Shown here in pieces: positions 1 to 64,000 of a stretch of DNA of 64,000 nucleotides (within the stretch, counting starts at the first letter, position 1; every line of letters starts with the position of its first letter). The position numbers were made by a program, and so were the translations under genes. The stretch spans positions 1 through 64,000 of the forward strand of contig CANIVU010000021.1 of the NCBI GenBank assembly GCA_947470805.1, written 5' to 3'. This DNA comes from Acidobacteriota bacterium (GTDB taxonomy: Bacteria; Acidobacteriota; Terriglobia; Bryobacterales; Bryobacteraceae). The notes beneath the pieces are model-generated. The model made no database searches and was not told the DNA's origin. It saw only the letters and a program-made list of their open reading frames with translations.

Positions 1-45
1 ATTCTCGAACACTTCCACCCCCACGAAGACGGCGTGGCCGACTAG
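1..45 (+). CDS. 3' end of an unidentified gene (partial)
   Basis: The first base opens a reading frame that encodes 14 residues, ILEHFHPHEDGVAD, and ends at a TAG at 43-45. The gene begins before the window. Codon use (CTC, GAC, GGC, GCC) matches the C-rich genes that follow, so this is probably a genuine gene end, but 14 residues are too few to identify a family. Confidence 0.45.
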   Translation: MLEHFHPHEDGVAD

Positions 46-66
46 CAGTATCCCGCCAATCCCATC

Positions 67-360
67 CCCAACACAGCAAACCTCGGGGACACCCGCAGGC
101 CGCAGGCCGGGTGTCCCCCAACGCCATCCCAGCCCGCACAACCCCAATCAAAACCTGCCAAAAACATGCCCAACACAGCAAACCTCGGGGACACCCGCAG
201 GCCGCAGGCCGGGTGTACCCCAACGCCAACCCATCCCTCCCAACCCCAATCAAAACCCGCCAATAACATCCCCAACGCAGCAACCCTTGGGGACACCCGC
301 GGGCCGCAGGCCGGGTGTCCCCCAACGCCATCCCAGCCCGCACAACCCCAATCAAACCTT
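67..360. repeat. Tandem 102-bp repeat, three copies, each with a hairpin
   Basis: Three copies start at 67, 169 and 271, an exact 102-bp period, with only a few substitutions between copies. Each copy carries a perfect inverted repeat, GGGGACACCC...GGGTGTCCCC (only partly conserved in copy 2), around a loop built from CAGGCCG. The third copy runs into the stop codon of the cyclase gene at 352-354. The period is a multiple of three, so the minus strand stays open as an ORF of 34-residue repeats, but that ORF has no start signal or recognisable protein. I read the block as non-coding dispersed repeats; a diverged relative lies at 9329-9379. Confidence 0.85.
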
Positions 361-975
361 CCGCAACAACGCCCGCGCCGGAGCCCCATCCGCCCCCTCC
401 ACACGAAGCGGCAAACAACACAACTCATACTCCCCCGCCCCCACCCCCTCCAGGCACAACCCCTCAATCACCCAGATCCCCGCCCCCAGCACAATCACAT
501 GCGTCTCCACCAGATCATTCGCAAACCCGCCAATACTCAAATAATCAATCCCCACCGTCCGCACCCGCGCCTCCGCCAGCACCCGCGCCGCATCCGCCGC
601 CAAATACACGAACTGCTCACAAAACGACCCATTCGGCAACCCCGAGTTCCTCGTCTTAAACAACAAAATCTCCCCCGCCCGCGGCCCACAAGCCCGCACC
701 TCTTCAGCCCGAATCGCCACCGGATCCAAAATCTCCACCACCCGGCACCGCCCCACCGTATCCTCCGCCCGCCAAGCACTCATCGACTCCCCATCGCGCG
801 TAAAGTGCCGCGGCGCGTCCATATGCGTCCCCGTATGCGCACTCATATCCAGATGCGTCAAGTTGCAAACATCCCCCGCCGCCATATCCGCCACCTGCGA
901 AATCCGCACCTCCGGATCCCCCGGCCAACGCACCATCCCCGCCCGCAGCGGCATGCTCACATCCACCCAACTCAC
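352..975 (-). CDS. Cyclase / arylformamidase-like metal hydrolase
   Basis: This 207-residue protein belongs to the putative cyclase family (PF04199) that includes bacterial kynurenine formamidase KynB. The family motif HTGTHMDAPRHF is intact at residues 47-58 and supplies the divalent-metal and catalytic residues; WPGDP near residue 17 is also typical. There is no signal peptide, so it should be cytoplasmic. The chosen start is a GTG at 975-973, which overlaps the stop of the upstream DUF1080 gene as GTGA and keeps the usual family opening; an ATG seven codons later is possible. Its substrate is unknown: the family hydrolyses N-formylkynurenine, cyclic imides or isatin-like compounds, and no tryptophan-degradation neighbour is present. 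Confidence 0.8.
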   Translation of the reverse strand: MSWVDVSMPLRAGMVRWPGDPEVRISQVADMAAGDVCNLTHLDMSAHTGTHMDAPRHFTRDGESMSAWRAEDTVGRCRVVEILDPVAIRAEEVRACGPRAGEILLFKTRNSGLPNGSFCEQFVYLAADAARVLAEARVRTVGIDYLSIGGFANDLVETHVIVLGAGIWVIEGLCLEGVGAGEYELCCLPLRVEGADGAPARALLRKV

Positions 976-1692
976 GGCAGCTTCACGTCCTTCACATAGA
1001 TGTTCCGATACGCCACCGCACCGTGGTCCCCCTGCAACATCAGCGGATTCCGCGCCGCCTCCGCAATCGGCATGTGCGACCGCGTCCCGCCCTCCACCTC
1101 CACGTTCTCCTGCACCACCTGGCCGTTATGCACGACACGGATGAACCGCGCATTCTCCGTCTTCCGCCCACCCCCATCAAACCGCGGCGCCCGAAACACA
1201 ATATGAAAACTCTGCCATTGCCCCGGCGCATAACTCGCATTCACCCGCGGCGCCGACCCTCCCACCGGCTTCTCCCCAATCCACCGATGATAAATCCCCC
1301 CGCCGTCCGAACTCTTCAAGGAAACAGCCCCATAACTATCAAACACCTGCACCTCATACAACCCCTGTAAGTACACGCCGGAATTTGCCCCCTTCGGAAT
1401 CAAGTACTCCAGATACAACTCCACGTCCCCAAACGTCGCCCGCGAGACGATGTTCGCCACCTTCCCCCTCCGGCGCATTGAAGATCCGGTCCCCCGGCGC
1501 CGCCGTCGCACCCAACCGCGGCCCGCCATCAAACAAGATCCCCCGCGCCTTCCGCCACGGCATCGCCGAGCCATCCTGCGTCCGCCAACCCGCCAGCCCC
1601 CCGCTCAACAAAAACCGCCACCCGTCCTCGCGCAGGTGAGGAGGATCCTGCGCGAAGACGGCCAATGAACAAAACAAAAAGAGACGGATCAT
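972..1692 (-). pseudogene. DUF1080 (3-keto-disaccharide hydrolase-like) gene, frameshifted
   Basis: Two overlapping frames together make one exported DUF1080 (PF06439) protein. The first (from 1692) gives a signal peptide (MIRLFLFCSLAVFAQ) and the N-terminal strands through GDRIFNAPEG. The second continues with KVANIVSRATFGD and the core GVYLQGLYEVQV, ending in YRNIYVKDVKLP. The frames join if one base is removed from the run of five C at 1464-1468 (five G on the coding strand). Without that change the protein is cut in the jelly-roll fold. The family is linked to 3-keto-glycoside processing and sugar binding. The single-base change in a homopolymer could be a sequencing error. The stop overlaps the cyclase start. 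Confidence 0.8.
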
Positions 1693-1702
1693 CCCGCCTA
1701 TC

Positions 1703-2572
1703 TTACAGGCTCAAAACCGCACACGGCGACTCGCGCACAATCGCGTAGCTATGCGTCCGCAGCCGCCCCAGGAAGCTCTTGTCCAGGTGCCGTCCCAGGA
1801 TTACCAGATCGGCGTGCACATCGTCGGCCACCTGACGAATCACCTTCGCCGCCTCGCCCGGAATCACATGCACCGTCGCCGTCGCTGCCGCTTCCCGCAC
1901 GGCCGCCTCCAGCTTCTCCTGCAGCATCCGCGCCACCTCCACACGCCACGCCGGGTCGATGAAGTGCGCCGCCCCAGCCCCGTCGTCCGGACTCGCGTGC
2001 ACAATGTGCAGCTCCGCCCCAAACGCCTTCGCAATGCTGTTGCCGGCCGCAATCAACTTCGGCGTCCGCGCGTCCAACTCCGTCGCCACCAGCACCGTCC
2101 GGATATGCTCCGCCTCATCCGGCGGAACCTCCACATGGGCCGCGGTAAGCACCGGCGTGTGCGAATCGCTCAACACCTTCGCCGCAACGGACCCCAGCAG
2201 GAATCGCCGGAACGGTCCGTACCCGTGCGTCGAAATCAGGATCAGGTCGGCCTTCTCCTCATTCGCGGCACGGATAATCTCGCTCGCCGGCTCGCCCTCG
2301 CGAAACAGCGTCTTCACCCGGCAACCGCCCAGATAGATCTTCACGAAATCGGCCAACTGCGATTCCAACATCGGCTTCTGCTGTGTGTACCAGTCCAGAA
2401 CAGCGGCCGACGGCACGTCCACGCCTTCCGCGGCAAGCTGAAACGGGCGCATCACATGCAGCGCAACGATGGTCGCGTCGTACTGCTTCGCCATGATCCG
2501 CGCATGGGCGGCAACTCCCGCCGCGCGACTTGAAAAATCAACCGGTAGGATGATCGTTTTCGGAGTAAGCAT
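1703..2572 (-). CDS. Universal stress protein, tandem UspA domains
   Basis: This 289-residue soluble protein has two UspA domains, roughly residues 1-145 and 155-289. The first opens with TIILPVDFSS and carries the nucleotide-loop-like segment HGYGPFRRFLLGS. The second opens with TVLVATELD and ends with GRHLDKSFLGRL and CAVLSL, with a weaker nucleotide-binding loop. Such proteins act in the cytoplasm in general stress survival, often by binding ATP; a specific role cannot be read here. The start at 2572 is preferred over an in-frame one 33 bases upstream because GGAGG sits five bases before it (2578-2582). It is divergent from the GDSL esterase gene, so their promoters lie in 2573-2662. Confidence 0.88.
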   Translation of the reverse strand: MLTPKTIILPVDFSSRAAGVAAHARIMAKQYDATIVALHVMRPFQLAAEGVDVPSAAVLDWYTQQKPMLESQLADFVKIYLGGCRVKTLFREGEPASEIIRAANEEKADLILISTHGYGPFRRFLLGSVAAKVLSDSHTPVLTAAHVEVPPDEAEHIRTVLVATELDARTPKLIAAGNSIAKAFGAELHIVHASPDDGAGAAHFIDPAWRVEVARMLQEKLEAAVREAAATATVHVIPGEAAKVIRQVADDVHADLVILGRHLDKSFLGRLRTHSYAIVRESPCAVLSL

Positions 2573-2662
2573 AATTGCCTCCAGGAGTATTTCTCCCAGC
2601 TCCAATGTAACTCCAAATCGGTCTATCCATTCCCTGAATATTTATCCAAGCCGCCATATAGA

Positions 2663-3616
2663 ATGAAAACAATGCGCTTCCCCGCCCTGCTCTTTATCGC
2701 CGCTACCCTCGCCGCCGAAATCCCCAGCCCTACCTTCGCCTTCCTCCCCGATGGCCGCGTCACCCTCGCCTCCCCCACCCCCGGCGCCGTCATCCGCTAC
2801 ACCTTCGAGGACAAGGATCCCGACAAGTCCGCCGGCGTCTACCTCGCCCCCGTCTTCATCCCGGCAGGCCGCACCATCCGCGCCCGCGCCTTCACCCCGG
2901 ACAACAACGACCAAAGCCTTCTCACCGTCGTCGCCGGACCCGGCGCCCCCTCCACCCTCGTCGAGGTCACCCAAAACCGCGACTGGAGAAATTACGACTG
3001 GGCCGCCCGCCACCACTCAATCCTCCAACGCCTCAAATCCCACCCGCCCCAAATCGTCTTCCTCGGCGACTCCATCACCCATTTCTGGGGCGGCTTCCCC
3101 GCCGACGCCCGCCTGCGCGGCCCCGAAGTCTGGGACAAATACTACGCCGCCCGCAATCCCATCAACATCGGCTACGGCTGGGACCGCACCGAAAACGTCC
3201 TCTGGCGGCTCCGCCACGGCGAAGTCGACGGCATCAACCCCAAAGTCGTCGTCGCCATGATCGGCACCAACAACGCCGGCATCAACACCGTCGACGAAAT
3301 CGCCGTCGGCGTCTCCGCCATCTGCGACGAACTCCACCTCCGCCTGCCCAATGCCAAAATCCTCCTCCTCGGCATCTTCCCCCGCGGCCCCAAGCCCGAC
3401 GCAATGCGCGACAAAGTCGCCGCCATCAACTCGCGCATCGCAGTCCTAAGCGGCAAGAACAACATCACCTTTCTCGACATCGGCAAAGTTTTCCTCGAAC
3501 CCGACGGAACCATCTCCAAAGAGATTATGAACGATTACCTCCACCCCACCGCCGCCGGCTACGAACGCTGGGCCGCCGCCATGGAACCAACTCTCACGCG
3601 CCTACTTGCCGAGTAA
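2663..3616 (+). CDS. Exported GDSL-type esterase/acetylhydrolase
   Basis: This 317-residue protein has a short signal peptide (ends near LAAEIP) and a small beta-sandwich region at about residues 25-90 (LASPTPGAVIRYTFEDKDP), resembling the Ig-like/chitobiase C-terminal modules that flank carbohydrate enzymes. An SGNH hydrolase domain follows, similar to platelet-activating-factor acetylhydrolase subunits. Catalytic features are visible: nucleophile Ser137 in GDSIT, Asn in MIGTNN, and Asp291/His294 in DYLHP. It probably removes acetyl or acyl esters from saccharides outside the cytoplasm. Its 3' end overlaps the convergent DUF1080 gene by 15 bases. Confidence 0.88.
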   Translation: MKTMRFPALLFIAATLAAEIPSPTFAFLPDGRVTLASPTPGAVIRYTFEDKDPDKSAGVYLAPVFIPAGRTIRARAFTPDNNDQSLLTVVAGPGAPSTLVEVTQNRDWRNYDWAARHHSILQRLKSHPPQIVFLGDSITHFWGGFPADARLRGPEVWDKYYAARNPINIGYGWDRTENVLWRLRHGEVDGINPKVVVAMIGTNNAGINTVDEIAVGVSAICDELHLRLPNAKILLLGIFPRGPKPDAMRDKVAAINSRIAVLSGKNNITFLDIGKVFLEPDGTISKEIMNDYLHPTAAGYERWAAAMEPTLTRLLAE

Positions 3617-4285
3617 CTCGCTCTCCCGCGGAAAGGTCTCAATCACAATATTCCGGTACAGCACCTCCTGCGCCGACGGCCACCCATGCAACTGCAGCCC
3701 AATCGGCCCCGCCTTCACCCGCCCCGCCTCCGGCTCCCGCCACTCCATCACCGCCACCCCGTTCAGTGCCGTCCGCACCCGGTTCCCCTGCGCCAGAATC
3801 TCCACCCGGATCCACTCATGCTGCCCCGGCGCCGCCACCCCGGGCGTCTTGAAAACTCGCAAACCCCGCGCCTCAATGTAGTCCCACATGCTCGGCCGCG
3901 GAATCACCACCAGCGGCCCCTTCGTGTACCAACGGTTCTCCCCCTTCGTCGCAATCTCCCCCCAAAACGCCACGCCCGCATGATTGTCGGACTCCACCAT
4001 CTTCGATTCCAGCGTCAACCGGAAATCCGTATACACGTCTTCCGTAAATAAAAAATTTGTCGGCACCTTATCCGAGTGCTTCCCCCGGATCGCCCCATCC
4101 GCCACGCTCCACCAATCCAGATTCCCTTTCCACCCCCCCAGCGTCTTCCCGTCGAAAAGCACCTTCCGGACGGTCTTCCCTCCCCGCGGCCTCACCAACG
4201 GAAGCGCCTCAATCTCGGCAGCCGAATACGGTACCGTCGCCTGGCCCCACACCGCCATCGAAATCAACAAAAGCAACATTCGCAT
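3602..4285 (-). CDS. Exported DUF1080 family protein
   Basis: This 227-residue protein has a signal peptide (MRMLLLLISMAVWGQ) and one DUF1080 jelly-roll domain (PF06439, 3-keto-disaccharide hydrolase family). Typical strands are visible: VLFDGKTLGGWKGN, then a shifted core with HAGVAFWGE, EWIRVEILAQGNRVRTALNG and GPIGLQLHGW, ending in VLYRNIVIETF. The family occurs widely in Acidobacteriota and Planctomycetota in carbohydrate-processing loci. The start at 4285 puts the signal peptide at the N terminus; an in-frame start 66 bases upstream would add a non-hydrophobic leader. Unlike the gene at 972-1692 it is intact. Confidence 0.85.
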   Translation of the reverse strand: MRMLLLLISMAVWGQATVPYSAAEIEALPLVRPRGGKTVRKVLFDGKTLGGWKGNLDWWSVADGAIRGKHSDKVPTNFLFTEDVYTDFRLTLESKMVESDNHAGVAFWGEIATKGENRWYTKGPLVVIPRPSMWDYIEARGLRVFKTPGVAAPGQHEWIRVEILAQGNRVRTALNGVAVMEWREPEAGRVKAGPIGLQLHGWPSAQEVLYRNIVIETFPRESELLGK

Positions 4286-4313
4286 CCGCGCAGCGTAACA
4301 CGTTGCACATCCC

Positions 4314-4343
4314 TTGTTGACCCGCCCGCAATTCGCATAGAAT
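4314..4343 (+). promoter_or_regulatory. Candidate promoter of the TonB-dependent receptor gene
   Basis: TTGTTG at 4314-4319 and TAGAAT at 4338-4343 are separated by 18 bases and lie 43 bases before the receptor start, in a locally AT-richer stretch. The -10 box matches the sigma-70 consensus at five of six positions. This is a by-eye call. Confidence 0.35.
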
Positions 4344-4386
4344 AAGGGCACTGGAAACTCATCCAGACTGCTCTAAGGGGAAATGA

Positions 4387-7300
4387 ATGTTTCATAATAA
4401 TCTCCGCGCCGCCAAGTGGGCGGCGGGCTTGATTCTATTGTCCGGACTCGCGTTCGGACAAGCCGTCAACGGCAGCCTCGTCGGCACCGTTACTGACTCC
4501 TCCGCCGCCGCCGTTCCGAACGCCAAAGTGGCGCTCATCGAAACCCGCACCGGCATCGCACAAACAACCACCTCCAACCAAAGCGGCAACTACTCCTTCC
4601 CGAGCCTCACGCCCGGCAACTACCGCGTCGAAGTCGAACTGCAAGGCTTCCGCAAAGCGGTCAAAACCGGCATCGACGTCCTGGTCAATTCCACCGTCCG
4701 TACCGACATGGAACTCACCCCCGGCGCCGTCAACGAAGTCATCAACGTCCAGGCCGAAACAACCCTCCTGCAAACGGACCGTTCCGACACCGGCCGCAAG
4801 ATTGAGACCCGGCAACTCGCCGATCTCCCCCTCACCTACAACCGCAACTTCCAGAGCCTCCTGAACCTCGTCCCCGGCACCGTGCGCGCCTTCCGCCCGC
4901 ACTCGGAATTCTTCAACGCCCAGGATTCGCTCTCCACCCGCGTCAACGGCCAGTCTCGTATGGCCAATAACGTCCAGATGGAAGGTGTCGATAACAACCA
5001 GCGCACCGGCCTGCTCACCGCCATGATCCCCCCGATCGAAGCGCTCCAGACCGTCGACGTCACCACCTCCAACTACGAAGCCGAACTCGGCCGCGCCGGT
5101 GGCGCCGTCACCAACGTCAACTTCAAATCCGGCACCAACGAAATCCACGGCAGCCTCTTTGAGTTCAACAAGGTCAGCCGCCTCGGCGCCCGCAGCTTCT
5201 TCGCGTCGTCCAAACCCGTCACCACCTACAACATGTTCGGTGGCACCATCGGCGGACCCATCGTCAAGAACAAAACATTCTACTTCGCCGACTTCCAGGG
5301 CATCCGCGACCGCCGCGGCGACTACTTCCAATACACCATCCCCACCGCCGCCTTCCGCACCGGCAACCTCTCCGCCGCCGCCCAGCCCATCTTCGATCCG
5401 GCCACCGGCGACGCCAGTGCCCTCGGCCGCCTCCCCTTCGCCGGCAACATCATCCCGGCCAATCGCATCAGTCCCATCTCCGCCAAAGTCCTGGCCCTGA
5501 TCCCCGCCCCCAACCGCAACGCCGGCCTCAGCCAGAATTGGGAAATCTCCACCGTCCGCAAGAAGGACACCAACGGCGGCGATATCAAGGTCGACCAACA
5601 GCTCAGCGACAAGGATCGCCTCAACGTCCGCTACTCCATCCAGAAATCCGAACTCTTTGATCCCCCGTTGTACGGCGTCAAAGGCGGCGGCCCGCGCGAC
5701 TTCGCCGGCACCGGTATTCAGAAGGCTTACAACGGCGCCATCGGCTACACCCGCGTCTGGTCCCCCACCCTGCTCTCCGAAGTCCGCCTCGGCATCATGT
5801 ACTACCGCAACAATGCCGACAACGCTGACAAGGGCCTCCGCACCGCCGACGAACTCGGCATCAAAGGCGTCAACGTCAGCGACTTCACCGGCGGCGTCTC
5901 GTCCTTCAACATCAACGGCTTCTCCAACCCCATCGTCGGCTACTCCCCCAGCCTCCCCTGGGAACGCGGCGAAACGAATCTGAACTTCGTCGTCAACACC
6001 ACCAAGACTCTCGGCAATCACACCCTCAAGTTCGGTGTCGATTACCGCCGCAACCGCGACGAACTGCTGCAGAACCAAACCTTCAGCCCCCGCGGCCGCT
6101 ATACCTTCAACGAAGCCAACACCCAGCTCATCGCCCGCAACGCCGCCGGCGTTGTCGGCGTCAGCGGCTCCACCACCCTGGGCAATTCCTTCGCCAGCTT
6201 CCTTCTGGACCGGCCCAATCAGTTCGGCCGCGATCTCCCGTTGATCTTCCCCACCTTCATCCAGCGCCCGTGGTTCAGCTACGTGCAGGATAAGTGGCAG
6301 GTCAACCAGAAGCTCACCGTCGACATCGGTCTCCGTCACGAACTCTGGCCCCCGGGCATCCCCCGTTCCGCGGCCGGCTTCTCCAACTACGACCCGGCGA
6401 ACAACTCCCTCATCATCGCCGGCGTCGGCGCCAACGCGCCCAACCTCGACCGCAAGAACTACCTCACCAACTTCGCCCCCCGCTTCGGCGCCGCCTATCG
6501 TCACAACGAAAAAACGGTCATCCGCATGGGCTACGGCATCAGTTGGGCGCCGCTGGTCGACAACGGCTACGCCTTCAACTTCCCAGTGCGGGAAAATAAC
6601 TCGTTCGAAGCCAACAACGCCTGGAGCCCCGCCGGCACCATGGCCGATGGCTTCCCGGCCTTCAAGCCCTTCACCATTCCCACCAACGGCATCATCACCA
6701 ATGCGCCGAATCAGGTCTACAACGCCATCGACAAGAACGTGCGCGAATCCTATGTCCAAAGCTGGAACATCGCCATTCAGCGCACCCTGCCGAAGAACTA
6801 TGTCCTCGAAGCCGCCTACGTCGCCAACCATGGCGTCGGCGTCAAAGCCATCTATAACCTGAACGCCGGCATGGTCCCCAACGCCGGTGTCAACGGTCGC
6901 CCGCTCTTCCAGAAGTTCGGTCGCAACGCCGACACGAACAACATCTACTTCGGCACCAGCACCACTTACAACTCGCTCCAGGTCAAGCTCGACCGGCGCT
7001 TCGCCAATGGCTTCGCCCTCACCACGGCTTACACCTACGGCAAGGCCATCGATCTCTCCGGCGCCGACAACGGCGGCCTCTGGGTCTACATCAATCCCGA
7101 ACGCAGCCGCGCCCGCGCCGACGGCGATCGCCGCCAGGTCTTCGTGCAAAGCTACGTCTACGAACTCCCCTTCGGCAAAGGCAAACAGTTCCTCACCTCT
7201 GGCCCCGCCGCCCAGATCTTCGGCGGCTGGCAGATCAACGGACTGTTCACCCTCATGACCGGTGAACCCTTCAACCTGAGCGTCGCCGGCGGCATCATCA

Positions 7301-7674
7301 ACGCCCCCGGCAACTCCAACACGCCCAACATTAGCGGCGCGTTCAAAACCATCAAAGACGTCGGCCCCGGCACCTTCTGGTTCGACACTTCGATCTTCTC
7401 TAACCCCGGCACCGGCACCTTCGGCAACCTCGGCCGCAACATTCTCAGCGGCCCCGCGTTCGCCCACCTCGACGCCTCCATCTTCCGGACCTTCAAGGTC
7501 ACCGAACGCTTCCAGGCTCAGTTCCGTGTGGAGAGCATCAACTTCACCAACACGCCCCACTTCAACAACCCCAACGGCGATATCACCAGCCCCAACTTCG
7601 GTCGGGTCACCGGTGTCAACGGCGCGCCGAATGGGCCTCGTGAGATACAGTTGGGCCTGAAGGTTACCTTCTAA
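4387..7674 (+). CDS. TonB-dependent receptor, Oar-like with carboxypeptidase-regulatory domain
   Basis: This 1095-residue outer-membrane protein has a signal peptide (to about AFGQA, residue 26) and a carboxypeptidase-regulatory-like Ig domain at residues 28-110 (GTVTDSSAAAVPNAKV, then YSFPSLTPGNYRVEVE). A plug region follows (QSRMANNVQMEGVDNN, then YEAELGRAGGAVTNV) and then a long beta-barrel that ends in phenylalanine (LGLKVTF), as expected for BAM-assembled porins. This architecture is expanded in Acidobacteriota and is thought to import large substrates, by analogy with SusC/Oar. The ATG at 4387 has a purine-rich AAGGGGA a few bases upstream. The arabinofuranosidase downstream suggests, but does not prove, an arabinose-containing ligand. 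Confidence 0.93.
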   Translation: MFHNNLRAAKWAAGLILLSGLAFGQAVNGSLVGTVTDSSAAAVPNAKVALIETRTGIAQTTTSNQSGNYSFPSLTPGNYRVEVELQGFRKAVKTGIDVLVNSTVRTDMELTPGAVNEVINVQAETTLLQTDRSDTGRKIETRQLADLPLTYNRNFQSLLNLVPGTVRAFRPHSEFFNAQDSLSTRVNGQSRMANNVQMEGVDNNQRTGLLTAMIPPIEALQTVDVTTSNYEAELGRAGGAVTNVNFKSGTNEIHGSLFEFNKVSRLGARSFFASSKPVTTYNMFGGTIGGPIVKNKTFYFADFQGIRDRRGDYFQYTIPTAAFRTGNLSAAAQPIFDPATGDASALGRLPFAGNIIPANRISPISAKVLALIPAPNRNAGLSQNWEISTVRKKDTNGGDIKVDQQLSDKDRLNVRYSIQKSELFDPPLYGVKGGGPRDFAGTGIQKAYNGAIGYTRVWSPTLLSEVRLGIMYYRNNADNADKGLRTADELGIKGVNVSDFTGGVSSFNINGFSNPIVGYSPSLPWERGETNLNFVVNTTKTLGNHTLKFGVDYRRNRDELLQNQTFSPRGRYTFNEANTQLIARNAAGVVGVSGSTTLGNSFASFLLDRPNQFGRDLPLIFPTFIQRPWFSYVQDKWQVNQKLTVDIGLRHELWPPGIPRSAAGFSNYDPANNSLIIAGVGANAPNLDRKNYLTNFAPRFGAAYRHNEKTVIRMGYGISWAPLVDNGYAFNFPVRENNSFEANNAWSPAGTMADGFPAFKPFTIPTNGIITNAPNQVYNAIDKNVRESYVQSWNIAIQRTLPKNYVLEAAYVANHGVGVKAIYNLNAGMVPNAGVNGRPLFQKFGRNADTNNIYFGTSTTYNSLQVKLDRRFANGFALTTAYTYGKAIDLSGADNGGLWVYINPERSRARADGDRRQVFVQSYVYELPFGKGKQFLTSGPAAQIFGGWQINGLFTLMTGEPFNLSVAGGIINAPGNSNTPNISGAFKTIKDVGPGTFWFDTSIFSNPGTGTFGNLGRNILSGPAFAHLDASIFRTFKVTERFQAQFRVESINFTNTPHFNNPNGDITSPNFGRVTGVNGAPNGPREIQLGLKVTF

Positions 7675-7683
7675 TCCAAACCC

Positions 7684-7713
7684 GGGCCGGCGCGCCACCA
7701 TGCGCGCCGGCCC
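7684..7713. terminator. Perfect 12-bp GC hairpin between receptor and GH51 gene
   Basis: GGGCCGGCGCGC (7684-7695) pairs perfectly with 7702-7713 around a six-base loop (CACCAT). It starts ten bases after the receptor stop and ends 14 bases before the GH51 start. No T-run follows, so it is not a textbook intrinsic terminator; it may attenuate read-through or protect the receptor transcript's 3' end. Confidence 0.7.
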
Positions 7714-7727
7714 CTCACACAAAGTCC

Positions 7728-9284
7728 ATGTCCGACAACAAACCCTCCCGCCGTCACTTCACCGCCGCGCTGCTCTCCGCTCCCGCCGCCCTCTCCGCCC
7801 AACAAAGCCCCCTCAAAGCCCGCGTAAAAATCGATACCGAACGCGTCATCGGCGAAATCGATCCCAACCTCTACGGCAACTTCATCGAACACCTCGGCCG
7901 CTGCATCGAAGGCGGCATCTTCGAAGAAAAGTCCCCGCTCTCTGACTCGAATGGCTTCCGCCGCGACGTCCTCACCGCCGTCAAAGATTTGAAGGTGCCC
8001 CAACTCCGCTGGCCCGGCGGCAACTTCGCCTCGAACTATCACTGGCGCGATGGCATCGGCCCCCGCGACAGCCGCCCCGCCCGCCTCGAAATGGCCTGGG
8101 GGACAGTCGAAAGCAACCGCTTCGGCACCCACGAGTTTCTCGACTACGCCGCCAAAGCCGGCACCGAACCCTATCTCTGCGTCAACTTGGGCACCGGCAC
8201 CTGGGAAGAGGCGCAGCAGTGGGTGGAATACACCAATAGCAGCGAAGATACAGCCCTCACGCGCCTCCGCAAACAGAACGGCCGCACGGAGCCATGGAAG
8301 GTCAAATACTGGGGCCTCGGCAATGAAGTGGATGGCCCCTGGCAAATGGGCCATCGCAGCGCGGAGGACTACGGCAAGTTCGCCCTCGAAGCCGCCAAGC
8401 TCATGAAGTGGACCGACCCCACCATCAAGCTGGTGGCCGCCGGCAGCTCCCACTACGCCCCCGGAATCGATTGGGTCGGCTGGAACCGCACGGTTCTCGA
8501 CTACCTCAAAACCCACGTCGACTACCTGTCCCTCCACATGTACGTCGGCAACCGCGACAACAACTACTACGAATTCCTCGCCAACTCCGTCGATCTCGAC
8601 AACCGCACCAAAACCGCCGAAGGCACCATCAACGCGGCCCTCACCACCATGCCCCGCGACAAGCGCATCTACATCGCCTGGGACGAGTGGAACGTCTGGT
8701 ACCGCGCCCGTGGCAACAAGGAGCGCGGCCGCCGCATCCTCGAAGAACGCTACAACCTCGAAGACGCCCTGGTCATCGCGACGATGCTCAACTCCTTCGT
8801 CAACCACGCCCACATCGTGAAAATGGCGAACATGGCCCAACTGGTGAATGTGATCGCGCCCATTTTCACCAATGAAACCGGGCTCTTCCTGCAGACAATC
8901 TACTACCCGCTGCAACTCTTCGCCACGCACGCCAAAGGCAAAGCGCTCGACCTCTTCGTCGACAGCCCCAAGTACGACAGCACCAAGTTCGGCCCCGTGA
9001 AATACCTCGACGTTTCGTCCGCCCTCGATAGCCAGACGCTGACCGTCAACGTAGTGAACCGCCACAAGGACCAGCCAATGGACGTGGACATCACGCTAAC
9101 GGACCGCGAGTTCACCGGCGCCATCGAGGTCCACGAAGTGAACGGCCCCGACATCAAAGCGGAGAACGACTTCGGCAAAACGACAGTCAAAACGGTAACC
9201 CGTTCCGCGACAGGCTCCGGCAAAACCTTCCGCTACCAAGCCGCACCCCATTCCTTCACACTCCTAAAAACCCGCCTCACCTAG
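7728..9284 (+). CDS. Exported alpha-L-arabinofuranosidase, GH51
   Basis: This 518-residue enzyme should hydrolyse terminal alpha-L-arabinofuranosyl residues from arabinan or arabinoxylan fragments. The N terminus SRRHFTAALLSAPAALSA looks like a Tat signal. The catalytic barrel includes GNFIEHLGRCIEGGI and RWPGGNFASNYHWRDGIGPR. The acid/base is Glu200 in GLGNEVDG, the nucleophile Glu320 in WDEWNVW; both are standard GH51 motifs. The C-terminal 110 residues form the usual beta-sandwich (LTVNVVNRHKDQPMDV). Length matches the family. It lies 53 bases after the TonB-dependent receptor on the same strand, beyond a strong hairpin, which suggests a small arabinose-scavenging unit. Confidence 0.93.
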   Translation: MSDNKPSRRHFTAALLSAPAALSAQQSPLKARVKIDTERVIGEIDPNLYGNFIEHLGRCIEGGIFEEKSPLSDSNGFRRDVLTAVKDLKVPQLRWPGGNFASNYHWRDGIGPRDSRPARLEMAWGTVESNRFGTHEFLDYAAKAGTEPYLCVNLGTGTWEEAQQWVEYTNSSEDTALTRLRKQNGRTEPWKVKYWGLGNEVDGPWQMGHRSAEDYGKFALEAAKLMKWTDPTIKLVAAGSSHYAPGIDWVGWNRTVLDYLKTHVDYLSLHMYVGNRDNNYYEFLANSVDLDNRTKTAEGTINAALTTMPRDKRIYIAWDEWNVWYRARGNKERGRRILEERYNLEDALVIATMLNSFVNHAHIVKMANMAQLVNVIAPIFTNETGLFLQTIYYPLQLFATHAKGKALDLFVDSPKYDSTKFGPVKYLDVSSALDSQTLTVNVVNRHKDQPMDVDITLTDREFTGAIEVHEVNGPDIKAENDFGKTTVKTVTRSATGSGKTFRYQAAPHSFTLLKTRLT

Positions 9285-9328
9285 GCCCGAAGCGAAAGAA
9301 GCAAATCCTCCCCACGCAGCACCCCTCC

Positions 9329-9379
9329 GGGGACATTCGTGCCGAAGGGAGCGCAGCGACCGTAGGCCGTGTGTCCCCC
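9329..9379. repeat. Diverged copy of the 1-360 hairpin repeat
   Basis: GGGGACA at 9329-9335 pairs with TGTCCCC at 9372-9378. The 3' half, TAGGCCGTGTGTCCCCCAA, matches the corresponding half of the repeats at 67-360 with only two mismatches, while the loop is longer and different. It is a single copy between the GH51 gene and the DUF3142 gene and shows that the family is dispersed. Confidence 0.65.
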
Positions 9380-9442
9380 AAACGCGACACCCGTCCCTAT
9401 CGCGCCTAACTTACTTCCGCTATCCTGTAATTCCCAGTCTCT

Positions 9443-10738
9443 ATGTCACGCGGTTCGTCCGCTCACTTACTCCGCCCAATACTCTGGATCTGCCTGCTGG
9501 CCACCGGTTGCGGTGGCCAGCAGGCGGCGCCCCAACCCCTGCCAAACTGGGAGTTCGGCTATTGGTTCTGGCAGGGCAGCTCCGCCTGGGTACAAGCCAC
9601 GGCCCCCATCGACACGCTCTATTTCCAAGTCCGCAATGGTTATCTGCCGGAACGCCTCCCGCCCGCAAAACACTACTGGGCCGTCATCCGCTTCGACGAT
9701 CCCCTCGTCCCCACCCAGCCCATCGACTGGCAGAAGCTACAATCCGCCGCCAGCGCACGCAACATAAAACTCGCCGGCGTCCAACTCGATATTGATTGCC
9801 CCACCCACGCCCTCCGCGACTACGCCAAATTCCTCCAAACCACCCGCCAAAAAATGCCGCCGGAGTGGCAACTCTCCATCACCGCACTGCTCGACTGGTT
9901 CCGCCCCAACACCGCCATCGCCAGCGTCATCGCGGCTGTCGACGAATTCGTCCCTCAGTTCTACGACCTGCACAATCCGGGCACTGTCGGCGGCGCCGCC
10001 GTCGTCGCCGCCCCTATCGACGCCGCCAAATGGGCCCCCATCTTCAACAAATTCGGCCGCCGCTTAAAGATCGCCATCTCCACCTTCGGCCGCTCCCGCA
10101 CCATCGCCCCGGAGAGCAGCCGCGCCATATCCTTCCTCAACCTCCGGCCCTTCGACGTCGGCACCAACCCGGCCTTCCAACTCACAACCTCCACCACCCC
10201 GGCCAAAGAGCAGGTCCTGCGCTACCGCGCCACCCGCGCCACCAGCATCCACTCCCAGCCCTTCGAAGCCGGCACCACCATCGAATTCGTCCTCTCCACA
10301 CCCGAAGCCATCGCCGCCTCCGTCGCCCGCGCCCGCGAAATGGGCGAACGCTGCGGCGGCGTCCTCTTCTTCCGCTGGCCTGAGCAAAATGAAACCATGG
10401 CGCCCGTGCCCGACGAAGTCCTCACCGCCGCCGGTGCCGCCGCCATCGCAGCCAAGCAGCCAACGCTGAAAGTCGACGACCAACGCTGCGCCGCCGTCCA
10501 CTGCGCCACGCTGACGATCTTCGGACTCCCAAGCCTCCCTGCCAAACCTGTCCGCTACCGCATCACCAGCTCCGTGGACCTCGAATACTTCCTGCCCGAA
10601 AAACCCACCCCAATCCGCATGACCGGCCCCCGCCGCCTGGAGCTAACCATGCCGCCCTACTCCGGGCGCATGGACGTCACACTTGGCCGCGCCGTCGCCG
10701 CACAAACGGCGACATACACGTTGGAGGTCCTCCCATGA
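9443..10738 (+). CDS. DUF3142 family lipoprotein
   Basis: This 431-residue protein starts with a lipoprotein-type signal (LLATGCGG, Cys near residue 25). It contains a DUF3142-like domain of probable TIM-barrel fold: DTLYFQVRNG near residue 58, VQLDIDCP near residue 113, LSITALLDW near 143 and VDEFVPQFYDLHNPG near 166 alternate strand and helix like a glycoside-hydrolase barrel. The C-terminal third is a beta-rich extension. No function is established for DUF3142 as far as I know; the LDIDCP and FVPQFYDL strands hold conserved-looking acidic residues that could be catalytic. Its stop overlaps the next start as ATGA, so the two are co-translated. The family call is from memory of the motif pattern. 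Confidence 0.7.
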   Translation: MSRGSSAHLLRPILWICLLATGCGGQQAAPQPLPNWEFGYWFWQGSSAWVQATAPIDTLYFQVRNGYLPERLPPAKHYWAVIRFDDPLVPTQPIDWQKLQSAASARNIKLAGVQLDIDCPTHALRDYAKFLQTTRQKMPPEWQLSITALLDWFRPNTAIASVIAAVDEFVPQFYDLHNPGTVGGAAVVAAPIDAAKWAPIFNKFGRRLKIAISTFGRSRTIAPESSRAISFLNLRPFDVGTNPAFQLTTSTTPAKEQVLRYRATRATSIHSQPFEAGTTIEFVLSTPEAIAASVARAREMGERCGGVLFFRWPEQNETMAPVPDEVLTAAGAAAIAAKQPTLKVDDQRCAAVHCATLTIFGLPSLPAKPVRYRITSSVDLEYFLPEKPTPIRMTGPRRLELTMPPYSGRMDVTLGRAVAAQTATYTLEVLP

Positions 10739-12432
10739 AACGCGCAATCCTCGCCGCGGCATTACTGCTCGGCATGGTCTGGGCCTGCGCCTTCGACGTT
10801 TCCCTCCGCCAATATCTGCAAAAATCCTTCTGGCAGCCGTTCTCCAAAACAGGCAACGACTTCATCCCGAAAACATCAACTGAAATCCAAGCCCCGTTCG
10901 CCGGCATGACCGACGACGACACCCCCACGCCCCTCGGCAAGCTCCGCCGCGCCTACCAGGGCACCGAAGACACGCCCGTCGAAAAACTCCTCGCCGCCGC
11001 CCGAAAAGGCCCCAACCTCTCCCCCAACGAAAAGGAAGAAATCGAACTCCTCGACGCCAAATTCGCCATGCGCGACGGCACCGCCAAGGCCAAGGAAAAG
11101 TTCCGCCACTTCCTCCGCACCGCCCGCACCCCCGAATACTCAAGCGAGGCCCGCGGCTGGCTCGCCCGCATGCACTTCCTCGACGGTGAACAAAGCGCCG
11201 CCGGAAAAATCTATCTCGACGAACTCCGCCGTTCCGATTCCATCCTCAGCCGCGAAGTCCTACTCAACTCCCTCCACCTCACCTACGGCTACGACGGCGG
11301 CAGCAAGTTACAAGAGCAGTTGGAGGACTACTTCGACACCCCCGAACACGCCCAGTTCGCCCTGCAGCTGCTGACCAACCCACGCTCCGACTCGAGCCCC
11401 GCGTCTCCGGAGATGTACACCCGCATCCAGACGCTGCTCGCAAAACACAAGGCGCTGCTTCGATCGGAGAAGGTGGCCACCCTCGGCATGCGCGCCGCTC
11501 TCTGGACCGGCAACCCCGCCGGCGCATTGAAACTCGCCGCTCCAGCCGCCCGCAACGCGGCCGACCCGGATTTCCTCTGGATGCTCGCCACCGCCCAGTT
11601 CCTCACGAAAAGCTACGCCGCCGCCGAAACCCCGCTCCTGCGCCTCTGGAACTCCCGGCAAGCCACCCAGAACCAGCACGCCGCCGCGGCCTACGGTCTC
11701 TGCGGCGTCTACATGAAGCTCGGCAACCGCGTCGAACAGCTCCGCTTCGCCCTGCTATTGAACGGCGTCCGCCCCGACTACGGTGTCGACTTCGCCCGCG
11801 TCGAAGACCAATCCATCTACTTCGCCAGCTCCGGCTTCGACCGCAACATGCTCCTCGACGCCGAAGCCTCCATCGACGACATCCAAACCCTCTTGACCAA
11901 GTACCCGAATATCGCCGACAAACGCCTCGTCCAGTACAGCCTCGCCATCCGCCTCGGCCGCGACGACCGCTACACCGAAGCCATCGAAGTCTTCGACAGT
12001 ATCCCAGCCCCCCTCCGCGCCGGGCGCATGCGCAAAGTGGCCGCGCTCCAAGCCGATTCATCCACCGAAGGCAAATACGCCCTCGCCGTCTTCCTCACCG
12101 AAAACGACGAGCGCATCTATTTCAACGACCGTCTCTGGGACGGCTATCAAACCTACGCCATCGTCGGCGAAGCGGAGGCCGGCTTCACAAAAGCCGAACG
12201 CGACCGCCAACTCGCCCTCGAACGCAAGCTCCGCGACGAGCAAGAGGAGCGCTGGCACGCCTGGCAACTCTTCCGCCAAGTGGTCCAGGAAGCCGGACCC
12301 ACGCCCTTGGGCAAGCAGGCCGCCCAGCGCGCCATCGTCAATCTCCGCCGCATCAGCCAGCGCTTCGGCCGCGAAGCCGACATCCGCGCCGGCGATATCG
12401 AAATGAGCCGTTGGCTCCGCCGCAACCGGTAA
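10735..12432 (+). CDS. Exported helical-repeat (TPR-like) protein paired with DUF3142 lipoprotein
   Basis: This 565-residue protein has a signal peptide (MKRAILAAALLLGMVWACA) followed by an almost wholly alpha-helical body. Helix pairs such as REVLLNSLHLTYGY, WMLATAQFLTKSYAAAETPL and AIEVFDSIPAPLRAGRM suggest degenerate tetratricopeptide-like repeats from about residue 60 to 500. The C-terminal 80 residues are highly charged and probably coiled. I see no enzymatic motif. The ATGA overlap with the DUF3142 gene implies that the two periplasmic proteins act together, perhaps with this one as scaffold. Confidence 0.7.
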   Translation: MKRAILAAALLLGMVWACAFDVSLRQYLQKSFWQPFSKTGNDFIPKTSTEIQAPFAGMTDDDTPTPLGKLRRAYQGTEDTPVEKLLAAARKGPNLSPNEKEEIELLDAKFAMRDGTAKAKEKFRHFLRTARTPEYSSEARGWLARMHFLDGEQSAAGKIYLDELRRSDSILSREVLLNSLHLTYGYDGGSKLQEQLEDYFDTPEHAQFALQLLTNPRSDSSPASPEMYTRIQTLLAKHKALLRSEKVATLGMRAALWTGNPAGALKLAAPAARNAADPDFLWMLATAQFLTKSYAAAETPLLRLWNSRQATQNQHAAAAYGLCGVYMKLGNRVEQLRFALLLNGVRPDYGVDFARVEDQSIYFASSGFDRNMLLDAEASIDDIQTLLTKYPNIADKRLVQYSLAIRLGRDDRYTEAIEVFDSIPAPLRAGRMRKVAALQADSSTEGKYALAVFLTENDERIYFNDRLWDGYQTYAIVGEAEAGFTKAERDRQLALERKLRDEQEERWHAWQLFRQVVQEAGPTPLGKQAAQRAIVNLRRISQRFGREADIRAGDIEMSRWLRRNR

Positions 12433-12474
12433 CGAATAGTTACTGATATTCCGCTTCCTGCCGAAGAGGTGGCT

Positions 12475-13692
12475 ATGCGAGTGCTGATTCGGCGTTTGTC
12501 CATGTCCGCGAAGTTTGTCCTCATTGGGGCCAGCTTTTCGTTGCCGATCGCGCTGTTGCTCTACCTGTATGTAAGCCAGGTGCAGGCTCGAATCGAGTTT
12601 ACCGACCGCGAACTACGCGGGACCGCGTATTTGCGGCCACTGGTGGAATTGCAGGCCATTCTCCAGGAGGGCCCGTCCCCGCAAGCCGACGCCCGGGCCG
12701 CGGCGGCGTGGAGCGAACTGGAAAGGGTACAGGCGGAACACGGCACGGCATTGGAGTTTACCCCTGTGGGCTTGGGGAAACGCGGCCGGAACGGCCTGGA
12801 AGCCCGGATGATGCGCGAACGGTGGGAAACGCTGCGCCGCGTACCCAGTGAGGCAGAGTCGCGGAAACTGGACACGGATTTTGGAAGAATGATCACCCAT
12901 GCGGGCGATTTGTCGAACCTGATTCTCGACCCGGACCTGGACACGTATTACTTGATGGACGTAATCCTTCTGGCCATGCCACAACTGCAAGCGCGGCTGA
13001 ATCAGATTTCTGAAGAAGCGAAGGCGCCGGAATCCATACAGATGCGATTGGATGCCAGGCTGCTAAAAGAGGTCGAACTCCCGCGCGTTCGCACGAGCTC
13101 AACAACCGCCTGGGTGGAAGATCCCAACTTCGTGGGCAGAAGTCCAACACTCAAACCCAGGTTGGCCGCGGCGTTGACCGCCTTTGAACGCCCCCAGAAC
13201 GAGCTGATCCGCGCCCTGGAAACGACGGATACGAAGCCCCAACAATTGATGGAACTCAGCACAGAGGCGCGCCACGCGGGCGTGGAGTTCTGGGATGTGG
13301 CAACGGCGGAGTTGGACGCCTTGTTGCTCATGCGCGGGGAGGCACTGCGCGGGGAGCGGAACCGCGCCTTGGCCTTATCGTTGCTGAGTCTGGCAGCGGC
13401 AGGGTTCCTTGCTTTTGTTCTCTTGCGGAGCATCACGCAGCCGCTCGAACAGGTGGTACGGGAGTTGAGTCCGGAATCTGTCGCCATGCGAGTCTCAGCC
13501 GAAAGGCTCTCTCTGCGCCGCCTGCGCGACGCACTCGGCGACGATGAATCGGCCCAGTTATCGGCTGAAATGAATCAGCGCTCGATGACGATCCGGCGGG
13601 CTGTCATTGAGCTCGTGGCGCAGATTTCAGGCGGCGCAAGTGAACTCGCGGCCCGGGTGGAAGGCGCACGTTGGAGCACGCCGCTAAAGTAG
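12475..13692 (+). CDS. Chemoreceptor-like membrane protein lacking a signalling domain
   Basis: This 405-residue protein has a transmembrane helix near residues 16-37, a 280-residue helical sensor region, and a second helix near residues 305-325 (ALALSLLSLAAAGFLAFVLL) followed by SITQPLEQVV, the usual start of a HAMP domain. A methyl-accepting protein or histidine kinase would then need 200 or more further residues, but only about 80 follow, without a recognisable signalling hairpin or kinase. The end (ISGGASELAARVEG) resembles the beginning of a chemoreceptor helix. The ATG at 12475 has AGAGG five bases upstream, better than an earlier GTG at 12469. Codon use (TTG, GAG, GCG, CGG) is unlike the C-ending genes before it, so it may be an acquired or decaying receptor. 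Confidence 0.65.
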   Translation: MRVLIRRLSMSAKFVLIGASFSLPIALLLYLYVSQVQARIEFTDRELRGTAYLRPLVELQAILQEGPSPQADARAAAAWSELERVQAEHGTALEFTPVGLGKRGRNGLEARMMRERWETLRRVPSEAESRKLDTDFGRMITHAGDLSNLILDPDLDTYYLMDVILLAMPQLQARLNQISEEAKAPESIQMRLDARLLKEVELPRVRTSSTTAWVEDPNFVGRSPTLKPRLAAALTAFERPQNELIRALETTDTKPQQLMELSTEARHAGVEFWDVATAELDALLLMRGEALRGERNRALALSLLSLAAAGFLAFVLLRSITQPLEQVVRELSPESVAMRVSAERLSLRRLRDALGDDESAQLSAEMNQRSMTIRRAVIELVAQISGGASELAARVEGARWSTPLK

Positions 13693-13705
13693 CCCACCCC
13701 AGCCA

Positions 13706-13734
13706 TTGAATTGACGGCCGATCGGGTGTAGCAT
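13706..13734 (+). promoter_or_regulatory. Candidate promoter of the hydrogenase operon, possibly leaderless
   Basis: TTGAAT at 13706-13711 and TAGCAT at 13729-13734 are separated by 17 bases. The -10 box ends six bases before the ATG at 13741, so transcription from it would begin at or next to the start codon and give a leaderless mRNA. No good Shine-Dalgarno sequence precedes this ATG, which fits. Confidence 0.45.
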
Positions 13735-13740
13735 CGGGGC

Positions 13741-14877
13741 ATGACTGATGCGATTCGGATTCGAATCGTGGCAGACCAGATCGAACAGCTATTCCAATCC
13801 CTTATTAAGCGCGACTATGCGATCTTCGGCCCCACAGTACGGGATGGGGCAATCATCTACGACCGGATCGAGGATACTAGCGATCTGCCACGCGGCGTCA
13901 CTGACCGCCAGGAAGCCGGCAAGTACTCCCTTGCCTCACGCCCGGACCAAGCCCTCTTCGGCTATGCCATCGGCCCCCATAGCTGGAAGAAATACTTTCA
14001 TCCCGCCCGCGTAAAATTGTTCGGCGCAAGCACCGACAACGGTGTCTTTCGCATCCTCCAGGAACCAACCCCGCCCCGCCAACCCACCGCCCTCCTTGGC
14101 GTGCGTGCGTGTGAACTCGCCGCAATCGCCATTCAGGACAAGGTATTGCTGGACGGTCCATACGCCGACGAGATCTATCGGGATCGGCGCAAGGAAGCCT
14201 TCCTTATCGCCATGCAATGCACAGAATCAGCCGACACCTGTTTCTGTTCTTCCATGGGAACCGGGCCCGCTGTTCCCGTCGTCGCTGCCGACATCACACT
14301 CACCGAAATCGCGGACAACGGCAACCACTGGTTCCTCGCCGAAGCCGGTACACCCCGCGGCGGCGAAGTGCTGCTCGAATTGGAACATCAGCCCGCCGGA
14401 GAAGCCGATTGCCTCCAAGTGAGTACAGCGGTGGCAGCCGCCGGCCTACAGCAGAAGCGTCGCCTGGACACCACCGGCCTGCGCGAAGCGTTACAGGACA
14501 GCTTCGACCATCCTCACTGGGACGAAGTGGCCAAAAGATGCCTGGACTGCGCCAACTGCACCATGGTCTGCCCAACCTGCTTCTGCACAGACATCGAAGA
14601 CGTGAGCGACGTATCCGGCGATCACGCCGAGCGCTGGCGCCGTTGGGACTCCTGTTTCACGACCAGCTTTTCCTATATTCACGGCGGCAGCGTCCGCTCT
14701 TCCCCAAAGGCGCGCTATCGCCAGTGGATCACCCATAAATTGTCTTCTTGGGTGGATCAGTTCGGAACCTCAGGCTGTGTCGGCTGCGGCCGCTGCATCA
14801 CCTGGTGCCCGGCTGGCATTGACATCACCGAAGAGGCCCAAGCCATACGTGGAACGGTGAATCATGGAAATACATAG
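13741..14877 (+). CDS. hyhB: [NiFe] hydrogenase group 3b beta subunit (iron-sulfur)
   Basis: This 378-residue cytoplasmic protein matches HydB/HyhB of bidirectional NADP-linked group 3b hydrogenases (sulfhydrogenase beta subunit). The N-terminal 240 residues include the family pattern [13 protein letters not shown] and [10 protein letters not shown]. The C-terminal part carries two 4Fe-4S motifs, [14 protein letters not shown] and [12 protein letters not shown]. It passes electrons between the small subunit and the flavin subunit. It is the first gene of the operon; its end overlaps the next gene by 14 bases. The start may be leaderless. Confidence 0.9.
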
Positions 14878-15328
14878 TTTGGAGCAGATCATCGCGGAGC
14901 ATCCATTTTTCCTCGATCTGGACCCCGCCTACGCCAGTCTTCTGGTCGGCTGCGCATCGAATGTTCGCTTTGAGCCGGGCAGGTACATTTTCCGGGAGGG
15001 AGAGGAGGCGAATCACTTCTACCTGATTCGCCAGGGCCGCGTGGCGGTGGAGATTTCCCCGCCCCACCGCAGACCCATTGTCGTCGACACCTTGATTGAA
15101 GGTGAGATCCTCGGCTGGTCGTGGCTCGTTCCGCCCTACCAGTGGCGATTCCAGGCCCGCGCCATGGAAGGGGCACACGCCATCGCGTTGGACGGCAAGT
15201 GTCTGCGCGCCAAATGTGAAGCGAACAAAGAACTCGGCTATGAACTGCTGAAGCGGTTCTCGCAAGTAGTCGGGGGCCGCCTGGATGCCACGCGGATGCA
15301 GCTGCTGGATCTCTATGCCGCACACTAA
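14864..15328 (+). CDS. Cyclic-nucleotide-binding-domain protein in the hydrogenase operon
   Basis: This 154-residue protein is a single CRP-type cNMP-binding domain: HPFFLDLDPAYASLL, then FEPGRYIFREGEEANHFYLIRQGRVAVEI and a hinge-like C-terminal helix (ELGYELLKRFSQVVGGRL). The DNA-binding helix-turn-helix of CRP/FNR proteins is absent: the chain ends about 15 residues after the dimer helix. The nucleotide pocket is unusual; the expected GEL.(x)RSA segment reads GEILGWSWLVPPYQWRFQARA. It overlaps the beta subunit gene before it and the gamma subunit gene after it, so it is translated with them. It may tune hydrogenase activity by direct binding rather than as a transcription factor; that is inference. 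Confidence 0.85.
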   Translation: MEIHSLEQIIAEHPFFLDLDPAYASLLVGCASNVRFEPGRYIFREGEEANHFYLIRQGRVAVEISPPHRRPIVVDTLIEGEILGWSWLVPPYQWRFQARAMEGAHAIALDGKCLRAKCEANKELGYELLKRFSQVVGGRLDATRMQLLDLYAAH

Positions 15329-16151
15329 TGCAGATTCGATGGTGCCTTCGCCCTGGGTAGTTCGGCAGGTTTCAAAAGAGACGCCGGACACCTTCACGCT
15401 GGTGCTCGATCCGCCCGGCGGCGCGCGCGCAAAATTCACGCCCGGGCAGTTCAGCATGCTCTGGGTAGGCGGCGTCGGGGAACTTCCCATCTCCATCAGC
15501 GGCGATCCCGCCCGGCCCGAATCGCTCACCTATACGGTCCGCTCGGTCGGTCCCGCCACACAGTCGCTCGTGAGCCGGCAGGCAGGCCAGACAGTGGGCG
15601 TGCGCGGACCATACGGAATCGGCTGGCCGATTGAAGCCGCCACCGGCCGGGACATCATCGTGGCCGCTGGCGGCATTGGTCTGGCTCCGTTGCGGCCCGT
15701 CATTTATCATGTACTGGCGAATCGTGCCGACTACGGCCGCCTTACCATTCTCTATGGCGCCCGGAACCCGCGCGACATTCTCTTTCGCAAGGAACTGGCC
15801 GTCTGGGCCAAACAGCCGGACACCCAGTTGCTCTCCACCGTCGATTACGGTGGCGTCGCCTGGCGCGGCCACGTCGGCGTAGTCACAACGCTGTTCAAAA
15901 GGCTCCGCCTGCAACCGGCGAAAACCACAGCCATGATCTGCGGTCCGGAGATCATGATGCGCATCGTGGCGCGGGATCTGATTGCCCGCGGCGTCTCCGG
16001 CGAAGACGTGTATCTCTCCATGGAGCGAAACATGAAATGCGCGGTGGGCCTGTGCGGCCATTGCCAGTGGGGCCCGCACTTTGTCTGCAAAGACGGCCCC
16101 GTCTTCCCCTTCTCCCGGATCGCTTCGCTGTTGGATCGACATGAGCTCTAA
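15315..16151 (+). CDS. hyhG: [NiFe] hydrogenase group 3b gamma subunit, FAD/NAD(P)-binding
   Basis: This 278-residue protein is a ferredoxin-NADP reductase-like oxidoreductase, the diaphorase subunit of group 3b hydrogenases. An FAD-binding barrel holds [13 protein letters not shown], a pyridine nucleotide fold follows with [17 protein letters not shown], and a C-terminal 2Fe-2S motif reads [14 protein letters not shown] plus a downstream Cys in FVCKDGPVF. It transfers electrons to or from NADP(H). The start at 15315 has GGA five bases upstream and gives the normal length; it overlaps the cNMP-domain gene by 14 bases. ATG 15339 is an alternative. Confidence 0.9.
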
Positions 16152-16929
16152 AATGAAAAAGAAGCCGCGTATCGGAGTCTTCAAGTTCGCCTCCTGCGAT
16201 GGATGCCAACTCAGTCTTCTCGACGCCGAGGACCAGTTACTCGCAATCGCCGATGCGATCGAAATCGCCTACTTCCCCGAGGCCAGCCGCACGATGGCAA
16301 AGGGCCCGTACGACATCGCGCTCGTCGAGGGTTCCATCACCACCCACCACGACGCCCAGCGCATTCAGGAGATTCGCCGGCAATCGAAAACCCTCGTCAC
16401 CATCGGCGCCTGCGCCACATCGGGTGGCATCCAGGCACTGCGTAATTGGCGCGATGTCGACGAATTCATCCGCGTCGTTTATGCATCGCCGAAATTCATC
16501 AGCACCCTGAAACTGTCAACTCCCATCGCGGAACACGTCCCGGTGGATTTCGAACTCCGCGGATGCCCGATCAATCAATTTCAGCTGGTGGAATTAATCG
16601 CCGCCACCCTCGCCGGCCGACGGCACAATGTTCCCACCTACAGCGTCTGCATCGAATGCAAAACCAGGGAAACCGTTTGTGTCGCCGTAGCCCGCGGCAT
16701 GGCCTGCCTGGGACCGGTGACGCAGGCCGGCTGCGGCGCCGTTTGTCCCGCCTTCGACCGCGGCTGCTACGGCTGCTATGGCCCCATGGATAGTGCCAAC
16801 ACCGCCTCCATCACCAAACAATTCCGGATACTCGGCCAATCCGACCAGCAGATCGCCCGCGCGTTTCGCGGCTTCAACGCCTGGGACTGGCAGTTCCGAA
16901 AAGCCAGCGAGGAGTGCGAACACAAATGA
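16141..16929 (+). CDS. hyhS: [NiFe] hydrogenase group 3b small subunit
   Basis: This 262-residue subunit holds the iron-sulfur chain next to the NiFe site. The proximal-cluster motif [10 protein letters not shown] is near residue 20, followed by [12 protein letters not shown] and RGCPINQ. The C-terminal cysteines [26 protein letters not shown] and CYGCYGP bind further clusters. There is no Tat signal, so the enzyme is cytoplasmic, as expected for group 3b. The start overlaps the end of the gamma subunit gene by 11 bases; ATG 16153 (MKKKPRIG) is equally possible. The stop overlaps the large subunit start as ATGA. Confidence 0.9.
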
Positions 16930-18221
16930 ACGGCAAAACCCGGACAATTCGCGTCGACACACTCGCCCGCGTCGAGGGCGAAGGCGCTATCCTCATCAAG
17001 CTCCAGGGCGACCGCGTCACCGATGTGAAGCTGCGCATCTATGAACCTCCGCGCTTCTTCGAAGCCTTCCTCCGCGGCCGCCACTACACCGAAATTGCCG
17101 ACATCACCGCGCGCATCTGTGGCATCTGCCCAATCGCCTACCAAATGAGCTCGATCCACGCCATCGAACGGGCGCTCGGTGTCCAGATCGATCCGGCCGT
17201 CCGCATGCTCCGCCGCCTCTTCTATTGCGGCGAGTGGATCGAGAGCCACGCCCTGCACGTCTACATGCTGCATGCACCGGATTTCCTCGGCTACCCGGAT
17301 GCCTTGGAAATGGCGAAGGATCACCGCCAGATCGTGGAGCAGGCACTGCGGTTAAAGAAGATTGGAAACCGCATCGTGCGTGTGATCGGTGGCCGGGAAA
17401 TCCACCCGATCTCGGCCACCGTCGGCGGCTTTTCCAAAGTGTCCACGAAACGCCAGTTGCGCGAACTGGAAGACGATCTGCAATGGGCGCTCGACGCCTC
17501 CATCGCCACCGTCAAATTGGTCGCGGGCTTTGAGTTCCCCGACTTCGAACAGGACTACGAATTCGTCGCGCTTTCCCACCCCGATGAGTATCCGTTCAAT
17601 GAGGGGCGCCTCATCTCCAATCACGGTATGAACATTGACGCCGTCGAGTACGAGGATCACTTTTTCGAACAACACGTGAAGCATTCGAATTCGCTGCACT
17701 CCGTCCATCGCGGGCACGGCTCCTACCTCGTCGGCCCGCTCGCGCGGTTCAACCTGAATTTCGATAAGTTGCCCGCGCCCGCCCGGCAAATCGCCCAGGA
17801 AGTGGGCCTGGTACCACCGGTAAAAAACCCGTTCCGAAGTATCATTGTCCGCGCCGTCGAACTGGTTTTCGCCTGTGCCGAAGCGCTGCGCATCGTTCGG
17901 GAATACGCCCCGCCCGCGCACCCGCAGGTGCCCGTCGAACCGCGCGATGGCGTGGGCCAGGCCATCACCGAAGCGCCGCGGGGCATCCTCTATCACCGCT
18001 ACGCCGTCGACCGGAACGGCCTCATCGTGTCCGCGAAAATCGTCCCGCCAACCTCGCAGAACCAGAAACGAATCGAGGATGATCTACGCGAATTCGCGGC
18101 CCAGGTATCCGCCTGGCCGCTCGAAGAGGCAACATGGAAATGTGAGCAGGCGGTCCGAAATTACGACCCCTGCATCTCCTGCGCCACTCACTTCCTGCGT
18201 GTGACAATCGAGCGAACGTGA
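16926..18221 (+). CDS. hyhL: [NiFe] hydrogenase group 3b large subunit
   Basis: This 431-residue catalytic subunit carries the NiFe(CN)2CO centre. The N-terminal ligand motif is [13 protein letters not shown] (cysteines 65 and 68), in the form typical of group 3b rather than membrane-bound uptake enzymes. The C-terminal ligand motif DPCISCATH is followed by nine residues (FLRVTIERT), which the maturation protease should remove after nickel insertion. The conserved histidine segment [19 protein letters not shown] is present. The ATG at 16926 overlaps the small subunit stop as ATGA and is preferred over a GTG at 16914. The maturation protease gene follows directly. Confidence 0.93.
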
Positions 18222-18223
18222 CC

Positions 18224-18664
18224 ATGCGAACCCGTATTATCGGCTGCGGCACCGAGGACCGCGGTGACGACGCCGCCGGTCTGCGCGTCGCGCAACGCCT
18301 CCGCGCGCTGGGTATCGACGCGCTCGATCACCCGGGCGACGGTCTGTCCCTCATGGAAACATGGCAGGGCGCCGACGACGTCATCCTGATCGACGCCGTC
18401 ATCACCGGTGGCCCCCCCGGCGAGATCAACAGTTGGAACGGCCACCACGCCGACGTCGTCGCGGATCAGCATCGCGCCTCCTCCCACGCCTTCGGTGTGG
18501 CCGAAGCCATCAAACTCGCGCGCATCCTCCATCGCCTTCCCCCACGTCTCACCCTCTACGGAATTGAGGCCGCCCACTTCGCCCTCGGCTCGGCTCCCTC
18601 CCCGGAGGTCGATGCCGCAGCCGAACGGCTCGCCCGTCAACTCGCCGCCGCGGAAGGGGCCTAG
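18224..18664 (+). CDS. Hydrogenase maturation endopeptidase
   Basis: This 146-residue protein belongs to the HycI/HoxW/HyaD family that trims the C-terminal tail of the large subunit after nickel insertion. It opens with [20 protein letters not shown], in which the nickel-sensing Glu/Asp (EDRGDD) replaces the more usual GNxLxxDD pattern. [11 protein letters not shown] and the Ser/His-rich [11 protein letters not shown] follow in the family order. It directly follows the large subunit gene, whose product has a nine-residue tail to remove. A GTG at 18218, overlapping the hyhL stop as GTGA, is an alternative start. Confidence 0.87.
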
Positions 18665-18666
18665 CA

Positions 18667-18927
18667 ATGTGCCTTGCCATTCCAGGCAAATTGATCTGGG
18701 CCGAAGAGCGCGACGGAAACCGCATCGGCAAAGTCCAGTTCGGCGGCATCACCCGCGAGGTCTTCCTGAACTTCGTGCCGGAGGCGGTCCCCGGAGACTA
18801 CGTCATCGTCCACGTCGGATTCGCCATCAGCCTGGTCGATGCGGTGGAGGCCGAACGCACCTTCCAACTCCTCGAAGCCGCCGGCGTATTGGAAGTAGAA
18901 CTCGGCGCCGCGGAGCCCGCGACATGA
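18667..18927 (+). CDS. hypC: Hydrogenase maturation chaperone HypC
   Basis: This 86-residue OB-fold chaperone keeps the invariant N-terminal MCLAIPGK, whose Cys2 carries the Fe(CN)2CO group from HypD to the large subunit. [29 protein letters not shown] is the family core (described here by its halves, FGGITREV and [12 protein letters not shown]). It begins two bases after the protease stop and ends overlapping hypD as ATGA. Confidence 0.96.
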
Positions 18928-20036
18928 AGTACCTCGATGAGTACCGGGAGGAACGTGTCGCGATGGCCCTCGCCGCCCGTATCGCCCGCCAGGTCACCCG
19001 TCGCTGGAACATCATGGAAATCTGCGGCGGGCAGACCCACACGTTGCTGCGCTACGGTCTGCCGGAACTCCTGCCGCCAGAGGTCCACCTCGTCCATGGC
19101 CCCGGCTGCCCGGTCTGCGTCACGCCCTTGGAAATGGTGGATAAAGCCATCGAAATCGCCGCGCGCCCGGGAGTGACCTTCGTCTCCTATGGCGACATGC
19201 TCCGCGTCCCCGGCTCACGGCGCGACCTTCTTGGCGTGAAGGCGGACGGCGGCGACGTCCGTGTTGTATATTCGCCCATGGACGCCGTCAAATTCGCTCG
19301 TGCCCTTCCCTCCCGACAGGTCGTCTTCTTCGGCATCGGCTTTGAAACAACCGCGCCCGCAAACGCCATGGCCGTCTGGGAAGCCCGGCGTCAGGGCCTC
19401 GCGAACTTCTCCCTGCTCGTCTCCCAGGTCATGACGCCGCCCGCCATTCGGATGCTGCTCGAATCGCCCGACAATCAAGTGGATGCCTTCATCGCCCCCG
19501 GCCACGTCTGCACCATCACGGGCTGTCAGGAGTACGAAGCGCTCAACCGCGAATTCGGCGTGCCCATCGTCGTCGGTGGCTTTGAACCCGCCGACCTTCT
19601 GGAAGCCATCGCCATGCTGGTCACGCAACTCGAAGAAGGCCGTGCCGTGCTCGAAAACCAATATGTCCGGTCCGTGCGATACGAGGGCAACCTGCCCGCA
19701 CAACAAATCATGCGGAGCGTGTTCGAAGTATGCGATCGCCGCTGGCGCGGAATCGGCCAGATCCCTCACAGCGGCCTCCGCCTGCGGGAAGAGTTCGCCG
19801 CGCACGATGCCGAAAAGATCTTCGGCGTGTCCGAACCCGGCGCCGAAGAGTCCCCTGAGTGCATCAGCACCGCCGTGCTGCTAGGCCGCAAACGCCCCAC
19901 CGATTGCCCGGAGTTCGCCCGTCGCTGCACGCCGGAAAACCCGCTCGGCGCGCCCATGGTCTCCTCCGAAGGCGCCTGCGCCGCCTACTACCAATACCGC
20001 CGCCGTTCCGCGGAAGGGAGCACCTCCAATGTCTGA
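18924..20036 (+). CDS. hypD: Hydrogenase maturation protein HypD
   Basis: This 370-residue iron-sulfur scaffold assembles the Fe(CN)2CO unit with HypC. Conserved segments are visible: [16 protein letters not shown] with the iron-binding Cys, [16 protein letters not shown] with a redox Cxx[15 protein letters not shown], and [10 protein letters not shown]. The C terminus holds the 4Fe-4S ligands within [19 protein letters not shown] and the preceding region, then [17 protein letters not shown]. Length is normal. The ATG at 18924 overlaps the hypC stop; an upstream extension of the open frame is not coding. The end overlaps hypE by eight bases. Confidence 0.96.
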
Positions 20037-21075
20037 TTCCATTCCGGTCTGCCCGCTTCCCTTCCCTGCCGGCGATCGAGTTTTGCTCGGCCACGGCAGC
20101 GGCGGCAGGCTCTCGGCAAGCCTCGTTCGCGATGTCTTCCTCCACGCGTTCCACAATCCGATCCTCGCCCAATTGGATGACCAGGCCGTCATCGGCGTCA
20201 ACGGCGCCCGCCTCGCGTTCACAACAGATTCCTATGTGGTAAAGCCGCTCTTCTTTCCCGGCGGCGACATCGGATCGCTCGCCGTCCACGGCACCGTGAA
20301 CGACCTCGCAATGGGCGGTGCCCGCCCGCTCTTCCTCAGTGCCGCCTTCATTCTCGAAGAAGGTCTCCCTATGGAGACGCTTTGCCGCGTCGTTGAATCC
20401 CTGCGCCGCGCCGCCGCCGATGCCGGTGTCCAGGTCGTCACCGGCGATACCAAGGTCGTCGAAAAAGGCAGCGGCGACGGACTCTTCATCACTACCTCCG
20501 GCATCGGCCTGGTGCCCGACGGCGTGTGCCTCTCCGCCAGCCAGGCTCGTCCCGGGGACCGCGTCATCCTCAGCGGTACCATCGGTGACCACGGCATCGC
20601 CATCCTCGCCCAGCGCGAAGGACTGCAGTTTGATTCGATCGTCGAGAGCGACTCCGCGCCGCTCCACACGCTGGTGGAAGCCATGCTCGCCGCCGGCTCC
20701 GGCATCCGCTGCATGCGCGACCCCACCCGCGGCGGCGTCTCCAGCGCGTTGAACGAAATCGCCGCCCAATCCGGCGTTGGCGTTGAGATCGATGAGCGCG
20801 CCATCCCGCTACGCGACGATGTGAAGGGTGCCTGTGAACTCCTCGGCCTCGACCCGCTCTATGTCGCCAACGAAGGGAAACTGCTCGCCATCGTCGCGCC
20901 GGAAGACGCCGAAAACGTCCGCGACGCCATGCGCCGCCACCCGCTCGGCGCGCATGCCGCCGTCATTGGCACCATAACCGAAACACATCCCACCGTGGTT
21001 ACCATGCGGACCACCGTCGGTCCCATGCGCGTCGTCGACATGCTTACCGGCGATCAGTTGCCCCGGATTTGTTAG
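20029..21075 (+). CDS. hypE: Hydrogenase maturation protein HypE
   Basis: This 348-residue ATP-dependent dehydratase converts a carbamoyl group on its C-terminal Cys into cyanide for the hydrogenase iron. It has the PurM-like ATP-binding fold: [18 protein letters not shown], then [32 protein letters not shown], and [13 protein letters not shown]. It ends with the required PRIC. HypE works with HypF, which supplies the carbamoyl group and is encoded four genes on. Confidence 0.96.
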
Positions 21076-21083
21076 GAGATCAC

Positions 21084-21431
21084 ATGCACGAACTGGGCAT
21101 CGCCAACTCCGTTCTTACCGCCGTCCGCACCGAGATGCGCCGCCACCCGGGCGCCATTCCGCTCAAGGTCGGCGTCCGCGTCGGTGAACTCGCCGGCGTC
21201 AATCCGGACGCCCTCGAGTTCAGCTTCCTGTCCATCATCTCCGGCACCCCGTGGGAGCGGCTCAAGCTCGACATTCAAACCAAAACGCGCGAACATCGCT
21301 GCTCGTCCTGCCGGGCCACATTCCCCGTCATCGACTATCGGGTGGCCTGCCCCCTGTGCGGCTCCAGCCAAACGGAATGCGTCAGCGGTGACGAACTGGA
21401 AGTCGCCTATTTGGAATTGGAGGAGTCATGA
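21084..21431 (+). CDS. hypA: Nickel metallochaperone HypA
   Basis: This 115-residue protein delivers nickel to the large subunit. The N-terminal MHELGIA provides the nickel-binding His2, and the zinc site is formed by CSSC and CPLC in the C-terminal half. An AGGAGA Shine-Dalgarno lies four bases before the ATG. The stop overlaps hypB as ATGA. Confidence 0.95.
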   Translation: MHELGIANSVLTAVRTEMRRHPGAIPLKVGVRVGELAGVNPDALEFSFLSIISGTPWERLKLDIQTKTREHRCSSCRATFPVIDYRVACPLCGSSQTECVSGDELEVAYLELEES

Positions 21432-22096
21432 CAAGAATCACTCTGGAAACGAAGGTCCTCAGCGAAAACGACCGCATCGCCGCCGATCTCCGCGCGCGCT
21501 TCCGCCAGCACGGCGTGCTTTGCCTGAACTTCATCAGCTCCCCCGGCGCGGGCAAGACACTGCTACTCGAACGCACCCTCGCCGGCTTCGCTCCCACCGA
21601 TCGTGTCGCCGTCCTCACCGGTGACATCCAAACCGACAACGACGCCACCCGCCTCGCCCGCGCCGGCTTCCCCGTGCGCCAAATTACCACCGGCGGCACC
21701 TGCCATCTGGATGCCCGCATGATCGATCGCGCCCTCGCCGATTGGCGGCTCGAAGACCTGGATTTGCTGCTCATCGAAAACGTCGGCAACCTCGTCTGCC
21801 CCGCCAGCTACGACCTCGGCGAAGCCGCCAAAATCGTCGTCCTCAGTGTCACCGAAGGCGAAGACAAACCGCTGAAATATCCCACCACTTTCTTCAAGTC
21901 CAGCCTCCTCGTCCTCAACAAAATCGATCTCCTCCCCTACGTCCCCTTCCAACTGGAGGCCGCGAAAGAAAACGCCCGCCGTGTGCATCCGGACATGGAA
22001 ATGGTGGAGGTGTCCTGCACCTCCGGAGAAGGGATGGACACCTGGCGCGATTGGCTCTCCCGGCGCCGAAAGGCAGCGCAGTCCACCGCCGCATGA
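21428..22096 (+). CDS. hypB: Nickel-insertion GTPase HypB
   Basis: This 222-residue SIMIBI-class GTPase drives nickel insertion with HypA. The P-loop is SSPGAGKTLLL; GDIQTDND, ENVGNLVCP and the guanine motif NKIDLLPY follow. No His-rich nickel-storage stretch and no CxxCGC N-terminal motif are present, so it is the short form of the family. It overlaps hypA and hypF by four bases each. Confidence 0.96.
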   Translation: MTRITLETKVLSENDRIAADLRARFRQHGVLCLNFISSPGAGKTLLLERTLAGFAPTDRVAVLTGDIQTDNDATRLARAGFPVRQITTGGTCHLDARMIDRALADWRLEDLDLLLIENVGNLVCPASYDLGEAAKIVVLSVTEGEDKPLKYPTTFFKSSLLVLNKIDLLPYVPFQLEAAKENARRVHPDMEMVEVSCTSGEGMDTWRDWLSRRRKAAQSTAA

Positions 22097-24369
22097 TCGC
22101 CCGCCGTCACCTCCATGTCGCCGGCATCGTGCAGGGCGTCGGCTTCCGGCCCTTCGTCTATCGCCTCGCCAGCCGCCTCCGCCTCGCCGGCTGGGTTCTC
22201 AATGCAACTGCGGGCGTCGAGATCGAAGTCGAGGGCAGGACAGAGGATCTCGATCAATTCGTCCAGCTCCTGGCCACCGGCCACCCGCCCTTCGCGCACA
22301 TCGAAGAAACAGTCGTCACCGCGTTGGCGCTCGTCGGCGAGACCAGCTTCCAGATCCGCGAAAGCAGCGAACAGAAAACCCATTTCGTCCTCGTCTCGCC
22401 CGATCTGGCAACCTGTGACGATTGCCTCCGCGAACTCAACGACCCCGCCAATCGCCGCTTCGGCTATCCCTTCATCAACTGCACCAACTGCGGCCCGCGC
22501 TACACCATCCTCCGCGACATCCCCTACGACCGCCCGCAAACGTCCATGTCCGTGTTCCCCATGTGCCCCGCCTGCCAGGTCGAATACGACAACCCGGCGG
22601 ACCGCCGCTTCCACGCCCAGCCGAACGCCTGCCCCGATTGCGGGCCGGCGCTAACGTTCGCGGGCGACGCGACCCAACCGGAGGACGCCATCGCGGCCGC
22701 GCAAGCCCTGCTCGCCGCGGGCGGCGTGCTCGCCCTCAAAGCGCTCGGCGGTTTTCAACTGGCTTGCGACGCCGAAAACGAAGGCGCCGTGCGCCAGTTG
22801 CGAAATGCCAAACACCGCGGCGATAAGCCGTTCGCCGTCATGGCGCGGGACCTTGCCGCCGTGGAGCAATACGGCGTGCTTACCGGCGCCGACCGCGCAA
22901 CCCTCACCAACGTCCGCCGCCCCATCGTCCTCATTCCGCGCCGCCCGGAAAGCACCCTCGCCCCCTCTGTTGCGCCCGGCACCGCAACCCTCGGCGTCAT
23001 GCTCCCCTGCACACCGTTGCACCACCTGCTGTTCCGCGACGCGCCCTTCCGCCTGCTCGTCATGTCCAGCGGCAACATCAGCGAGGAGCCGATCGTCACC
23101 AACAACGAGGAGGCCCGCCGCCATCTCAGCGGCGTAGCCACCGGCTTCCTCCTCCACAATCGCGAGATCGAAATGCGCGTCGACGATTCGGTGGTCCGCA
23201 ACGTCGCCGGGCACACCCGCGTGCTCCGCCGCGCCCGCGGCTACGCGCCCTTGCCAATTGACCTCGGTGCGGAATGCGAAGAGGTGCTCGCTTGCGGCGC
23301 CGGACAAAAGAACACGCTCTGCCTCACCAAAGGCCACTACGCCCTGCTCAGCCAGCACATCGGGGATCTCTCAAACTGCGAGACGCTCGAGTTCTTCAAC
23401 GAAACACTCGCCCGCATGCGGCGGCTTTTCCACGCCGATCCCCGCATCGTCGCCCACGACCTGCACCCGGATTATCTCAGCACCCGCTTCGCCCTGTCCC
23501 TCGAAGGAGTGGAGCGAATCGGCGTGCAGCACCACCACGCCCACATCGTCTCCTGCATGGCCGAGCATCGCCTCTCCGGTCCCGTGATCGGCGTCGCCTT
23601 CGACGGTACCGGCTTGGGAACGGATGGCCACGTCTGGGGCGGCGAATTCCTTGTGAGCGACCTGACGGCCTTCGAACGCCGTGCCCATCTTCGCTACATC
23701 CCTCTAGCCGGCGGGGACCAAGCCATCCGCGAGCCGTGGCGCGCCGCCCTCAGCTATCTCGACGACGCCATTCCCCAGCAGGACCTGTCTTTCTGGAACC
23801 CTGCGCCACAAAGCACCGTGGCGTTGATCCGCACCATGCGCCAGCGCCGCATCAACACGGTGCAAACCTCTTCCTGCGGGCGCCTCTTTGATGCCGTCGC
23901 CTCCATCATCGGTCTCCGTCATCACGCCAGCTACGAGGGCCAGGCCGCAATCGAACTGGAAGCTGCCGCCGCTCCGGACATGGAAGAGCGCTACGCGTTT
24001 ACCGTGCAGCCGGGATCCCCCTTGCAACTCGACATGCGACCCGCCATTGCGGCGATCACCGCCGATCTCAGACGCGGCGAATCCACCGCCAACATCTCCG
24101 CCCGTTTCCACAACACCGTCGCCGCCGCCATCGTCGATATCTGCGTCCGGATCCGGGCAGACGCCGGTCTCAATCGCGTCTGCCTCAGCGGGGGAACGTT
24201 TCAGAACGTGTACCTGCTCTCCCGTGTCGACGCGGCCTTGCGGCGCTCCGGATTTGCGGTCTTCCTCCATGCCAGGATCCCTCCAAACGATGGCGGCATC
24301 GCGCTGGGTCAGGCCGTCATTGCCAATCGGATTTGGCAAACACGACAACGGAACGAGCGATACCTGTAG
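22093..24369 (+). CDS. hypF: Carbamoyltransferase HypF
   Basis: This 758-residue enzyme makes carbamoyl-AMP from carbamoyl phosphate and passes the carbamoyl group to HypE. Domains in order: acylphosphatase (residues 1-90; GIVQGVGFRPFVYRLA), two zinc-finger repeats (about 105-185; CDDCLREL, CTNCGPRYT, CPACQVEY, CPDCGP), a YrdC-like domain (about 190-385; LKALGGFQLACDA, KPFAVMARD) and a Kae1-like domain (about 390-750; HDLHPDYLSTRFA, HHHAHIVSCMAE, AFDGTGLGTDG). Length is standard. The ATG at 22093 overlaps the hypB stop; it completes the operon. Confidence 0.96.
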   Translation: MIARRHLHVAGIVQGVGFRPFVYRLASRLRLAGWVLNATAGVEIEVEGRTEDLDQFVQLLATGHPPFAHIEETVVTALALVGETSFQIRESSEQKTHFVLVSPDLATCDDCLRELNDPANRRFGYPFINCTNCGPRYTILRDIPYDRPQTSMSVFPMCPACQVEYDNPADRRFHAQPNACPDCGPALTFAGDATQPEDAIAAAQALLAAGGVLALKALGGFQLACDAENEGAVRQLRNAKHRGDKPFAVMARDLAAVEQYGVLTGADRATLTNVRRPIVLIPRRPESTLAPSVAPGTATLGVMLPCTPLHHLLFRDAPFRLLVMSSGNISEEPIVTNNEEARRHLSGVATGFLLHNREIEMRVDDSVVRNVAGHTRVLRRARGYAPLPIDLGAECEEVLACGAGQKNTLCLTKGHYALLSQHIGDLSNCETLEFFNETLARMRRLFHADPRIVAHDLHPDYLSTRFALSLEGVERIGVQHHHAHIVSCMAEHRLSGPVIGVAFDGTGLGTDGHVWGGEFLVSDLTAFERRAHLRYIPLAGGDQAIREPWRAALSYLDDAIPQQDLSFWNPAPQSTVALIRTMRQRRINTVQTSSCGRLFDAVASIIGLRHHASYEGQAAIELEAAAAPDMEERYAFTVQPGSPLQLDMRPAIAAITADLRRGESTANISARFHNTVAAAIVDICVRIRADAGLNRVCLSGGTFQNVYLLSRVDAALRRSGFAVFLHARIPPNDGGIALGQAVIANRIWQTRQRNERYL

Positions 24370-24378
24370 CAACGGCCC

Positions 24379-24408
24379 TTCCGTACCCCCATCGCAGCGA
24401 TATATACT
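24379..24408 (+). promoter_or_regulatory. Candidate promoter of the DUF1549-DUF1501 operon
   Basis: TTCCGT at 24379-24384 and TATACT at 24403-24408 are 18 bases apart. The -10 region lies in TATATACTAC, the only AT-rich run in the 73-base gap after hypF. The -35 match is weak. Confidence 0.35.
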
Positions 24409-24442
24409 ACGCTGGTCCGAACTCTGTCGGGAGCTGTGTGCC

Positions 24443-26245
24443 ATGTCGAAAGCATTCCTCCTTTTTGCCGTCAGTGTCGCCGCGTTCGCGCAAGGCGATG
24501 ACACCTTTGCCGGTGCCCACGCGCCGCTCATCCAGCCGTCGAAAAAGCCTGACCCCGGCGCTCTCACCGCCCGCGTCGCCGCCGCGCTGCCATCCGCGCC
24601 CAATGCCGCTGGCCGCGTGCGCCGCGTCAACTTCATCGACGATCAGATCTTCGGCAAAATGGAACGCGACGGCGTCCCCCACGCCCCCCTCTCTACCGAC
24701 GCCGAATTCTTCCGCCGCATCAACTTGGACCTCACCGGCCGCATCCCCGCCGCAAGCGAGGTCCAGGACTTCCTGGCCGACAAAAATCCCAACAAACGCA
24801 ACCAGCTAATCGATAAGCTGCTTGCGAGCGAAGCCTTTGTCGAAAAGTGGTCGTACTTCTACATGGACCTCCTCCGCGCCAACGGCAAGATGTCGCGCGG
24901 CGTCCAGCTGTTCCACTACTGGATCAAAGAAGCCCTCCGCAGCGACCGGCCCTACGACGATCTCGTCCGCTCCATGATCGCCTCTTCGGCGAAATCGAAT
25001 CTGGTCGTCGCCGCGTCGAATCTCATCGTCCGCGAACACGTCGAAGGCAAGCCCGGCCAGGCCATCGATGGGAACGATATTTCGAAGGTCCACCAGCTCG
25101 ACACCCACGACGAACTAGCCGTCCTCTACGGGAAGACGTTCCTGGGCATCAACTTCAGCTGCGTCTCCTGCCACGACGGCGAAGGCCATCTGGAAAAGGT
25201 GAACGTCTACCTGACCAGCAAGAAGCGCCGCGAGTTCTTCGCCTTCGCCAGCTTCCTCGGCAAGACGCGCTACATCCCCCACACCGAAGATACCCAGGCC
25301 CTCATGGGCCACTTCATCGTGGACGACAACGCCCCCGGCTACGACACCAAGGGAAGCAGCATGCTCCGCACCCCCCGCTGGGGCGGGCCCAACACGCCAG
25401 CCTTCCCGCTCACAGGCGAGAAGCCCCGCGAAGGCGCCGAGCCCCGCGAGGAGCTGGGCCGCATGCTCACCGCCCATCCGCAATTTGCCCGCGCCACCGT
25501 GAACCTGTTCTGGGCCCGGCTCATGGGCCGCGGCATCGTCGACCCCTACGACGAATTCGACCTCGCCCGCCAGGACCCGCGCACCATTCCCGAAGGCTGG
25601 CAGTTACAGCCCTCCCACCCCGAGTTACTCGAATTACTCGCGAAGGATTTCCGCGCCGGTAACTTCAAACTGAAAAATGTCTTCCGCAAGATCTGCCAGT
25701 CCAGCGCCTATCAGCTCTCCGCCCGCTATCCCGGCGAGTGGAAGGAAAACTACACCTCCTACTTCGCCCGCAAGTTCGTCCGCATGCTGAGCGCCGAAGA
25801 GGTGCACGACGCCCTCGTCACCGCCACCGGCCGCCCCGGCTCCTTCAAGTTCGGCAACGAAAAGGTCCCGATGGCCATGCAGGCCAACACGCCCTCCGCC
25901 TCCGGCGAATTGAAGACCTTCATGACCGCGTTCGGCCAGAGCAACCGCTCCAACCCGCCGCGCCCGCCCGCCGCATCGCCCATGCAGCCGCTGCTGCTGA
26001 TGCGCTCGCCCGTGGTCACCGATCGGGTGCTGGCGGAGAAAGACAGCCGCGTGCAGAACCTGCTGGCCGCCCACCAGGAGAACGGCAAGGTTGTCGAGGA
26101 GCTATTCCTCGGTACGCTGGCCCGCTATCCCCAGAACGACGAGAAACAGATTGCCGTCTCCGCGCTCGACAAGGATCGGGTGACGGGCGCGCAGAACCTG
26201 CAATGGGCGCTGCTGAACCTGGCCGAATTCCTCTATAACTACTGA
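24443..26245 (+). CDS. DUF1549/DUF1553 exported cytochrome-like protein
   Basis: This 600-residue protein has a signal peptide (LLFAVSVAAFAQG), then a DUF1549 domain (about residues 65-265; FFRRINLDLTGRIPAASEVQDFL) and a DUF1553 domain (about 320-580; ATVNLFWARLMGRGIVDP, FRKICQSSAYQLS). One c-type haem motif, CVSCHDGEGH, lies between them near residue 240. Such pairs are very common in Planctomycetota and some Acidobacteriota and are always next to DUF1501 genes; no biochemical role is proven, though sulfated-polysaccharide use has been suggested. The ATG at 24443 places the signal peptide at the N terminus; the open frame extends upstream over hypF as a shadow. Confidence 0.9.
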   Translation: MSKAFLLFAVSVAAFAQGDDTFAGAHAPLIQPSKKPDPGALTARVAAALPSAPNAAGRVRRVNFIDDQIFGKMERDGVPHAPLSTDAEFFRRINLDLTGRIPAASEVQDFLADKNPNKRNQLIDKLLASEAFVEKWSYFYMDLLRANGKMSRGVQLFHYWIKEALRSDRPYDDLVRSMIASSAKSNLVVAASNLIVREHVEGKPGQAIDGNDISKVHQLDTHDELAVLYGKTFLGINFSCVSCHDGEGHLEKVNVYLTSKKRREFFAFASFLGKTRYIPHTEDTQALMGHFIVDDNAPGYDTKGSSMLRTPRWGGPNTPAFPLTGEKPREGAEPREELGRMLTAHPQFARATVNLFWARLMGRGIVDPYDEFDLARQDPRTIPEGWQLQPSHPELLELLAKDFRAGNFKLKNVFRKICQSSAYQLSARYPGEWKENYTSYFARKFVRMLSAEEVHDALVTATGRPGSFKFGNEKVPMAMQANTPSASGELKTFMTAFGQSNRSNPPRPPAASPMQPLLLMRSPVVTDRVLAEKDSRVQNLLAAHQENGKVVEELFLGTLARYPQNDEKQIAVSALDKDRVTGAQNLQWALLNLAEFLYNY

Positions 26246-26246
26246 C

Positions 26247-27650
26247 ATGAAGAACCCCAAGACAGTTGCGGAGTTATTGCCGACGCGGCGGGATCTGCTG
26301 CAGTTTGGCGGTTTGGGATTGGCCGGCGCGGCAGCGCATACGCTGTGGCCGTTGCGCGTCGGCGCGGCGGCAAAGACGAACCCGCGCGGCACCGCTCGCA
26401 ACGTCATCTACTACGAGTTCTCCGGCGCTATCAGCCACGTCGATGGCTTCGACTTCAAAGAGACCGCCGGCACGCAGAAGGACTTCGACGTCCGCCAGCA
26501 GAAGAACGGCATCTACCTCTCCCACTTCCTTTTCCCGAAGGTGGAGAAGGTGATGGACAAGGTCTGCCTTCTCCGTTCGCTCAAGAGCCACGAACAGGTC
26601 CACTTCCGCGGCCAGTATTACGTGCAGACCGGGCGCCAGATGAACCTGGCGTTTGCAAAGGAAATCCCGGCCGTGGGCTCGGTGATCGCGGCTGAGTTGG
26701 AATCCCGCCGCCGCGAGACCGATACGTTCCCCACCTACGTCTCGTTCAACCTCGAAAAGGGCGCGGCTGGCGCGCTCGCCACCGGCTTCCTGCCGGCGCG
26801 CTATTCGGTGTTCGACATGGACCCGCAGGCGGCGCTGAAGGGCATGGCGCTCGATAAGAAAGCGATCGAACTGGTGGAAGAGCGCTGGCGGCTGTTGGAG
26901 GCTCTGCGCAAAGTGGAGGCGCCGCGGATGGCGGCCTTCGGCTCGGAGATGAAGACCTTCGACAACTTCAGCGACACCGCCCACCGATTGATCGGCGATG
27001 CCCGGTGGCCCGCGGCCTTCCAGGTCTCCGAGGACGATCAAAAGCGCTATGGCAAGACGGCCGTCGGGCTGTCATGCGCTCTAGCGCGTAACCTGCTCAT
27101 GCAGGACGCCGGCACCCGCTACGTGCACGTCTGCCACCCCGGTTGGGATCACCACGTCAAGATCTGGGACCGCGCGGCATCGTCGAACCACTACAAACTG
27201 ATCGAAGAGTTTGACCCGGCATTCTCGACGCTGCTCGAAGACCTGGAGCGGACGCCATCGAAGGCCACGCCCGGCAAGAGCCTGCTCGATGAGACGCTGG
27301 TCGTCGCCATGGGCGAGTTCGGCCGGACGCCCGGCGCTCTGAACCACATGGCCGGCCGCGACCACTACAACCCGTGCTTCCCGGCGATGTTCGCCGGCGC
27401 GGGCGTCAAAGGCGGCCTCGTCCTGGGCCGGACCGACAAAGACGGCACGAAGTGCGAGGAGACCGGCTGGAAGCATGTGAAGGAACAGCCGCGGATTGAG
27501 AACGTCGTCGCCACCATGTATTCGGCGCTGGGCATCGATTGGGGCAAGGAAGTTTCCGGGCTGCCATCGGGGCGGAATTACAAGTATGTGGATCCGCTGG
27601 GCGCGAATGGCATCATTCCCACCGACGAAATCGCGACCATTTACGGATGA
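26247..27650 (+). CDS. DUF1501 exported protein, sulfatase/phosphatase-fold
   Basis: This 467-residue protein has a Tat-type N terminus (TRRDLLQFGGLGLAGAAA) and a DUF1501 domain (PF07394) of the alkaline-phosphatase superfamily. Recognisable parts are FFSG-type GAISHVDGFD at the start, VCLLRSLKSHEQVH, HPGWDHHVKIWD near residue 293, VVAMGEFGRTPGALN near 353 and GRDHYNPCFPAMFAG near 371. No CxPxR formylglycine site is present, so it is not a classical sulfatase. It starts one base after the DUF1549/1553 stop and overlaps the FGE-like gene as ATGA, so the three products are probably made together. Confidence 0.9.
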   Translation: MKNPKTVAELLPTRRDLLQFGGLGLAGAAAHTLWPLRVGAAAKTNPRGTARNVIYYEFSGAISHVDGFDFKETAGTQKDFDVRQQKNGIYLSHFLFPKVEKVMDKVCLLRSLKSHEQVHFRGQYYVQTGRQMNLAFAKEIPAVGSVIAAELESRRRETDTFPTYVSFNLEKGAAGALATGFLPARYSVFDMDPQAALKGMALDKKAIELVEERWRLLEALRKVEAPRMAAFGSEMKTFDNFSDTAHRLIGDARWPAAFQVSEDDQKRYGKTAVGLSCALARNLLMQDAGTRYVHVCHPGWDHHVKIWDRAASSNHYKLIEEFDPAFSTLLEDLERTPSKATPGKSLLDETLVVAMGEFGRTPGALNHMAGRDHYNPCFPAMFAGAGVKGGLVLGRTDKDGTKCEETGWKHVKEQPRIENVVATMYSALGIDWGKEVSGLPSGRNYKYVDPLGANGIIPTDEIATIYG

Positions 27651-28381
27651 AACTGCTGCTTTTTGCGTTGATCGGCATGGTGTTTTTCCCGGGCGGCGAG
27701 TTCCGCCGCGGGCGGACGTATGAGGATCCGGAGACAAAGGTCGACTGGTACCCGAACCCGCTCCGCGACGATCTGCCCGTCCGGTCCATCTTTGTGGACC
27801 CGTTCTACCTGGACGAGCACGAGGTGACGGTGGAGGAGTACGCCGCCTTCGTGAAGGCCACGCGGCACCGGACGCCTCCGGTGTGGGCGGATGGCATCGC
27901 GCCGGTTGGCCGGGAGAAGTTCCCGGTGGCGGACGTGAGTTGGGACGATGCGACGGCGTATTGCGCCTGGCAGGGCAAGCGGTTGCCCACAGAGGCCGAG
28001 TGGGAACGGGCGTGCCGCGGGTTGACCGAGAACGAGAAGTACCCATGGGGGGACCGGGCGCCGACGGCGAAGGATGCGCGCTTCGGGGCCTCTGACGGGC
28101 CGGTGGCGGTGTGCAGCGTGCCGAAGTCGAGGATGGGGCTGTGCGACATTGTCGGCAACATGTGGGAGTGGACCTCGGACTGGTACGAGAAGGATTATTA
28201 CGCCACGGCGCCGGCGCGGAATCCGCCGGGCGCGGCGAAGGGGATGTACCGGGTGCTGCGGGGCGGGTCGTGGTTTGACCGTCCGGATTTCATGACCTGT
28301 TCCCACCGGAGCTGGGCGCGGCCGGCGGAGCGGAGCCCGAACGTCGGCTTCCGCTGCGCCAAGGGTTTCGGGAAACGGTAG
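27647..28381 (+). CDS. FGE-sulfatase (SUMF1-type) domain protein
   Basis: This 244-residue protein is one formylglycine-generating-enzyme-like domain (PF03781): FYLDEHEVTVEEYAAFVKAT, FPVADVSWDDATAYCAWQG, RLPTEAEWERACRG, DIVGNMWEWTSDWY and RVLRGGSWFD. The final region, FMTCSHRSWARP then NVGFRCAKGF, keeps one Cys near the place where true FGEs hold a redox Cys pair (CxxSYCxRYR), so formylglycine generation is doubtful; many relatives have other roles. The N terminus (MKLLLFALIGMVFFP) looks like a short signal or membrane anchor. It overlaps the DUF1501 stop by four bases. Confidence 0.87.
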   Translation: MKLLLFALIGMVFFPGGEFRRGRTYEDPETKVDWYPNPLRDDLPVRSIFVDPFYLDEHEVTVEEYAAFVKATRHRTPPVWADGIAPVGREKFPVADVSWDDATAYCAWQGKRLPTEAEWERACRGLTENEKYPWGDRAPTAKDARFGASDGPVAVCSVPKSRMGLCDIVGNMWEWTSDWYEKDYYATAPARNPPGAAKGMYRVLRGGSWFDRPDFMTCSHRSWARPAERSPNVGFRCAKGFGKR

Positions 28382-28392
28382 CCATCCGCCCC

Positions 28393-28690
28393 GGGGAAAT
28401 CCGAAATCAGGGCGTTTTCCGGTAGCACGGCTCCCAGGGAAATCTGAGTCGGTGACGCGGCGCAGGCGCGCGGCGGGCGACTCGGGGAGACCGGGAATCC
28501 CGGGGAAATCCGGGTTGGGGGTCGCGGAGTGGCCGAGCGGTGGATCGGGCAAATCTGGGACGGAGACTCAGCACAGAAGGCCGACGGCGCGGGGAAATCC
28601 GGGGCAAGGGTCGCGCGATGGACGAGCCAAGAATCGGGAAAATCAGAATCCTAGGCTTTTCCTGGTTACCCGGTACCAAGGGAAAACTGG
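28393..28690. repeat. Degenerate 44-45 bp periodic repeat array
   Basis: Most of this 402-base gap between genes (28382-28783) is a periodic array. A G-rich motif close to GGGGAAATCCG recurs at 28393, 28437, 28502, 28547, 28591, 28636 and 28680: steps of 44, 65, 45, 44, 45 and 44 bases. Beyond the motif, the unit from 28502 resembles the one from 28591 over its whole length, and the unit from 28393 resembles the one from 28636, so the true unit may be a dimer of about 89 bases. It is not a CRISPR, because the conserved part is only about 11 bases. I see no gene in this gap. Confidence 0.7.
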
Positions 28691-28704
28691 GGTGCTAAAA
28701 CAAG

Positions 28705-28748
28705 AGCCCCGCCGGGACGTATGGAATGGAGAACGTCCTGGCGGGGCT
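28705..28748 (-). terminator. 16-bp hairpin terminator of the small gene at 28784
   Basis: AGCCCCGCCGGGACGT at 28705-28720 pairs with 28733-28748 with one mismatch (a G-T type change), around a 12-base loop. Read on the minus strand, it begins 36 bases after the stop of the gene at 28784 and is followed by CTTGTTTTA, so it fits an intrinsic terminator for that gene. It could also stop transcripts coming from the FGE-like gene. Confidence 0.7.
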
Positions 28749-28783
28749 TACCTTATAGACCGGGCTGGAGATTCCCGGCGAGG

Positions 28784-29128
28784 TTAGTTGACGATGTGGC
28801 GCGGGGCGGTGCGGGCCGCCTCGAAATGGATCCCGGTAAAGGTTTCGCCAAGATCGTCAAAAGTGATTCGGTCGGTGGGGGAGTTTCCACGACCGGGACG
28901 GAGAGTGATACAAGCGGTACGAGCAAAGGGCTGGCCGTCTCGGGCCAGGGAGACCCAGAAGCTGCGGCCGATGTCGTCGGGGGTACGTGCACAGACGACC
29001 AGGGTCATCGTGCCGTCGTAGTTATTGAAAAGTGCGGCGTGAATGGGGTGGAACGGGTGCTCGGCGTAGAGGACGATTTCGCTCAGCGAGCTGCGCGGGC
29101 GGTCGGTGGCGGGGAGAAGAAGTTCCAT
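28784..29128 (-). CDS. Small protein of unknown function
   Basis: The frame encodes 114 residues from MELLLPATDRPRSSL to ARTAPRHIVN. I do not recognise the family. It is soluble, with no signal peptide or membrane segment, and looks like a small beta-rich domain (EIVLYAEHPFHPIHAALF, GTMTLVVCARTP, RSFWVSLARDG). The stretch GRSFWVSLARDGQPFARTA could be a DNA-facing basic surface, but that is a guess. It is divergent from the LacI-like gene at 29255 and followed by a good terminator hairpin, which supports it being real. A longer frame up to 29278 exists, but it overlaps the divergent gene. Confidence 0.55.
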   Translation of the reverse strand: MELLLPATDRPRSSLSEIVLYAEHPFHPIHAALFNNYDGTMTLVVCARTPDDIGRSFWVSLARDGQPFARTACITLRPGRGNSPTDRITFDDLGETFTGIHFEAARTAPRHIVN

Positions 29129-29254
29129 GGATTTAGTTTGCGTGGGGAGTTGGATTCCATAAATAGAAGGATTTAGGAAAAAGCTGGGGTTGATTTGGGA
29201 GCAATTTGGGTCTACTCTTTGAATGTTGGTCCTATTATGGGTCCTGTACTTCCC

Positions 29255-30457
29255 ATGTCGACACCACACCACGCCCATGATGGGGCGAAGGGAGACCCAA
29301 CACCGATCCGGTGGGGGGATCCGGTGTGGGATTCCGTTGTTTCGCCGGTCCTAGAGGCGATTGGGGCGGAGCTTGGCCGGACGGTCCGGGGTGGAACCGT
29401 GTTTGGGATGGTGGTGAACGCCTGGAAAGTTGGGGTCCCGATTGGATCCAACAAGGAGGTCGCGGAGACCCTAAGTTGGGAAGTTGGGGACGTGGCTGAG
29501 GGTTTTCGGCTGGTTCGGGACAAATTAAAGGCCTGGGCGGACCCGGTGTTGGAGTTGCGGGTCAAAGAATATACGCGGGAGTTGATGATTTTCCCGAAGG
29601 CTGGGGTGAAGGCGAAGGGGGATCTGCTGCTATCCGTTGGCGGCGGGAGGCCCGAAATTGCTGGAATGGCGATGGCGGGGGCGTCTCCAGTGGCCAAGGG
29701 CCGGGGGATGCGGGTGATTTGCGAGCAGCCCGAGGATGCGCACGAGCAGGCGCGGGTGTTGGATCCGGCGGCGTATGCGGGGTATCTGATTTTGCCGGTG
29801 GATGAGACGGATGACTTCGGGGCGGTGTCGCGGCTGGGGACGATGGGGGGGCGGGTGGCGCTGTTGGACGTGGCGACGCGGAACGGCGGGCTGCCGTGTG
29901 TGAGTTTTGACTATGCGGGGGCGGGGCTTTATTGTGCGCAACAGTTGATTGAGCTGGGTTGCGAGAACGTCGTTATGATTACGCGGGAGCACGATTCGCG
30001 GACCTATTCGATTGGCGAGGGGTACCGGCGGGCGGTGCGGCGTGAGGAGCAGACGTTACACCGGACGTTGACGGTGGATGGGAGCATTCTGGATCTGGTG
30101 AGTTCGCTGCAGTTGCAGGGGCTGTTGGGGAAGCGGAAGTTGGGGGTTTTGTGCGCGGACGCCGGGTTGGGCGAGGCGTTGTTGCGTTATTTGGACAGCC
30201 AGGAGGCGGGGGCGCTGGCGGTTGCGGTGGCCGTTGTGGGGGGCAAGCGGTGGGCGGCGCGGCATTGGGCGGAGTTGATTTGGGTGGAGTTGGACTATTC
30301 GGAGTTGGCTGCGGCGGGGGCCCGGTATTTGACGGGGGCGACGGGGGCGGCGGTGCCGCAGGTGAAGCCACGGTTTGAGCGGTGGGTGCCGCGGAAGCCG
30401 GCGGGGAGCGCTTCGGACGCGGAGCAGGAGACGTGGCGCCCGTTGATTGCCTGCTAA
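29255..30457 (+). CDS. LacI/GalR-like sensor-domain transcriptional regulator
   Basis: This 400-residue protein has a C-terminal half like the periplasmic-binding-protein sensor domain of LacI/GalR regulators: YAGYLILPVDETDDF, PCVSFDYAGAGLYCAQQLIELGCENVVMI (seen as the usual V-x-x-D-N...A..L...G...I pattern) and a late LGVLCADAGLGEALLRYL. The usual LacI helix-turn-helix is absent. The N-terminal region holds a possible GntR-type winged helix, PIGSNKEVAETLSWEVGDVAEGF, resembling the LPSxRELAxxLGVSxxTV pattern but divergent. Such GntR-LacI hybrids exist (AraR type). The start is uncertain; ATG 29255 is used, and earlier TTG codons are open. It is divergent from the small gene at 28784. Confidence 0.6.
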   Translation: MSTPHHAHDGAKGDPTPIRWGDPVWDSVVSPVLEAIGAELGRTVRGGTVFGMVVNAWKVGVPIGSNKEVAETLSWEVGDVAEGFRLVRDKLKAWADPVLELRVKEYTRELMIFPKAGVKAKGDLLLSVGGGRPEIAGMAMAGASPVAKGRGMRVICEQPEDAHEQARVLDPAAYAGYLILPVDETDDFGAVSRLGTMGGRVALLDVATRNGGLPCVSFDYAGAGLYCAQQLIELGCENVVMITREHDSRTYSIGEGYRRAVRREEQTLHRTLTVDGSILDLVSSLQLQGLLGKRKLGVLCADAGLGEALLRYLDSQEAGALAVAVAVVGGKRWAARHWAELIWVELDYSELAAAGARYLTGATGAAVPQVKPRFERWVPRKPAGSASDAEQETWRPLIAC

Positions 30458-30467
30458 TTTAGTAGGC

Positions 30468-30962
30468 ATGGAAGCGATTATTGCGCGGCTGCGGGAGAGT
30501 GAAGCGGAGTTGATGGCGGTGGTGTCGGGGTTGACCGATACTCAGTGGCTTGGGGCGAGCGGGGAGGGCCGATGGACGGCGCAGGAGAATGTTGAGCATC
30601 TGATTTTGGTGGAGCGCGGGGTGGTGACGCTGGTTCGGCGGGCGTTGGGGCAGCCGGCCGGGGAGCGGGGGGCGGTGTTGACGGATGATGAGGTTTGGGC
30701 GCGGCTAACGGCGGTGGGGCGACGGGCGGCGGCGCCGGAGCGGGTGCGGCCGACGGGGCAGTGGGTTGATCGCGGGGAGGCGCTGGCGGAGTTTTCGCGG
30801 CGGCGGGCGGAGACGGTGGCGTTTGGGTTGGAGACGGAGGAGGCTGTGCTGCGGGGGCGGTGGTTTCAGTTACCTGTGGGGGAAGTGGATGGGGCTCAGG
30901 CGCTGTTGATGCTGGCTGCGCACGCTTTGCGGCATGTGGCGCAGATTCGGGAGTTGGCTTAG
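30468..30962 (+). CDS. DinB-like four-helix protein
   Basis: This 164-residue protein fits the DinB/YfiT-like superfamily of four-helix metal-binding proteins. It opens MEAIIARLRESEAELMAVVSG, then has EGRWTAQENVEHLILVERG with the first metal His and ends with LMLAAHALRHVAQIRELA with the other His pair. Members act as thiol transferases (bacillithiol, mycothiol) or have no known role. It begins ten bases after the regulator gene on the same strand and may be co-transcribed with it. Codons are strongly G-ending (GCG, GTG, CGG). Confidence 0.8.
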   Translation: MEAIIARLRESEAELMAVVSGLTDTQWLGASGEGRWTAQENVEHLILVERGVVTLVRRALGQPAGERGAVLTDDEVWARLTAVGRRAAAPERVRPTGQWVDRGEALAEFSRRRAETVAFGLETEEAVLRGRWFQLPVGEVDGAQALLMLAAHALRHVAQIRELA

Positions 30963-30963
30963 C

Positions 30964-31380
30964 TGTTTGTTTTCAATGGCCTGTGGGAGGGTCCGTTGAT
31001 TTTCTGTTGGTAGCGCTGGGCGGGACTGCGGGGTGTGGTTTTGTTTGTTTTGAATGGTTTGAGGGCGGGGCCGTTGATTTTGTGATTATTGGGATTGGCG
31101 GGGGCTGAGCTGGCGCTTCGGGGTTGCGGTGTTGTTTGTTTTCAGCGGCTTATGGGAGGGTCCGTTGATTTCGTGATTGTTGAACTCGGCGGGGTTGGGC
31201 TGGCGCTTGGGGATCTCGGGGTTCGGGGTGCGGTGTTGTTTGTTTTCAACGGTTTGTGGGAGGGTGCGTTGATTTTGTGATTGTTGGGCTCGGCGGGGCT
31301 GGTCTGGCGCTTGGGGGGATCGGGGTTTGGGGTGCGGTGTTGTTTTGTTTTCAACGGTTTGTGGGAGGGTCCGTTGATTC
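30964..31380. repeat. Five-copy tandem repeat array with internal hairpins
   Basis: A conserved core, TGTTTGTTTTCAACGG then TTTGTGGGAGGGTCCGTTGA, starts at 30964, 31042, 31133, 31237 and 31341. Spacings are 78, 91, 104 and about 104-105 bases, so units differ by about 13 bases. The core contains an inverted repeat, TCAACGG / CCGTTGA, around a GTGGGAGGGT loop, perfect in the last copy and partly broken in others. The last two full units are nearly identical. The array fills the gap between the DinB-like gene and the amidase gene (30963-31669). Open minus-strand frames across it are low-complexity and I do not treat them as genes. Confidence 0.85.
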
Positions 31381-31620
31381 TTTGGTTTTTCGGGGGCTGG
31401 GAGGGCTGGTGGGTTCGGCGGACGGGGTGCGGCACCGCGCTTGGATTCGGCCCCAGGTGGGCGGGGGGTGCGCGCGCCGGAGAATGGGACATACCGCTCT
31501 TCTCTGACTGCCTTCATTCTACCAGCCGCTCGCAAGTAATCGCCGCTGGCTTGGCGGTATGCCGTTGTACTGATTGGAGATAACTTTTTTGTTTCTCGTG
31601 AACTGACCTTTACGCACAGG

Positions 31621-31660
31621 GCCAGTCCGCTGTTTTTTGGGGAGGAAACAGCGGACTGGC
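31621..31660 (-). terminator. Perfect 15-bp inverted repeat after the amidase operon
   Basis: GCCAGTCCGCTGTTT (31621-31635) pairs perfectly with 31646-31660 around a ten-base loop (TTTGGGGAGG). It lies nine bases beyond the stop of the amidase gene at 31670, so it is well placed to end the minus-strand operon. No T-run follows on the minus strand; it may be an RNA-stabilising or Rho-assisted terminator. Confidence 0.7.
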
Positions 31661-31669
31661 AATTCCTCC

Positions 31670-33940
31670 TCAACGCTTGGAACGCTGGGAGAGGTCAGGC
31701 ACCGCACCAAACGACGGCGGCGGCTTGCGGTGGTGCGTCGCGGATTCATAGGCCGACGCTGCCTTGATCACGTCTGGATCGCTGCCGGGGCCGGCCCAGA
31801 ACATCATGCTGACCGGCATGGCGTGGGGTAGCTTCGTCTCTACCGTACCGGTAACCGAACTGTACCGCTTCTTGTCGGCACTCAGTACATACTGCGGATC
31901 GTATGTCGTCGTGACGTAGCCCGCGGGAACGTCGGCTTCCGGCGAGCCGGCCAGGGCCGTGAACGCACCGCAACAGCTCATGGCAATCCGGTTGTTCACT
32001 TCCGGTTCCGATGGCCCCCCGAGGAGATACGGCGGGGTGGTCTGCTCCGGATTCACGAAGAGATCGATCTTGTTCTCATGCATCACCTTCAAAATGATCA
32101 TGCGGAGCACCGCCTGCATCTTGAGGTAGTTCACACCCGTCGGGTCTGTCCTCGGGTCCTGATCCTTGAGGGCAGCGCGGCCGCCGTTCAACTCCATTTC
32201 GGACTTGAACTTCGCGTTCTCGATGAAGCTGGCCCAGTCCTTGACACGGTCGTCACCGCGCCAGGAGAGGTAGCGGTTGATGGCGTAGGGGCTGCGGGGG
32301 CTGGCGAGTTTGGCGCTAATACGACGAAGGTTTACTTTCTCCGATAGCGGGGCCTTGTGCAGTGACAGGGCCACGGCGTAATCCACCGTGCGGACGTCCC
32401 AGCCGGGGACGGCGAATTCGAGTTTGCCGTCCAACATCTGATAGAAATACTCCGGGACGTTGTGGGGAAGGATTTCCGCCATGGCGTCTTGGAAGGTGTA
32501 TTTGATGTTCGGGATCGATGGGTCGTCGGGGTAGAGCGGGTCGACGGTTTCGACGAGTTCGGCGCCGAGTTTATCGCGCAGCACCGCTTTGATTTCCTTG
32601 TCGATCTGGTCGCTGATGGCGGTGTCGTTTTTGGTGTGTTTCACCATGAATTCACGAGTGACGGCAATGCGCATGCCCTTGAGGGGCTTTGCTTTCGCGG
32701 CGGAATCCGAGACCAGGAAGCTGGTGTAGGGCTCCTTGGGGATTAACGCTTTGGGAATCGCCGTGAACATGTCGTCGGATTCGAAGCCCTTCAAGGCGTC
32801 CAGAACGAGAGCGGCGTCGGAAACCGTCCGGCAATGGATGCCGGCGCGGTCGCCCGCGTTTTTGCCGGTGATGCCGCCGTCCATGAGGATGCCTTTGGTG
32901 GTGAGGAGATTGACGATGTTGTTGCGGCTGGCGGGGCCTTTGCAGGACGCCAGGCTCTGTTCGCAGATGGAACATGTCGCCAGATTGGCGGCGACGGAGA
33001 CGCCGGAGCCGTTGCTGGTGCCGCGGGGGACGCGGGCGGTGTCGTAGGGGTTGCAGGCCTGGCCGCCCCAGAGTCCGTATTGCAGGTTGGATTCGGGGAA
33101 GGCGCCGGCGGCGCGGCCGCCCTGGCCGCCGGGGCCGCTGACGCTATTGGCGGTGGCGACGGCGTATATGATCGCCCCTTTGCGGCGGAGTTCGGCGATG
33201 TCGGGCGAGTCGGCTTTGGGGACGTCCATGGCGTAGTTGACGTCGTTGCCGCCGGTGCTGCGAATGTCCTTGGCGTCGTACCAGTCTTTGAGAGTGAAGA
33301 CGGCGCAGTACATTGGGAGCTTGGCGAGGTCCGGATTCTTTCCGTACTGCTTGTCGAGTTCGGCGGCGCGTTCAAGGGCGTCGGGCTGCTTGCGGAACTC
33401 TTCGCAGTATTTGGGAGCGCCGGAGGGGAGGGGCCCGGCGGAGGGGTGCTTGTCGAAATCGCCTTTACAGGTGATGGACCGTTCGCCGCGGATGTTGAGC
33501 GCTTCGAGGGCGTTCAACTGGCCGGCTTCGGGGATGCCGACGCGGAGGCCGTATTGGAGTTGCACGCTTGGGTCGGAGGCCGAGGTGATCATCTTGCCGA
33601 GCTCGAATTTGGGGCCGGTGTATTCTTCGTAGCTGGGGAAGACGCTGCTGGCGGCGACGGTTTTTGTGGGGTAGTTGATGGGAGCGCCGGCGCGCACCAT
33701 CCCCGTTGCGGCAGGGATGGGCGCGCCATCGGCAGTGACGAGCGCGGTGCAAGGGCCATTGTATGCTTTGGCACGCGCGATGTAGGACTGGACCACGCGC
33801 TGGCAGCTGGTGCGGCCGGAGCGAATGGCGTTTTGGATGTCCTTGATGGAGGCTTCTTCCACCTGGAAAGAACCGGGTTGGGCGGAGAGGAAAGCCGGGG
33901 CGAGCAGGCAGCCGAGGAGCGGGGCGAGTGAGGATCTCAT
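31670..33940 (-). CDS. Exported amidase-signature enzyme, long form
   Basis: This 756-residue protein has a signal peptide (LLGCLLAPAFLSAQ) and an expanded amidase-signature domain. The three catalytic positions can be aligned: Lys in VFTLKDWYDAKD, the cis-Ser in GTSNGSGVSVAANLA, and the nucleophile Ser in ICEQSLASCKGPAS. The motifs deviate from the consensus GGSSGGS and GGSIRxPA, and the chain is about 230 residues longer than usual, with inserts before the Ser loop (GGQGGRAAGAFPESN). The end, YESATHHRKPPPS, matches its neighbour's. It follows the other amidase gene by 15 bases. Amidases of this class hydrolyse aryl, alkyl or peptide amides; the substrate is unknown. Confidence 0.87.
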   Translation of the reverse strand: MRSSLAPLLGCLLAPAFLSAQPGSFQVEEASIKDIQNAIRSGRTSCQRVVQSYIARAKAYNGPCTALVTADGAPIPAATGMVRAGAPINYPTKTVAASSVFPSYEEYTGPKFELGKMITSASDPSVQLQYGLRVGIPEAGQLNALEALNIRGERSITCKGDFDKHPSAGPLPSGAPKYCEEFRKQPDALERAAELDKQYGKNPDLAKLPMYCAVFTLKDWYDAKDIRSTGGNDVNYAMDVPKADSPDIAELRRKGAIIYAVATANSVSGPGGQGGRAAGAFPESNLQYGLWGGQACNPYDTARVPRGTSNGSGVSVAANLATCSICEQSLASCKGPASRNNIVNLLTTKGILMDGGITGKNAGDRAGIHCRTVSDAALVLDALKGFESDDMFTAIPKALIPKEPYTSFLVSDSAAKAKPLKGMRIAVTREFMVKHTKNDTAISDQIDKEIKAVLRDKLGAELVETVDPLYPDDPSIPNIKYTFQDAMAEILPHNVPEYFYQMLDGKLEFAVPGWDVRTVDYAVALSLHKAPLSEKVNLRRISAKLASPRSPYAINRYLSWRGDDRVKDWASFIENAKFKSEMELNGGRAALKDQDPRTDPTGVNYLKMQAVLRMIILKVMHENKIDLFVNPEQTTPPYLLGGPSEPEVNNRIAMSCCGAFTALAGSPEADVPAGYVTTTYDPQYVLSADKKRYSSVTGTVETKLPHAMPVSMMFWAGPGSDPDVIKAASAYESATHHRKPPPSFGAVPDLSQRSKR

Positions 33941-33955
33941 GAATTGGTTTCCTAT

Positions 33956-35545
33956 TTACTTGGCGGCCATTTTGGCGGGCAGGGCGGGCACGGTTTTGGG
34001 CGGCACGCGGTGGTGGGTTGCCTGTTCATAGGCGAAGGCGAACTTGATCATGTCGGGCTCGCTATACGGCCGGCCGAAGAAGGTGATGCCTACGGGCAGG
34101 CCCTGCGGGGTGAAGCCGGCGGGCACGGTGAGGGACGCGGCGAAGATGAGGAACGTGTTGAGATGGGGCGCACCCTTCTGGTTGACGTAGGGCGGGCCGA
34201 TGCCGTCCTTGATCAGAGTCGGTGTGTGTTCGACGGTTTTGTGGACGATGGCATCGAGCTTGTAATCCGCCATGACCTTCATGACGTTGAGCATCAGCTG
34301 TTCTCGAGCTTCGAGGTATTCGTAGTAGGCCTTTTCGCCGCTGCGATAGGCGGTGGTGCCGCCGCCGCGGAGGCGAACGTTTTTGGCGGCGTCGGGGTGG
34401 GCCTTGATGTCGTCGGCGGTTTTGTAGGGGGAGTTGGGATTGCGGGCGAGCCAGAGGGCGGTGGATTCACCGGACTCGCTGGGGCTGGAGGCGCGTTTGG
34501 CGAGGAGTTCGTTCAAGTTGGGAATTTCGACGGAATCGACGACTTCGGCGCCGGCGGCTTTGAGTTCGGAGATGGCCTTGTCGAAGACGGTGGTTACGGT
34601 TTTGAAGTCTTCCGAATCGGGTTCGGTGGTGTAGCCCATGGGGGTACGGAGGATGCCGATGCGGGCTCCTTTGAGGCCGTCTTTTACGAGGAATTTGGTG
34701 TACGTCGGCGGGATTTTGCCAACGCCGTAGGAGGTCATGGGATCTTCCTTGTCGTAGCCGACCATGACGTCGAGGAGTTTGGCGAGATCGGTGACGGTGC
34801 GGGTCATGGGGCCGAGGGAACCGGTTTTACCGGGCCAACCGGCGTAGACGCCGGCGCGGCTGACGAGACCGGGGGTGGGGCGCATGCCGACGATGGAATT
34901 CCAGGCGGAGGGGCGGCGGATGGAGGCGAAGCCTTCCTGGCCGATGCCGAGGGTGGCGAAGTTGGCCGCGACGGCGCCGCCGGTGCCGCCGGAGGAGCCG
35001 CCGACGGTGCGTTCGGGATCGTAGGGGTTGCGGGATTCACCGTAGAGGGAGCCGAAGGAATCGCCGCCGCCCATTTCGCCGAGGGTGACTTTGGCGAGGA
35101 CGATGGCGCCCGCTTTTTTGAGCTTTTCGGTGATGGTGGCGTCGCGGGTGGGGACGTAATCTTTGAAGACGAGAGAGCCGATGGTGGTGCGGACGCCGGC
35201 GACGTCCATCTGATCCTTCAGCACGACGGGGATGCCGTGGAGGGGGCCGACGGGACCGCCCTTTTTGTAGGCCGCGTCGAGTGCGGCGGCATCTTCGAGC
35301 GCCTTGGGATTGACGGTGATGACGACGTTGAGGCGGGGGCCTTTCTGGTCGTAGGCGTCGATGCGATCGAGGTACATCTGGGTGAGTTGGCGCGCGGTGA
35401 GCTTGCCGGATTTGAACGCCTTGTGGACGTCTTCAACGGTGGCTTCGACCACGTTGAATTCGGCCGCGGGCAATGGCCGCGTGGCCAAGAGGAAGCAGAC
35501 CAGGCTGGCGCCACGTACAAGCGAGTTGTACGGAAATGCTCTCAT
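33956..35545 (-). CDS. Exported amidase-signature enzyme
   Basis: This 529-residue protein has a signal peptide (SLVCFLLATRPLPAAE) and a complete amidase-signature domain (PF01425). Lys is in IPVVLKDQMDVAG, the cis-Ser in GGSSGGTGGAVAANFA, and the nucleophile Ser in GIGQEGFASIRRPSA. It is probably periplasmic and should cleave an amide bond in a small molecule or peptide. A good AAGGAG lies eight bases before the ATG. The gene sits 30 bases after a TonB-dependent receptor gene and 15 before a second amidase gene, so the three look like an uptake-and-hydrolysis operon. Confidence 0.92.
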   Translation of the reverse strand: MRAFPYNSLVRGASLVCFLLATRPLPAAEFNVVEATVEDVHKAFKSGKLTARQLTQMYLDRIDAYDQKGPRLNVVITVNPKALEDAAALDAAYKKGGPVGPLHGIPVVLKDQMDVAGVRTTIGSLVFKDYVPTRDATITEKLKKAGAIVLAKVTLGEMGGGDSFGSLYGESRNPYDPERTVGGSSGGTGGAVAANFATLGIGQEGFASIRRPSAWNSIVGMRPTPGLVSRAGVYAGWPGKTGSLGPMTRTVTDLAKLLDVMVGYDKEDPMTSYGVGKIPPTYTKFLVKDGLKGARIGILRTPMGYTTEPDSEDFKTVTTVFDKAISELKAAGAEVVDSVEIPNLNELLAKRASSPSESGESTALWLARNPNSPYKTADDIKAHPDAAKNVRLRGGGTTAYRSGEKAYYEYLEAREQLMLNVMKVMADYKLDAIVHKTVEHTPTLIKDGIGPPYVNQKGAPHLNTFLIFAASLTVPAGFTPQGLPVGITFFGRPYSEPDMIKFAFAYEQATHHRVPPKTVPALPAKMAAK

Positions 35546-35575
35546 TGCGGAGTCTCCTTAGAGGGGGTTGTGGGG

Positions 35576-38500
35576 TTAGAAGTTGAGTTTCATGCCGAGT
35601 TGGATACGGCGGGATTCGGTGGAAGTGGAGGTGATGATGCCGGTGGCGGCGGTGACCTTGCCCTGGCGATCGAAGATGATGAAGTTGGGCGCGCTGAAGT
35701 TGGTGTGATTCAGCGCGTTGAAGAGTTCGAGGCGGAACTGGCCTCCAATCCGCTCGGTGAAGCGGAGGTTGCGGAAGAGAGAGAAATCGACGTTCTGGGT
35801 GCCGGGGCCGGTGAGGGTGTTGCGGCCGAGGTTGCCAAAGACGCCGGGCGCGGGGAAGCCCATACATTCGGTTTTGATGTAGTTGCGCGGGTCCGAGCGG
35901 GTGAGGGTTTCGCAGCCGGGGCCGGCGATGAGATTGGGCCGCTGGCCGAGGGAGGCGCCGGTGGTATCGGTGCGGCTGCCGGCCTGATCGTTGTTGAGAA
36001 CGGCGGAGAAGGGCGTGCCGGTTTGGGCGCGGAAGATGGAGCCGAACTGCCATTTGGCGAGGACGGCGCGGGGGAGCGCGGGGAGGGCCTTCAGGGCCGG
36101 GGTTTCCCAGATGAAGTTGAAGACGAAGTTGTGCCGGATATCGAAATCCGAGAGGCCGCGGTTGAGGCCGGGGTAGAGCGGACTGATGACGCCGACGGCG
36201 GTGGAGTAGCCGGAGGTGGCGGCGGTGGAGGCGGTGGAGGAGCCATCGTCGATGGACTTGCTCCAGGTGTAGGAGACGTTGACCTGGGCGCCCTTGCCGA
36301 GGGTGCGTTTGAGGCTGGACTGGAGGGCGTGATAGGAGCTATCGGCGTTCCAGGTGTTGGTTGTGTTGATGGTGGAGAAGTTGGGATTGAGAACGGGCGT
36401 GTTGGCGGGGATGATCCAGCCGGTGGCGGTTTTGACGGGCTGGACGGTGTTCATGTTGCGTTCGACGAGCGGCAGATGGATGCCGCGGGAGCCGGTGTAG
36501 CCGACTTCGCCGAGCCAGCCGCGGAGTTCGCGTTGGATGCTGAAGTTCCACTTGGGGCTGTAGGCGCGTTTGGGGGTGACGTCGACGAAGGCGGTGCGGA
36601 GGTTCGTGACTTTCAGCAGCGGGTAGGCGCTTGTGGGGAAGCTGCCGGCGGGTGGGGCGGTGGTCACGCCTTGCAGGAAATACGGCAGAGAGCGGCTGAG
36701 CGGGGTGTCGTAGATCCAGAGCAGGGGGAGCGAATCGAAGATGCCACCGCTGGCGCGGATGGAGGTTTTGCCGGTGCCGAAGGGATCCCAGACGATGCCG
36801 ACGCGGGGGGAGAAGTTGTAGCGCGTGGGGTTGGTGTCGTGAACGGGGCCGCCGACTTTTACCTGCGTGTCGGTGAGGTTGTGGAGGAGGGCGATTTTAC
36901 CGTTCACTTCGGTGGGAATCGTCAGGAATTCGTAGCGGAGTCCGATGTTGATGGTCAGGTTCTTGCGGAGGCGAATATCGTCCTGGGCGTAGCCGGCGAG
37001 GAGGGTTTGGCGGAGGCCGCGGATGGTGTCGCTACCGGGGTAGAGGGAGCCGAAGCTGACGGGACGATTGGTGAGGAAACGCTGATGGTGCCGAAGGAGA
37101 AGGAGCCGCCGGTGAGGTTGGGAAGGTCGTAGTTGTACTGCATGCGCTCGGAGGTGAAGCCGAGTTTGATGGAGTGGAGGCCTTTGTTGATGAAGAGGTT
37201 TTCGTGGAACTGGAAGGAGTTGAAGGCGATGCGAGTCACGTCGAGCGAGCCGGGGCCGCCGCCGGGGAAGGTGATGCCGGGGACGGAGATGGCGCCGATG
37301 TTGTAGCCGGGGAGGAAGCCGAGGCTGGGGTCCTTGAGGAGGGGGTTGAGAATGTCGATGATGTTGCCGCTATTGGTGACGTTGCGGGAGAAGCCGAAGC
37401 GGGCGACGTTGAGGATGGAGGGGTTGATGGTGCGGGTCCATTCGAGGATGGCGGCGGAGCGTTTGGATTCGTCGCGGGTGCGTTTGGTGCGGGAGGCATC
37501 GGGGGCGTTGGCGTTGCCGCGATCGAGGAAGAAGGAGCCGGTGAGGGAGTCCTTGTCGGAGGCGCGGTGATCGATTTTTCCGAGCAAATAGTAGCCGGAG
37601 GCGATTTTGTCGATTTGGGAGATGTACTGGCCGGTGTCGCCATTGCCGAGGAGAGGGCCGTTGGGCAGGGGCATGAGGGGGAGGACTTTGGAGACGGCGG
37701 GATCGACATTGACGCTGCCGGCGCCGAGGCGGCCGAGGCGGGCGTTGGAGGAGAGGGTGTTGACGATGGAGGTGGTGGCGAGGAATTCGCGGACGCTTTC
37801 GTAGTTGGCGAACCAGAAGGTTTTGTTTTTGACGACGGGTCCGCCGGCGGCGGCGCCGAACTGGTGGCGGCGGAAGAGGGGGCGGGTGGAGGGGTCGAAG
37901 AAGTTGCGGGCGTCGAGGGCGGAGTTGCGGTGGAAGTAGAAGAGGGTGCCGTGGAGGTCGTTGGTGCCGGAGCGGGTGACGGCGTTGAGGACGCCGCCGG
38001 AGGCGCGGCCGTATTCGGCGGAGTAGTTGTTCGACACGACGGAGAATTCGCGGATGGCTTCGACGCCGAGGTTGGTGCCGAGGATGGAGCCGGGGGTGTT
38101 GTTGGCGTTGTCGTTGAGGGAGATGCCGTCGAGGCGGTAGTTGTTTTCCGAGGGGCGTGCGCCGGAGACGGTAAGCTTAACGCCGTTGCCGGCGCGGATG
38201 CCGCCGTTTCGGCCCATCGAGGCGATGCCGGGTTGGAGGGTGGCGAGTTGGGTCCAATCGCGGCCGTTGAGGGGGAGTTCGCGGATGGTGAGGCCTTCGA
38301 CGGTGCGGTTGACGGTGGCGGAGGCGAGATCGACGGTGCCGACGGCGGCGTTGACTTCGACGGTTTCGGCGATGTTGCCGATGGTGAGGGCGAAATCGAT
38401 GGTGACTTCGGCGCCGACGTTCAAGACGATGTCCTTGCGGAGACCGCGGGAGAAGCCGGGGGATTCGAAGGTGGCTTCGTAGGGGCCGGGCTGGAGGTTG

Positions 38501-38718
38501 GTGGCGCGATAGGCACCGGTTTCATTGCACAGAAGGGACCGGGTGATGCCGGTGTCGATGTTGCGGAGGGTGACTTTCGCCGTGGCGATAACGGCGCCCT
38601 GGGGGTCACGGACGACGCCGAGAATGGTGCCGCCGACGGTCTGCGCGGCGAGTTGGTACAGGAACAGTGAGGCGGCGAACAGGCACAGGCCCGCGCGCTT
38701 CCGGAAAGCGAAAGCCAT
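35576..38718 (-). pseudogene. TonB-dependent receptor (Oar-like), frameshifted
   Basis: Two frames make one receptor of about 1045 residues. The first, from the ATG at 38718 with AGGAG seven bases upstream, encodes a signal peptide (SLFLYQLAAQ), a carboxypeptidase-regulatory domain (ILGVVRDPQGAVIATAKV), the plug (YRLDGISLNDNANN, YSAEYGRASGGVLNAV) and half the barrel, through LTGGSFSFGTIS. The second frame continues with RFLTNRPVSFGSLYPG and ends RRIQLGMKLNF, a proper barrel end. Restoring one base near 37081 joins them. The rest is undamaged, so the lesion is either recent or a sequencing error. It is the first gene of the amidase operon. Confidence 0.85.
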
Positions 38719-38972
38719 CAGCAATCTCCTCTACATGCGCGGCTCCGTAGCGGCGGGGCCGGGGTTGAATGGACGATTCGGTCGTGTCTATGGCGGGAGA
38801 CTAGTTTTGTGGCCCAAACGTGGCCAGAGGAGAAAAGACTCGTCGACTTGACGAGATGGGGACGTGACCAGACGTAGTATTCCGGTAAATTGTGCGGAAT
38901 ACGAATCAATTTTTCTGATCGGGGTGATTCACCCTTTTTATCAGAGTGGCCAGTTACTTCGACGTGAGTGAC

Positions 38973-40142
38973 TTACTCTGTGCGGCGCCAGCCGGTCCAG
39001 CGAGCGATGGCGACGGGGCCGGCGCAGTTAGCGAGAACATTGACTCCGGTGCGAACGGGATCGATGGCGGCATCAATGCCGAGGAGGGCGGCAAGTCCTT
39101 CCAGTGGAAGCGCATAGGAGGGAAACAAACTGGCGAGAATGACAAAGTTTGCGCGGGGAATTCCGGCGACACCTTTACTTGTCAGTTTGAGTGTGAGGAG
39201 TATCATCAGCTGTTGGGAGATAGTAAGTTGGATGTTCGCGGCCTGGGCGACGAAGAAGGTGGCCATTACCAGATGGATGGTGGAACCGCAGAGATTAAAG
39301 CTCAGGCCGAGGGGGAGAGTGAGACCGATGAGCGTCTTCGGGAGGCCGAAGGTTTCGAGCTGGGCCATGGCAGAGGGGAGGGCGGCGGCGCTGGAGGTGG
39401 TGCCGAAGGCGATGAGAAAGGGCTCGCGGGCGTGGCGCCAGAATTCCGGCAGGGAGACGCGGAAGAGGAGCAGGGGGACGATGACGCCGAGGAGGAGGAA
39501 CAGCGCCTGGGTGGCCCAGGCGAGGGCGACGAATTTGCCGAGGCCGAGAAGAACGTCGATGCCGCTTTGGGCAACCGTCGCGGCGATGGCGGCTGAGACG
39601 CCGATGGCGGCGAGACTCATGACGTAGCGGGTGTATTGGAAGGCGACCGCGGAGACCGATTCGCAGAAGCGGACGAAGGGTTCGGCTTTGGCGCCAATGG
39701 CGGCGCAGGCAACGCCGATGGCGATGGCGAAGAGCACGATTTGCAGGACGTTGCCTCGGGCCATGGCTTCGAAGAGGCTGGAGGGGAACATGTTTTCGAG
39801 GACCTGGCCGAAGTCGGGTGGCGTGGCGGCTTGCACCGTTCCTCTGAGACCAACGCCATCGCCGGGGCGGAACCAGGTGACCATGCCCCAGCCGAGGAGG
39901 AGGGCGAACGTTGTTGACCCTTCGAACCACATCAGTGTTTTGATACCGATGCGGCCTAGATCGGACAGCTTGCCGCCGCGGGCGAAGGAGGCGATGAGGG
40001 TGGTGAGGATGACCGGGGCGATCACCGATTGGATGAGGCGGAGGAACGAGCGGGCGATGGGTTCGGCGATGGGGGCGATGCCGGGGAAGAGCCAGCCCAC
40101 AAGGGCGCCCGCGGCCATGGCGCCGAGCAGGAGAAGAGTCAC
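38973..40142 (-). CDS. Dicarboxylate/amino-acid:cation symporter (DAACS family)
   Basis: This 389-residue integral membrane protein matches the GltP/DctA family. It has about eight helices and two hairpin loops: FGTTSSAAALPSAMAQLE is the serine-rich loop, and LPLGLSFNLCGSTIHLVMATFFVAQA matches the family's NMDGT-containing helix (seen here in two parts, PLGLSFNLCGST and IHLVMATFF). The NMDGT motif reads NLCGST, so the Asp that coordinates Na+ in typical members is lost; coupling or substrate may differ. The start is a GTG 14 bases after the ClC gene stop, so the two are probably one transcript. Confidence 0.88.
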   Translation of the reverse strand: MTLLLLGAMAAGALVGWLFPGIAPIAEPIARSFLRLIQSVIAPVILTTLIASFARGGKLSDLGRIGIKTLMWFEGSTTFALLLGWGMVTWFRPGDGVGLRGTVQAATPPDFGQVLENMFPSSLFEAMARGNVLQIVLFAIAIGVACAAIGAKAEPFVRFCESVSAVAFQYTRYVMSLAAIGVSAAIAATVAQSGIDVLLGLGKFVALAWATQALFLLLGVIVPLLLFRVSLPEFWRHAREPFLIAFGTTSSAAALPSAMAQLETFGLPKTLIGLTLPLGLSFNLCGSTIHLVMATFFVAQAANIQLTISQQLMILLTLKLTSKGVAGIPRANFVILASLFPSYALPLEGLAALLGIDAAIDPVRTGVNVLANCAGPVAIARWTGWRRTE

Positions 40143-40156
40143 AGTTGATTAGTATC

Positions 40157-41413
40157 TCAGGCGCGGCGGTGGCGCTGGGATTCGGAGTTGGAAATTCCGG
40201 CGGAGGCGAGGAAGGCGGTGCAGGAGGCGATCAACGAAGGCACGACGAGGGCGGGGGTACCGGTGGCTTCGGCGACGAAGACGGCGGCGAAGAGGAGGCT
40301 GTTGTAACTGGCTCCGGTGAAGGCCGCGATGCCGATGAGGGTGAAGACGCCGGGGTGGCTGGGATTGAACACGGCGTCGAAGGCCGCGCCGAGGGCGGCG
40401 CCGATGGTGGCCGAGGGGACGAAGAGGCCGCCGACGCCGCCGGTGCCGAAGGTGAAGCAGGTGGCCAGGAGTTTTGCCGCCAGGATGATGGCGATGGCGC
40501 CGAGGGCGTGTTGGCCGTTGAGCAGTTGATTGGCTACGGGCAGACCGGCGTGGAGGGTGACTGGGGCGCCGAGGATTTGATAGGCGGCGAAGGCGATGGC
40601 GCTGACAATTGCTCCGCCGGTGGTGGTTTTGATTAAGCGCGGCACTGGCCACTGGGCCCAGAGGCGTTTGATGCGGGCGAGGAGGCCGAGGAAGACGTGG
40701 CTGAGCAGACCGCCGGCGAGGCCGAGGGGGACGCAGATGAGGAGATCGCGGAGGTTGAGCTGGTATTGGAAGTGGATGGGGAAGTACGGGGTGGCGGGGC
40801 GGAAGAAGGCGAACGTGGCGTAGCTGGTGGCGGCGGCGATGAGGCCGTGGATGAGAGATTCGTGGGCGAGGTCGTGTTTATAGGGCGACTCGATGCCCAT
40901 GATGGCGCCGGTGAGGGGGGCGCGGAAGATGGCACTAATTCCGGCGGCGGCGCCGGTGATTAGGGCGGTTTCGACGGAGCCGTGGAGCCAGGCGAGGGCG
41001 GGTTGGCGGTTGAGTTGGCGCTGGAGGAAGGAGGCGAGGGTGGCGCCGAGCCATTTGCTGGCGCCTTCCATGCCGGCGCTGGCGCCGAAACCCATGGTGG
41101 CGACGGACGCGGCGAGTTTGGGGATGGCGGTGTTGTAATCGATTCCCTTCCCGGGCTGGTGGTAGGCGAGGACGACTTCGTCGGCCATGGAGGAGGTGGC
41201 GACGCGGAAGAGGGTGAGGATGAGGCCGGTGAGGAAGAGGCCGGCGATGGGGAGGAGGCAGAGGACGGGCGGGGGGAGAGTTTGGGTGAAGCGTTCCCAG
41301 AGGAGGACGTTGACGGTGTAGTCGTAGGCCGCGATGGCGGCGCCGACGAGGACGCCGGCGGGGGCGGCGACGAGGAAGACGTGGCGGGCGATGCGGAAGT
41401 TGTCCGTGAGCAT
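40157..41413 (-). CDS. ClC-family chloride channel/antiporter
   Basis: This 418-residue protein has the ClC fold of about 12 helices. Recognisable segments are FGASAGMEGASKWLGA (the GREGP region), GAAAGISAIFRAPLTGAIMGIE, FTFGTGGVGGLFVPSATIGAALG (the GxFxP region) and FTGASYNSLLFAAVFVAEATG. The selectivity motif GSGIP is not recognisable; the place where it should be reads AYHQPGKGIDY. The gating glutamate of GKEGP appears shifted within GMEGA. It could be a channel, a Cl-/H+ antiporter or a fluoride exporter. It lies upstream of the symporter gene on the same strand. Confidence 0.88.
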   Translation of the reverse strand: MLTDNFRIARHVFLVAAPAGVLVGAAIAAYDYTVNVLLWERFTQTLPPPVLCLLPIAGLFLTGLILTLFRVATSSMADEVVLAYHQPGKGIDYNTAIPKLAASVATMGFGASAGMEGASKWLGATLASFLQRQLNRQPALAWLHGSVETALITGAAAGISAIFRAPLTGAIMGIESPYKHDLAHESLIHGLIAAATSYATFAFFRPATPYFPIHFQYQLNLRDLLICVPLGLAGGLLSHVFLGLLARIKRLWAQWPVPRLIKTTTGGAIVSAIAFAAYQILGAPVTLHAGLPVANQLLNGQHALGAIAIILAAKLLATCFTFGTGGVGGLFVPSATIGAALGAAFDAVFNPSHPGVFTLIGIAAFTGASYNSLLFAAVFVAEATGTPALVVPSLIASCTAFLASAGISNSESQRHRRA

Positions 41414-41468
41414 TGGAGGGCGACGGGGGGTCCTCCGATATTTTCGCAGGTCCCGCGACCGGCCCGCC

Positions 41469-41657
41469 TTATCCGCGGAGGAGGCGGGCCGGGAGGGTGA
41501 TGATGGAGGCGATTAGATCCAGCACGCCCCCGACGGCGATGCCGACGATGCGAAAGGGGATGAGAATGACCCAGACGATAGGGTAGGCGATTAAGGCGAT
41601 TAACGCCAACGGCCAGCAGAGGAACAACAAGATGCACCACAAAATGAACTTCATCAT
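41469..41657 (-). CDS. Small hydrophobic membrane protein
   Basis: This 62-residue protein is mostly one or two transmembrane segments (ILWCILLFLCWPLALIALIAYPI and IVGIAVGGVLDLIASIITL, each given only in part) with a basic tail (PARLLRG). I do not recognise a family with certainty; the layout resembles small stress-related membrane proteins. GGAG lies ten bases before the first of two adjacent ATG codons. A perfect 11-bp inverted repeat (41459-41469 with 41482-41492) spans its stop codon. It is divergent from the serine hydrolase gene. Confidence 0.6.
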   Translation of the reverse strand: MMKFILWCILLFLCWPLALIALIAYPIVWVILIPFRIVGIAVGGVLDLIASIITLPARLLRG

Positions 41658-41725
41658 TGCTTTGCGGCTCCTTCACTGTACACATACGTCAACGGAGGGG
41701 TGGATGTTCCCTGTAGAATGTCGGA

Positions 41726-42856
41726 ATGCGGTTGTCCGGTATTTTTGTTCTTTTTAGCGCGTTGGCGGCGTTGGCGCAGCCGCGGACGGCTGAGTTTTCG
41801 GCGGAAAAGCTGCGGCGGGTGGAGGCGGCTGTTGAAGCGGAACGGGTTCGGCAAGGGGTTGTGGGGCTGACGGCGGCGTTTGCATCGCGGGGGACGACGC
41901 GGTGGGTGGGCGCGTTTGGGAAAGCGGACTTGGAAAACGACGTGGCGGTGAAGCCGGCGACGGTGTTCCGGACCGGGTCACTGGCGAAACCGATGACGGC
42001 GGTGGCGGCGTTGCAACTGTGGGAGCGGGGACGGCTGGACCTGGACGCGCCGGTGCAGAGGTATGTGCCGACGTTCCCGGAGAAGCAGTGGGGCGTATCG
42101 GTGCGAATGCTGTTGGGGCACATTGGCGGGATTCGGCATTATCGCGGGGAAGAGTTGGACAGCACGCGGCATTATCGGGATCTGGTGGAGCCGCTGCGGA
42201 TTTTCAGCGGGGACGCGCTGGCGCACGAGCCGCGGACGAAGTATTTGTATTCCTCCTATGGGTACAACCTGGCGGGGGCGGCGGTGGAGGCGGCGGCGGG
42301 AGTTCCCTTCCTCGATTATTTACGGGAGAATGTCCTGGCGGTGGCGCGGATGGATTCGACGCGGGAGGATAACTCGCGGGAGATTGTGTTGAACCGGACG
42401 CGGTGGTATTCGAAGGCGAAAGATGGGCACGTGATTAACGCGCATCTGGCGGATACTTCGAACAAGATTCCGGGCGGCGGACTGGTGACGACGGCGGAGG
42501 ATCTGCTGCGCTTCGCGGCGGCTTGGGAGCAGGAACGGCTGCTGCGGCCGGCGACGATGCGGATACAGACGGAGAAGCAGAGGCTGCTGGATGGGTCGCG
42601 GACCGGGTATGGGCTGGGGTGGAATGTGTCGCCGGTGGCGGGGAAGAACGCCGTTAGCCACAGCGGGAGCCAGCAGGGGTGCAAGACGATTCTGGCGATG
42701 TTTCCGGAGTTGAAGCTGACGGTGACGGTGTTGACGAATTCGGACTACGCCGAGCCGGCGAAGTTTGTGGAAGTGATTTTGAAGGCCCTGGAGGGGCCGC
42801 CGTCAAGCATGAGTCGCGTCAACGGCGTCCGAGGCGTGGTAACTCGACCGAACTAG
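41726..42856 (+). CDS. Exported serine hydrolase, beta-lactamase/esterase class C-like
   Basis: This 376-residue protein has a signal peptide ([13 protein letters not shown]) and a beta-lactamase-like fold (PF00144). The nucleophile motif SxxK is SLAK near residue 90 ([18 protein letters not shown]), the tyrosine motif reads [10 protein letters not shown] near residue 177, and the third motif is HSG (SHSGSQQG) near residue 311. All three catalytic elements are therefore present. Members act as D,D-peptidases, esterases or lactamases; the substrate cannot be read here. Its last 54 bases overlap the 3' end of lipA on the opposite strand. Confidence 0.87.
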
Positions 42857-43717
42857 CGGGCCCGATTCGACGTGGCTGAAGCCCATTTCGTAGCCTGCCT
42901 TTTTGAGTTCGGCGAACTCTTCGAGGGTGGCGTAGCGGACGATGGGCAGATGCTTTTTTGACGGCTGGAGGTACTGCCCGAGGGTGAGGATATCGACGCG
43001 GTGGGCGCGGAGATCCTGCATGACGCGGAGGACTTCGTCGATGGTTTCGCCGAGACCGAGCATGAGGCCGGACTTGGTGGGCGTTTGCGGACGAAGGCTT
43101 TTGGCGTAGGCCAGCATTTCGAGCGACCGCGGGTAATCGGCGCCTAGACGAACAGTGCGGTAGAGGCGCGGGACGGTTTCGGTGTTGTGATTGAGGACTT
43201 CCGGGCCGGCATCCATGACGGTTTGCATGTTGTCGTAGTTGCCCTGGAAATCGGGGACGAGGACTTCGACGTGGCAATCGGGGACGCGATCGTGGATGGC
43301 GCGGATGGTCATCGCGAAAAGTTCGGATCCGCCGTCTTTGCGGTCATCGCGGTTGACGCTGGTGATGACGGCGTGTTTCAAGCCCATGAGCGAGACGGCT
43401 TCGGCGACGCGGCGGGGTTCGTCCATATCGACTTCGAGCGGGGCACCTTTTTGGACGGCGCAGAAGCCGCAGCGGCGGGTGCACATGTTGCCTAGGATCA
43501 TGAACGTGGCCGTGCGCTGGTTCCAGCATTCACCGATGTTGGGGCAGGCGGCCGATTCGCAGACCGTGTGGAGTTTCAACTCCTGGACGAGGGCTTTCAG
43601 GTCGCGATAGTTGGCGCCGACCGGGGCGGGGGCTTTGAGCCACTTGGGGCGATCGGGCTTGGTTTGGATGCTGACGAGCACTTCTTTTATTCTACGCCCG
43701 CGGTGGGGACGAAACAT
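42803..43717 (-). CDS. lipA: Lipoyl synthase
   Basis: This radical SAM enzyme of about 304 residues inserts two sulfurs into octanoyl groups on lipoyl domains. Both cluster motifs are present: [13 protein letters not shown] for the auxiliary 4Fe-4S and CTRRCGFC for the SAM cluster. It ends with the typical [10 protein letters not shown], whose Ser ligates the auxiliary cluster. The start is uncertain. An ATG at 43744 would translate a perfect palindrome (43719-43741) into an odd leader, [10 protein letters not shown], so I use the ATG at 43717; a GTG further in is also possible. It follows the formiminotransferase gene. Confidence 0.93.
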
Positions 43718-43718
43718 T

Positions 43719-43741
43719 AAATTGGTGCCTGGCACCAATTT
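43719..43741. repeat. Perfect palindrome AAATTGGTGCC-T-GGCACCAATTT
   Basis: Two 11-base arms (43719-43729 and 43731-43741) flank one central T. It lies in the short gap between the formiminotransferase stop and lipA, and an ATG abuts it so that it could be translated as the first codons of lipA. It may be a dispersed palindromic repeat, a regulator site or a transcript hairpin. Confidence 0.75.
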
Positions 43742-43744
43742 CAT

Positions 43745-44668
43745 CTAGAGGCCGGCGGCGGCGAGGCGGGCTTCGATGGTGCTGTCGGGTTGCAGGTTCA
43801 TGATGCGCAGATCGACGCCGGCTTCGACGGCCATGTCGAGCGCCTTCTGGGGGATGAGCCCGATCAACTCCGTGCCGCGGACGCCGACGCCGTGTTCGCC
43901 GGCGAGTTGTTCGACGCGGGGGAGGACGAAGTGGGGCGGGGTGGTCTCGTAATCGGTCAGGTTGATGGACACCTGCGTGATGCCCTTGGAAGCCAGCGTC
44001 AGGCCCAGAGCGCGGACGCAGGGGAAGCCGCCGTCGGATTCGCGAATGGCCTTGGCGATGGACTTGGCGAGATCGAGATTGTCCGTCTCCAGTTCAATGT
44101 TCCAGGCGATGAGGACTTTGCGGGCGCCTACGGCGACGGCTCCGGCGGTGGGATGCAGTTCGGTTTGGCCGAAGTCCGGGAAGCGGTGCACGTCGGTATG
44201 GACGGCGACCTTCAACTTTTCAAAGCCGATTTGGCGCACATTCGGCAGGGCCCGGCGTTCCGGAAGTATGGCGGCTTCCCCGTACAGATAGACCGGGATC
44301 TGGAAGCGATTCCAGATTTCAGCGCCAACGGCGTGGGCAATCCAGCCGCATTCAATGATCGTGATGCGGTGGAGGGGCACGAACGGGATCACGTCGGCCG
44401 CCCCGATGCGTGGGTGCACGCCGTCCTGATCATTCAGATTGATGAGTTGGGCGGCGACACCGACCGAGCGCACGGCGGCTTCGCCGACCTGTTCGGGCGC
44501 ACCGGCGAAGGTGATGACACAGCGATTGTGATCCGGGTCGCTATCGATATCCAGGACAGCGATGCCTTCGACGTCGCGAAGGGATTGCGCGATGGCCGCG
44601 ATGACTTCCGGGCGGCGGCCTTCGGAATAGTTGGCCGCGCATTCGACGAGGGGTCCGTTGCCGCTCAT
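43745..44668 (-). CDS. Glutamate formimidoyltransferase (formiminotransferase)
   Basis: This 307-residue cytoplasmic enzyme transfers a formimino group from N-formimino-glutamate to tetrahydrofolate in histidine degradation. It covers the N- and C-terminal formiminotransferase subdomains: VECAANYSEGRRPEVI, DIDSDPDHNRCVITFAG, QDGVHPRIGAADVIPFVP and HPTAGAVAVGARKVLIAWN. The cyclodeaminase domain found in animal FTCD is absent, as in many bacteria. The ATG at 44668 overlaps the stop of the HutI-like gene as ATGA, so the two are translationally coupled. Confidence 0.92.
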   Translation of the reverse strand: MSGNGPLVECAANYSEGRRPEVIAAIAQSLRDVEGIAVLDIDSDPDHNRCVITFAGAPEQVGEAAVRSVGVAAQLINLNDQDGVHPRIGAADVIPFVPLHRITIIECGWIAHAVGAEIWNRFQIPVYLYGEAAILPERRALPNVRQIGFEKLKVAVHTDVHRFPDFGQTELHPTAGAVAVGARKVLIAWNIELETDNLDLAKSIAKAIRESDGGFPCVRALGLTLASKGITQVSINLTDYETTPPHFVLPRVEQLAGEHGVGVRGTELIGLIPQKALDMAVEAGVDLRIMNLQPDSTIEARLAAAGL

Positions 44669-45681
44669 GACACCAAGGTACCAGCATGGACGATTTTTGA
44701 CACGAGGTTTACTCCCATAAAGTTGACAATGTCGTGGTAGTCGGGGACGTGGAGGATCAAAATATTGGCCTGCTTTCCCGCTTCGAGCGAGCCGCACTGG
44801 GAGGACAGGCCGAGGGCGTGGGCGGCGTTGATGGTGGAAAGAGTGATGGCTTCGGCGAGTTGGACACCGCCGTCGCGGACGGCCAGCAGGGCGGCTGCTT
44901 GCATGCTGCAGGTGGCGTTGGCGGTCATGGAGAAGCCGGAACTGAGGGCTACGGCGGCATCGCCATTGATGAGGGCGCGGGCAATGCCGGCGGCCGACGG
45001 TGGGACGACGGCGACGGACGGCGAATCGGCCAGGAGGCGGACCTGCGGGGGGGAGAGAGGATGTTGGAGATCGAGGACGGAGGCGCCGTAGGCCAGGGCG
45101 AGGCCGATCCAGTCCTGTTTGTCAGGCTCCCCACACCAGACGCGGAAGCCGAGGCCGAGAGAACGAAAAAGATGGAGAGCTTCGCGGTTGTGCGCGAGAA
45201 GGTCGAAGCGGAGAGCGGAGGCGAGATTGCGGCGGGCGGCGCGTTGGAGTTGCGCGGGGTCGAAGCCGGGCTCGACTTCGAGCGAACAGACGGTGGCGGC
45301 GGAGGCGGGATCGGCCGCGGCGAGGGCGCGGAGAGCAGGATAGGAACCGATGACGCCGATGGTGGCGGTGCCGTGGGAGAAGGCGAGTTGGAGAATCCGG
45401 CGGGCGAGGGTGGCGTTGGCGGGAGTGGTGATGGCGGGATCGACAAAAGCGGGCATGACGACGGCGCCGTGGACTTCGACGACGACAGCGTTGCGCGATT
45501 CGGTGAGATTATCGATACGCCGGGACTGGCCGACACAGACGATGCGGCCGTCGCGGATGAGAACCGAACCGTCGGAGATGATTCCTAAATCGAGACAGGC
45601 CGCGCCGCGGCGGGGTCCCTCAGCGCCGCGCAACGTGAGCAGTTGGCGGGCACCGCGGAGAAGCAGCGGTCTTCTGTGCAT
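44665..45681 (-). CDS. HutI-like amidohydrolase lacking metal ligands
   Basis: This 338-residue protein resembles imidazolonepropionase, the histidine-degradation amidohydrolase. Its C terminus, TLSTINAAHALGLSSQCGSLEAGKQANILIL, shows the family ending (given in part). However, the metal site is broken: the HxH after the first strand reads FVDPAITTP instead of FVDxHTH, the HADE strand reads VWCGEP, and the final Asp (TDFNPG) reads SSGFSM. Only one His (LDLQHP) is retained. It is also about 70 residues shorter, with the region after the first strand missing. The start at 45681 gives the family opening. Coupling to the formiminotransferase suggests a pathway role as a non-catalytic partner or a changed activity. 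Confidence 0.75.
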   Translation of the reverse strand: MHRRPLLLRGARQLLTLRGAEGPRRGAACLDLGIISDGSVLIRDGRIVCVGQSRRIDNLTESRNAVVVEVHGAVVMPAFVDPAITTPANATLARRILQLAFSHGTATIGVIGSYPALRALAAADPASAATVCSLEVEPGFDPAQLQRAARRNLASALRFDLLAHNREALHLFRSLGLGFRVWCGEPDKQDWIGLALAYGASVLDLQHPLSPPQVRLLADSPSVAVVPPSAAGIARALINGDAAVALSSGFSMTANATCSMQAAALLAVRDGGVQLAEAITLSTINAAHALGLSSQCGSLEAGKQANILILHVPDYHDIVNFMGVNLVSKIVHAGTLVS

Positions 45682-45745
45682 GGCAGGTAAACTTTGCCTA
45701 ACCGCTGTTGTATCACGAAACGGAAATGGATCGAAATGTTTCCGG

Positions 45746-46102
45746 CTATTCCGCCGTTCGCCAGATCTGGCGAACCTCTTCAATGGCCGACTGACGAGCC
45801 TGGGCATTGACCGCTTCGACTTCCAGAAATTGAATGCCGGTGAGGATCCAGGCGGCCATATCGGGCTGGACAAGGCGGTAGAAGACGTGACGGCCTTCGC
45901 GGCGTTCGGCCACAACGCGGTGCATGCGCAGGACAGAGAGGTTTTGAGAGGTACGGGAGTGGCTGACGCCGAGCATTGCCTGCAGCGCGTTGACATCCCG
46001 TTCGCCGTCGCGGAGTTCTTCCACGATGCGGACGCGGTCGGGATGGGAGAAGACTCCGAAGAGTTCAGCGAGTTCTTTTGCGATTATGTGGCGTGCAGGC
46101 AT
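45746..46102 (-). CDS. ArsR-family transcriptional regulator
   Basis: This 118-residue winged-helix regulator has an ArsR-type core: KELAELFGVFSHPDRVRIVEEL, DVNALQAMLGVSHSRTSQNLSVLRMHRVVAERREG (HTH, given in parts as LGVSHSRTSQNLSVL) and VFYRLVQPDM. No metal-binding cysteines are present (ELCV box absent), so it probably senses something other than As, Cd or Zn ions. It is divergent from the ABC-HlyD-TolC operon; two operator-like inverted repeats lie in the intergenic region. The ATG at 46102 is preferred; an upstream frame would run through the operator. Confidence 0.88.
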   Translation of the reverse strand: MPARHIIAKELAELFGVFSHPDRVRIVEELRDGERDVNALQAMLGVSHSRTSQNLSVLRMHRVVAERREGRHVFYRLVQPDMAAWILTGIQFLEVEAVNAQARQSAIEEVRQIWRTAE

Positions 46103-46110
46103 GGCGATAT

Positions 46111-46136
46111 GAATGTATGCACATGTTCGTACATTC
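46111..46136. promoter_or_regulatory. Candidate ArsR operator 1 (arsR side)
   Basis: GAATGTA at 46111-46117 is an inverted repeat of TACATTC at 46130-46136, around a 12-base centre containing ACATGTTC at 46121-46128. It lies just downstream of the minus-strand arsR promoter and ends nine bases before the arsR start, a suitable place for autorepression. Confidence 0.55.
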
Positions 46137-46148
46137 GGTAACTTTTTG

Positions 46149-46177
46149 ATTCTAAGAGGGTGAATCCTTGGTGTCAA
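46149..46177 (-). promoter_or_regulatory. arsR promoter
   Basis: On the minus strand, TTGACA (46177 to 46172) and TAGAAT (46154 to 46149) are separated by 17 bases: a perfect -35 and a -10 with one mismatch. The arsR ATG is 47 bases further on, with operator 1 in between. Confidence 0.7.
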
Positions 46178-46180
46178 TAC

Positions 46181-46209
46181 TTGACAGACATTTTTCTGAA
46201 TGTTTTAAT
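46181..46209 (+). promoter_or_regulatory. Promoter of the ABC-HlyD-TolC operon
   Basis: TTGACA at 46181-46186 and TTTAAT at 46204-46209 are separated by 17 bases. The -35 is perfect and the -10 has one mismatch to TATAAT. The -35 boxes of this and the arsR promoter are only three bases apart, back to back, so one bound regulator could affect both. Confidence 0.7.
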
Positions 46210-46218
46210 CAATACATG

Positions 46219-46240
46219 TTCAGATGTTTGCATGTCTGAA
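46219..46240. promoter_or_regulatory. Candidate ArsR operator 2 (transporter side)
   Basis: TTCAGA at 46219-46224 and TCTGAA at 46235-46240 form a perfect 6-bp inverted repeat with a ten-base centre. It covers the expected start of transcription. The sequence ACATGTTC (46214-46221) overlaps it and is shared with operator 1, which supports both being sites for the same regulator. Confidence 0.55.
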
Positions 46241-46254
46241 CCCCCTTTTTTCTC

Positions 46255-48393
46255 GTGACTACTCCTTCAACCTCCTCCTCTTCTTCTGTGTCCCAGATGC
46301 CACGGATCCTGGAGTTCCTTTTGGAACAACAGGGAGCGGTACCCGACCGGGAACTGATGCAGCAGTCGCAACGGCGGCTTCGAAATGAACCGATTTCGGC
46401 GCGGCAGTTGTTGATTCGATCGGCCGATGACGTGGGAATCCGGCTAACGCTGGTTCAACTGCGCGTGGCTGAAGCGATGCGACAGGTTCACCCCGAGTGC
46501 CCATGGATCGCGCTGCGGACGGGCGCGGGCGGAGAGGCGGAGGTCCTTTTTTTACTGGAAGGCAGGAACGGGAAGGCGCTGTGTTTTGATGTGGCGCGGC
46601 AGAGCAAGCCGCAATGGATGGGGCAGCAAGAGTTGTTGGGATGGTTGGGAGCCGGTTCGGTGGAGAAGGAAACGGAGTGGCTGGTACCGGAGGCGGTAGC
46701 GCCGTTGGCGGCGATGCGATCTCCGAACGAAGATGCGCCGCTGCCGCCGTGGAACCGGTTGAAGGCGCTGCTGGCGGCGGAGCGGTCTACGCTGTGGGTG
46801 GCGGTGATCTATTCGGTGGTGATTGGGCTGTTGTCGCTGGTGGTGCCGGTGGCGGTGCAGTCCCTGGTGAATACGATTGCGTTTGGGAGCGTGTTGCAAC
46901 CGCTGGTGGTGTTGACGCTGTTCGTGTTTGTCGCCTTGGGGTTTTCCGCGCTTATCAATTCGCTGCGGGCGTGGGTGGTGGAGATTTTGCAGCGGTCGAT
47001 CTTCGCGCGGGTGGGTACGGACCTGACGTGGCGGCTGCTGCGGGTGCGGCCGGAAGCGTTTGACAAGTACCACGGGCCGGAGCTGGTGAACCGGTTCTTC
47101 GATGTGGTGACGGTGCAGAAGTCGGCGGCGACGCTGCTTATCGATGGACTGGGCATTTTGATGCAGACGGGGATCGGACTTTTGTTAGTGGCGCTGTATC
47201 ATCCGTTGCTGCTGGCGTTCGATATTTTTCTGGTTGCTTCGATGTTGTTTATTGTCCTGGTGATGGGCCGGGGCGCGGTGTATACGAGCATCAAGGAGTC
47301 CAAGGCGAAGTACGCGTTCCAGGCCTGGCTGGAGCAGATCGCCACGCACCTGGTGACGTTCAAGTCGGCCGGCGGGATGGAGCTGGCCTCGGCGCGGGCC
47401 GAAGGGCTGATGGAAGATTATCTGCACTACCGGTCGAAGCACTTTCAGATCCTGCTGCGGCAGATTGCGGCGAGCTTTGTCCTGCAGGCGGTGGCGAGTT
47501 CGTTGCTGCTGGGCATTGGCGGGTGGCTGGTGATTGGCCGGCAGCTGACGCTGGGTCAGTTAGTGGCCAGCGAACTGATTGTTACTTTGATGGTGAGTGG
47601 GTTTACTAAGTTCGGAAAGCACCTGGAAGTATTTTATGACTTACAGGCGGCCATCGACAAACTCGGCGGGCTGGTGGATCTGCCGTTGGAGCGCACCGGT
47701 GGCGAGGCCGTGCTGACGGCGGGGGGACCGGCGTCGGTGGGAATGTCGAAACTGGCGGTGGGGTATAAGGAAGGTGAACCGGTGCTGGATGTGACCGACT
47801 GGGAACTGAAAGCGGGGGAGCGGATGGGGCTGGTGGGCCGTTACGGCTGCGGCAAGAGCACGATGGCCGACGCGCTATTCGGGTTACGGCAGCCGCAGCG
47901 GGGATCCCTGCTGCTGGACGGGATCGACTACCGGTCGCTGCCGCTGGCGTCGATCCGGAGCCACGTGTCGCTGGTGCGCGGGATTGAACTGTTCACGGGC
48001 ACGATCCTGGACAACGTGCGATTGGGTAGAGAAGCGCTGACGCACGCCGATGTGACAGAGGCGCTGCGGAAGACGGGGATTTTGGACGAGATTCAGAGCC
48101 TGCCGGAAGGGTTGGACACGGTGTTGCATCCGGGCGGGCGGCCGCTGTCGGCGAGCCAGGCGAGCCGGTTGATGATTGCGCGGGCCATCGTGGCGAAGCC
48201 GCGGTTGCTGGTTCTGGACGACGCGCTGGACCCGGTGGACCGGGTGACGGAACGGGAGCCGTTGTGCGAGATGTTGTTCGCCTCCGATGCGCCGTGGACA
48301 CTCTTGTGCATCACGGAGCGGCCGGACCTGCTGGCGCGTTGCAACCGGGTGGTGATGTTGGAAAACGGAGAACTGAACGAGGTGCGGGGATGA
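46255..48393 (+). CDS. ABC exporter of type I secretion-like system, degenerate ATPase motifs
   Basis: This 712-residue protein has an N-terminal C39-like domain without the Cys protease motif (residues 20-150), six transmembrane helices (about 175-460) and an ATPase domain. Walker A is intact (GRYGCGKST, Lys534). The signature LSGGQ reads LSASQ (631-635), the catalytic Glu after Walker B is Asp656 (LVLDDAL), and the switch His reads Glu688 (CITERPD). ATP turnover may therefore be slow or need a partner. The start is uncertain: GTG 46255 gives the full frame, while ATG 46297 lies closer to the conserved region. It overlaps the HlyD gene as ATGA. Confidence 0.87.
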   Translation: MTTPSTSSSSSVSQMPRILEFLLEQQGAVPDRELMQQSQRRLRNEPISARQLLIRSADDVGIRLTLVQLRVAEAMRQVHPECPWIALRTGAGGEAEVLFLLEGRNGKALCFDVARQSKPQWMGQQELLGWLGAGSVEKETEWLVPEAVAPLAAMRSPNEDAPLPPWNRLKALLAAERSTLWVAVIYSVVIGLLSLVVPVAVQSLVNTIAFGSVLQPLVVLTLFVFVALGFSALINSLRAWVVEILQRSIFARVGTDLTWRLLRVRPEAFDKYHGPELVNRFFDVVTVQKSAATLLIDGLGILMQTGIGLLLVALYHPLLLAFDIFLVASMLFIVLVMGRGAVYTSIKESKAKYAFQAWLEQIATHLVTFKSAGGMELASARAEGLMEDYLHYRSKHFQILLRQIAASFVLQAVASSLLLGIGGWLVIGRQLTLGQLVASELIVTLMVSGFTKFGKHLEVFYDLQAAIDKLGGLVDLPLERTGGEAVLTAGGPASVGMSKLAVGYKEGEPVLDVTDWELKAGERMGLVGRYGCGKSTMADALFGLRQPQRGSLLLDGIDYRSLPLASIRSHVSLVRGIELFTGTILDNVRLGREALTHADVTEALRKTGILDEIQSLPEGLDTVLHPGGRPLSASQASRLMIARAIVAKPRLLVLDDALDPVDRVTEREPLCEMLFASDAPWTLLCITERPDLLARCNRVVMLENGELNEVRG

Positions 48394-49703
48394 GCGCGAC
48401 GCATATCAGTAACTACCCTTCGCGGCTGGCGCTGCATTCGCTGGCCGTGCCGAAGGCGCAGAAGATTCTGGCGCGGGTGATGGTGGCGTTGATGCTGACC
48501 ACCGCCGTGGCGCTGACGGTGACGCCGTGGCAGCAGAACGTGACCGGGAGCGGACGGGTGATCGCGTTCCATCCCGAGGAGCGGCCGCAGAATATTGAGG
48601 CGCTCGTCGAAGGCCGGATTGCTAAGTGGTATGTGGTGGAAGGTTCGAAGGTGAAGAAGGGTGACCCGATTGTCGATCTGAGCGACAACGACCCGGATAT
48701 TCTGCAGCGATTGGGGCAGGAACGGACGGCGACCGGGGGGACGATTTCCGCGGCGCAGAAGCGGGTGCAGACGATTGAAGACCGGATTCGTGGATTGGAA
48801 ACGACGTTGAAGACGGGTGTCTCCGCGGCAAAGGCGCGGGTGCAGATGGCGGTGGACCGGGTGGCGGCGGCGGAGCAGTCATTGGAGGCCGCGAAATCGG
48901 CACTGGTGACGGCAAAACTGCAGGTGGAGCGGCAGCGGGGGTTGGCAGCCAAAGGGCTAACGTCGACGCGGAACGTGGAACTGGCCGAGTTGGATATTCA
49001 ACAGAAGACGGCCGATGTGGAGCGGGCGACCGCGACGTTGAGCGCGGCGAAGAATGAACGGCTGTCGCTGGATTCGGAGTTGTTGCGTGTCGACGCCGAT
49101 TCGCAGAGCCGGATTGACGAGGCCTGGGGTTCTCATGCGTCGGCGATGTCGGACGTGGCCAAGGCCGTGGCCGAGATGACGAAGGTGGAGGTGCGGTTGG
49201 CACGGCAATCGACGCAGCGCGTGACGGCGCCAATGGACGGGACGATCTTCCGGGTGGTGGCGCGGCAGAGCGGCGAATTGCTGAAGTCCGGCGACTTGAT
49301 CGGCGTGCTGGTGCCACAGACGGTGAACAACGTTGTGGAGTTACTGATGGACGGCAACGACGTGCCGCTGATTTCGCAAGGGCGTAATGTGCGGCTGCAG
49401 TTTGAAGGCTGGCCGGCACTGCAGTTCAGCGGGTGGCCGTCGGTGGCGGTGGGTACGTTTGGCGGAAAGGTGTTGCTGGTGGATTCGACCGATAACGGGC
49501 AGGGCAAGTTCCGCGTGCTGGTGGAGGCGGATCCGAAAGACACGACGCCGTGGCCGGGGCAGAACTATCTGCGGCAGGGCGTGCGGGCGAACGGGTGGGT
49601 GTTGTTGAATCAGGTGCCGCTGGGTTATGAACTGTGGCGGCAGTTTAACGGGTTCCCGCCGGTGGTGGCGAAGTCGGAACCGGAAGCCAAAGAGAAGAAA
49701 TGA
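48390..49703 (+). CDS. HlyD-family membrane fusion protein
   Basis: This 437-residue periplasmic adaptor links the ABC exporter to TolC. A transmembrane helix (about residues 28-46) is followed by a biotinyl-lipoyl half-motif (EGRIAKWYVVEGSKVKKGDPIVDL), a long coiled coil of about 190 residues (QRVQTIEDRIRGLETTL-like heptads) and a second lipoyl half plus beta-barrel (TAPMDGTIFRVVARQSGELLKSGDLIGVLV). These are given in part. The gene overlaps its neighbours by four bases at each end. Confidence 0.92.
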   Translation: MSATHISNYPSRLALHSLAVPKAQKILARVMVALMLTTAVALTVTPWQQNVTGSGRVIAFHPEERPQNIEALVEGRIAKWYVVEGSKVKKGDPIVDLSDNDPDILQRLGQERTATGGTISAAQKRVQTIEDRIRGLETTLKTGVSAAKARVQMAVDRVAAAEQSLEAAKSALVTAKLQVERQRGLAAKGLTSTRNVELAELDIQQKTADVERATATLSAAKNERLSLDSELLRVDADSQSRIDEAWGSHASAMSDVAKAVAEMTKVEVRLARQSTQRVTAPMDGTIFRVVARQSGELLKSGDLIGVLVPQTVNNVVELLMDGNDVPLISQGRNVRLQFEGWPALQFSGWPSVAVGTFGGKVLLVDSTDNGQGKFRVLVEADPKDTTPWPGQNYLRQGVRANGWVLLNQVPLGYELWRQFNGFPPVVAKSEPEAKEKK

Positions 49704-51085
49704 AGAGACTGATTCTGCTAGTGAGCGCGGCTGCGTGGGCCGCCGAACCGTTGTCGATTGACGAACTTTTGGCCTCGGTGGACCGGGCGTTTCCGTTGAT
49801 TGAAGCGGTGGTGGCGGAGCGGCAGTTGGCCGAGGGCGCGGCGATGTCGGCGCGCGGCGAATTCGATTTGAAGTTGAAGGGTGAGGCCAAGTCCCAGCAG
49901 GTGGGTTTCTACCGGAACGAATACGCAAAAGGCCTGTTGGAACAGAACACAACGCTGTGGGGCACGACGGTTTACGGCGGCTATCGGGTGGGGCGCGGCA
50001 CGTTTGGACCGTACGATGAGAAGGCGCTGACGTTGTCGGGCGGCGAATGGTCCGGCGGGTTCCGGACGCCGCTGTTGCAGGACCGAAAGATCGATGAGCG
50101 GCGGGCGGGATTGCAGACCACGAAACTGGGGCAGCAGGGCGCGGAGTTCACCATTTCCAAGGAGCGGTTGAAGATCTATAAGACCGCGTTGAAACAGTAT
50201 TGGGACTGGGTGGCGGCAGGACGGCAGATCCATGTGGCGAAGGATTTGCTGCAGTTGGCCGAGCAGCGGAACCAGCAGTTGGAGGATACGGTGAAACTGG
50301 GGCAGTTGGCTCCGGTGGAGGTGACTGATAATTTGCGGGCGATTTTGCAGCGGCGGTCGGCGGTGGTGAATGCGGAACGCTATTTGCAGGGGGCGGGGAT
50401 TGAGTTGTCGTTGTTTTTTCGGAATGCCGCGGGGGATCCGCAGCAGCCGGGGACGGAGCGCATGCTGACCACATTTCCGGAGCCGCAAGGATTGACGCCG
50501 GAGCAGGAGGCGACCGATTTGGCGGCGGCGATGACGGCGCGGCCGGAGATTCAAAGCCTGCTGATTAAGCGGCAGCAGCAGACGGTGGAGGCGCGGTTGG
50601 CCAAGAACAACGTGCAGCCGCAGTTGGACGTTTTCTTCAACTATTCGCGCGATGTGGGCGTTGGAAAAACGTCGCGGAAGGGCAGTGAAATTGAGGGTGG
50701 GCTGACGTTTGAACTGCCGGCACAGCGGCGCAAGGCGTTGGGCAAGGTGACGCAGACGGACGCGAAGTTGACGATGATCGACGCCGAGTTGCGGTTCGCG
50801 CGGGACCGGGTGCTGCTGGACGTGCAGGACGCGGCGAGCGCGGTGCGGGCGGCGTATCAGGTTGTTGGCGTGGTGCGCGAGGAGTTGAAGGCGGCCAAGC
50901 AGTTGGAGGAGGCCGAGCGGGCGCGGTTCGACCTCGGTGATTCGACGCAGTTTTTCGTGAATCAGCGCGAGTTGGCGACGGCTGATGCGGCGTTCCGGGA
51001 GATCAAATCGTTGGCCGATTATCACAAGGCGCGGGCGGAGTACGCGGCGGCGACGGCGCGGCTGTTGGAACGCAAGGGCCCCTGA
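49700..51085 (+). CDS. TolC-family outer membrane efflux protein
   Basis: This 461-residue protein has a signal peptide (LILLVSAAAWAAE) and two TolC repeats rich in long helices (RPEIQSLLIKRQQQTVEARLAKNNVQPQLDVFFNYS is the start of the second half, in part). The paired strand segments, for example LKGEAKSQQVGFYRNE and LTFELPAQRRKALG, form the outer-membrane barrel. It completes a three-gene exporter. No dedicated substrate gene (RTX toxin, bacteriocin or peptide) is seen next to it. Confidence 0.93.
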   Translation: MKRLILLVSAAAWAAEPLSIDELLASVDRAFPLIEAVVAERQLAEGAAMSARGEFDLKLKGEAKSQQVGFYRNEYAKGLLEQNTTLWGTTVYGGYRVGRGTFGPYDEKALTLSGGEWSGGFRTPLLQDRKIDERRAGLQTTKLGQQGAEFTISKERLKIYKTALKQYWDWVAAGRQIHVAKDLLQLAEQRNQQLEDTVKLGQLAPVEVTDNLRAILQRRSAVVNAERYLQGAGIELSLFFRNAAGDPQQPGTERMLTTFPEPQGLTPEQEATDLAAAMTARPEIQSLLIKRQQQTVEARLAKNNVQPQLDVFFNYSRDVGVGKTSRKGSEIEGGLTFELPAQRRKALGKVTQTDAKLTMIDAELRFARDRVLLDVQDAASAVRAAYQVVGVVREELKAAKQLEEAERARFDLGDSTQFFVNQRELATADAAFREIKSLADYHKARAEYAAATARLLERKGP

Positions 51086-51103
51086 GGTATGATGGCGGCA
51101 GCT

Positions 51104-51952
51104 ATGCAACGCCGCCATTTCCTCTCTCTGATTCCTGCTTCGACGCTTCTGGCCAGTGACGCGGGTCCGCGGTTGCGACCGGCGCTGTGCGCTTATTCAT
51201 TCCGCACCGACCTGCAGAGCAAGAAGATGTCCTACGAGGACATCATTCGCTACGCGGCCGAGCACAAGCTGGACGGCGTGGACTTGACGGTGTACTGGTT
51301 CCCGTCGACGGAAGACAAGTTTTTGTACGGGTTGAAGCAGTTGGCCTACAAGCTCGGCGTGGAGATCTATTCGATTTCCATTCGCACGGATATGTGCAAG
51401 AAGCCGGGGCCGGAGGCGGATAAAGAGTTGGCCGAACTGCGCAAGTGGGTAGACGTGGCGGCGAAACTGGGCGCGGGGCATATTCGCGTGTTTGGCGGGA
51501 AAGTGCCGAAGGATTCGAGTGACGCCGAGGCGGCTGGGTGGGTGGTGCAGGTGTTGGGCAAGGCGGCTGAATATGCGGGTAGCAAAGGCGTCATGCTGGG
51601 CCTGGAGAATCATGGTGGGATCACGGATAAGGCGGAGACAATTGTCGATATCGTGAAGCGCGTGAATTCGCCTTGGGTGGGGATTAATCTAGACACGGGG
51701 AACTTTAAGACGAAGATCTATCCGCAGATTGAGACGATCGCGCCGCATGCGATTAACGTGCAGGTGAAGGTGGAGATTACCGAGGACGGGAAAACGGGGA
51801 TTTCCGATTGGGATCGCGTGGCGAAGATCTTGGTGGCGAATAAGTATCGCGGTTATTTGGCGTTGGAGTATGAGGCGGCCGAGAATGCGGCGAAGGCGAT
51901 TCCCGGCCACTTGGAGCATCTGCGGAAGGTTTGCGCGAAGTTTTCGAGTTAG
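51104..51952 (+). CDS. Tat-exported sugar phosphate isomerase/epimerase-like protein
   Basis: This 282-residue protein has a Tat-like N terminus (MQRRHFLSLIPASTLLAS) and a xylose-isomerase-like TIM barrel (PF01261). Recognisable strands are ALCAYSFRTDL, DGVDLTVYWFP, IYSISIRTDM, GHIRVFGGKVPKD, LGLENHGGI with the metal Glu, INLDTGNF, VQVKVEI and LALEYEA. This is the group often annotated as hydroxypyruvate isomerase or myo-inosose dehydratase-like. It follows the tolC gene by 18 bases; three ATG codons (51089, 51092, 51104) are possible. I use the last, which has GGCGG five bases upstream. Confidence 0.87.
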   Translation: MQRRHFLSLIPASTLLASDAGPRLRPALCAYSFRTDLQSKKMSYEDIIRYAAEHKLDGVDLTVYWFPSTEDKFLYGLKQLAYKLGVEIYSISIRTDMCKKPGPEADKELAELRKWVDVAAKLGAGHIRVFGGKVPKDSSDAEAAGWVVQVLGKAAEYAGSKGVMLGLENHGGITDKAETIVDIVKRVNSPWVGINLDTGNFKTKIYPQIETIAPHAINVQVKVEITEDGKTGISDWDRVAKILVANKYRGYLALEYEAAENAAKAIPGHLEHLRKVCAKFSS

Positions 51953-52647
51953 TCGACGACTTTGGCGGTGACGACGAGGAAGATGGATTGGGAGGCGTTG
52001 TCGATACTGGTTTTGCCAACGACAACCTTTTGGCCCTCACGAACGTCGATCTCGGTGGCGATTCCTGCGTCCTGCAGGACCGTACCGCTGGCATTGGGAA
52101 GTCTGGCGCTGAAGTGGAGTCCATCCAATCGGATGCTCGATCCCTTCTCTGATGGCGTAATCGCGATATTGGAGACGGTGATTCCATAGAGCGCGTTCAT
52201 ATCGGCTTTCGTCACCGACGCCATGATCCCCTTCGTCTCCACCCGCTTCCCCTCTCGCGCTCGAACTACGGTGGATTCCATCAACCGGAATGAACGGAAT
52301 CCGAACACGCTGCGCAGTTGGGTCACCACACTGTTCAGATCCGCAGGAACAGCCTGCGACTCGCCTTGTGGCGCCGCCAAGAGCATTTGAAAGGTGAGTT
52401 CGACGTTGCGGATAGCGGGCTGTGGGACATCCAATTTGTGAATAGCATCTTCCAGAGGGTCCAGCAGACTCGCGGGTCCGTTCAGCAATTGGGCGTCGGG
52501 CTGCCAGCGGACCTGCTTTCCCGCCAGAACATTGAGTACGGTGAAGAGGCTGTCGGGATTGACGTGTTTCAACTTCACCATGCGCGAGACCGACTCCTGC
52601 GCGAACAGCGCCACGGCGCAAATCAGGGTTAACAATAGCGATTTCAT
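51949..52647 (-). CDS. Secretin-like exported protein of an ECF sigma operon
   Basis: This 232-residue protein has a signal peptide (SLLLTLICAVALFAQ) and segments resembling secretin N-type and core parts: MVKLKHVNPDSLFTVLNVL, a Leu-Asp-Val-Pro junction (LDVPQPAIRNVELTFQML) and the end GQKVVVGKTSIDNASQSIFLVV. It lacks the length for a real secretin pore. A GGAGGAGAAG sequence lies directly before the ATG. It is the third gene after the sigma factor and overlaps the membrane protein gene by four bases. Its function is unknown. Confidence 0.72.
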   Translation of the reverse strand: MKSLLLTLICAVALFAQESVSRMVKLKHVNPDSLFTVLNVLAGKQVRWQPDAQLLNGPASLLDPLEDAIHKLDVPQPAIRNVELTFQMLLAAPQGESQAVPADLNSVVTQLRSVFGFRSFRLMESTVVRAREGKRVETKGIMASVTKADMNALYGITVSNIAITPSEKGSSIRLDGLHFSARLPNASGTVLQDAGIATEIDVREGQKVVVGKTSIDNASQSIFLVVTAKVVD

Positions 52648-52985
52648 TCTTCTCCTCCATCGGCGACCAGGACGATGACGACGTCCGGATCGCTGGTATA
52701 GATCGTGATTCGTTCGGCGGGCCGGGATTGGGGCTGCGCCATGATGACGGGCGGTTTCGTTGGGAGGGGTTTCCACGCGGGCGCGACTGGGGGTTTTGGC
52801 AAGTTCAGAGTGAGCGTTTCAAGCGACGCGGGCGCGGGCAAAAAGACGAGTGCCAACGCGCCCAATACCGCTACGGTGCCGCTGGCGCGCCGCGTCTGAC
52901 GGCGGCGGCGAATGCGAATCAGCACGCCGCCGCGGACTCGGGCGGCGGATTCTTCGGCTACCGGCGCGTTTATCCAATCGGTCAT
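52644..52985 (-). CDS. Single-pass membrane protein, candidate anti-sigma factor
   Basis: This 113-residue protein has a basic N terminus (VLIRIRRRRQTRRAS) and one transmembrane helix near residues 35-55 (GTVAVLGALALVFLPAP), then a Pro-rich periplasmic part ending ITIYTSDPDVVIVLVADGGEE (in part). There is no zinc-binding anti-sigma motif (HxxxCxxC), so the anti-sigma role rests only on position: the ATG overlaps the sigma stop as ATGA. The tail VADGGEE is intact. Confidence 0.65.
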   Translation of the reverse strand: MTDWINAPVAEESAARVRGGVLIRIRRRRQTRRASGTVAVLGALALVFLPAPASLETLTLNLPKPPVAPAWKPLPTKPPVIMAQPQSRPAERITIYTSDPDVVIVLVADGGEE

Positions 52986-53494
52986 TTCCCGCCTCCTAAC
53001 CATTCGCGGAGTTTGGCGCGCGCCCTAGAGATATGGGAGCGGACGGTGACCGCGGAGCTTCCCATTCGCGCCGCCACCTCTTCGGTCTCGAGCCCTTCCA
53101 CCTCGCGTAGCAGCAAAGCGGCGCGCTCCTTGTCCGGCAGACGTTCGATGGCGGCGCGCAACTCGGCGCGGATGAGCCCAGCTTCGCCGCGAGCCGGCAC
53201 GCTGGCGCTGTTGTCGGTCAACTCTTCCAGCGGCCTACGCCGGCGCAACCGGTCCCGGCAGGCGTTCCAGGCGATGCGGAACAGCCACGGTTCGATGGCC
53301 CGTTCCTCATCGAACTGCCCGAGCGATTGGTAGAAGCGAAAGAAGACATCCGGCGCCGCCTCCTCTGCTTCCCCTCCCGCGCCCAGAAGCCGCGTGCAAA
53401 GCCCGATCACCGCTCGTTCATACTGCCGCATCAACTCTTCAAACGCCCGCTCATCACCGGATTTGGCGCGCGCGATGAGGCCGCGGTCTGCCAT
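52982..53494 (-). CDS. ECF RNA polymerase sigma factor
   Basis: This 170-residue sigma-70-family factor has region 2 (residues 10-75; ERAFEELMRQYERAVIGLC, DVFFRFYQSL, WLFRIAWNACRDRLRRRR) and region 4 (110-165; LPDKERAALLLREVEGLETEEVAARMG, then VTVRSHISRARAKLREWL), given in part. GGAGG lies five bases before the ATG at 53494. The following two genes overlap it and each other, forming a three-gene operon. The divergent gene at 53609 could share its regulation. Confidence 0.92.
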   Translation of the reverse strand: MADRGLIARAKSGDERAFEELMRQYERAVIGLCTRLLGAGGEAEEAAPDVFFRFYQSLGQFDEERAIEPWLFRIAWNACRDRLRRRRPLEELTDNSASVPARGEAGLIRAELRAAIERLPDKERAALLLREVEGLETEEVAARMGSSAVTVRSHISRARAKLREWLGGGK

Positions 53495-53608
53495 CCGCAC
53501 CTCCGGGAGCCGGATTGCGATTTGCGAGACGCTCCTTTTCGCTGCTGCAGTGTATACGCGGATTGCCGCCGGAACGTTGAGTCCATTTGATACGATTTTC
53601 CAAGCATC

Positions 53609-56600
53609 ATGCGGATACTGGGTTCCTTGTTTCTTTTTGCCGCGGCCGTCGCGGCCGGACAGACCGTTGCGTTTTCGGGGGCGCACACACAGTCGATTCA
53701 ACTGCGGGCCGGGCAGATGGTGGAAGTGTACGCGGGCCTGCCGGCACCGTCGGAACTGCCCGCCAATGGGCGAATTGCCGTGGAATGGGGCAAGTATCGC
53801 AAGGTGCTGCACGCGTTCGACCCGGACTTTTTCATCGTCTATCGCGCGCCGAAGGCCGGCAGCTATTCGCTGAAGCTCACTAAGGTGGAGAACGAGGAGC
53901 CGCTGTTCAACAATCCCCGCTGGCGCGAGACCGGGACGATTGAGAAGATCACGCCGTTCCCGAAATTGACGCCGTGGCCGGCCGGGAAATCGGTGAAGCT
54001 GCGGACGTGGATCAAGCCGGTGACCCCCGGCAAATCCGCGCGCGGGATGATTGTCGAGGCGGAGCCGAATGATTCGATCGCCGAGGCGCAGCCCGTTGAA
54101 ATTGGCGCGTCGGGCAACGATGAGAATCTGCACATCACGGGCGGCGCTGACGATGCCGAATACTTCGACAATGGCGCCGTTGGCACCAGCGGCATGGACT
54201 GGTTCCGCATTGAATACAAGGGTAAGGAGCCACGCCTGTTCACGGCGAATCTGGCGTTGCCGGATCCGTTCGTTGTGGCGCAGTTGCTGTTCTACACGGC
54301 CGATGGCAAGGAGTTTCGCGACGGCGCGAATCCCAACGAACGAGTGCATCAACAGCTGGAAGGGCACCGCACGGCGATGACGCGCACGCTGCAGCCAGGT
54401 GGTGTGTATTTCCTGAAAGTGGAATCGAACTCGCCGGGGTATGAGGTGGAGTTGCGCATCCGCAGGCCCGCGCCGTACACCGACGTGCCCACCGCGATTC
54501 GCCAGGCGATGTACGACCATCTGGGCCAGGTGGACGCGTGGCTGATGAATCGTCCGCGCGGCGCGGCCATTGATCGGCGCATTCGCGACACGGGGTCGCT
54601 GCTCGGCTCGCACTGCATGAGCTGCCATACGCAGTCGGGAGTGTGGGGGCCCTCGGGGCCCTTGAAATATGGGTATCGGATTGAGAACATCGTCAACTAT
54701 CGCCACCTGGCGAACCTGGCGTATGAGTCCATGCGACCGACGAATGAGTTGGCGGAGGCCGCGAATAATACGTCGCTTGCGCCGTTGGACTTGGGCGACG
54801 GGCCGGCTGGCACGCGCGTGGCCGGGTTCAACGTGACGACGCTGGAGGCGTTGGTTCCTCCGCGCCGGTTGCACTCCACGCAACAGATTCGCGCGGCCAA
54901 TTTCGTTTTGCAATCGAGCGACCCCAGCGGTATCAACGCCGCCGGGCCTGGGTCCAATATCGGGCAGGCCCTGGTGTATCGCTTTGCGGGTGAGATCTTG
55001 AAGCGCGCGTGGTTGAATACGCGGAATCCGAAGTATCTCGATGCGCTGGAAGAGAAGGCGCGGCTGGCGATGAAAGTGCGTCCGCGTTTTTCCGACGACA
55101 TGTCGAACCGGATTCTTTTGTTCAAGGAAGTCTACATCTCCAAGCCCGCCGACTCCGATGAGGAGAAGGCCTGGCAGAAACAGATCGCAGCCCAACTCAA
55201 AGAGGACGAGCAGCGGCTCCGCCAAACGCAGCGCCCCAATGGCATGTGGCAGTTTGATCCGGGCGCGCAGAGCAATGGGCAGTGGTCGCCGAAGATCGAT
55301 GATAAGGATCAGGACCCCGCGCCCACGGCGCTCGCGATTATGGCGTTGCACGCGATGGGCGCGTCGAAGGACGATCCGCAAGTTTCGAGAGCCGTCCAGG
55401 CTCTTCTCAAGAAACAGGACCCGTTCGGCCGCTGGAATGAGCACGCGCTGACGGGCTTCGTGACCACGGCGTATACGCTGCAGGCGCTGGCGCGGCTGTA
55501 TCCAGTCAACGATGCCAAGCCGGTACGCGCCGACTTCGCTGAGCGCCCTGGCGAATCGATGGCGGACACGATCGGGCGGCTTCGCGCGCTTGCTCAGCAA
55601 GACGATAAGCAGTTCGCCGATATCGCCATCGCGGGCGCGAAACATGTGAGTCCGCAGGTCCGCTATTGGGCCTACATCGCCCTGGGCGCCATGCACGATG
55701 AGCGCGCCGTGCCCCAGCAGATTGGCGGGCTCGGCGACCCGGTAAAGATGGTGCGCGAAGCAGCCCGCTGGGGCATGCGCCAAACGCTGCTCGACGACAA
55801 AGGATGGGACCACCTCTTCCCTGCCCTGGCCACCGCCGATGACCTGACGCGCGAGTGGGCCGCGGGCGCGCTGGTCATGCGAGCTGACGCCGTGATGCCG
55901 CACTCCGCCGTGGGTTGGCCGCGCTTGACTGCCGCCTTCCGCAAAATGATGATCGACGATCCGCACCCGGCCGTCCGCGCCTGGGCCTCTCGCGCGGCCT
56001 GGAACTGGTGGATTTGGAATCCGCCCGTGCGCATGGATTTGAACGACACGTTCCTTACGATGCTGGAACGGCCGGAGCCTTCGGCGCTGGCGGAGAACGC
56101 CAAGCGATACCAGACGGAGGCGCTGTTCATCGCCAACGGCCAGCGCGCCAATGGCAGCAAGGAGCATCAGTATCCGGAGTTGACGACGCTCTTCGAGGAG
56201 TTGAGCAGGCGGCTTGATCGGCCGAATCCAGTGTTGGTGAATCGCGTCGTCAACATCGCCGCGACCTTCTATAATCAGGCCGGCGGCGATGGCGGGCCGG
56301 GGCAGATGGGTTACGTCACCCCCAAGTCGAGCGATGCGCTGGGCAAGGCGGTGTACGCGTATTGGAACGGCCTCACGCCGGAGTCGCCGAAGGATTGGCT
56401 GAAGCTGGCGCTCGAATCGGCGGCCAACATCACCTACGAGCCGCTGCAGAAAAAACTGCTCGACTACTCCACCACCGGCCCGCAGGAGTACCGCACGCTG
56501 GCCGCCACGTCGCTCGCCGATCCGCGTGTCATCACGCTGAACGCCGCGCAGGAGTTTGTCGAGCCGCTTATGGAACAGGTCACCCGCGGCGCCAACGAAC

Positions 56601-57556
56601 CGGAGCGGCGCGCGGAGTTGGTCAACCCCATTTTGAAGCTCTTCTCCCGCGCCCGCTGGAACATGCCGAAGACCGACGAGCAGCAGAACATCTTCTACAA
56701 ACTCCTGCTGCCCGAATTCGCCGAAGAACGCGGCAAACTGCCCGAAAACACGAGGGCGTTGCTGCAGATGGATAAGGACTCCGCCGACTGGTTCCTGGCC
56801 CGCAGCATGGGCCGCGTCATCCACTCCAACCCCGACCTGCAGATCGAAGCGCTGGTGAAGCGCATGCCCGCCAGCTACAAGACGCCGATGGAGGAGATCC
56901 TATGGCTCGATAGCGCCCGCTGGCTGCTTAGCTGGCAGACGCCGATTCCCGAAGTTCGCGGTGCGGCGCCCGCTGCCGACCCGCACAAGCAGGCCCGGGA
57001 CCGCGCCGCCTCGCTGGTTGCCGCGCAGTTGACGCGCAAGGTGGACGGACGTCTGCGTGGCGGTGCCATCAGCCTAGCCGCGTCGAACACCATCGTCCGC
57101 ATACACCCCATCGTCAAGGCCGCGCTGCAGCCGATTCAGCCCGACCTCTACGAAGACGACGTGCCCGATGCTAAGGCGCTCACTCCCGAGTGGCGCAAGA
57201 ATTTCGAGTACTTCCGCGACTGGGTGACGCCCGAGTTGCTCCGCCCCAATCGCGACGACGAGTTCGCCTGCATGACCTGCCACGGTCTGGCCGGCCGCGT
57301 GCCTTCGATGGAGTTCAAACCCGCCGATGGCCGCGGCTACCTGAAGGCCGCCGATCTCTGGGCGAACTACAAGATCCTGCTCGAACGCGTCAACGACGCC
57401 GACGTGGAAAACTCCAAGCTCCTGCGCAAACCGCTCAACGTGCAGACGGGCAAGGAGGACGGCCATCAAGGCGGCCGCCGCTTCAACCCGGAAGACCGCG
57501 GCTACCAGATTTTCCGCCGCTGGGTGCTCGACGCCGCCAACCTCAAGAAACGCTAA
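53609..57556 (+). CDS. Giant exported protein with two CXXCH haem motifs and helical repeats
   Basis: This 1315-residue protein has a signal peptide (LGSLFLFAAAVAAGQ), an N-terminal beta-rich part with a pre-peptidase-like module (VEAEPNDSIAEAQPVEIG, DWFRIEYKGKEPRLF), a first haem motif CMSCH at residues 336-340, an alpha-toroid-like middle (DPAPTALAIMALHAMG, EHALTGFVTTAYTLQALARL), HEAT-like repeats (HVSPQVRYWAYIALGAM, MVREAARWGMR, PAVRAWASRAAW), and a second haem motif CMTCH at 1221-1225. I know no characterised homologue. It is probably a periplasmic redox or scaffold protein. Its TAA stop overlaps the acyl-CoA synthetase start (TAATG). Confidence 0.8.
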   Translation: MRILGSLFLFAAAVAAGQTVAFSGAHTQSIQLRAGQMVEVYAGLPAPSELPANGRIAVEWGKYRKVLHAFDPDFFIVYRAPKAGSYSLKLTKVENEEPLFNNPRWRETGTIEKITPFPKLTPWPAGKSVKLRTWIKPVTPGKSARGMIVEAEPNDSIAEAQPVEIGASGNDENLHITGGADDAEYFDNGAVGTSGMDWFRIEYKGKEPRLFTANLALPDPFVVAQLLFYTADGKEFRDGANPNERVHQQLEGHRTAMTRTLQPGGVYFLKVESNSPGYEVELRIRRPAPYTDVPTAIRQAMYDHLGQVDAWLMNRPRGAAIDRRIRDTGSLLGSHCMSCHTQSGVWGPSGPLKYGYRIENIVNYRHLANLAYESMRPTNELAEAANNTSLAPLDLGDGPAGTRVAGFNVTTLEALVPPRRLHSTQQIRAANFVLQSSDPSGINAAGPGSNIGQALVYRFAGEILKRAWLNTRNPKYLDALEEKARLAMKVRPRFSDDMSNRILLFKEVYISKPADSDEEKAWQKQIAAQLKEDEQRLRQTQRPNGMWQFDPGAQSNGQWSPKIDDKDQDPAPTALAIMALHAMGASKDDPQVSRAVQALLKKQDPFGRWNEHALTGFVTTAYTLQALARLYPVNDAKPVRADFAERPGESMADTIGRLRALAQQDDKQFADIAIAGAKHVSPQVRYWAYIALGAMHDERAVPQQIGGLGDPVKMVREAARWGMRQTLLDDKGWDHLFPALATADDLTREWAAGALVMRADAVMPHSAVGWPRLTAAFRKMMIDDPHPAVRAWASRAAWNWWIWNPPVRMDLNDTFLTMLERPEPSALAENAKRYQTEALFIANGQRANGSKEHQYPELTTLFEELSRRLDRPNPVLVNRVVNIAATFYNQAGGDGGPGQMGYVTPKSSDALGKAVYAYWNGLTPESPKDWLKLALESAANITYEPLQKKLLDYSTTGPQEYRTLAATSLADPRVITLNAAQEFVEPLMEQVTRGANEPERRAELVNPILKLFSRARWNMPKTDEQQNIFYKLLLPEFAEERGKLPENTRALLQMDKDSADWFLARSMGRVIHSNPDLQIEALVKRMPASYKTPMEEILWLDSARWLLSWQTPIPEVRGAAPAADPHKQARDRAASLVAAQLTRKVDGRLRGGAISLAASNTIVRIHPIVKAALQPIQPDLYEDDVPDAKALTPEWRKNFEYFRDWVTPELLRPNRDDEFACMTCHGLAGRVPSMEFKPADGRGYLKAADLWANYKILLERVNDADVENSKLLRKPLNVQTGKEDGHQGGRRFNPEDRGYQIFRRWVLDAANLKKR

Positions 57557-59190
57557 TGCCCTACGATACCGGTCTCGACCGCAACCCCGCCAACTACGCC
57601 GCGCTCACGCCGACGAGCTTCCTGACCTGGGCCGCCGAAGTCTATCCCGATCGCCTCTCCGGCATTCACGGCACACGCACCTTCACGTGGCGCGAGACGT
57701 ACGCGCGCTGCCGCCGGCTCGCCTCCGCCCTCGCGAAACTCGGCGTCACGCGCAACACCACCGTCGCCGCCATGCTGGCCAACACGCCGGAAATGTATGA
57801 GGCGCACTTCGGCATCCCCATGGCAGGCGGCGTGATTAACACGCTCAACACGCGTCTGGATGCCGACGCGATCGCCTTCATGCTTCGCCACGGCGACGCG
57901 AAGATCCTCATTACCGATCGCATGTACTCCGAGGTGATGCGCGATGCGCTGGCGCGTTGTGGAACGAACCCGATCGTCATCGACGTGGACGACAGCGAGT
58001 ATGACGGCCCCGGCGAGCGGCTCGGCTCCATCGAGTACGAAGACCTTCTGAGAACCGGCGATCCAGCCTTCCAATGGGCCCCGCCGAGCGACGAGTGGGA
58101 CGCCATCGCGCTCTCCTACACCAGCGGCACCACGGGCGATCCCAAGGGTGTCGTTACCCATCACCGCGGCGCCTATTTATCGGCTCTCGGCGACATCGTG
58201 GCGTGGGATATGCCGTCCTTCCCCGTCTACCTGTGGAGCGTGCCTATGTTCCACTGCAACGGCTGGTGCCACGGCTGGTCTGTTGCCGCCAAGGCCGGGA
58301 CGAACATCTATTTACGCAAGGTCGATCCGGCTGTGATGCTGCGCCTGATTCGGGAGCACCGCGTCACCCACTTCGGCGGCGCGCCCATCGTCTACAGTTT
58401 CCTGGTCAACGCGCCGGACGAGCTCTACGAAGGCATCAACCACACCGTCCACTGCTTCACCGGCGGCGCCGCGCCGCCCGCCTCCGTCATCGAAGCCACC
58501 GAGCGCCGGGGCTTCCGGCTCACCCACATCTACGGCCTCACGGAAACCTACGGCCCCGCCACTATCTGCGCGAAGAAGCCCGAATGGGACGAGTTCGAAC
58601 TCCACGAACGCGCCCGCCTCAATGGCCGCCAGGGCGTGCGGTTTCAGCTGCAAGAGGGCATGACCGTCATCGATCCGGAGACGATGCGCGAAGTCCCCGC
58701 CGATGGCGAGACGATCGGCGAAGTCATGTACCGCGGCAACATGACGATGAAGGGATATCTCAAAAACCCCAAGTCCACCGAAGCCGCTTTTGCCGGCGGT
58801 TGGTTCCACACCGGCGACCTCGCCGTGCTCCAAGCCGATGGCTACATCAAGATCAAGGACCGCTCCAAGGACATCATCATCTCCGGTGGCGAGAACATAT
58901 CATCGCTCGAAGTTGAGGACACTATCCACCGGCACGAGAAGGTCATGGCCTGTGCCGTCGTCGCCCAGCCCGATGAAAAATGGGGCGAAACGCCCGTGGC
59001 ATTTGTGGAACTGAAGGACGGCACCAGCGTGACCGAGGAAGAGTTGATCCTGCATTGCCGCGAACACATGGCCCACTTCAAATGCCCCAAACGCGTGGTG
59101 TTCGGCCCCGTTCCCCGCACCTCCACCGGCAAGATTCAGAAGTTCGTCCTGCGCCAGCGGGTCCGCTCCACCGCCGCCATCGATGTGTGA
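57556..59190 (+). CDS. Acyl-CoA synthetase, AMP-forming
   Basis: This 544-residue enzyme activates a carboxylic acid to its CoA thioester. It has the P-loop-like motif YTSGTTGDPKG (A3), the A5 segment YGLTETYGP, A7 GWFHTGDL, A8 KIKDRSKDIIISGGENIS and the A10 lysine in PRTSTGKIQK. The pattern PMFHCNGWCHGW is shared with the medium-chain/methylthiopropionate (DmdB) and cinnamate-like ligases, so a short or medium chain acid is likely. No signal peptide. It starts on the stop of the giant haem-motif protein; why these two should be coupled is unclear. Confidence 0.92.
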   Translation: MPYDTGLDRNPANYAALTPTSFLTWAAEVYPDRLSGIHGTRTFTWRETYARCRRLASALAKLGVTRNTTVAAMLANTPEMYEAHFGIPMAGGVINTLNTRLDADAIAFMLRHGDAKILITDRMYSEVMRDALARCGTNPIVIDVDDSEYDGPGERLGSIEYEDLLRTGDPAFQWAPPSDEWDAIALSYTSGTTGDPKGVVTHHRGAYLSALGDIVAWDMPSFPVYLWSVPMFHCNGWCHGWSVAAKAGTNIYLRKVDPAVMLRLIREHRVTHFGGAPIVYSFLVNAPDELYEGINHTVHCFTGGAAPPASVIEATERRGFRLTHIYGLTETYGPATICAKKPEWDEFELHERARLNGRQGVRFQLQEGMTVIDPETMREVPADGETIGEVMYRGNMTMKGYLKNPKSTEAAFAGGWFHTGDLAVLQADGYIKIKDRSKDIIISGGENISSLEVEDTIHRHEKVMACAVVAQPDEKWGETPVAFVELKDGTSVTEEELILHCREHMAHFKCPKRVVFGPVPRTSTGKIQKFVLRQRVRSTAAIDV

Positions 59191-59209
59191 GAAATAGCTG
59201 CATCACAAT

Positions 59210-59227
59210 TAGTTGATGCGTCATCTA
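59210..59227. promoter_or_regulatory. Candidate MarR operator
   Basis: TAGTTGATGCGTCATCTA is an imperfect 18-base palindrome (14 of 18 positions symmetric), 21 bases before the MarR start. Position and size fit a MarR-family binding site for autoregulation. Confidence 0.55.
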
Positions 59228-59247
59228 TTCACGTGTAGAGTAAAGAC

Positions 59248-59736
59248 ATGGAACGCCCCTCCGTCCGCCGGTTGCGCGAAGAGATCCAACAAACCAAGCC
59301 GTTTCACGATCGCGCGCATGCCGCCGGAATCGCTCTGGTGCGAACCGCCGATGAGGGCCGCCGCACGTTCGAATCGCTCGTCACGCCGCATGGCGTTTCG
59401 ATCGAACAGTACAACGTGCTGCGTATCCTTCGCGGCGCCGGAGAAAAGGGCCTGCCCACTTTGGAAATTGCCGCCCGCTTGCTGGAGAAGAACCCCGGCA
59501 TCACGCGGTTGATCGACAAATTGGAAGCCAAGGAACTGGTCAGGCGCGCCCGCTGCGAAACGGACCGGCGCCAGGTCTTCTGCACAATCACCGCCGCCGG
59601 CGCGGCGATCGTCAACGAGCTTGACGAACCCTCCCGGCGGCAAAATCAACAGTTCTTCCGGGGCCTCACCGCCGCGCAGATCGACACTTTGCTCGACCTG
59701 CTCGACCGTGTCCGCTACCCCGACGAAAAACCTTAA
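59248..59736 (+). CDS. MarR-family transcriptional regulator
   Basis: This 162-residue regulator has the MarR winged helix: VSIEQYNVLRILRG, GLPTLEIAARLLEKNPGITRLIDKLEAKELV (HTH, in part) and RCETDRRQVFCTITAAG, the typical wing. It heads a three-gene unit with a SnoaL-like and a YceI gene, spaced 10 and 1 bases apart. A palindromic site lies directly upstream. The ligand is unknown, though MarR regulators next to YceI often respond to phenolic or lipophilic stress. Confidence 0.92.
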   Translation: MERPSVRRLREEIQQTKPFHDRAHAAGIALVRTADEGRRTFESLVTPHGVSIEQYNVLRILRGAGEKGLPTLEIAARLLEKNPGITRLIDKLEAKELVRRARCETDRRQVFCTITAAGAAIVNELDEPSRRQNQQFFRGLTAAQIDTLLDLLDRVRYPDEKP

Positions 59737-59746
59737 GGAAACCACA

Positions 59747-60103
59747 ATGAACACGCAAGAATTGGACCAGGCACTGAACCAGCAGATCCTGGGAGGCGAC
59801 ATCATGGGCGCTTTTGAGAAGTACTACGCCGAGGACATCGTGATGCAGGAAAACTCAGCCGAACCCTTCGTGGGCAAAGCGTTCAACCGCGAGCGCGAGT
59901 TGCAGTTCGTCAACTCCATCGCCGAGTTCCACGGCGCCGCGGTGCTCGCCTCGGCCACCAGCGGCGACACCAGCTTCAGCGAATGGGAGATGGACGTGAC
60001 CTTCAAAGGTGGCGCGCGCTTTAAGCTCGCCCAGGTTGCCGTGCGCACCTGGAAAGATGGCCAGGTTGTCCGCGAACGCTTCTACTACAACAAGGGAAAC
60101 TAA
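59747..60103 (+). CDS. SnoaL-like / NTF2-fold protein
   Basis: This 118-residue protein fits the SnoaL-like (NTF2) fold: LNQQILGGDIMGAFEKYYAEDIVMQE, then WEMDVTFKGGARFKLAQVAVRTWKDGQVVRERFYYN (in part). Such small alpha+beta cones are used as isomerases, hydrolases or binding proteins; no catalytic residue is obvious. AAGGAA is six bases upstream of the ATG. It sits between the MarR and YceI genes and should be controlled by the MarR regulator. Confidence 0.82.
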   Translation: MNTQELDQALNQQILGGDIMGAFEKYYAEDIVMQENSAEPFVGKAFNRERELQFVNSIAEFHGAAVLASATSGDTSFSEWEMDVTFKGGARFKLAQVAVRTWKDGQVVRERFYYNKGN

Positions 60104-60104
60104 C

Positions 60105-60668
60105 ATGCGCACGATTGGACTTTTACTGCTCTCCGCCTCCGCCTGGGGCGCCGATTACACGATCGACACGGCCCACAGCGCCGCCGGCTTTGGCGCCAAA
60201 CACATGATGGTGACCAACGTCCGCGGCCGCTTCTCCAACGTCACCGGCAAGATCAGCTACGACCCGAAGAATCTGGCCGCGGCCAAGGTCGAAGCCACCA
60301 TAGACGCTTCCACCGTTGACACGCAGCAGGCCAAGCGCGACGCCCACTTGAAGTCACCCGACTTCTTCGACGTCGCCAAGTACCCTACCCTGACCTTCCG
60401 TTCCACCAAGTGGGCGCAGGTCAACGGCAAACTGAAGATCACCGGCGACCTCACTATCCACGGCGTGACGAAATCCGTCACGCTCGACGTGGACGGTCCG
60501 GCTCCGGAAGTGAAAGGCCCCGGCGGCGTCACCATCGGCGCCAGCGCCTCCACAAAGATCAATCGCAAGGAATTCGGCCTGGTTTGGAACAAACTGATGG
60601 ATACCGGCGGCGCCGTCGTCGGGGACGAGATCAGCATCACGCTCGATATTGAAGCCACGCGCAACTAG
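60105..60668 (+). CDS. YceI-family exported lipid-binding protein
   Basis: This 187-residue protein has a signal peptide (LLLLSASAWGA) and a YceI lipocalin-like barrel (PF04264): YTIDTAHSAAGFGAKHMMVTNVRGRF, then FFDVAKYPTLTFRSTKW, LTIHGVTKSVTLDV and RKEFGLVWN (in part). The family binds isoprenoids in the periplasm and is often induced under stress. It starts two bases after the SnoaL-like gene. Its last four bases overlap the convergent phosphoesterase gene. Confidence 0.93.
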   Translation: MRTIGLLLLSASAWGADYTIDTAHSAAGFGAKHMMVTNVRGRFSNVTGKISYDPKNLAAAKVEATIDASTVDTQQAKRDAHLKSPDFFDVAKYPTLTFRSTKWAQVNGKLKITGDLTIHGVTKSVTLDVDGPAPEVKGPGGVTIGASASTKINRKEFGLVWNKLMDTGGAVVGDEISITLDIEATRN

Positions 60669-63163
60669 CGTTTCTTCTTCTCTTCCGCCTCGTCTTCGTC
60701 GTCGGTCTCTACCGTGATCGGCGCGAAGACGGCGCGGGGCGGCGCAGGATACGGTGTGTTCCACCCTCTCGCCTCGCCCCATAAAATCCGGTTCAGTTTT
60801 TCAGAAGGCACCGCGTCCGGCACCTCAAACCGCATCTTCATCGACGCTCGTGCAGCCTCCCGCGCCTTGCCCTTCAGCGCCGTGAGCGGCGGGTTCACGT
60901 CGAACAGCGACTGCTTCGGCATCTCCGCCGTAAAGCCCGTCAAATCCGCCGTATCCGTGAACGATTCGCGCATTTCGGTGGCGATCAGATCGAACAGCGA
61001 CATCGTCGGCAGCCCCAGCATCAGTTCCATCGTCTTCAACATGCTCTGGTGCGAATAGAAGGTGGAATCGATGTGGCCGCGCCGGGTATAGGGGCTCACC
61101 GCCAGCGCCGTCGTGCGATGGCCGTCCACGTGGTCGACGCCGTTCTGCGCATCGTCTTCCACAACAAAAATCGCCATTTTCGGCCAGAATTTCGATTTTG
61201 TCAGCCCTTCGACAATCTGGCCCACCGCCAGGTCGTTATCGGCCACCATCGATTTCGGCGTCGACGAACCGGGCCGCGTCCCCGCCGTGTGATCGCTCGG
61301 CAACAGCATGATCGTCAGGTTCGGCATCTTGCCGTCCTTGTTCCACTGTTCCACATCCTCCAGGAAAATCTGCGCCCGCACGACGTCAGGAATCCCGTGC
61401 GAATAACTCGGGAAATAGGGAGCCAGGATCGTGTTCAATTTGGCGATCGGCGCCTTCACATTCCAACGGCCGCGGTACTTCTCCCCGCGCTGCCAGCCCT
61501 GCAGCAGTTCCTTACGAACGGCGTGATCATCCGCCAAATGCCCCGCATATTCGCCATACACGCGCACCGTCCGGCCGCGCGCCAGGGCGTAGTCCCACAG
61601 GAATCCACTTGAAGAATACGCCAGCGGATCGGTGCCGTCGTAGGGATAGCTGCGGCCATCGTAACCGGGCCATAAACAGTAGGACGTCTCGTTGGCCTGC
61701 GTCGCCCACTGGTGCCCATCGGCGGAGTTACCGCCCGTGGCGTAGAAGTTATCGAGCAGGACAAACTGTTCCGCCAACTTATGCTGATTCGGGGTCACAT
61801 CGCGGCCGAACATCGTAAGCGACGGCTCGCTATTGCCCTTGCCGATATCGCCGAACACCTGATCGTAGGTGCGGTTTTCCTTGATGATGTAGACCACGTG
61901 CTCAATCAACGACGGGTCGCCGCTGCGCGCCGGCACCGCTGTCGCCCGCGACGATGGCGCCACCGCCACCCCAGCCCCGGCCATGTGGTTGTTCTCAATC
62001 ACGGCCGTGGTCCAGGACGCCAATTGCGGCGCGCCCGGCAGATCGATCACCTGCACCGAGCCGCGATTGGAATGCACAAACCGCCGGTCCGGCTTCTCGC
62101 TCCAGCCCGACCCGACGCCTAGAATCGCACCCACCGCCAACCGCTTGCCGTCCGGGCTCAACGCCAGGCTGCTGGGGTACCAGTAGGTAGGAATGGCGCC
62201 TTCGCTCGCGCCCGTCGCCGTCTTCAGCACCATCACCGCGTTAATCCCGCCGCAGGCCACATAGAGCCGCGCGCCATCGGTCGACACGGCAAGCGCCGTC
62301 GGCGCCACGCCAAAGGCCTTGCGGGCGAAGGGCTGCAGCGCCCACGTCGCCACCACCGCCTGCGTCTTCGTATCCACAACGCTGATCGAATCGGAATTCG
62401 TATTGGCCACATAGAGCCGCCCGCGCGTCTCGTCCCAGGCCAGCGCCGTCGGATGCAGGCCAACGGCAATCGAATGCGTCACCTTGCCCGACGCCACATC
62501 GACCCGCGAAACCGTCCCGCTCGCGGCCACGCCGCGCGCGTCGACCAAGACCTGATCGGCTGTGGGCGCCAGGCCCGTCGGCGCCGTCACCTCACCCTTC
62601 CGCGGCACACGCCCGCCCCAATTGCCCACATAGGCCACCGTGCCCTTAGCATCCACCGCCAGCCCCACCGGCGCGATGCCCGTATCGATCTTCGCCACGC
62701 TCCCATCGCCCCCCACCACGGCCAGCTTATTCTCAAACGCGAGCGCGGCAAACACCTTGCCGCCGCGTTCCCGCACCGCCCCCGCCTGGTTCTTCCCCAA
62801 CTCCACCCCGCGCGTATCCTCGCCGCGGTGCAGCCAAACTTTGTTCTCCCGCTGGAACAGCCACACCGGGTCGGCCCCATCGATGGCCTGAATCCCGCCG
62901 CGGCCCTTGGCCACGGTGTGCCGCAGCACCTTGTTCTGCCGCCAATCCATCCGATACACGCCCACCCCGGTCAGCACCTGCACCTCGTCGGCCGAGCGGA
63001 ACTGCACGCCATAGACGCGCCCGTTGAACACCGTCGGCACACCCGCCGGCGTCACCATCTGCCGCGTCGTCACCACCCCCGGATCGGTCACCGCGCGCGC
63101 CGGGCGCTCCGTAGTTTGAGCCAGCAATACCGCCGAGAACAGGAAAAAGAACCGAAAACTCAT
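60665..63163 (-). CDS. Exported YVTN beta-propeller and phosphoesterase-domain protein
   Basis: This 832-residue protein has a signal peptide (FRFFFLFSAVLLAQ) and a seven-bladed propeller at about residues 60-370 with YVTN-like repeats (GRLYVANTNSDSISVVD, ARLYVACGGINAVMVL). A phosphoesterase domain follows (PF04185, alkaline-phosphatase superfamily): KENRTYDQVFGD, GGNSADGHQWA, VEDDAQNGVDHVDGHRT. This two-domain architecture is common in Acidobacteriota; substrates are unknown. The ATG at 63163 gives the signal peptide; an upstream extension is not credible. It is divergent from the DHH-like gene. Confidence 0.9.
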   Translation of the reverse strand: MSFRFFFLFSAVLLAQTTERPARAVTDPGVVTTRQMVTPAGVPTVFNGRVYGVQFRSADEVQVLTGVGVYRMDWRQNKVLRHTVAKGRGGIQAIDGADPVWLFQRENKVWLHRGEDTRGVELGKNQAGAVRERGGKVFAALAFENKLAVVGGDGSVAKIDTGIAPVGLAVDAKGTVAYVGNWGGRVPRKGEVTAPTGLAPTADQVLVDARGVAASGTVSRVDVASGKVTHSIAVGLHPTALAWDETRGRLYVANTNSDSISVVDTKTQAVVATWALQPFARKAFGVAPTALAVSTDGARLYVACGGINAVMVLKTATGASEGAIPTYWYPSSLALSPDGKRLAVGAILGVGSGWSEKPDRRFVHSNRGSVQVIDLPGAPQLASWTTAVIENNHMAGAGVAVAPSSRATAVPARSGDPSLIEHVVYIIKENRTYDQVFGDIGKGNSEPSLTMFGRDVTPNQHKLAEQFVLLDNFYATGGNSADGHQWATQANETSYCLWPGYDGRSYPYDGTDPLAYSSSGFLWDYALARGRTVRVYGEYAGHLADDHAVRKELLQGWQRGEKYRGRWNVKAPIAKLNTILAPYFPSYSHGIPDVVRAQIFLEDVEQWNKDGKMPNLTIMLLPSDHTAGTRPGSSTPKSMVADNDLAVGQIVEGLTKSKFWPKMAIFVVEDDAQNGVDHVDGHRTTALAVSPYTRRGHIDSTFYSHQSMLKTMELMLGLPTMSLFDLIATEMRESFTDTADLTGFTAEMPKQSLFDVNPPLTALKGKAREAARASMKMRFEVPDAVPSEKLNRILWGEARGWNTPYPAPPRAVFAPITVETDDEDEAEEKKKR

Positions 63164-63257
63164 GAAGATATTGTAGGTCCAGTTTGTGACAGCAAAATGG
63201 CAGAGTTGCAAATACCACCCCGGCTGTGGCAGTCTGATAAGTTTTCCTGCCTACAAA

Positions 63258-64000
63258 ATGCCGCCTAAATGCGTTCGCGTACTTTATCATGACCATTGCT
63301 TCGACGGCTCCGCCTCGGCGGCCATCTTCAGCCAGTTCTATCAGGACCACATCGACCCCACCGCCACCTTCCGCTACACCGGTATGGCGCACACCGCCGA
63401 CCAGCTTTTCCAGGACAGTTTGTTCGATGGCGACGAGAACGCCATCGTCGATTTCAAGTACTCGCCCAACCCCAACCTCACCTGGTGGTTCGACCATCAC
63501 CAGAGTGCATTCCTAAGCCCGGCCGACGCCGAACACTTCCGCACCCAGCGCCACGGCAACTACTTCTTCGACCCGACCTTCAAGTCTTGCACCCTCTTCA
63601 TCGCCACCGTGGCGAAGGAGAAGTTCGGCTATCACAATCCAGCGCTCGATGAACTGATCCACTGGGCCGACATCATCGACGGCGCCCAGTACAAGGATGC
63701 CGATGAAGCCGTCGCCCTCGGCGCGGCGGCCATGAAACTCACCCTCGTCATCGAATCCAGCAAAGGGTCCGAGACGGTGCAGAAAATCATCGGCTGCATG
63801 CGTCACATGCGTCTGGACGAGATCATCGCGCTCCCGGAAATTGAAGCCATCTTCCGTCCGCTTCACGAACGCCATTTGCGCAACATCGACTTGATCCGCC
63901 AGCGCTCCCACGCCGATGGCAAAGTGGTCTTCTTCGACCTGGTCGCCGACGGCATCGAAGGCTACAACAAGTTCATCCCCTACTACTTGTTCCCGGAAAA
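63258..64000 (+). CDS. DHH-like phosphoesterase (partial, cut by window end)
   Basis: The frame from the ATG at 63258 is open to the last base (247 codons). The start, VRVLYHDHCFDGSASAAIF, fits the first DHH-superfamily motif (HxDxDGxxSA; here HDHCFDGSASA) and WWFDHHQSAF is the DHH motif. Family members cleave phosphodiester or pyrophosphate bonds in nanoRNA, cyclic dinucleotides or polyphosphate. The C-terminal DHHA1 domain is outside the window. It has no signal peptide. The frame has no stop within the window, so it is easily overlooked. Confidence 0.8.
   Translation, partial: MPPKCVRVLYHDHCFDGSASAAIFSQFYQDHIDPTATFRYTGMAHTADQLFQDSLFDGDENAIVDFKYSPNPNLTWWFDHHQSAFLSPADAEHFRTQRHGNYFFDPTFKSCTLFIATVAKEKFGYHNPALDELIHWADIIDGAQYKDADEAVALGAAAMKLTLVIESSKGSETVQKIIGCMRHMRLDEIIALPEIEAIFRPLHERHLRNIDLIRQRSHADGKVVFFDLVADGIEGYNKFIPYYLFPE

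What the first reader, a model, noticed from the sequence alone, without database searches (positions are those of the whole stretch)
14864..15328. Cyclic-nucleotide-binding domain with no DNA-binding domain inside a hydrogenase operon
A single CRP-type sensor domain without HTH lies between the beta and gamma subunit genes, with both junctions overlapping. This implies stoichiometric production with the enzyme and suggests a ligand-controlled subunit. The nucleotide pocket is unusual (GEILGWSWLVPPYQWRFQARA region), so the ligand may not be cAMP.
Basis: partly seen in the sequence, partly recalled or inferred. Interest (0 to 1): 0.65.

Follow-up and report, generated by a model that had tools for sequence, protein, structure and literature searches.

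The report
Sensor-like fifth subunit in hydrogenase operon
A small sensor-like protein without a DNA-binding part is encoded inside the operon of an NAD(P)-linked hydrogen enzyme; it is a lasting feature of one branch of that enzyme family in many bacteria, its binding pocket has lost the two residues that hold cyclic AMP, and it probably tunes the enzyme much as HoxI does in another hydrogenase, though neither partner nor ligand has been shown.

Summary
Observation confirmed. Window 14864-15328 encodes a 154-aa protein with one cyclic-nucleotide-binding (CNB) fold and no HTH, between hyhB and hyhG of a group 3b-type [NiFe]-hydrogenase operon.

It is not a one-off. In 297 Acidobacteriota genomes, 16 of 16 with this HyhL type carry it. 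On a HyhL tree (117 rows) all 55 rows with CNB between B and G lie in one branch of 68, which also holds 6 without it and 7 incomplete: one gain and two losses suffice. The 46 other complete rows lack it there.

The pocket is non-canonical: the Glu and Arg that hold cyclic nucleotides align with Trp85 (58 of 69) and Trp94 (64 of 70). Fold: CRP-like beta-roll plus long C-helix (AF2 pLDDT 91.6).

Reading: a peripheral regulatory subunit, analogous to HoxI of the Cupriavidus soluble hydrogenase (NADPH activation), but no closer to HoxI than to ordinary CNB proteins. A mirror-tree signal points weakly to HyhG as partner. Ligand, complex and effect are inferred.

The gene's presence in 3b clusters is in print (two papers, one calling it HoxI). 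Its clade-wide distribution, losses and pocket motif I did not find in my searches of an open-licence library.

The parts
14864..15328 (+). CNB-only protein (154 aa), proposed regulatory fifth subunit of the Hyh hydrogenase
   Evidence: PF00027 54.2 bits, no HTH; AF2 pLDDT 91.6; of 60 loci with HyhB, HyhG, HyhL and any CNB match, 59 have it between B and G, L096 not
15101..15163 (+). altered phosphate-binding cassette, residues 80-100 GEILGWSWLVPPYQWRFQARA; Trp85 and Trp94 stand where canonical CNBs have Glu and Arg
   Evidence: conservation in 70 operon copies; gapless alignment there with canonical CNBs L001 and L002 of the same genome
15227..15319 (+). long C-terminal helix, residues 122-152, like the CRP C-helix (dimerisation inferred)
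   Evidence: AF2 model; aligned to residue 154 with CRP-type regulators at Z about 17
13741..14877 (+). HyhB (beta, Fe-S subunit)
   Evidence: Fer4_22 116.5 bits; NCBIfam sulfhyd_HydB 145 bits, below cut-off 750
15318..16151 (+). HyhG (gamma, FAD/NAD(P)-binding subunit)
   Evidence: PF00175 and PF10418; NCBIfam cytochrome-c3 hydrogenase gamma 208 bits, below cut-off 395
16141..16929 (+). HyhS (delta, small hydrogenase subunit)
   Evidence: PF01058 89 bits; NCBIfam ShyD 176 bits, below cut-off 460
16914..18221 (+). HyhL (alpha, NiFe large subunit)
   Evidence: PF00374 97 bits; NCBIfam ShyA 287 bits, below cut-off 700
18218..18664 (+). hydrogenase maturation protease (HycI family)
   Evidence: PF01750 38 bits

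Best explanation
The gene encodes a peripheral, non-DNA-binding regulatory subunit of one clade of group 3b-type [NiFe]-hydrogenases. It is a CRP-type beta-roll with a long C-helix that probably homodimerises. It most likely docks on the NAD(P)H-side module (HyhG, perhaps HyhB/G) and senses a small molecule other than cAMP or cGMP, a pyridine nucleotide being the first candidate, and so switches or tunes the hydrogenase, as the HoxI dimer does for the Cupriavidus soluble hydrogenase. Shown: position, co-inheritance, absence of HTH, fold model, loss of the canonical cNMP ligands, a conserved replacement motif, absence in two nested lineages. Inferred: binding to the enzyme, dimer, ligand, effect on activity.
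For: Acidobacteriota (297 genomes): 16 of 16 genomes with HyhL of this type (472 bits or more; next 340) have the CNB (124 bits or more; next 56), 14 on one contig and 2 on different contigs; 16 of 17 genomes with the CNB have that HyhL. All 55 CNB rows fall in one 68-row HyhL branch (SH-aLRT 99), at least 3 changes. CNB distances follow HyhL (r 0.66, 0 of 2000 permutations reach it). Partial mirror-tree correlation given the other three subunits: HyhG 0.38 (0 of 1000 permutations reach it), HyhL 0.19 (19), HyhB 0.11 (194), HyhS -0.02 (542), on 44 of 54 loci. Cassette Glu and Arg replaced by Trp85 (58 of 69) and Trp94 (64 of 70); G84, S86, W87 and P91 in 65-68 of 69. Precedent for the mechanism: the six-subunit Cupriavidus SH with HoxI, but not the four-subunit form, is activated by NADPH, and HoxI is described as bound to the diaphorase (PMC3702609, passages).
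Against: No complex was tested. Relatives with the same or a close motif lie outside hydrogenase operons (near Usp genes in L033 and L076, ribonucleotide reductase in L032, a histidine kinase in L019, Mo-oxidoreductases in L183 and L185, and, read by eye, AdhE-like in L200), and one genome (G054) has a 55%-identical CNB but no such HyhL; so the family is not bound to Hyh and some copies may act alone. No footprint of a lost docking site was found in HyhB, HyhG, HyhS or HyhL where the CNB is missing. The mirror-tree signal could also come from exchange of the CNB-HyhG block. HoxI keeps Glu and has another pocket, so NADPH does not carry over by homology. Trp85 is replaced in 11 of 69 operon copies.
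Confidence: 0.55

Rival explanations
1. A co-transcribed but separate cytosolic signalling protein: it senses the redox or energy state and acts on other partners; it rides in the operon because it is needed under the same conditions.
For: Motif-bearing relatives occur without hydrogenase beside Usp, histidine kinase, ribonucleotide reductase and pyridoxamine-oxidase genes and, by eye, AdhE-like and SDR genes. Hyh cores show no clear change where the CNB is missing.
Against: One position, between B and G, in 59 of 60 loci with B, G, L and a CNB match, across several phyla; distances follow HyhG and HyhL.
Confidence: 0.22
2. A ligand-free structural or assembly factor: a degenerate CNB used as a protein-protein module that stabilises or matures the diaphorase.
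For: Both canonical ligand residues are gone in most copies; DSSP shows no helix in the cassette of the AF2 model, residues 84-96; CNB domains occur as add-ons elsewhere (weak similarity to encapsulin 2B, 31 bits).
Against: The replacement motif is itself conserved, in part also outside the operon, which suggests a binding site; relatives of the enzyme persist without it: two nested absences, and in M. smegmatis Hyd3 the beta and gamma genes are consecutive (PMC2799521, passage).
Confidence: 0.15
3. A true HoxI orthologue recruited to group 3b, binding NADPH as HoxI does.
For: Same fold class, same kind of enzyme, named HoxI in one paper.
Against: Cupriavidus HoxI scores 48.5 bits to the family model, hardly above canonical CNBs of the window's own genome (44.3 and 41.7); pHG1 is held but is not among the 25 plasmid records matched by tblastn at E 1e-3; the HoxI cassette GELGFIDQTPHSLSV keeps Glu; hoxI lies after hoxH and the protease gene, not between B and G.
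Confidence: 0.05
4. A canonical cAMP/cGMP receptor that makes the hydrogenase respond to cyclic nucleotides.
For: PF00027 domain; the genome has one PF00211 cyclase-like gene (171 bits; other cyclase families not searched).
Against: Glu and Arg of the cassette are replaced by Trp in most copies, while two other CNB proteins of this genome, L001 and L002, keep them.
Confidence: 0.03

Closest known systems
HoxI of the soluble NAD-reducing hydrogenase (HoxFUYHI2) of Cupriavidus necator H16
   Same: CNB-type single-domain protein encoded with a cytosolic NAD(P)-linked [NiFe]-hydrogenase; no HTH
   Different: Group 3d (recalled), not 3b; gene after the protease, not between B and G; keeps the Glu of the cassette and has His in place of Arg; no closer in sequence than generic CNBs; HoxI is an experimentally established subunit, this one is untested
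Gmet_1532 of Geobacter metallireducens (PDB 3mdp)
   Same: Nearest solved structure (best full-length match to the A1 profile, 77 bits; Z 21.1, rmsd 1.6 A over 132 residues); CNB-only; cassette GVSSLIKPYHYTSSA of a similar S-x-L-x-x-P-Y kind
   Different: 26% identical; function unknown; no Trp at the Glu and Arg places; genomic context not examined here
CRP/FNR regulators (GlxR, Clr, FNR)
   Same: beta-roll plus C-helix (Z about 16-17)
   Different: No HTH; cassette residues of the cAMP binders not kept
Group 3b hydrogenase Hyd3 of Mycobacterium smegmatis
   Same: beta, gamma, delta, alpha subunits and protease gene
   Different: Beta and gamma genes are consecutive, MSMEG_3931 and MSMEG_3930 (PMC2799521, passage), so no annotated CNB gene between them: a natural contrast

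Membership tests
Group 3b [NiFe]-hydrogenase operon | B-G-S-L gene set with NiFe large subunit, small subunit, FAD/NAD and Fe-S subunits | tested here: met
   Pfam and NCBIfam hits, NCBIfam scores below the equivalog cut-offs; formal HydDB class not available
HoxI | CNB/CAP-like single domain without HTH | tested here: met
HoxI | closer in sequence to HoxI than to other CNB proteins | tested here: not met
   48.5 bits for HoxI against 44.3 and 41.7 for canonical CNBs; tblastn at E 1e-3 does not list pHG1
HoxI | encoded in a hoxFUYH operon after hoxH and its protease gene | tested here: not met
   between hyhB and hyhG; Cupriavidus order
HoxI | homodimer bound to the diaphorase; NADPH activation | not testable with these tools
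   needs biochemistry
CRP/FNR transcription factor | C-terminal HTH | tested here: not met
   protein ends with the C-helix
canonical cAMP/cGMP-binding domain | cassette Glu and Arg | tested here: not met
   Trp85 and Trp94 in the window; Trp85 in 58 of 69 and Trp94 in 64 of 70 operon copies
PF00027 cNMP_binding superfamily | score over the curated cut-off | tested here: met
   54.2 against 27.5 bits
Encapsulin family 2B shell protein | NCBIfam cut-off of 400 bits | tested here: not met
   30.9 bits, matched over residues 26-134 only

The most novel reading that the evidence does not exclude
A widespread family of CNB-only proteins with a tryptophan-lined, non-cAMP pocket (G-W-S-x-L-x-P-P-Y-x-W-x-F-D-A) works as add-on sensor subunits of soluble redox complexes: a fifth subunit of one group 3b hydrogenase clade, and cousins beside Mvh-type hydrogenase plus Hdr-type genes (L178, L179), HyhBG-like plus Hdr-type genes (L180, L181) and molybdopterin oxidoreductases (L183, L185), each sensing a metabolite, perhaps NAD(P)H or another nucleotide, to gate electron flow.
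Probability: 0.3. Interest if true: 0.68.

Novelty: new variant of a known kind. Interest (0 to 1): 0.45.

Why it matters
Group 3b hydrogenases are among the most widespread cytosolic hydrogenases (recalled), yet in my searches I found no allosteric subunit described for them. A clade-wide CNB subunit with a changed pocket would give a direct handle on how cells decide between H2 uptake and H2 evolution, and its absence in nested relatives gives ready-made controls. It would also correct the label HoxI, which implies NADPH sensing that the pocket does not support by homology.

Tried and rejected
HoxI orthology was the leading idea; it failed on score, pocket and position. I first took L064 and L065 (CNB after a HoxH-like gene and protease) for HoxI-type loci; the wider stretches L178 and L179 hold HdrB-type CCG genes, and L179 also FlpD, so I now read them as Mvh-Hdr type. 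I looked for docking-site footprints, that is conserved core residues changed where the CNB is missing: no HyhB or HyhG position and one conservative change each in HyhS and HyhL is shared by both nested absences. A search for HyhB-CNB or CNB-HyhG fusions found none; the only ORF hit by two models, in L145, carries HyhB and HyhG matches in a locus with a split HyhG. Conserved Cys30, Cys113 and Cys118 (56 of 69, 53 of 69, 48 of 70) suggested a metal or redox site, but in-operon copies L029 and L030 lack all three and two of them, so I dropped it. Promoter and terminator scan: 0 promoter-like and 1 terminator-like match, below the shuffled means, uninformative. The second structure job was not used and no complex was predicted: the tool folds one chain. 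Burgdorf et al. 2005 is not held; its content is taken from citing papers. Other pocket precedents were seen only as fold-search rows.

Rows dropped and sampling. Searches left out HyhL matches under 330 residues or 400 bits and exact duplicates; five loci with B-CNB-G and a short HyhL (L009, L010, L014, L022, L077) are therefore not in the tree. The window's own HyhL was missing because locus L004 is cut; it was added. The AU test used the 116-row set without it. One search kept 44 of 54 loci after removing near-copies. Twenty of the 54 CNB rows came from searches by the CNB itself or from genomes reached that way and cannot count towards frequency. In Acidobacteriota I fetched 40 stretches from 36 genomes, holding 37 HyhL matches: 15 of the 16 strong ones (the 16th is the window) and 22 of 29 between 214 and 340 bits. 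In Actinomycetota I fetched loci from 40 of 83 matching genomes, in Pseudomonadota from 15 of 27, strongest first with some weaker ones; G304 and G302 are covered by L028 and L023.

Full report
What is there. Window 14864-15328 encodes 154 aa with one PF00027 domain and no other Pfam family. It lies between hyhB (13741-14877) and hyhG (15318-16151), followed by hyhS, hyhL and a HycI-type protease. The junction with hyhB overlaps by 14 nt; that with hyhG by 11 nt if ATG 15318 is used. Codon-position differences and dN/dS show purifying selection.

How general it is. A pattern scan of one-per-species genomes gave 38 relatives; 25 of the 38 have HyhB and HyhG matches on either side (tblastn; 24 by profile), in records labelled Acidobacteria, Bacteroidetes, Ignavibacteriales, Nitrospina, Zixiibacteriota, Deltaproteobacteria, Azospirillum, Acidimicrobiales, Omnitrophota and others. 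Annotated plasmids of Paraburkholderia, Pandoraea and Rhodococcus show the same order; a Streptomyces plasmid copy stands without hydrogenase genes. In an even sample of 297 Acidobacteriota genomes, 16 of 16 with the window-type HyhL (472 bits or more; next 340) have the CNB (124 bits or more; next 56), 14 on the same contig; in the two others HyhB-CNB-HyhG and HyhL lie on different contigs, in G063 not at a contig end, so the operon may be split there. One genome of 17 has the CNB without that HyhL (G054). Of the more distant BGSL hydrogenases (about 33-42% HyhL identity) of that phylum I fetched 22 of 29; the 21 complete loci have no CNB between B and G, and one, L096, has a distant CNB relative downstream of HyhL. 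Over all loci in hand with B, G, L and a CNB match, 59 of 60 have it between B and G.

The tree. On the HyhL tree with the window (117 rows: 55 CNB, 52 without, 10 incomplete) all CNB rows sit in one branch of 68 rows (SH-aLRT 99) with 6 rows without and 7 incomplete; three changes suffice, for example one gain and two losses. The AU test rejects the CNB rows as a group free of CNB-less rows (p 2e-6, 116 rows, quick tree), so losses, or replacements of the enzyme, are nested. The gap between HyhB and HyhG matches is 488-891 nt with the CNB and 28-167 nt without, but for L145 (788 nt by the script, where HyhG is split). Within the branch, by searches not steered by the CNB: Acidobacteriota 13 with, 0 without, 2 incomplete; Actinomycetota 19, 6, 1; Pseudomonadota 2, 0, 0 (window not counted). 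A search of the six CNB-less genomes found nothing over 63 bits in five; the sixth, G691, has an orphan 60%-identical copy beside genes that read by eye as AdhE-like and SDR. M. smegmatis Hyd3 has consecutive beta and gamma genes (PMC2799521, passages). So the enzyme can probably work without the CNB.

The pocket. Across 70 non-identical copies beside HyhB and/or HyhG (they include L062 and L063 of the Hdr type and L031 beside HyhG only) the cassette consensus is G-[DE]-[IV]-L-G-W-S-W-L-x-P-P-Y-x-W-x-F-D-A; the window departs from it at 97 (Gln for Asp). The Glu and Arg that hold ribose and phosphate in canonical domains (role recalled) align without gaps with Trp85 (58 of 69) and Trp94 (64 of 70); residue 95 is variable, so the Arg has not merely moved. 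Two other CNB proteins of the same genome keep Glu and Arg (L001, L002). Relatives outside hydrogenase operons share most of the motif, with exceptions (Leu85 in L033, L035, L037; Lys94 in L036), so it belongs to the family and is not special to Hyh.

Fold. AF2 gives pLDDT 91.6, pTM 0.85: beta-roll and C-helix 122-152, no HTH. Nearest structure 3mdp (Z 21.1, 1.6 A, 132 residues), then CRP-type proteins at Z about 17. A C-helix of that kind forms the dimer in CRP (recalled); the dimer here is inferred.

Partner. CNB and HyhL distances correlate (r 0.66, 0 of 2000 permutations, 54 loci). Given the other three subunits, CNB correlates with HyhG (0.38, 0 of 1000), weakly with HyhL (0.19, 19 of 1000), and not clearly with HyhB (0.11, 194) or HyhS (-0.02, 542); jackknife range for HyhG 0.35-0.40 (44 loci). 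This is weak evidence for HyhG as partner and can also come from joint exchange of neighbouring genes. No footprint in the core subunits and no fusion was found.

Wider family. More distant relatives with related cassettes lie beside Mvh-type NiFe hydrogenase with HdrB-type genes (L178, L179; FlpD seen only in L179), HyhB/HyhG-like genes with FlpD and an HdrA-like protein (L180, with L181 of the same layout by size; there the CNB follows G), and two-component genes plus molybdopterin oxidoreductases (L183, L185). This suggests a redox-enzyme companion family, but other relatives sit beside Usp, pyridoxamine-oxidase or kinase genes.

Literature. Passages of PMC3702609 describe HoxI as a dimer bound to the diaphorase, with NADPH activation only in the six-subunit form and high activity also in the four-subunit form; passages of PMC3189943 say that HoxI separates readily; passages of PMC12809855 call it regulatory. 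PMC12319191 (passage) names a CNB protein in a group 3b cluster HoxI; PMC13332983 (passage) lists one in the Rhodococcus equi 3b cluster. Searches showed me no functional study of it in a 3b enzyme; the library holds only open-licence papers and I opened few of the listed ones, so this is not proof of absence.

Verdict. Real, conserved and worth a test, but the kind (CNB subunit on a soluble hydrogenase) is known from HoxI, and the gene's presence in 3b clusters is in print. New here, as far as my searches show: clade-wide distribution with nested absences, fixed position, the Trp-for-Glu/Arg pocket, and the failure of HoxI orthology.

Noticed in passing
window 12469-13692: 407-aa protein, a membrane protein by eye, 48 nt upstream of hyhB with no Pfam family; possibly in the same transcript.
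   Followed up: no
window 18218-24369: What reads by eye like a full maturation set (protease, HypC, HypD, HypE, HypA, HypB, HypF) follows hyhL; only the protease was checked by Pfam.
   Followed up: partly
L200:7615-8064: Orphan CNB 60% identical to the window's in an actinobacterial genome (G691) whose own Hyh operon lacks it; neighbours read by eye as AdhE-like and SDR genes.
   Followed up: partly
L180:4480-4953 and L181:5002-5475: CNB relatives after HyhB/HyhG-like genes, with FlpD and HdrA-like genes (checked in L180 only) and no HyhL or HoxH match in the stretch.
   Followed up: partly
L183:5098-5611 and L185:4829-5317: CNB-only proteins between a two-component system and a molybdopterin oxidoreductase (cytochrome c7 between in L183).
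   Followed up: partly
L032:5974-6444 and L174:3943-4431: Aquisalimonas seems to carry two CNB copies on one contig (same genome, equal contig length 33610), one in the Hyh operon and one beside a ribonucleotide reductase gene.
   Followed up: partly
L101, L102, L103, L107, L108 and L171 HyhL places: Several distant HyhL matches hold one in-frame TAG, TGA or TAA inside the aligned stretch; recoding or selenocysteine not examined.
   Followed up: no
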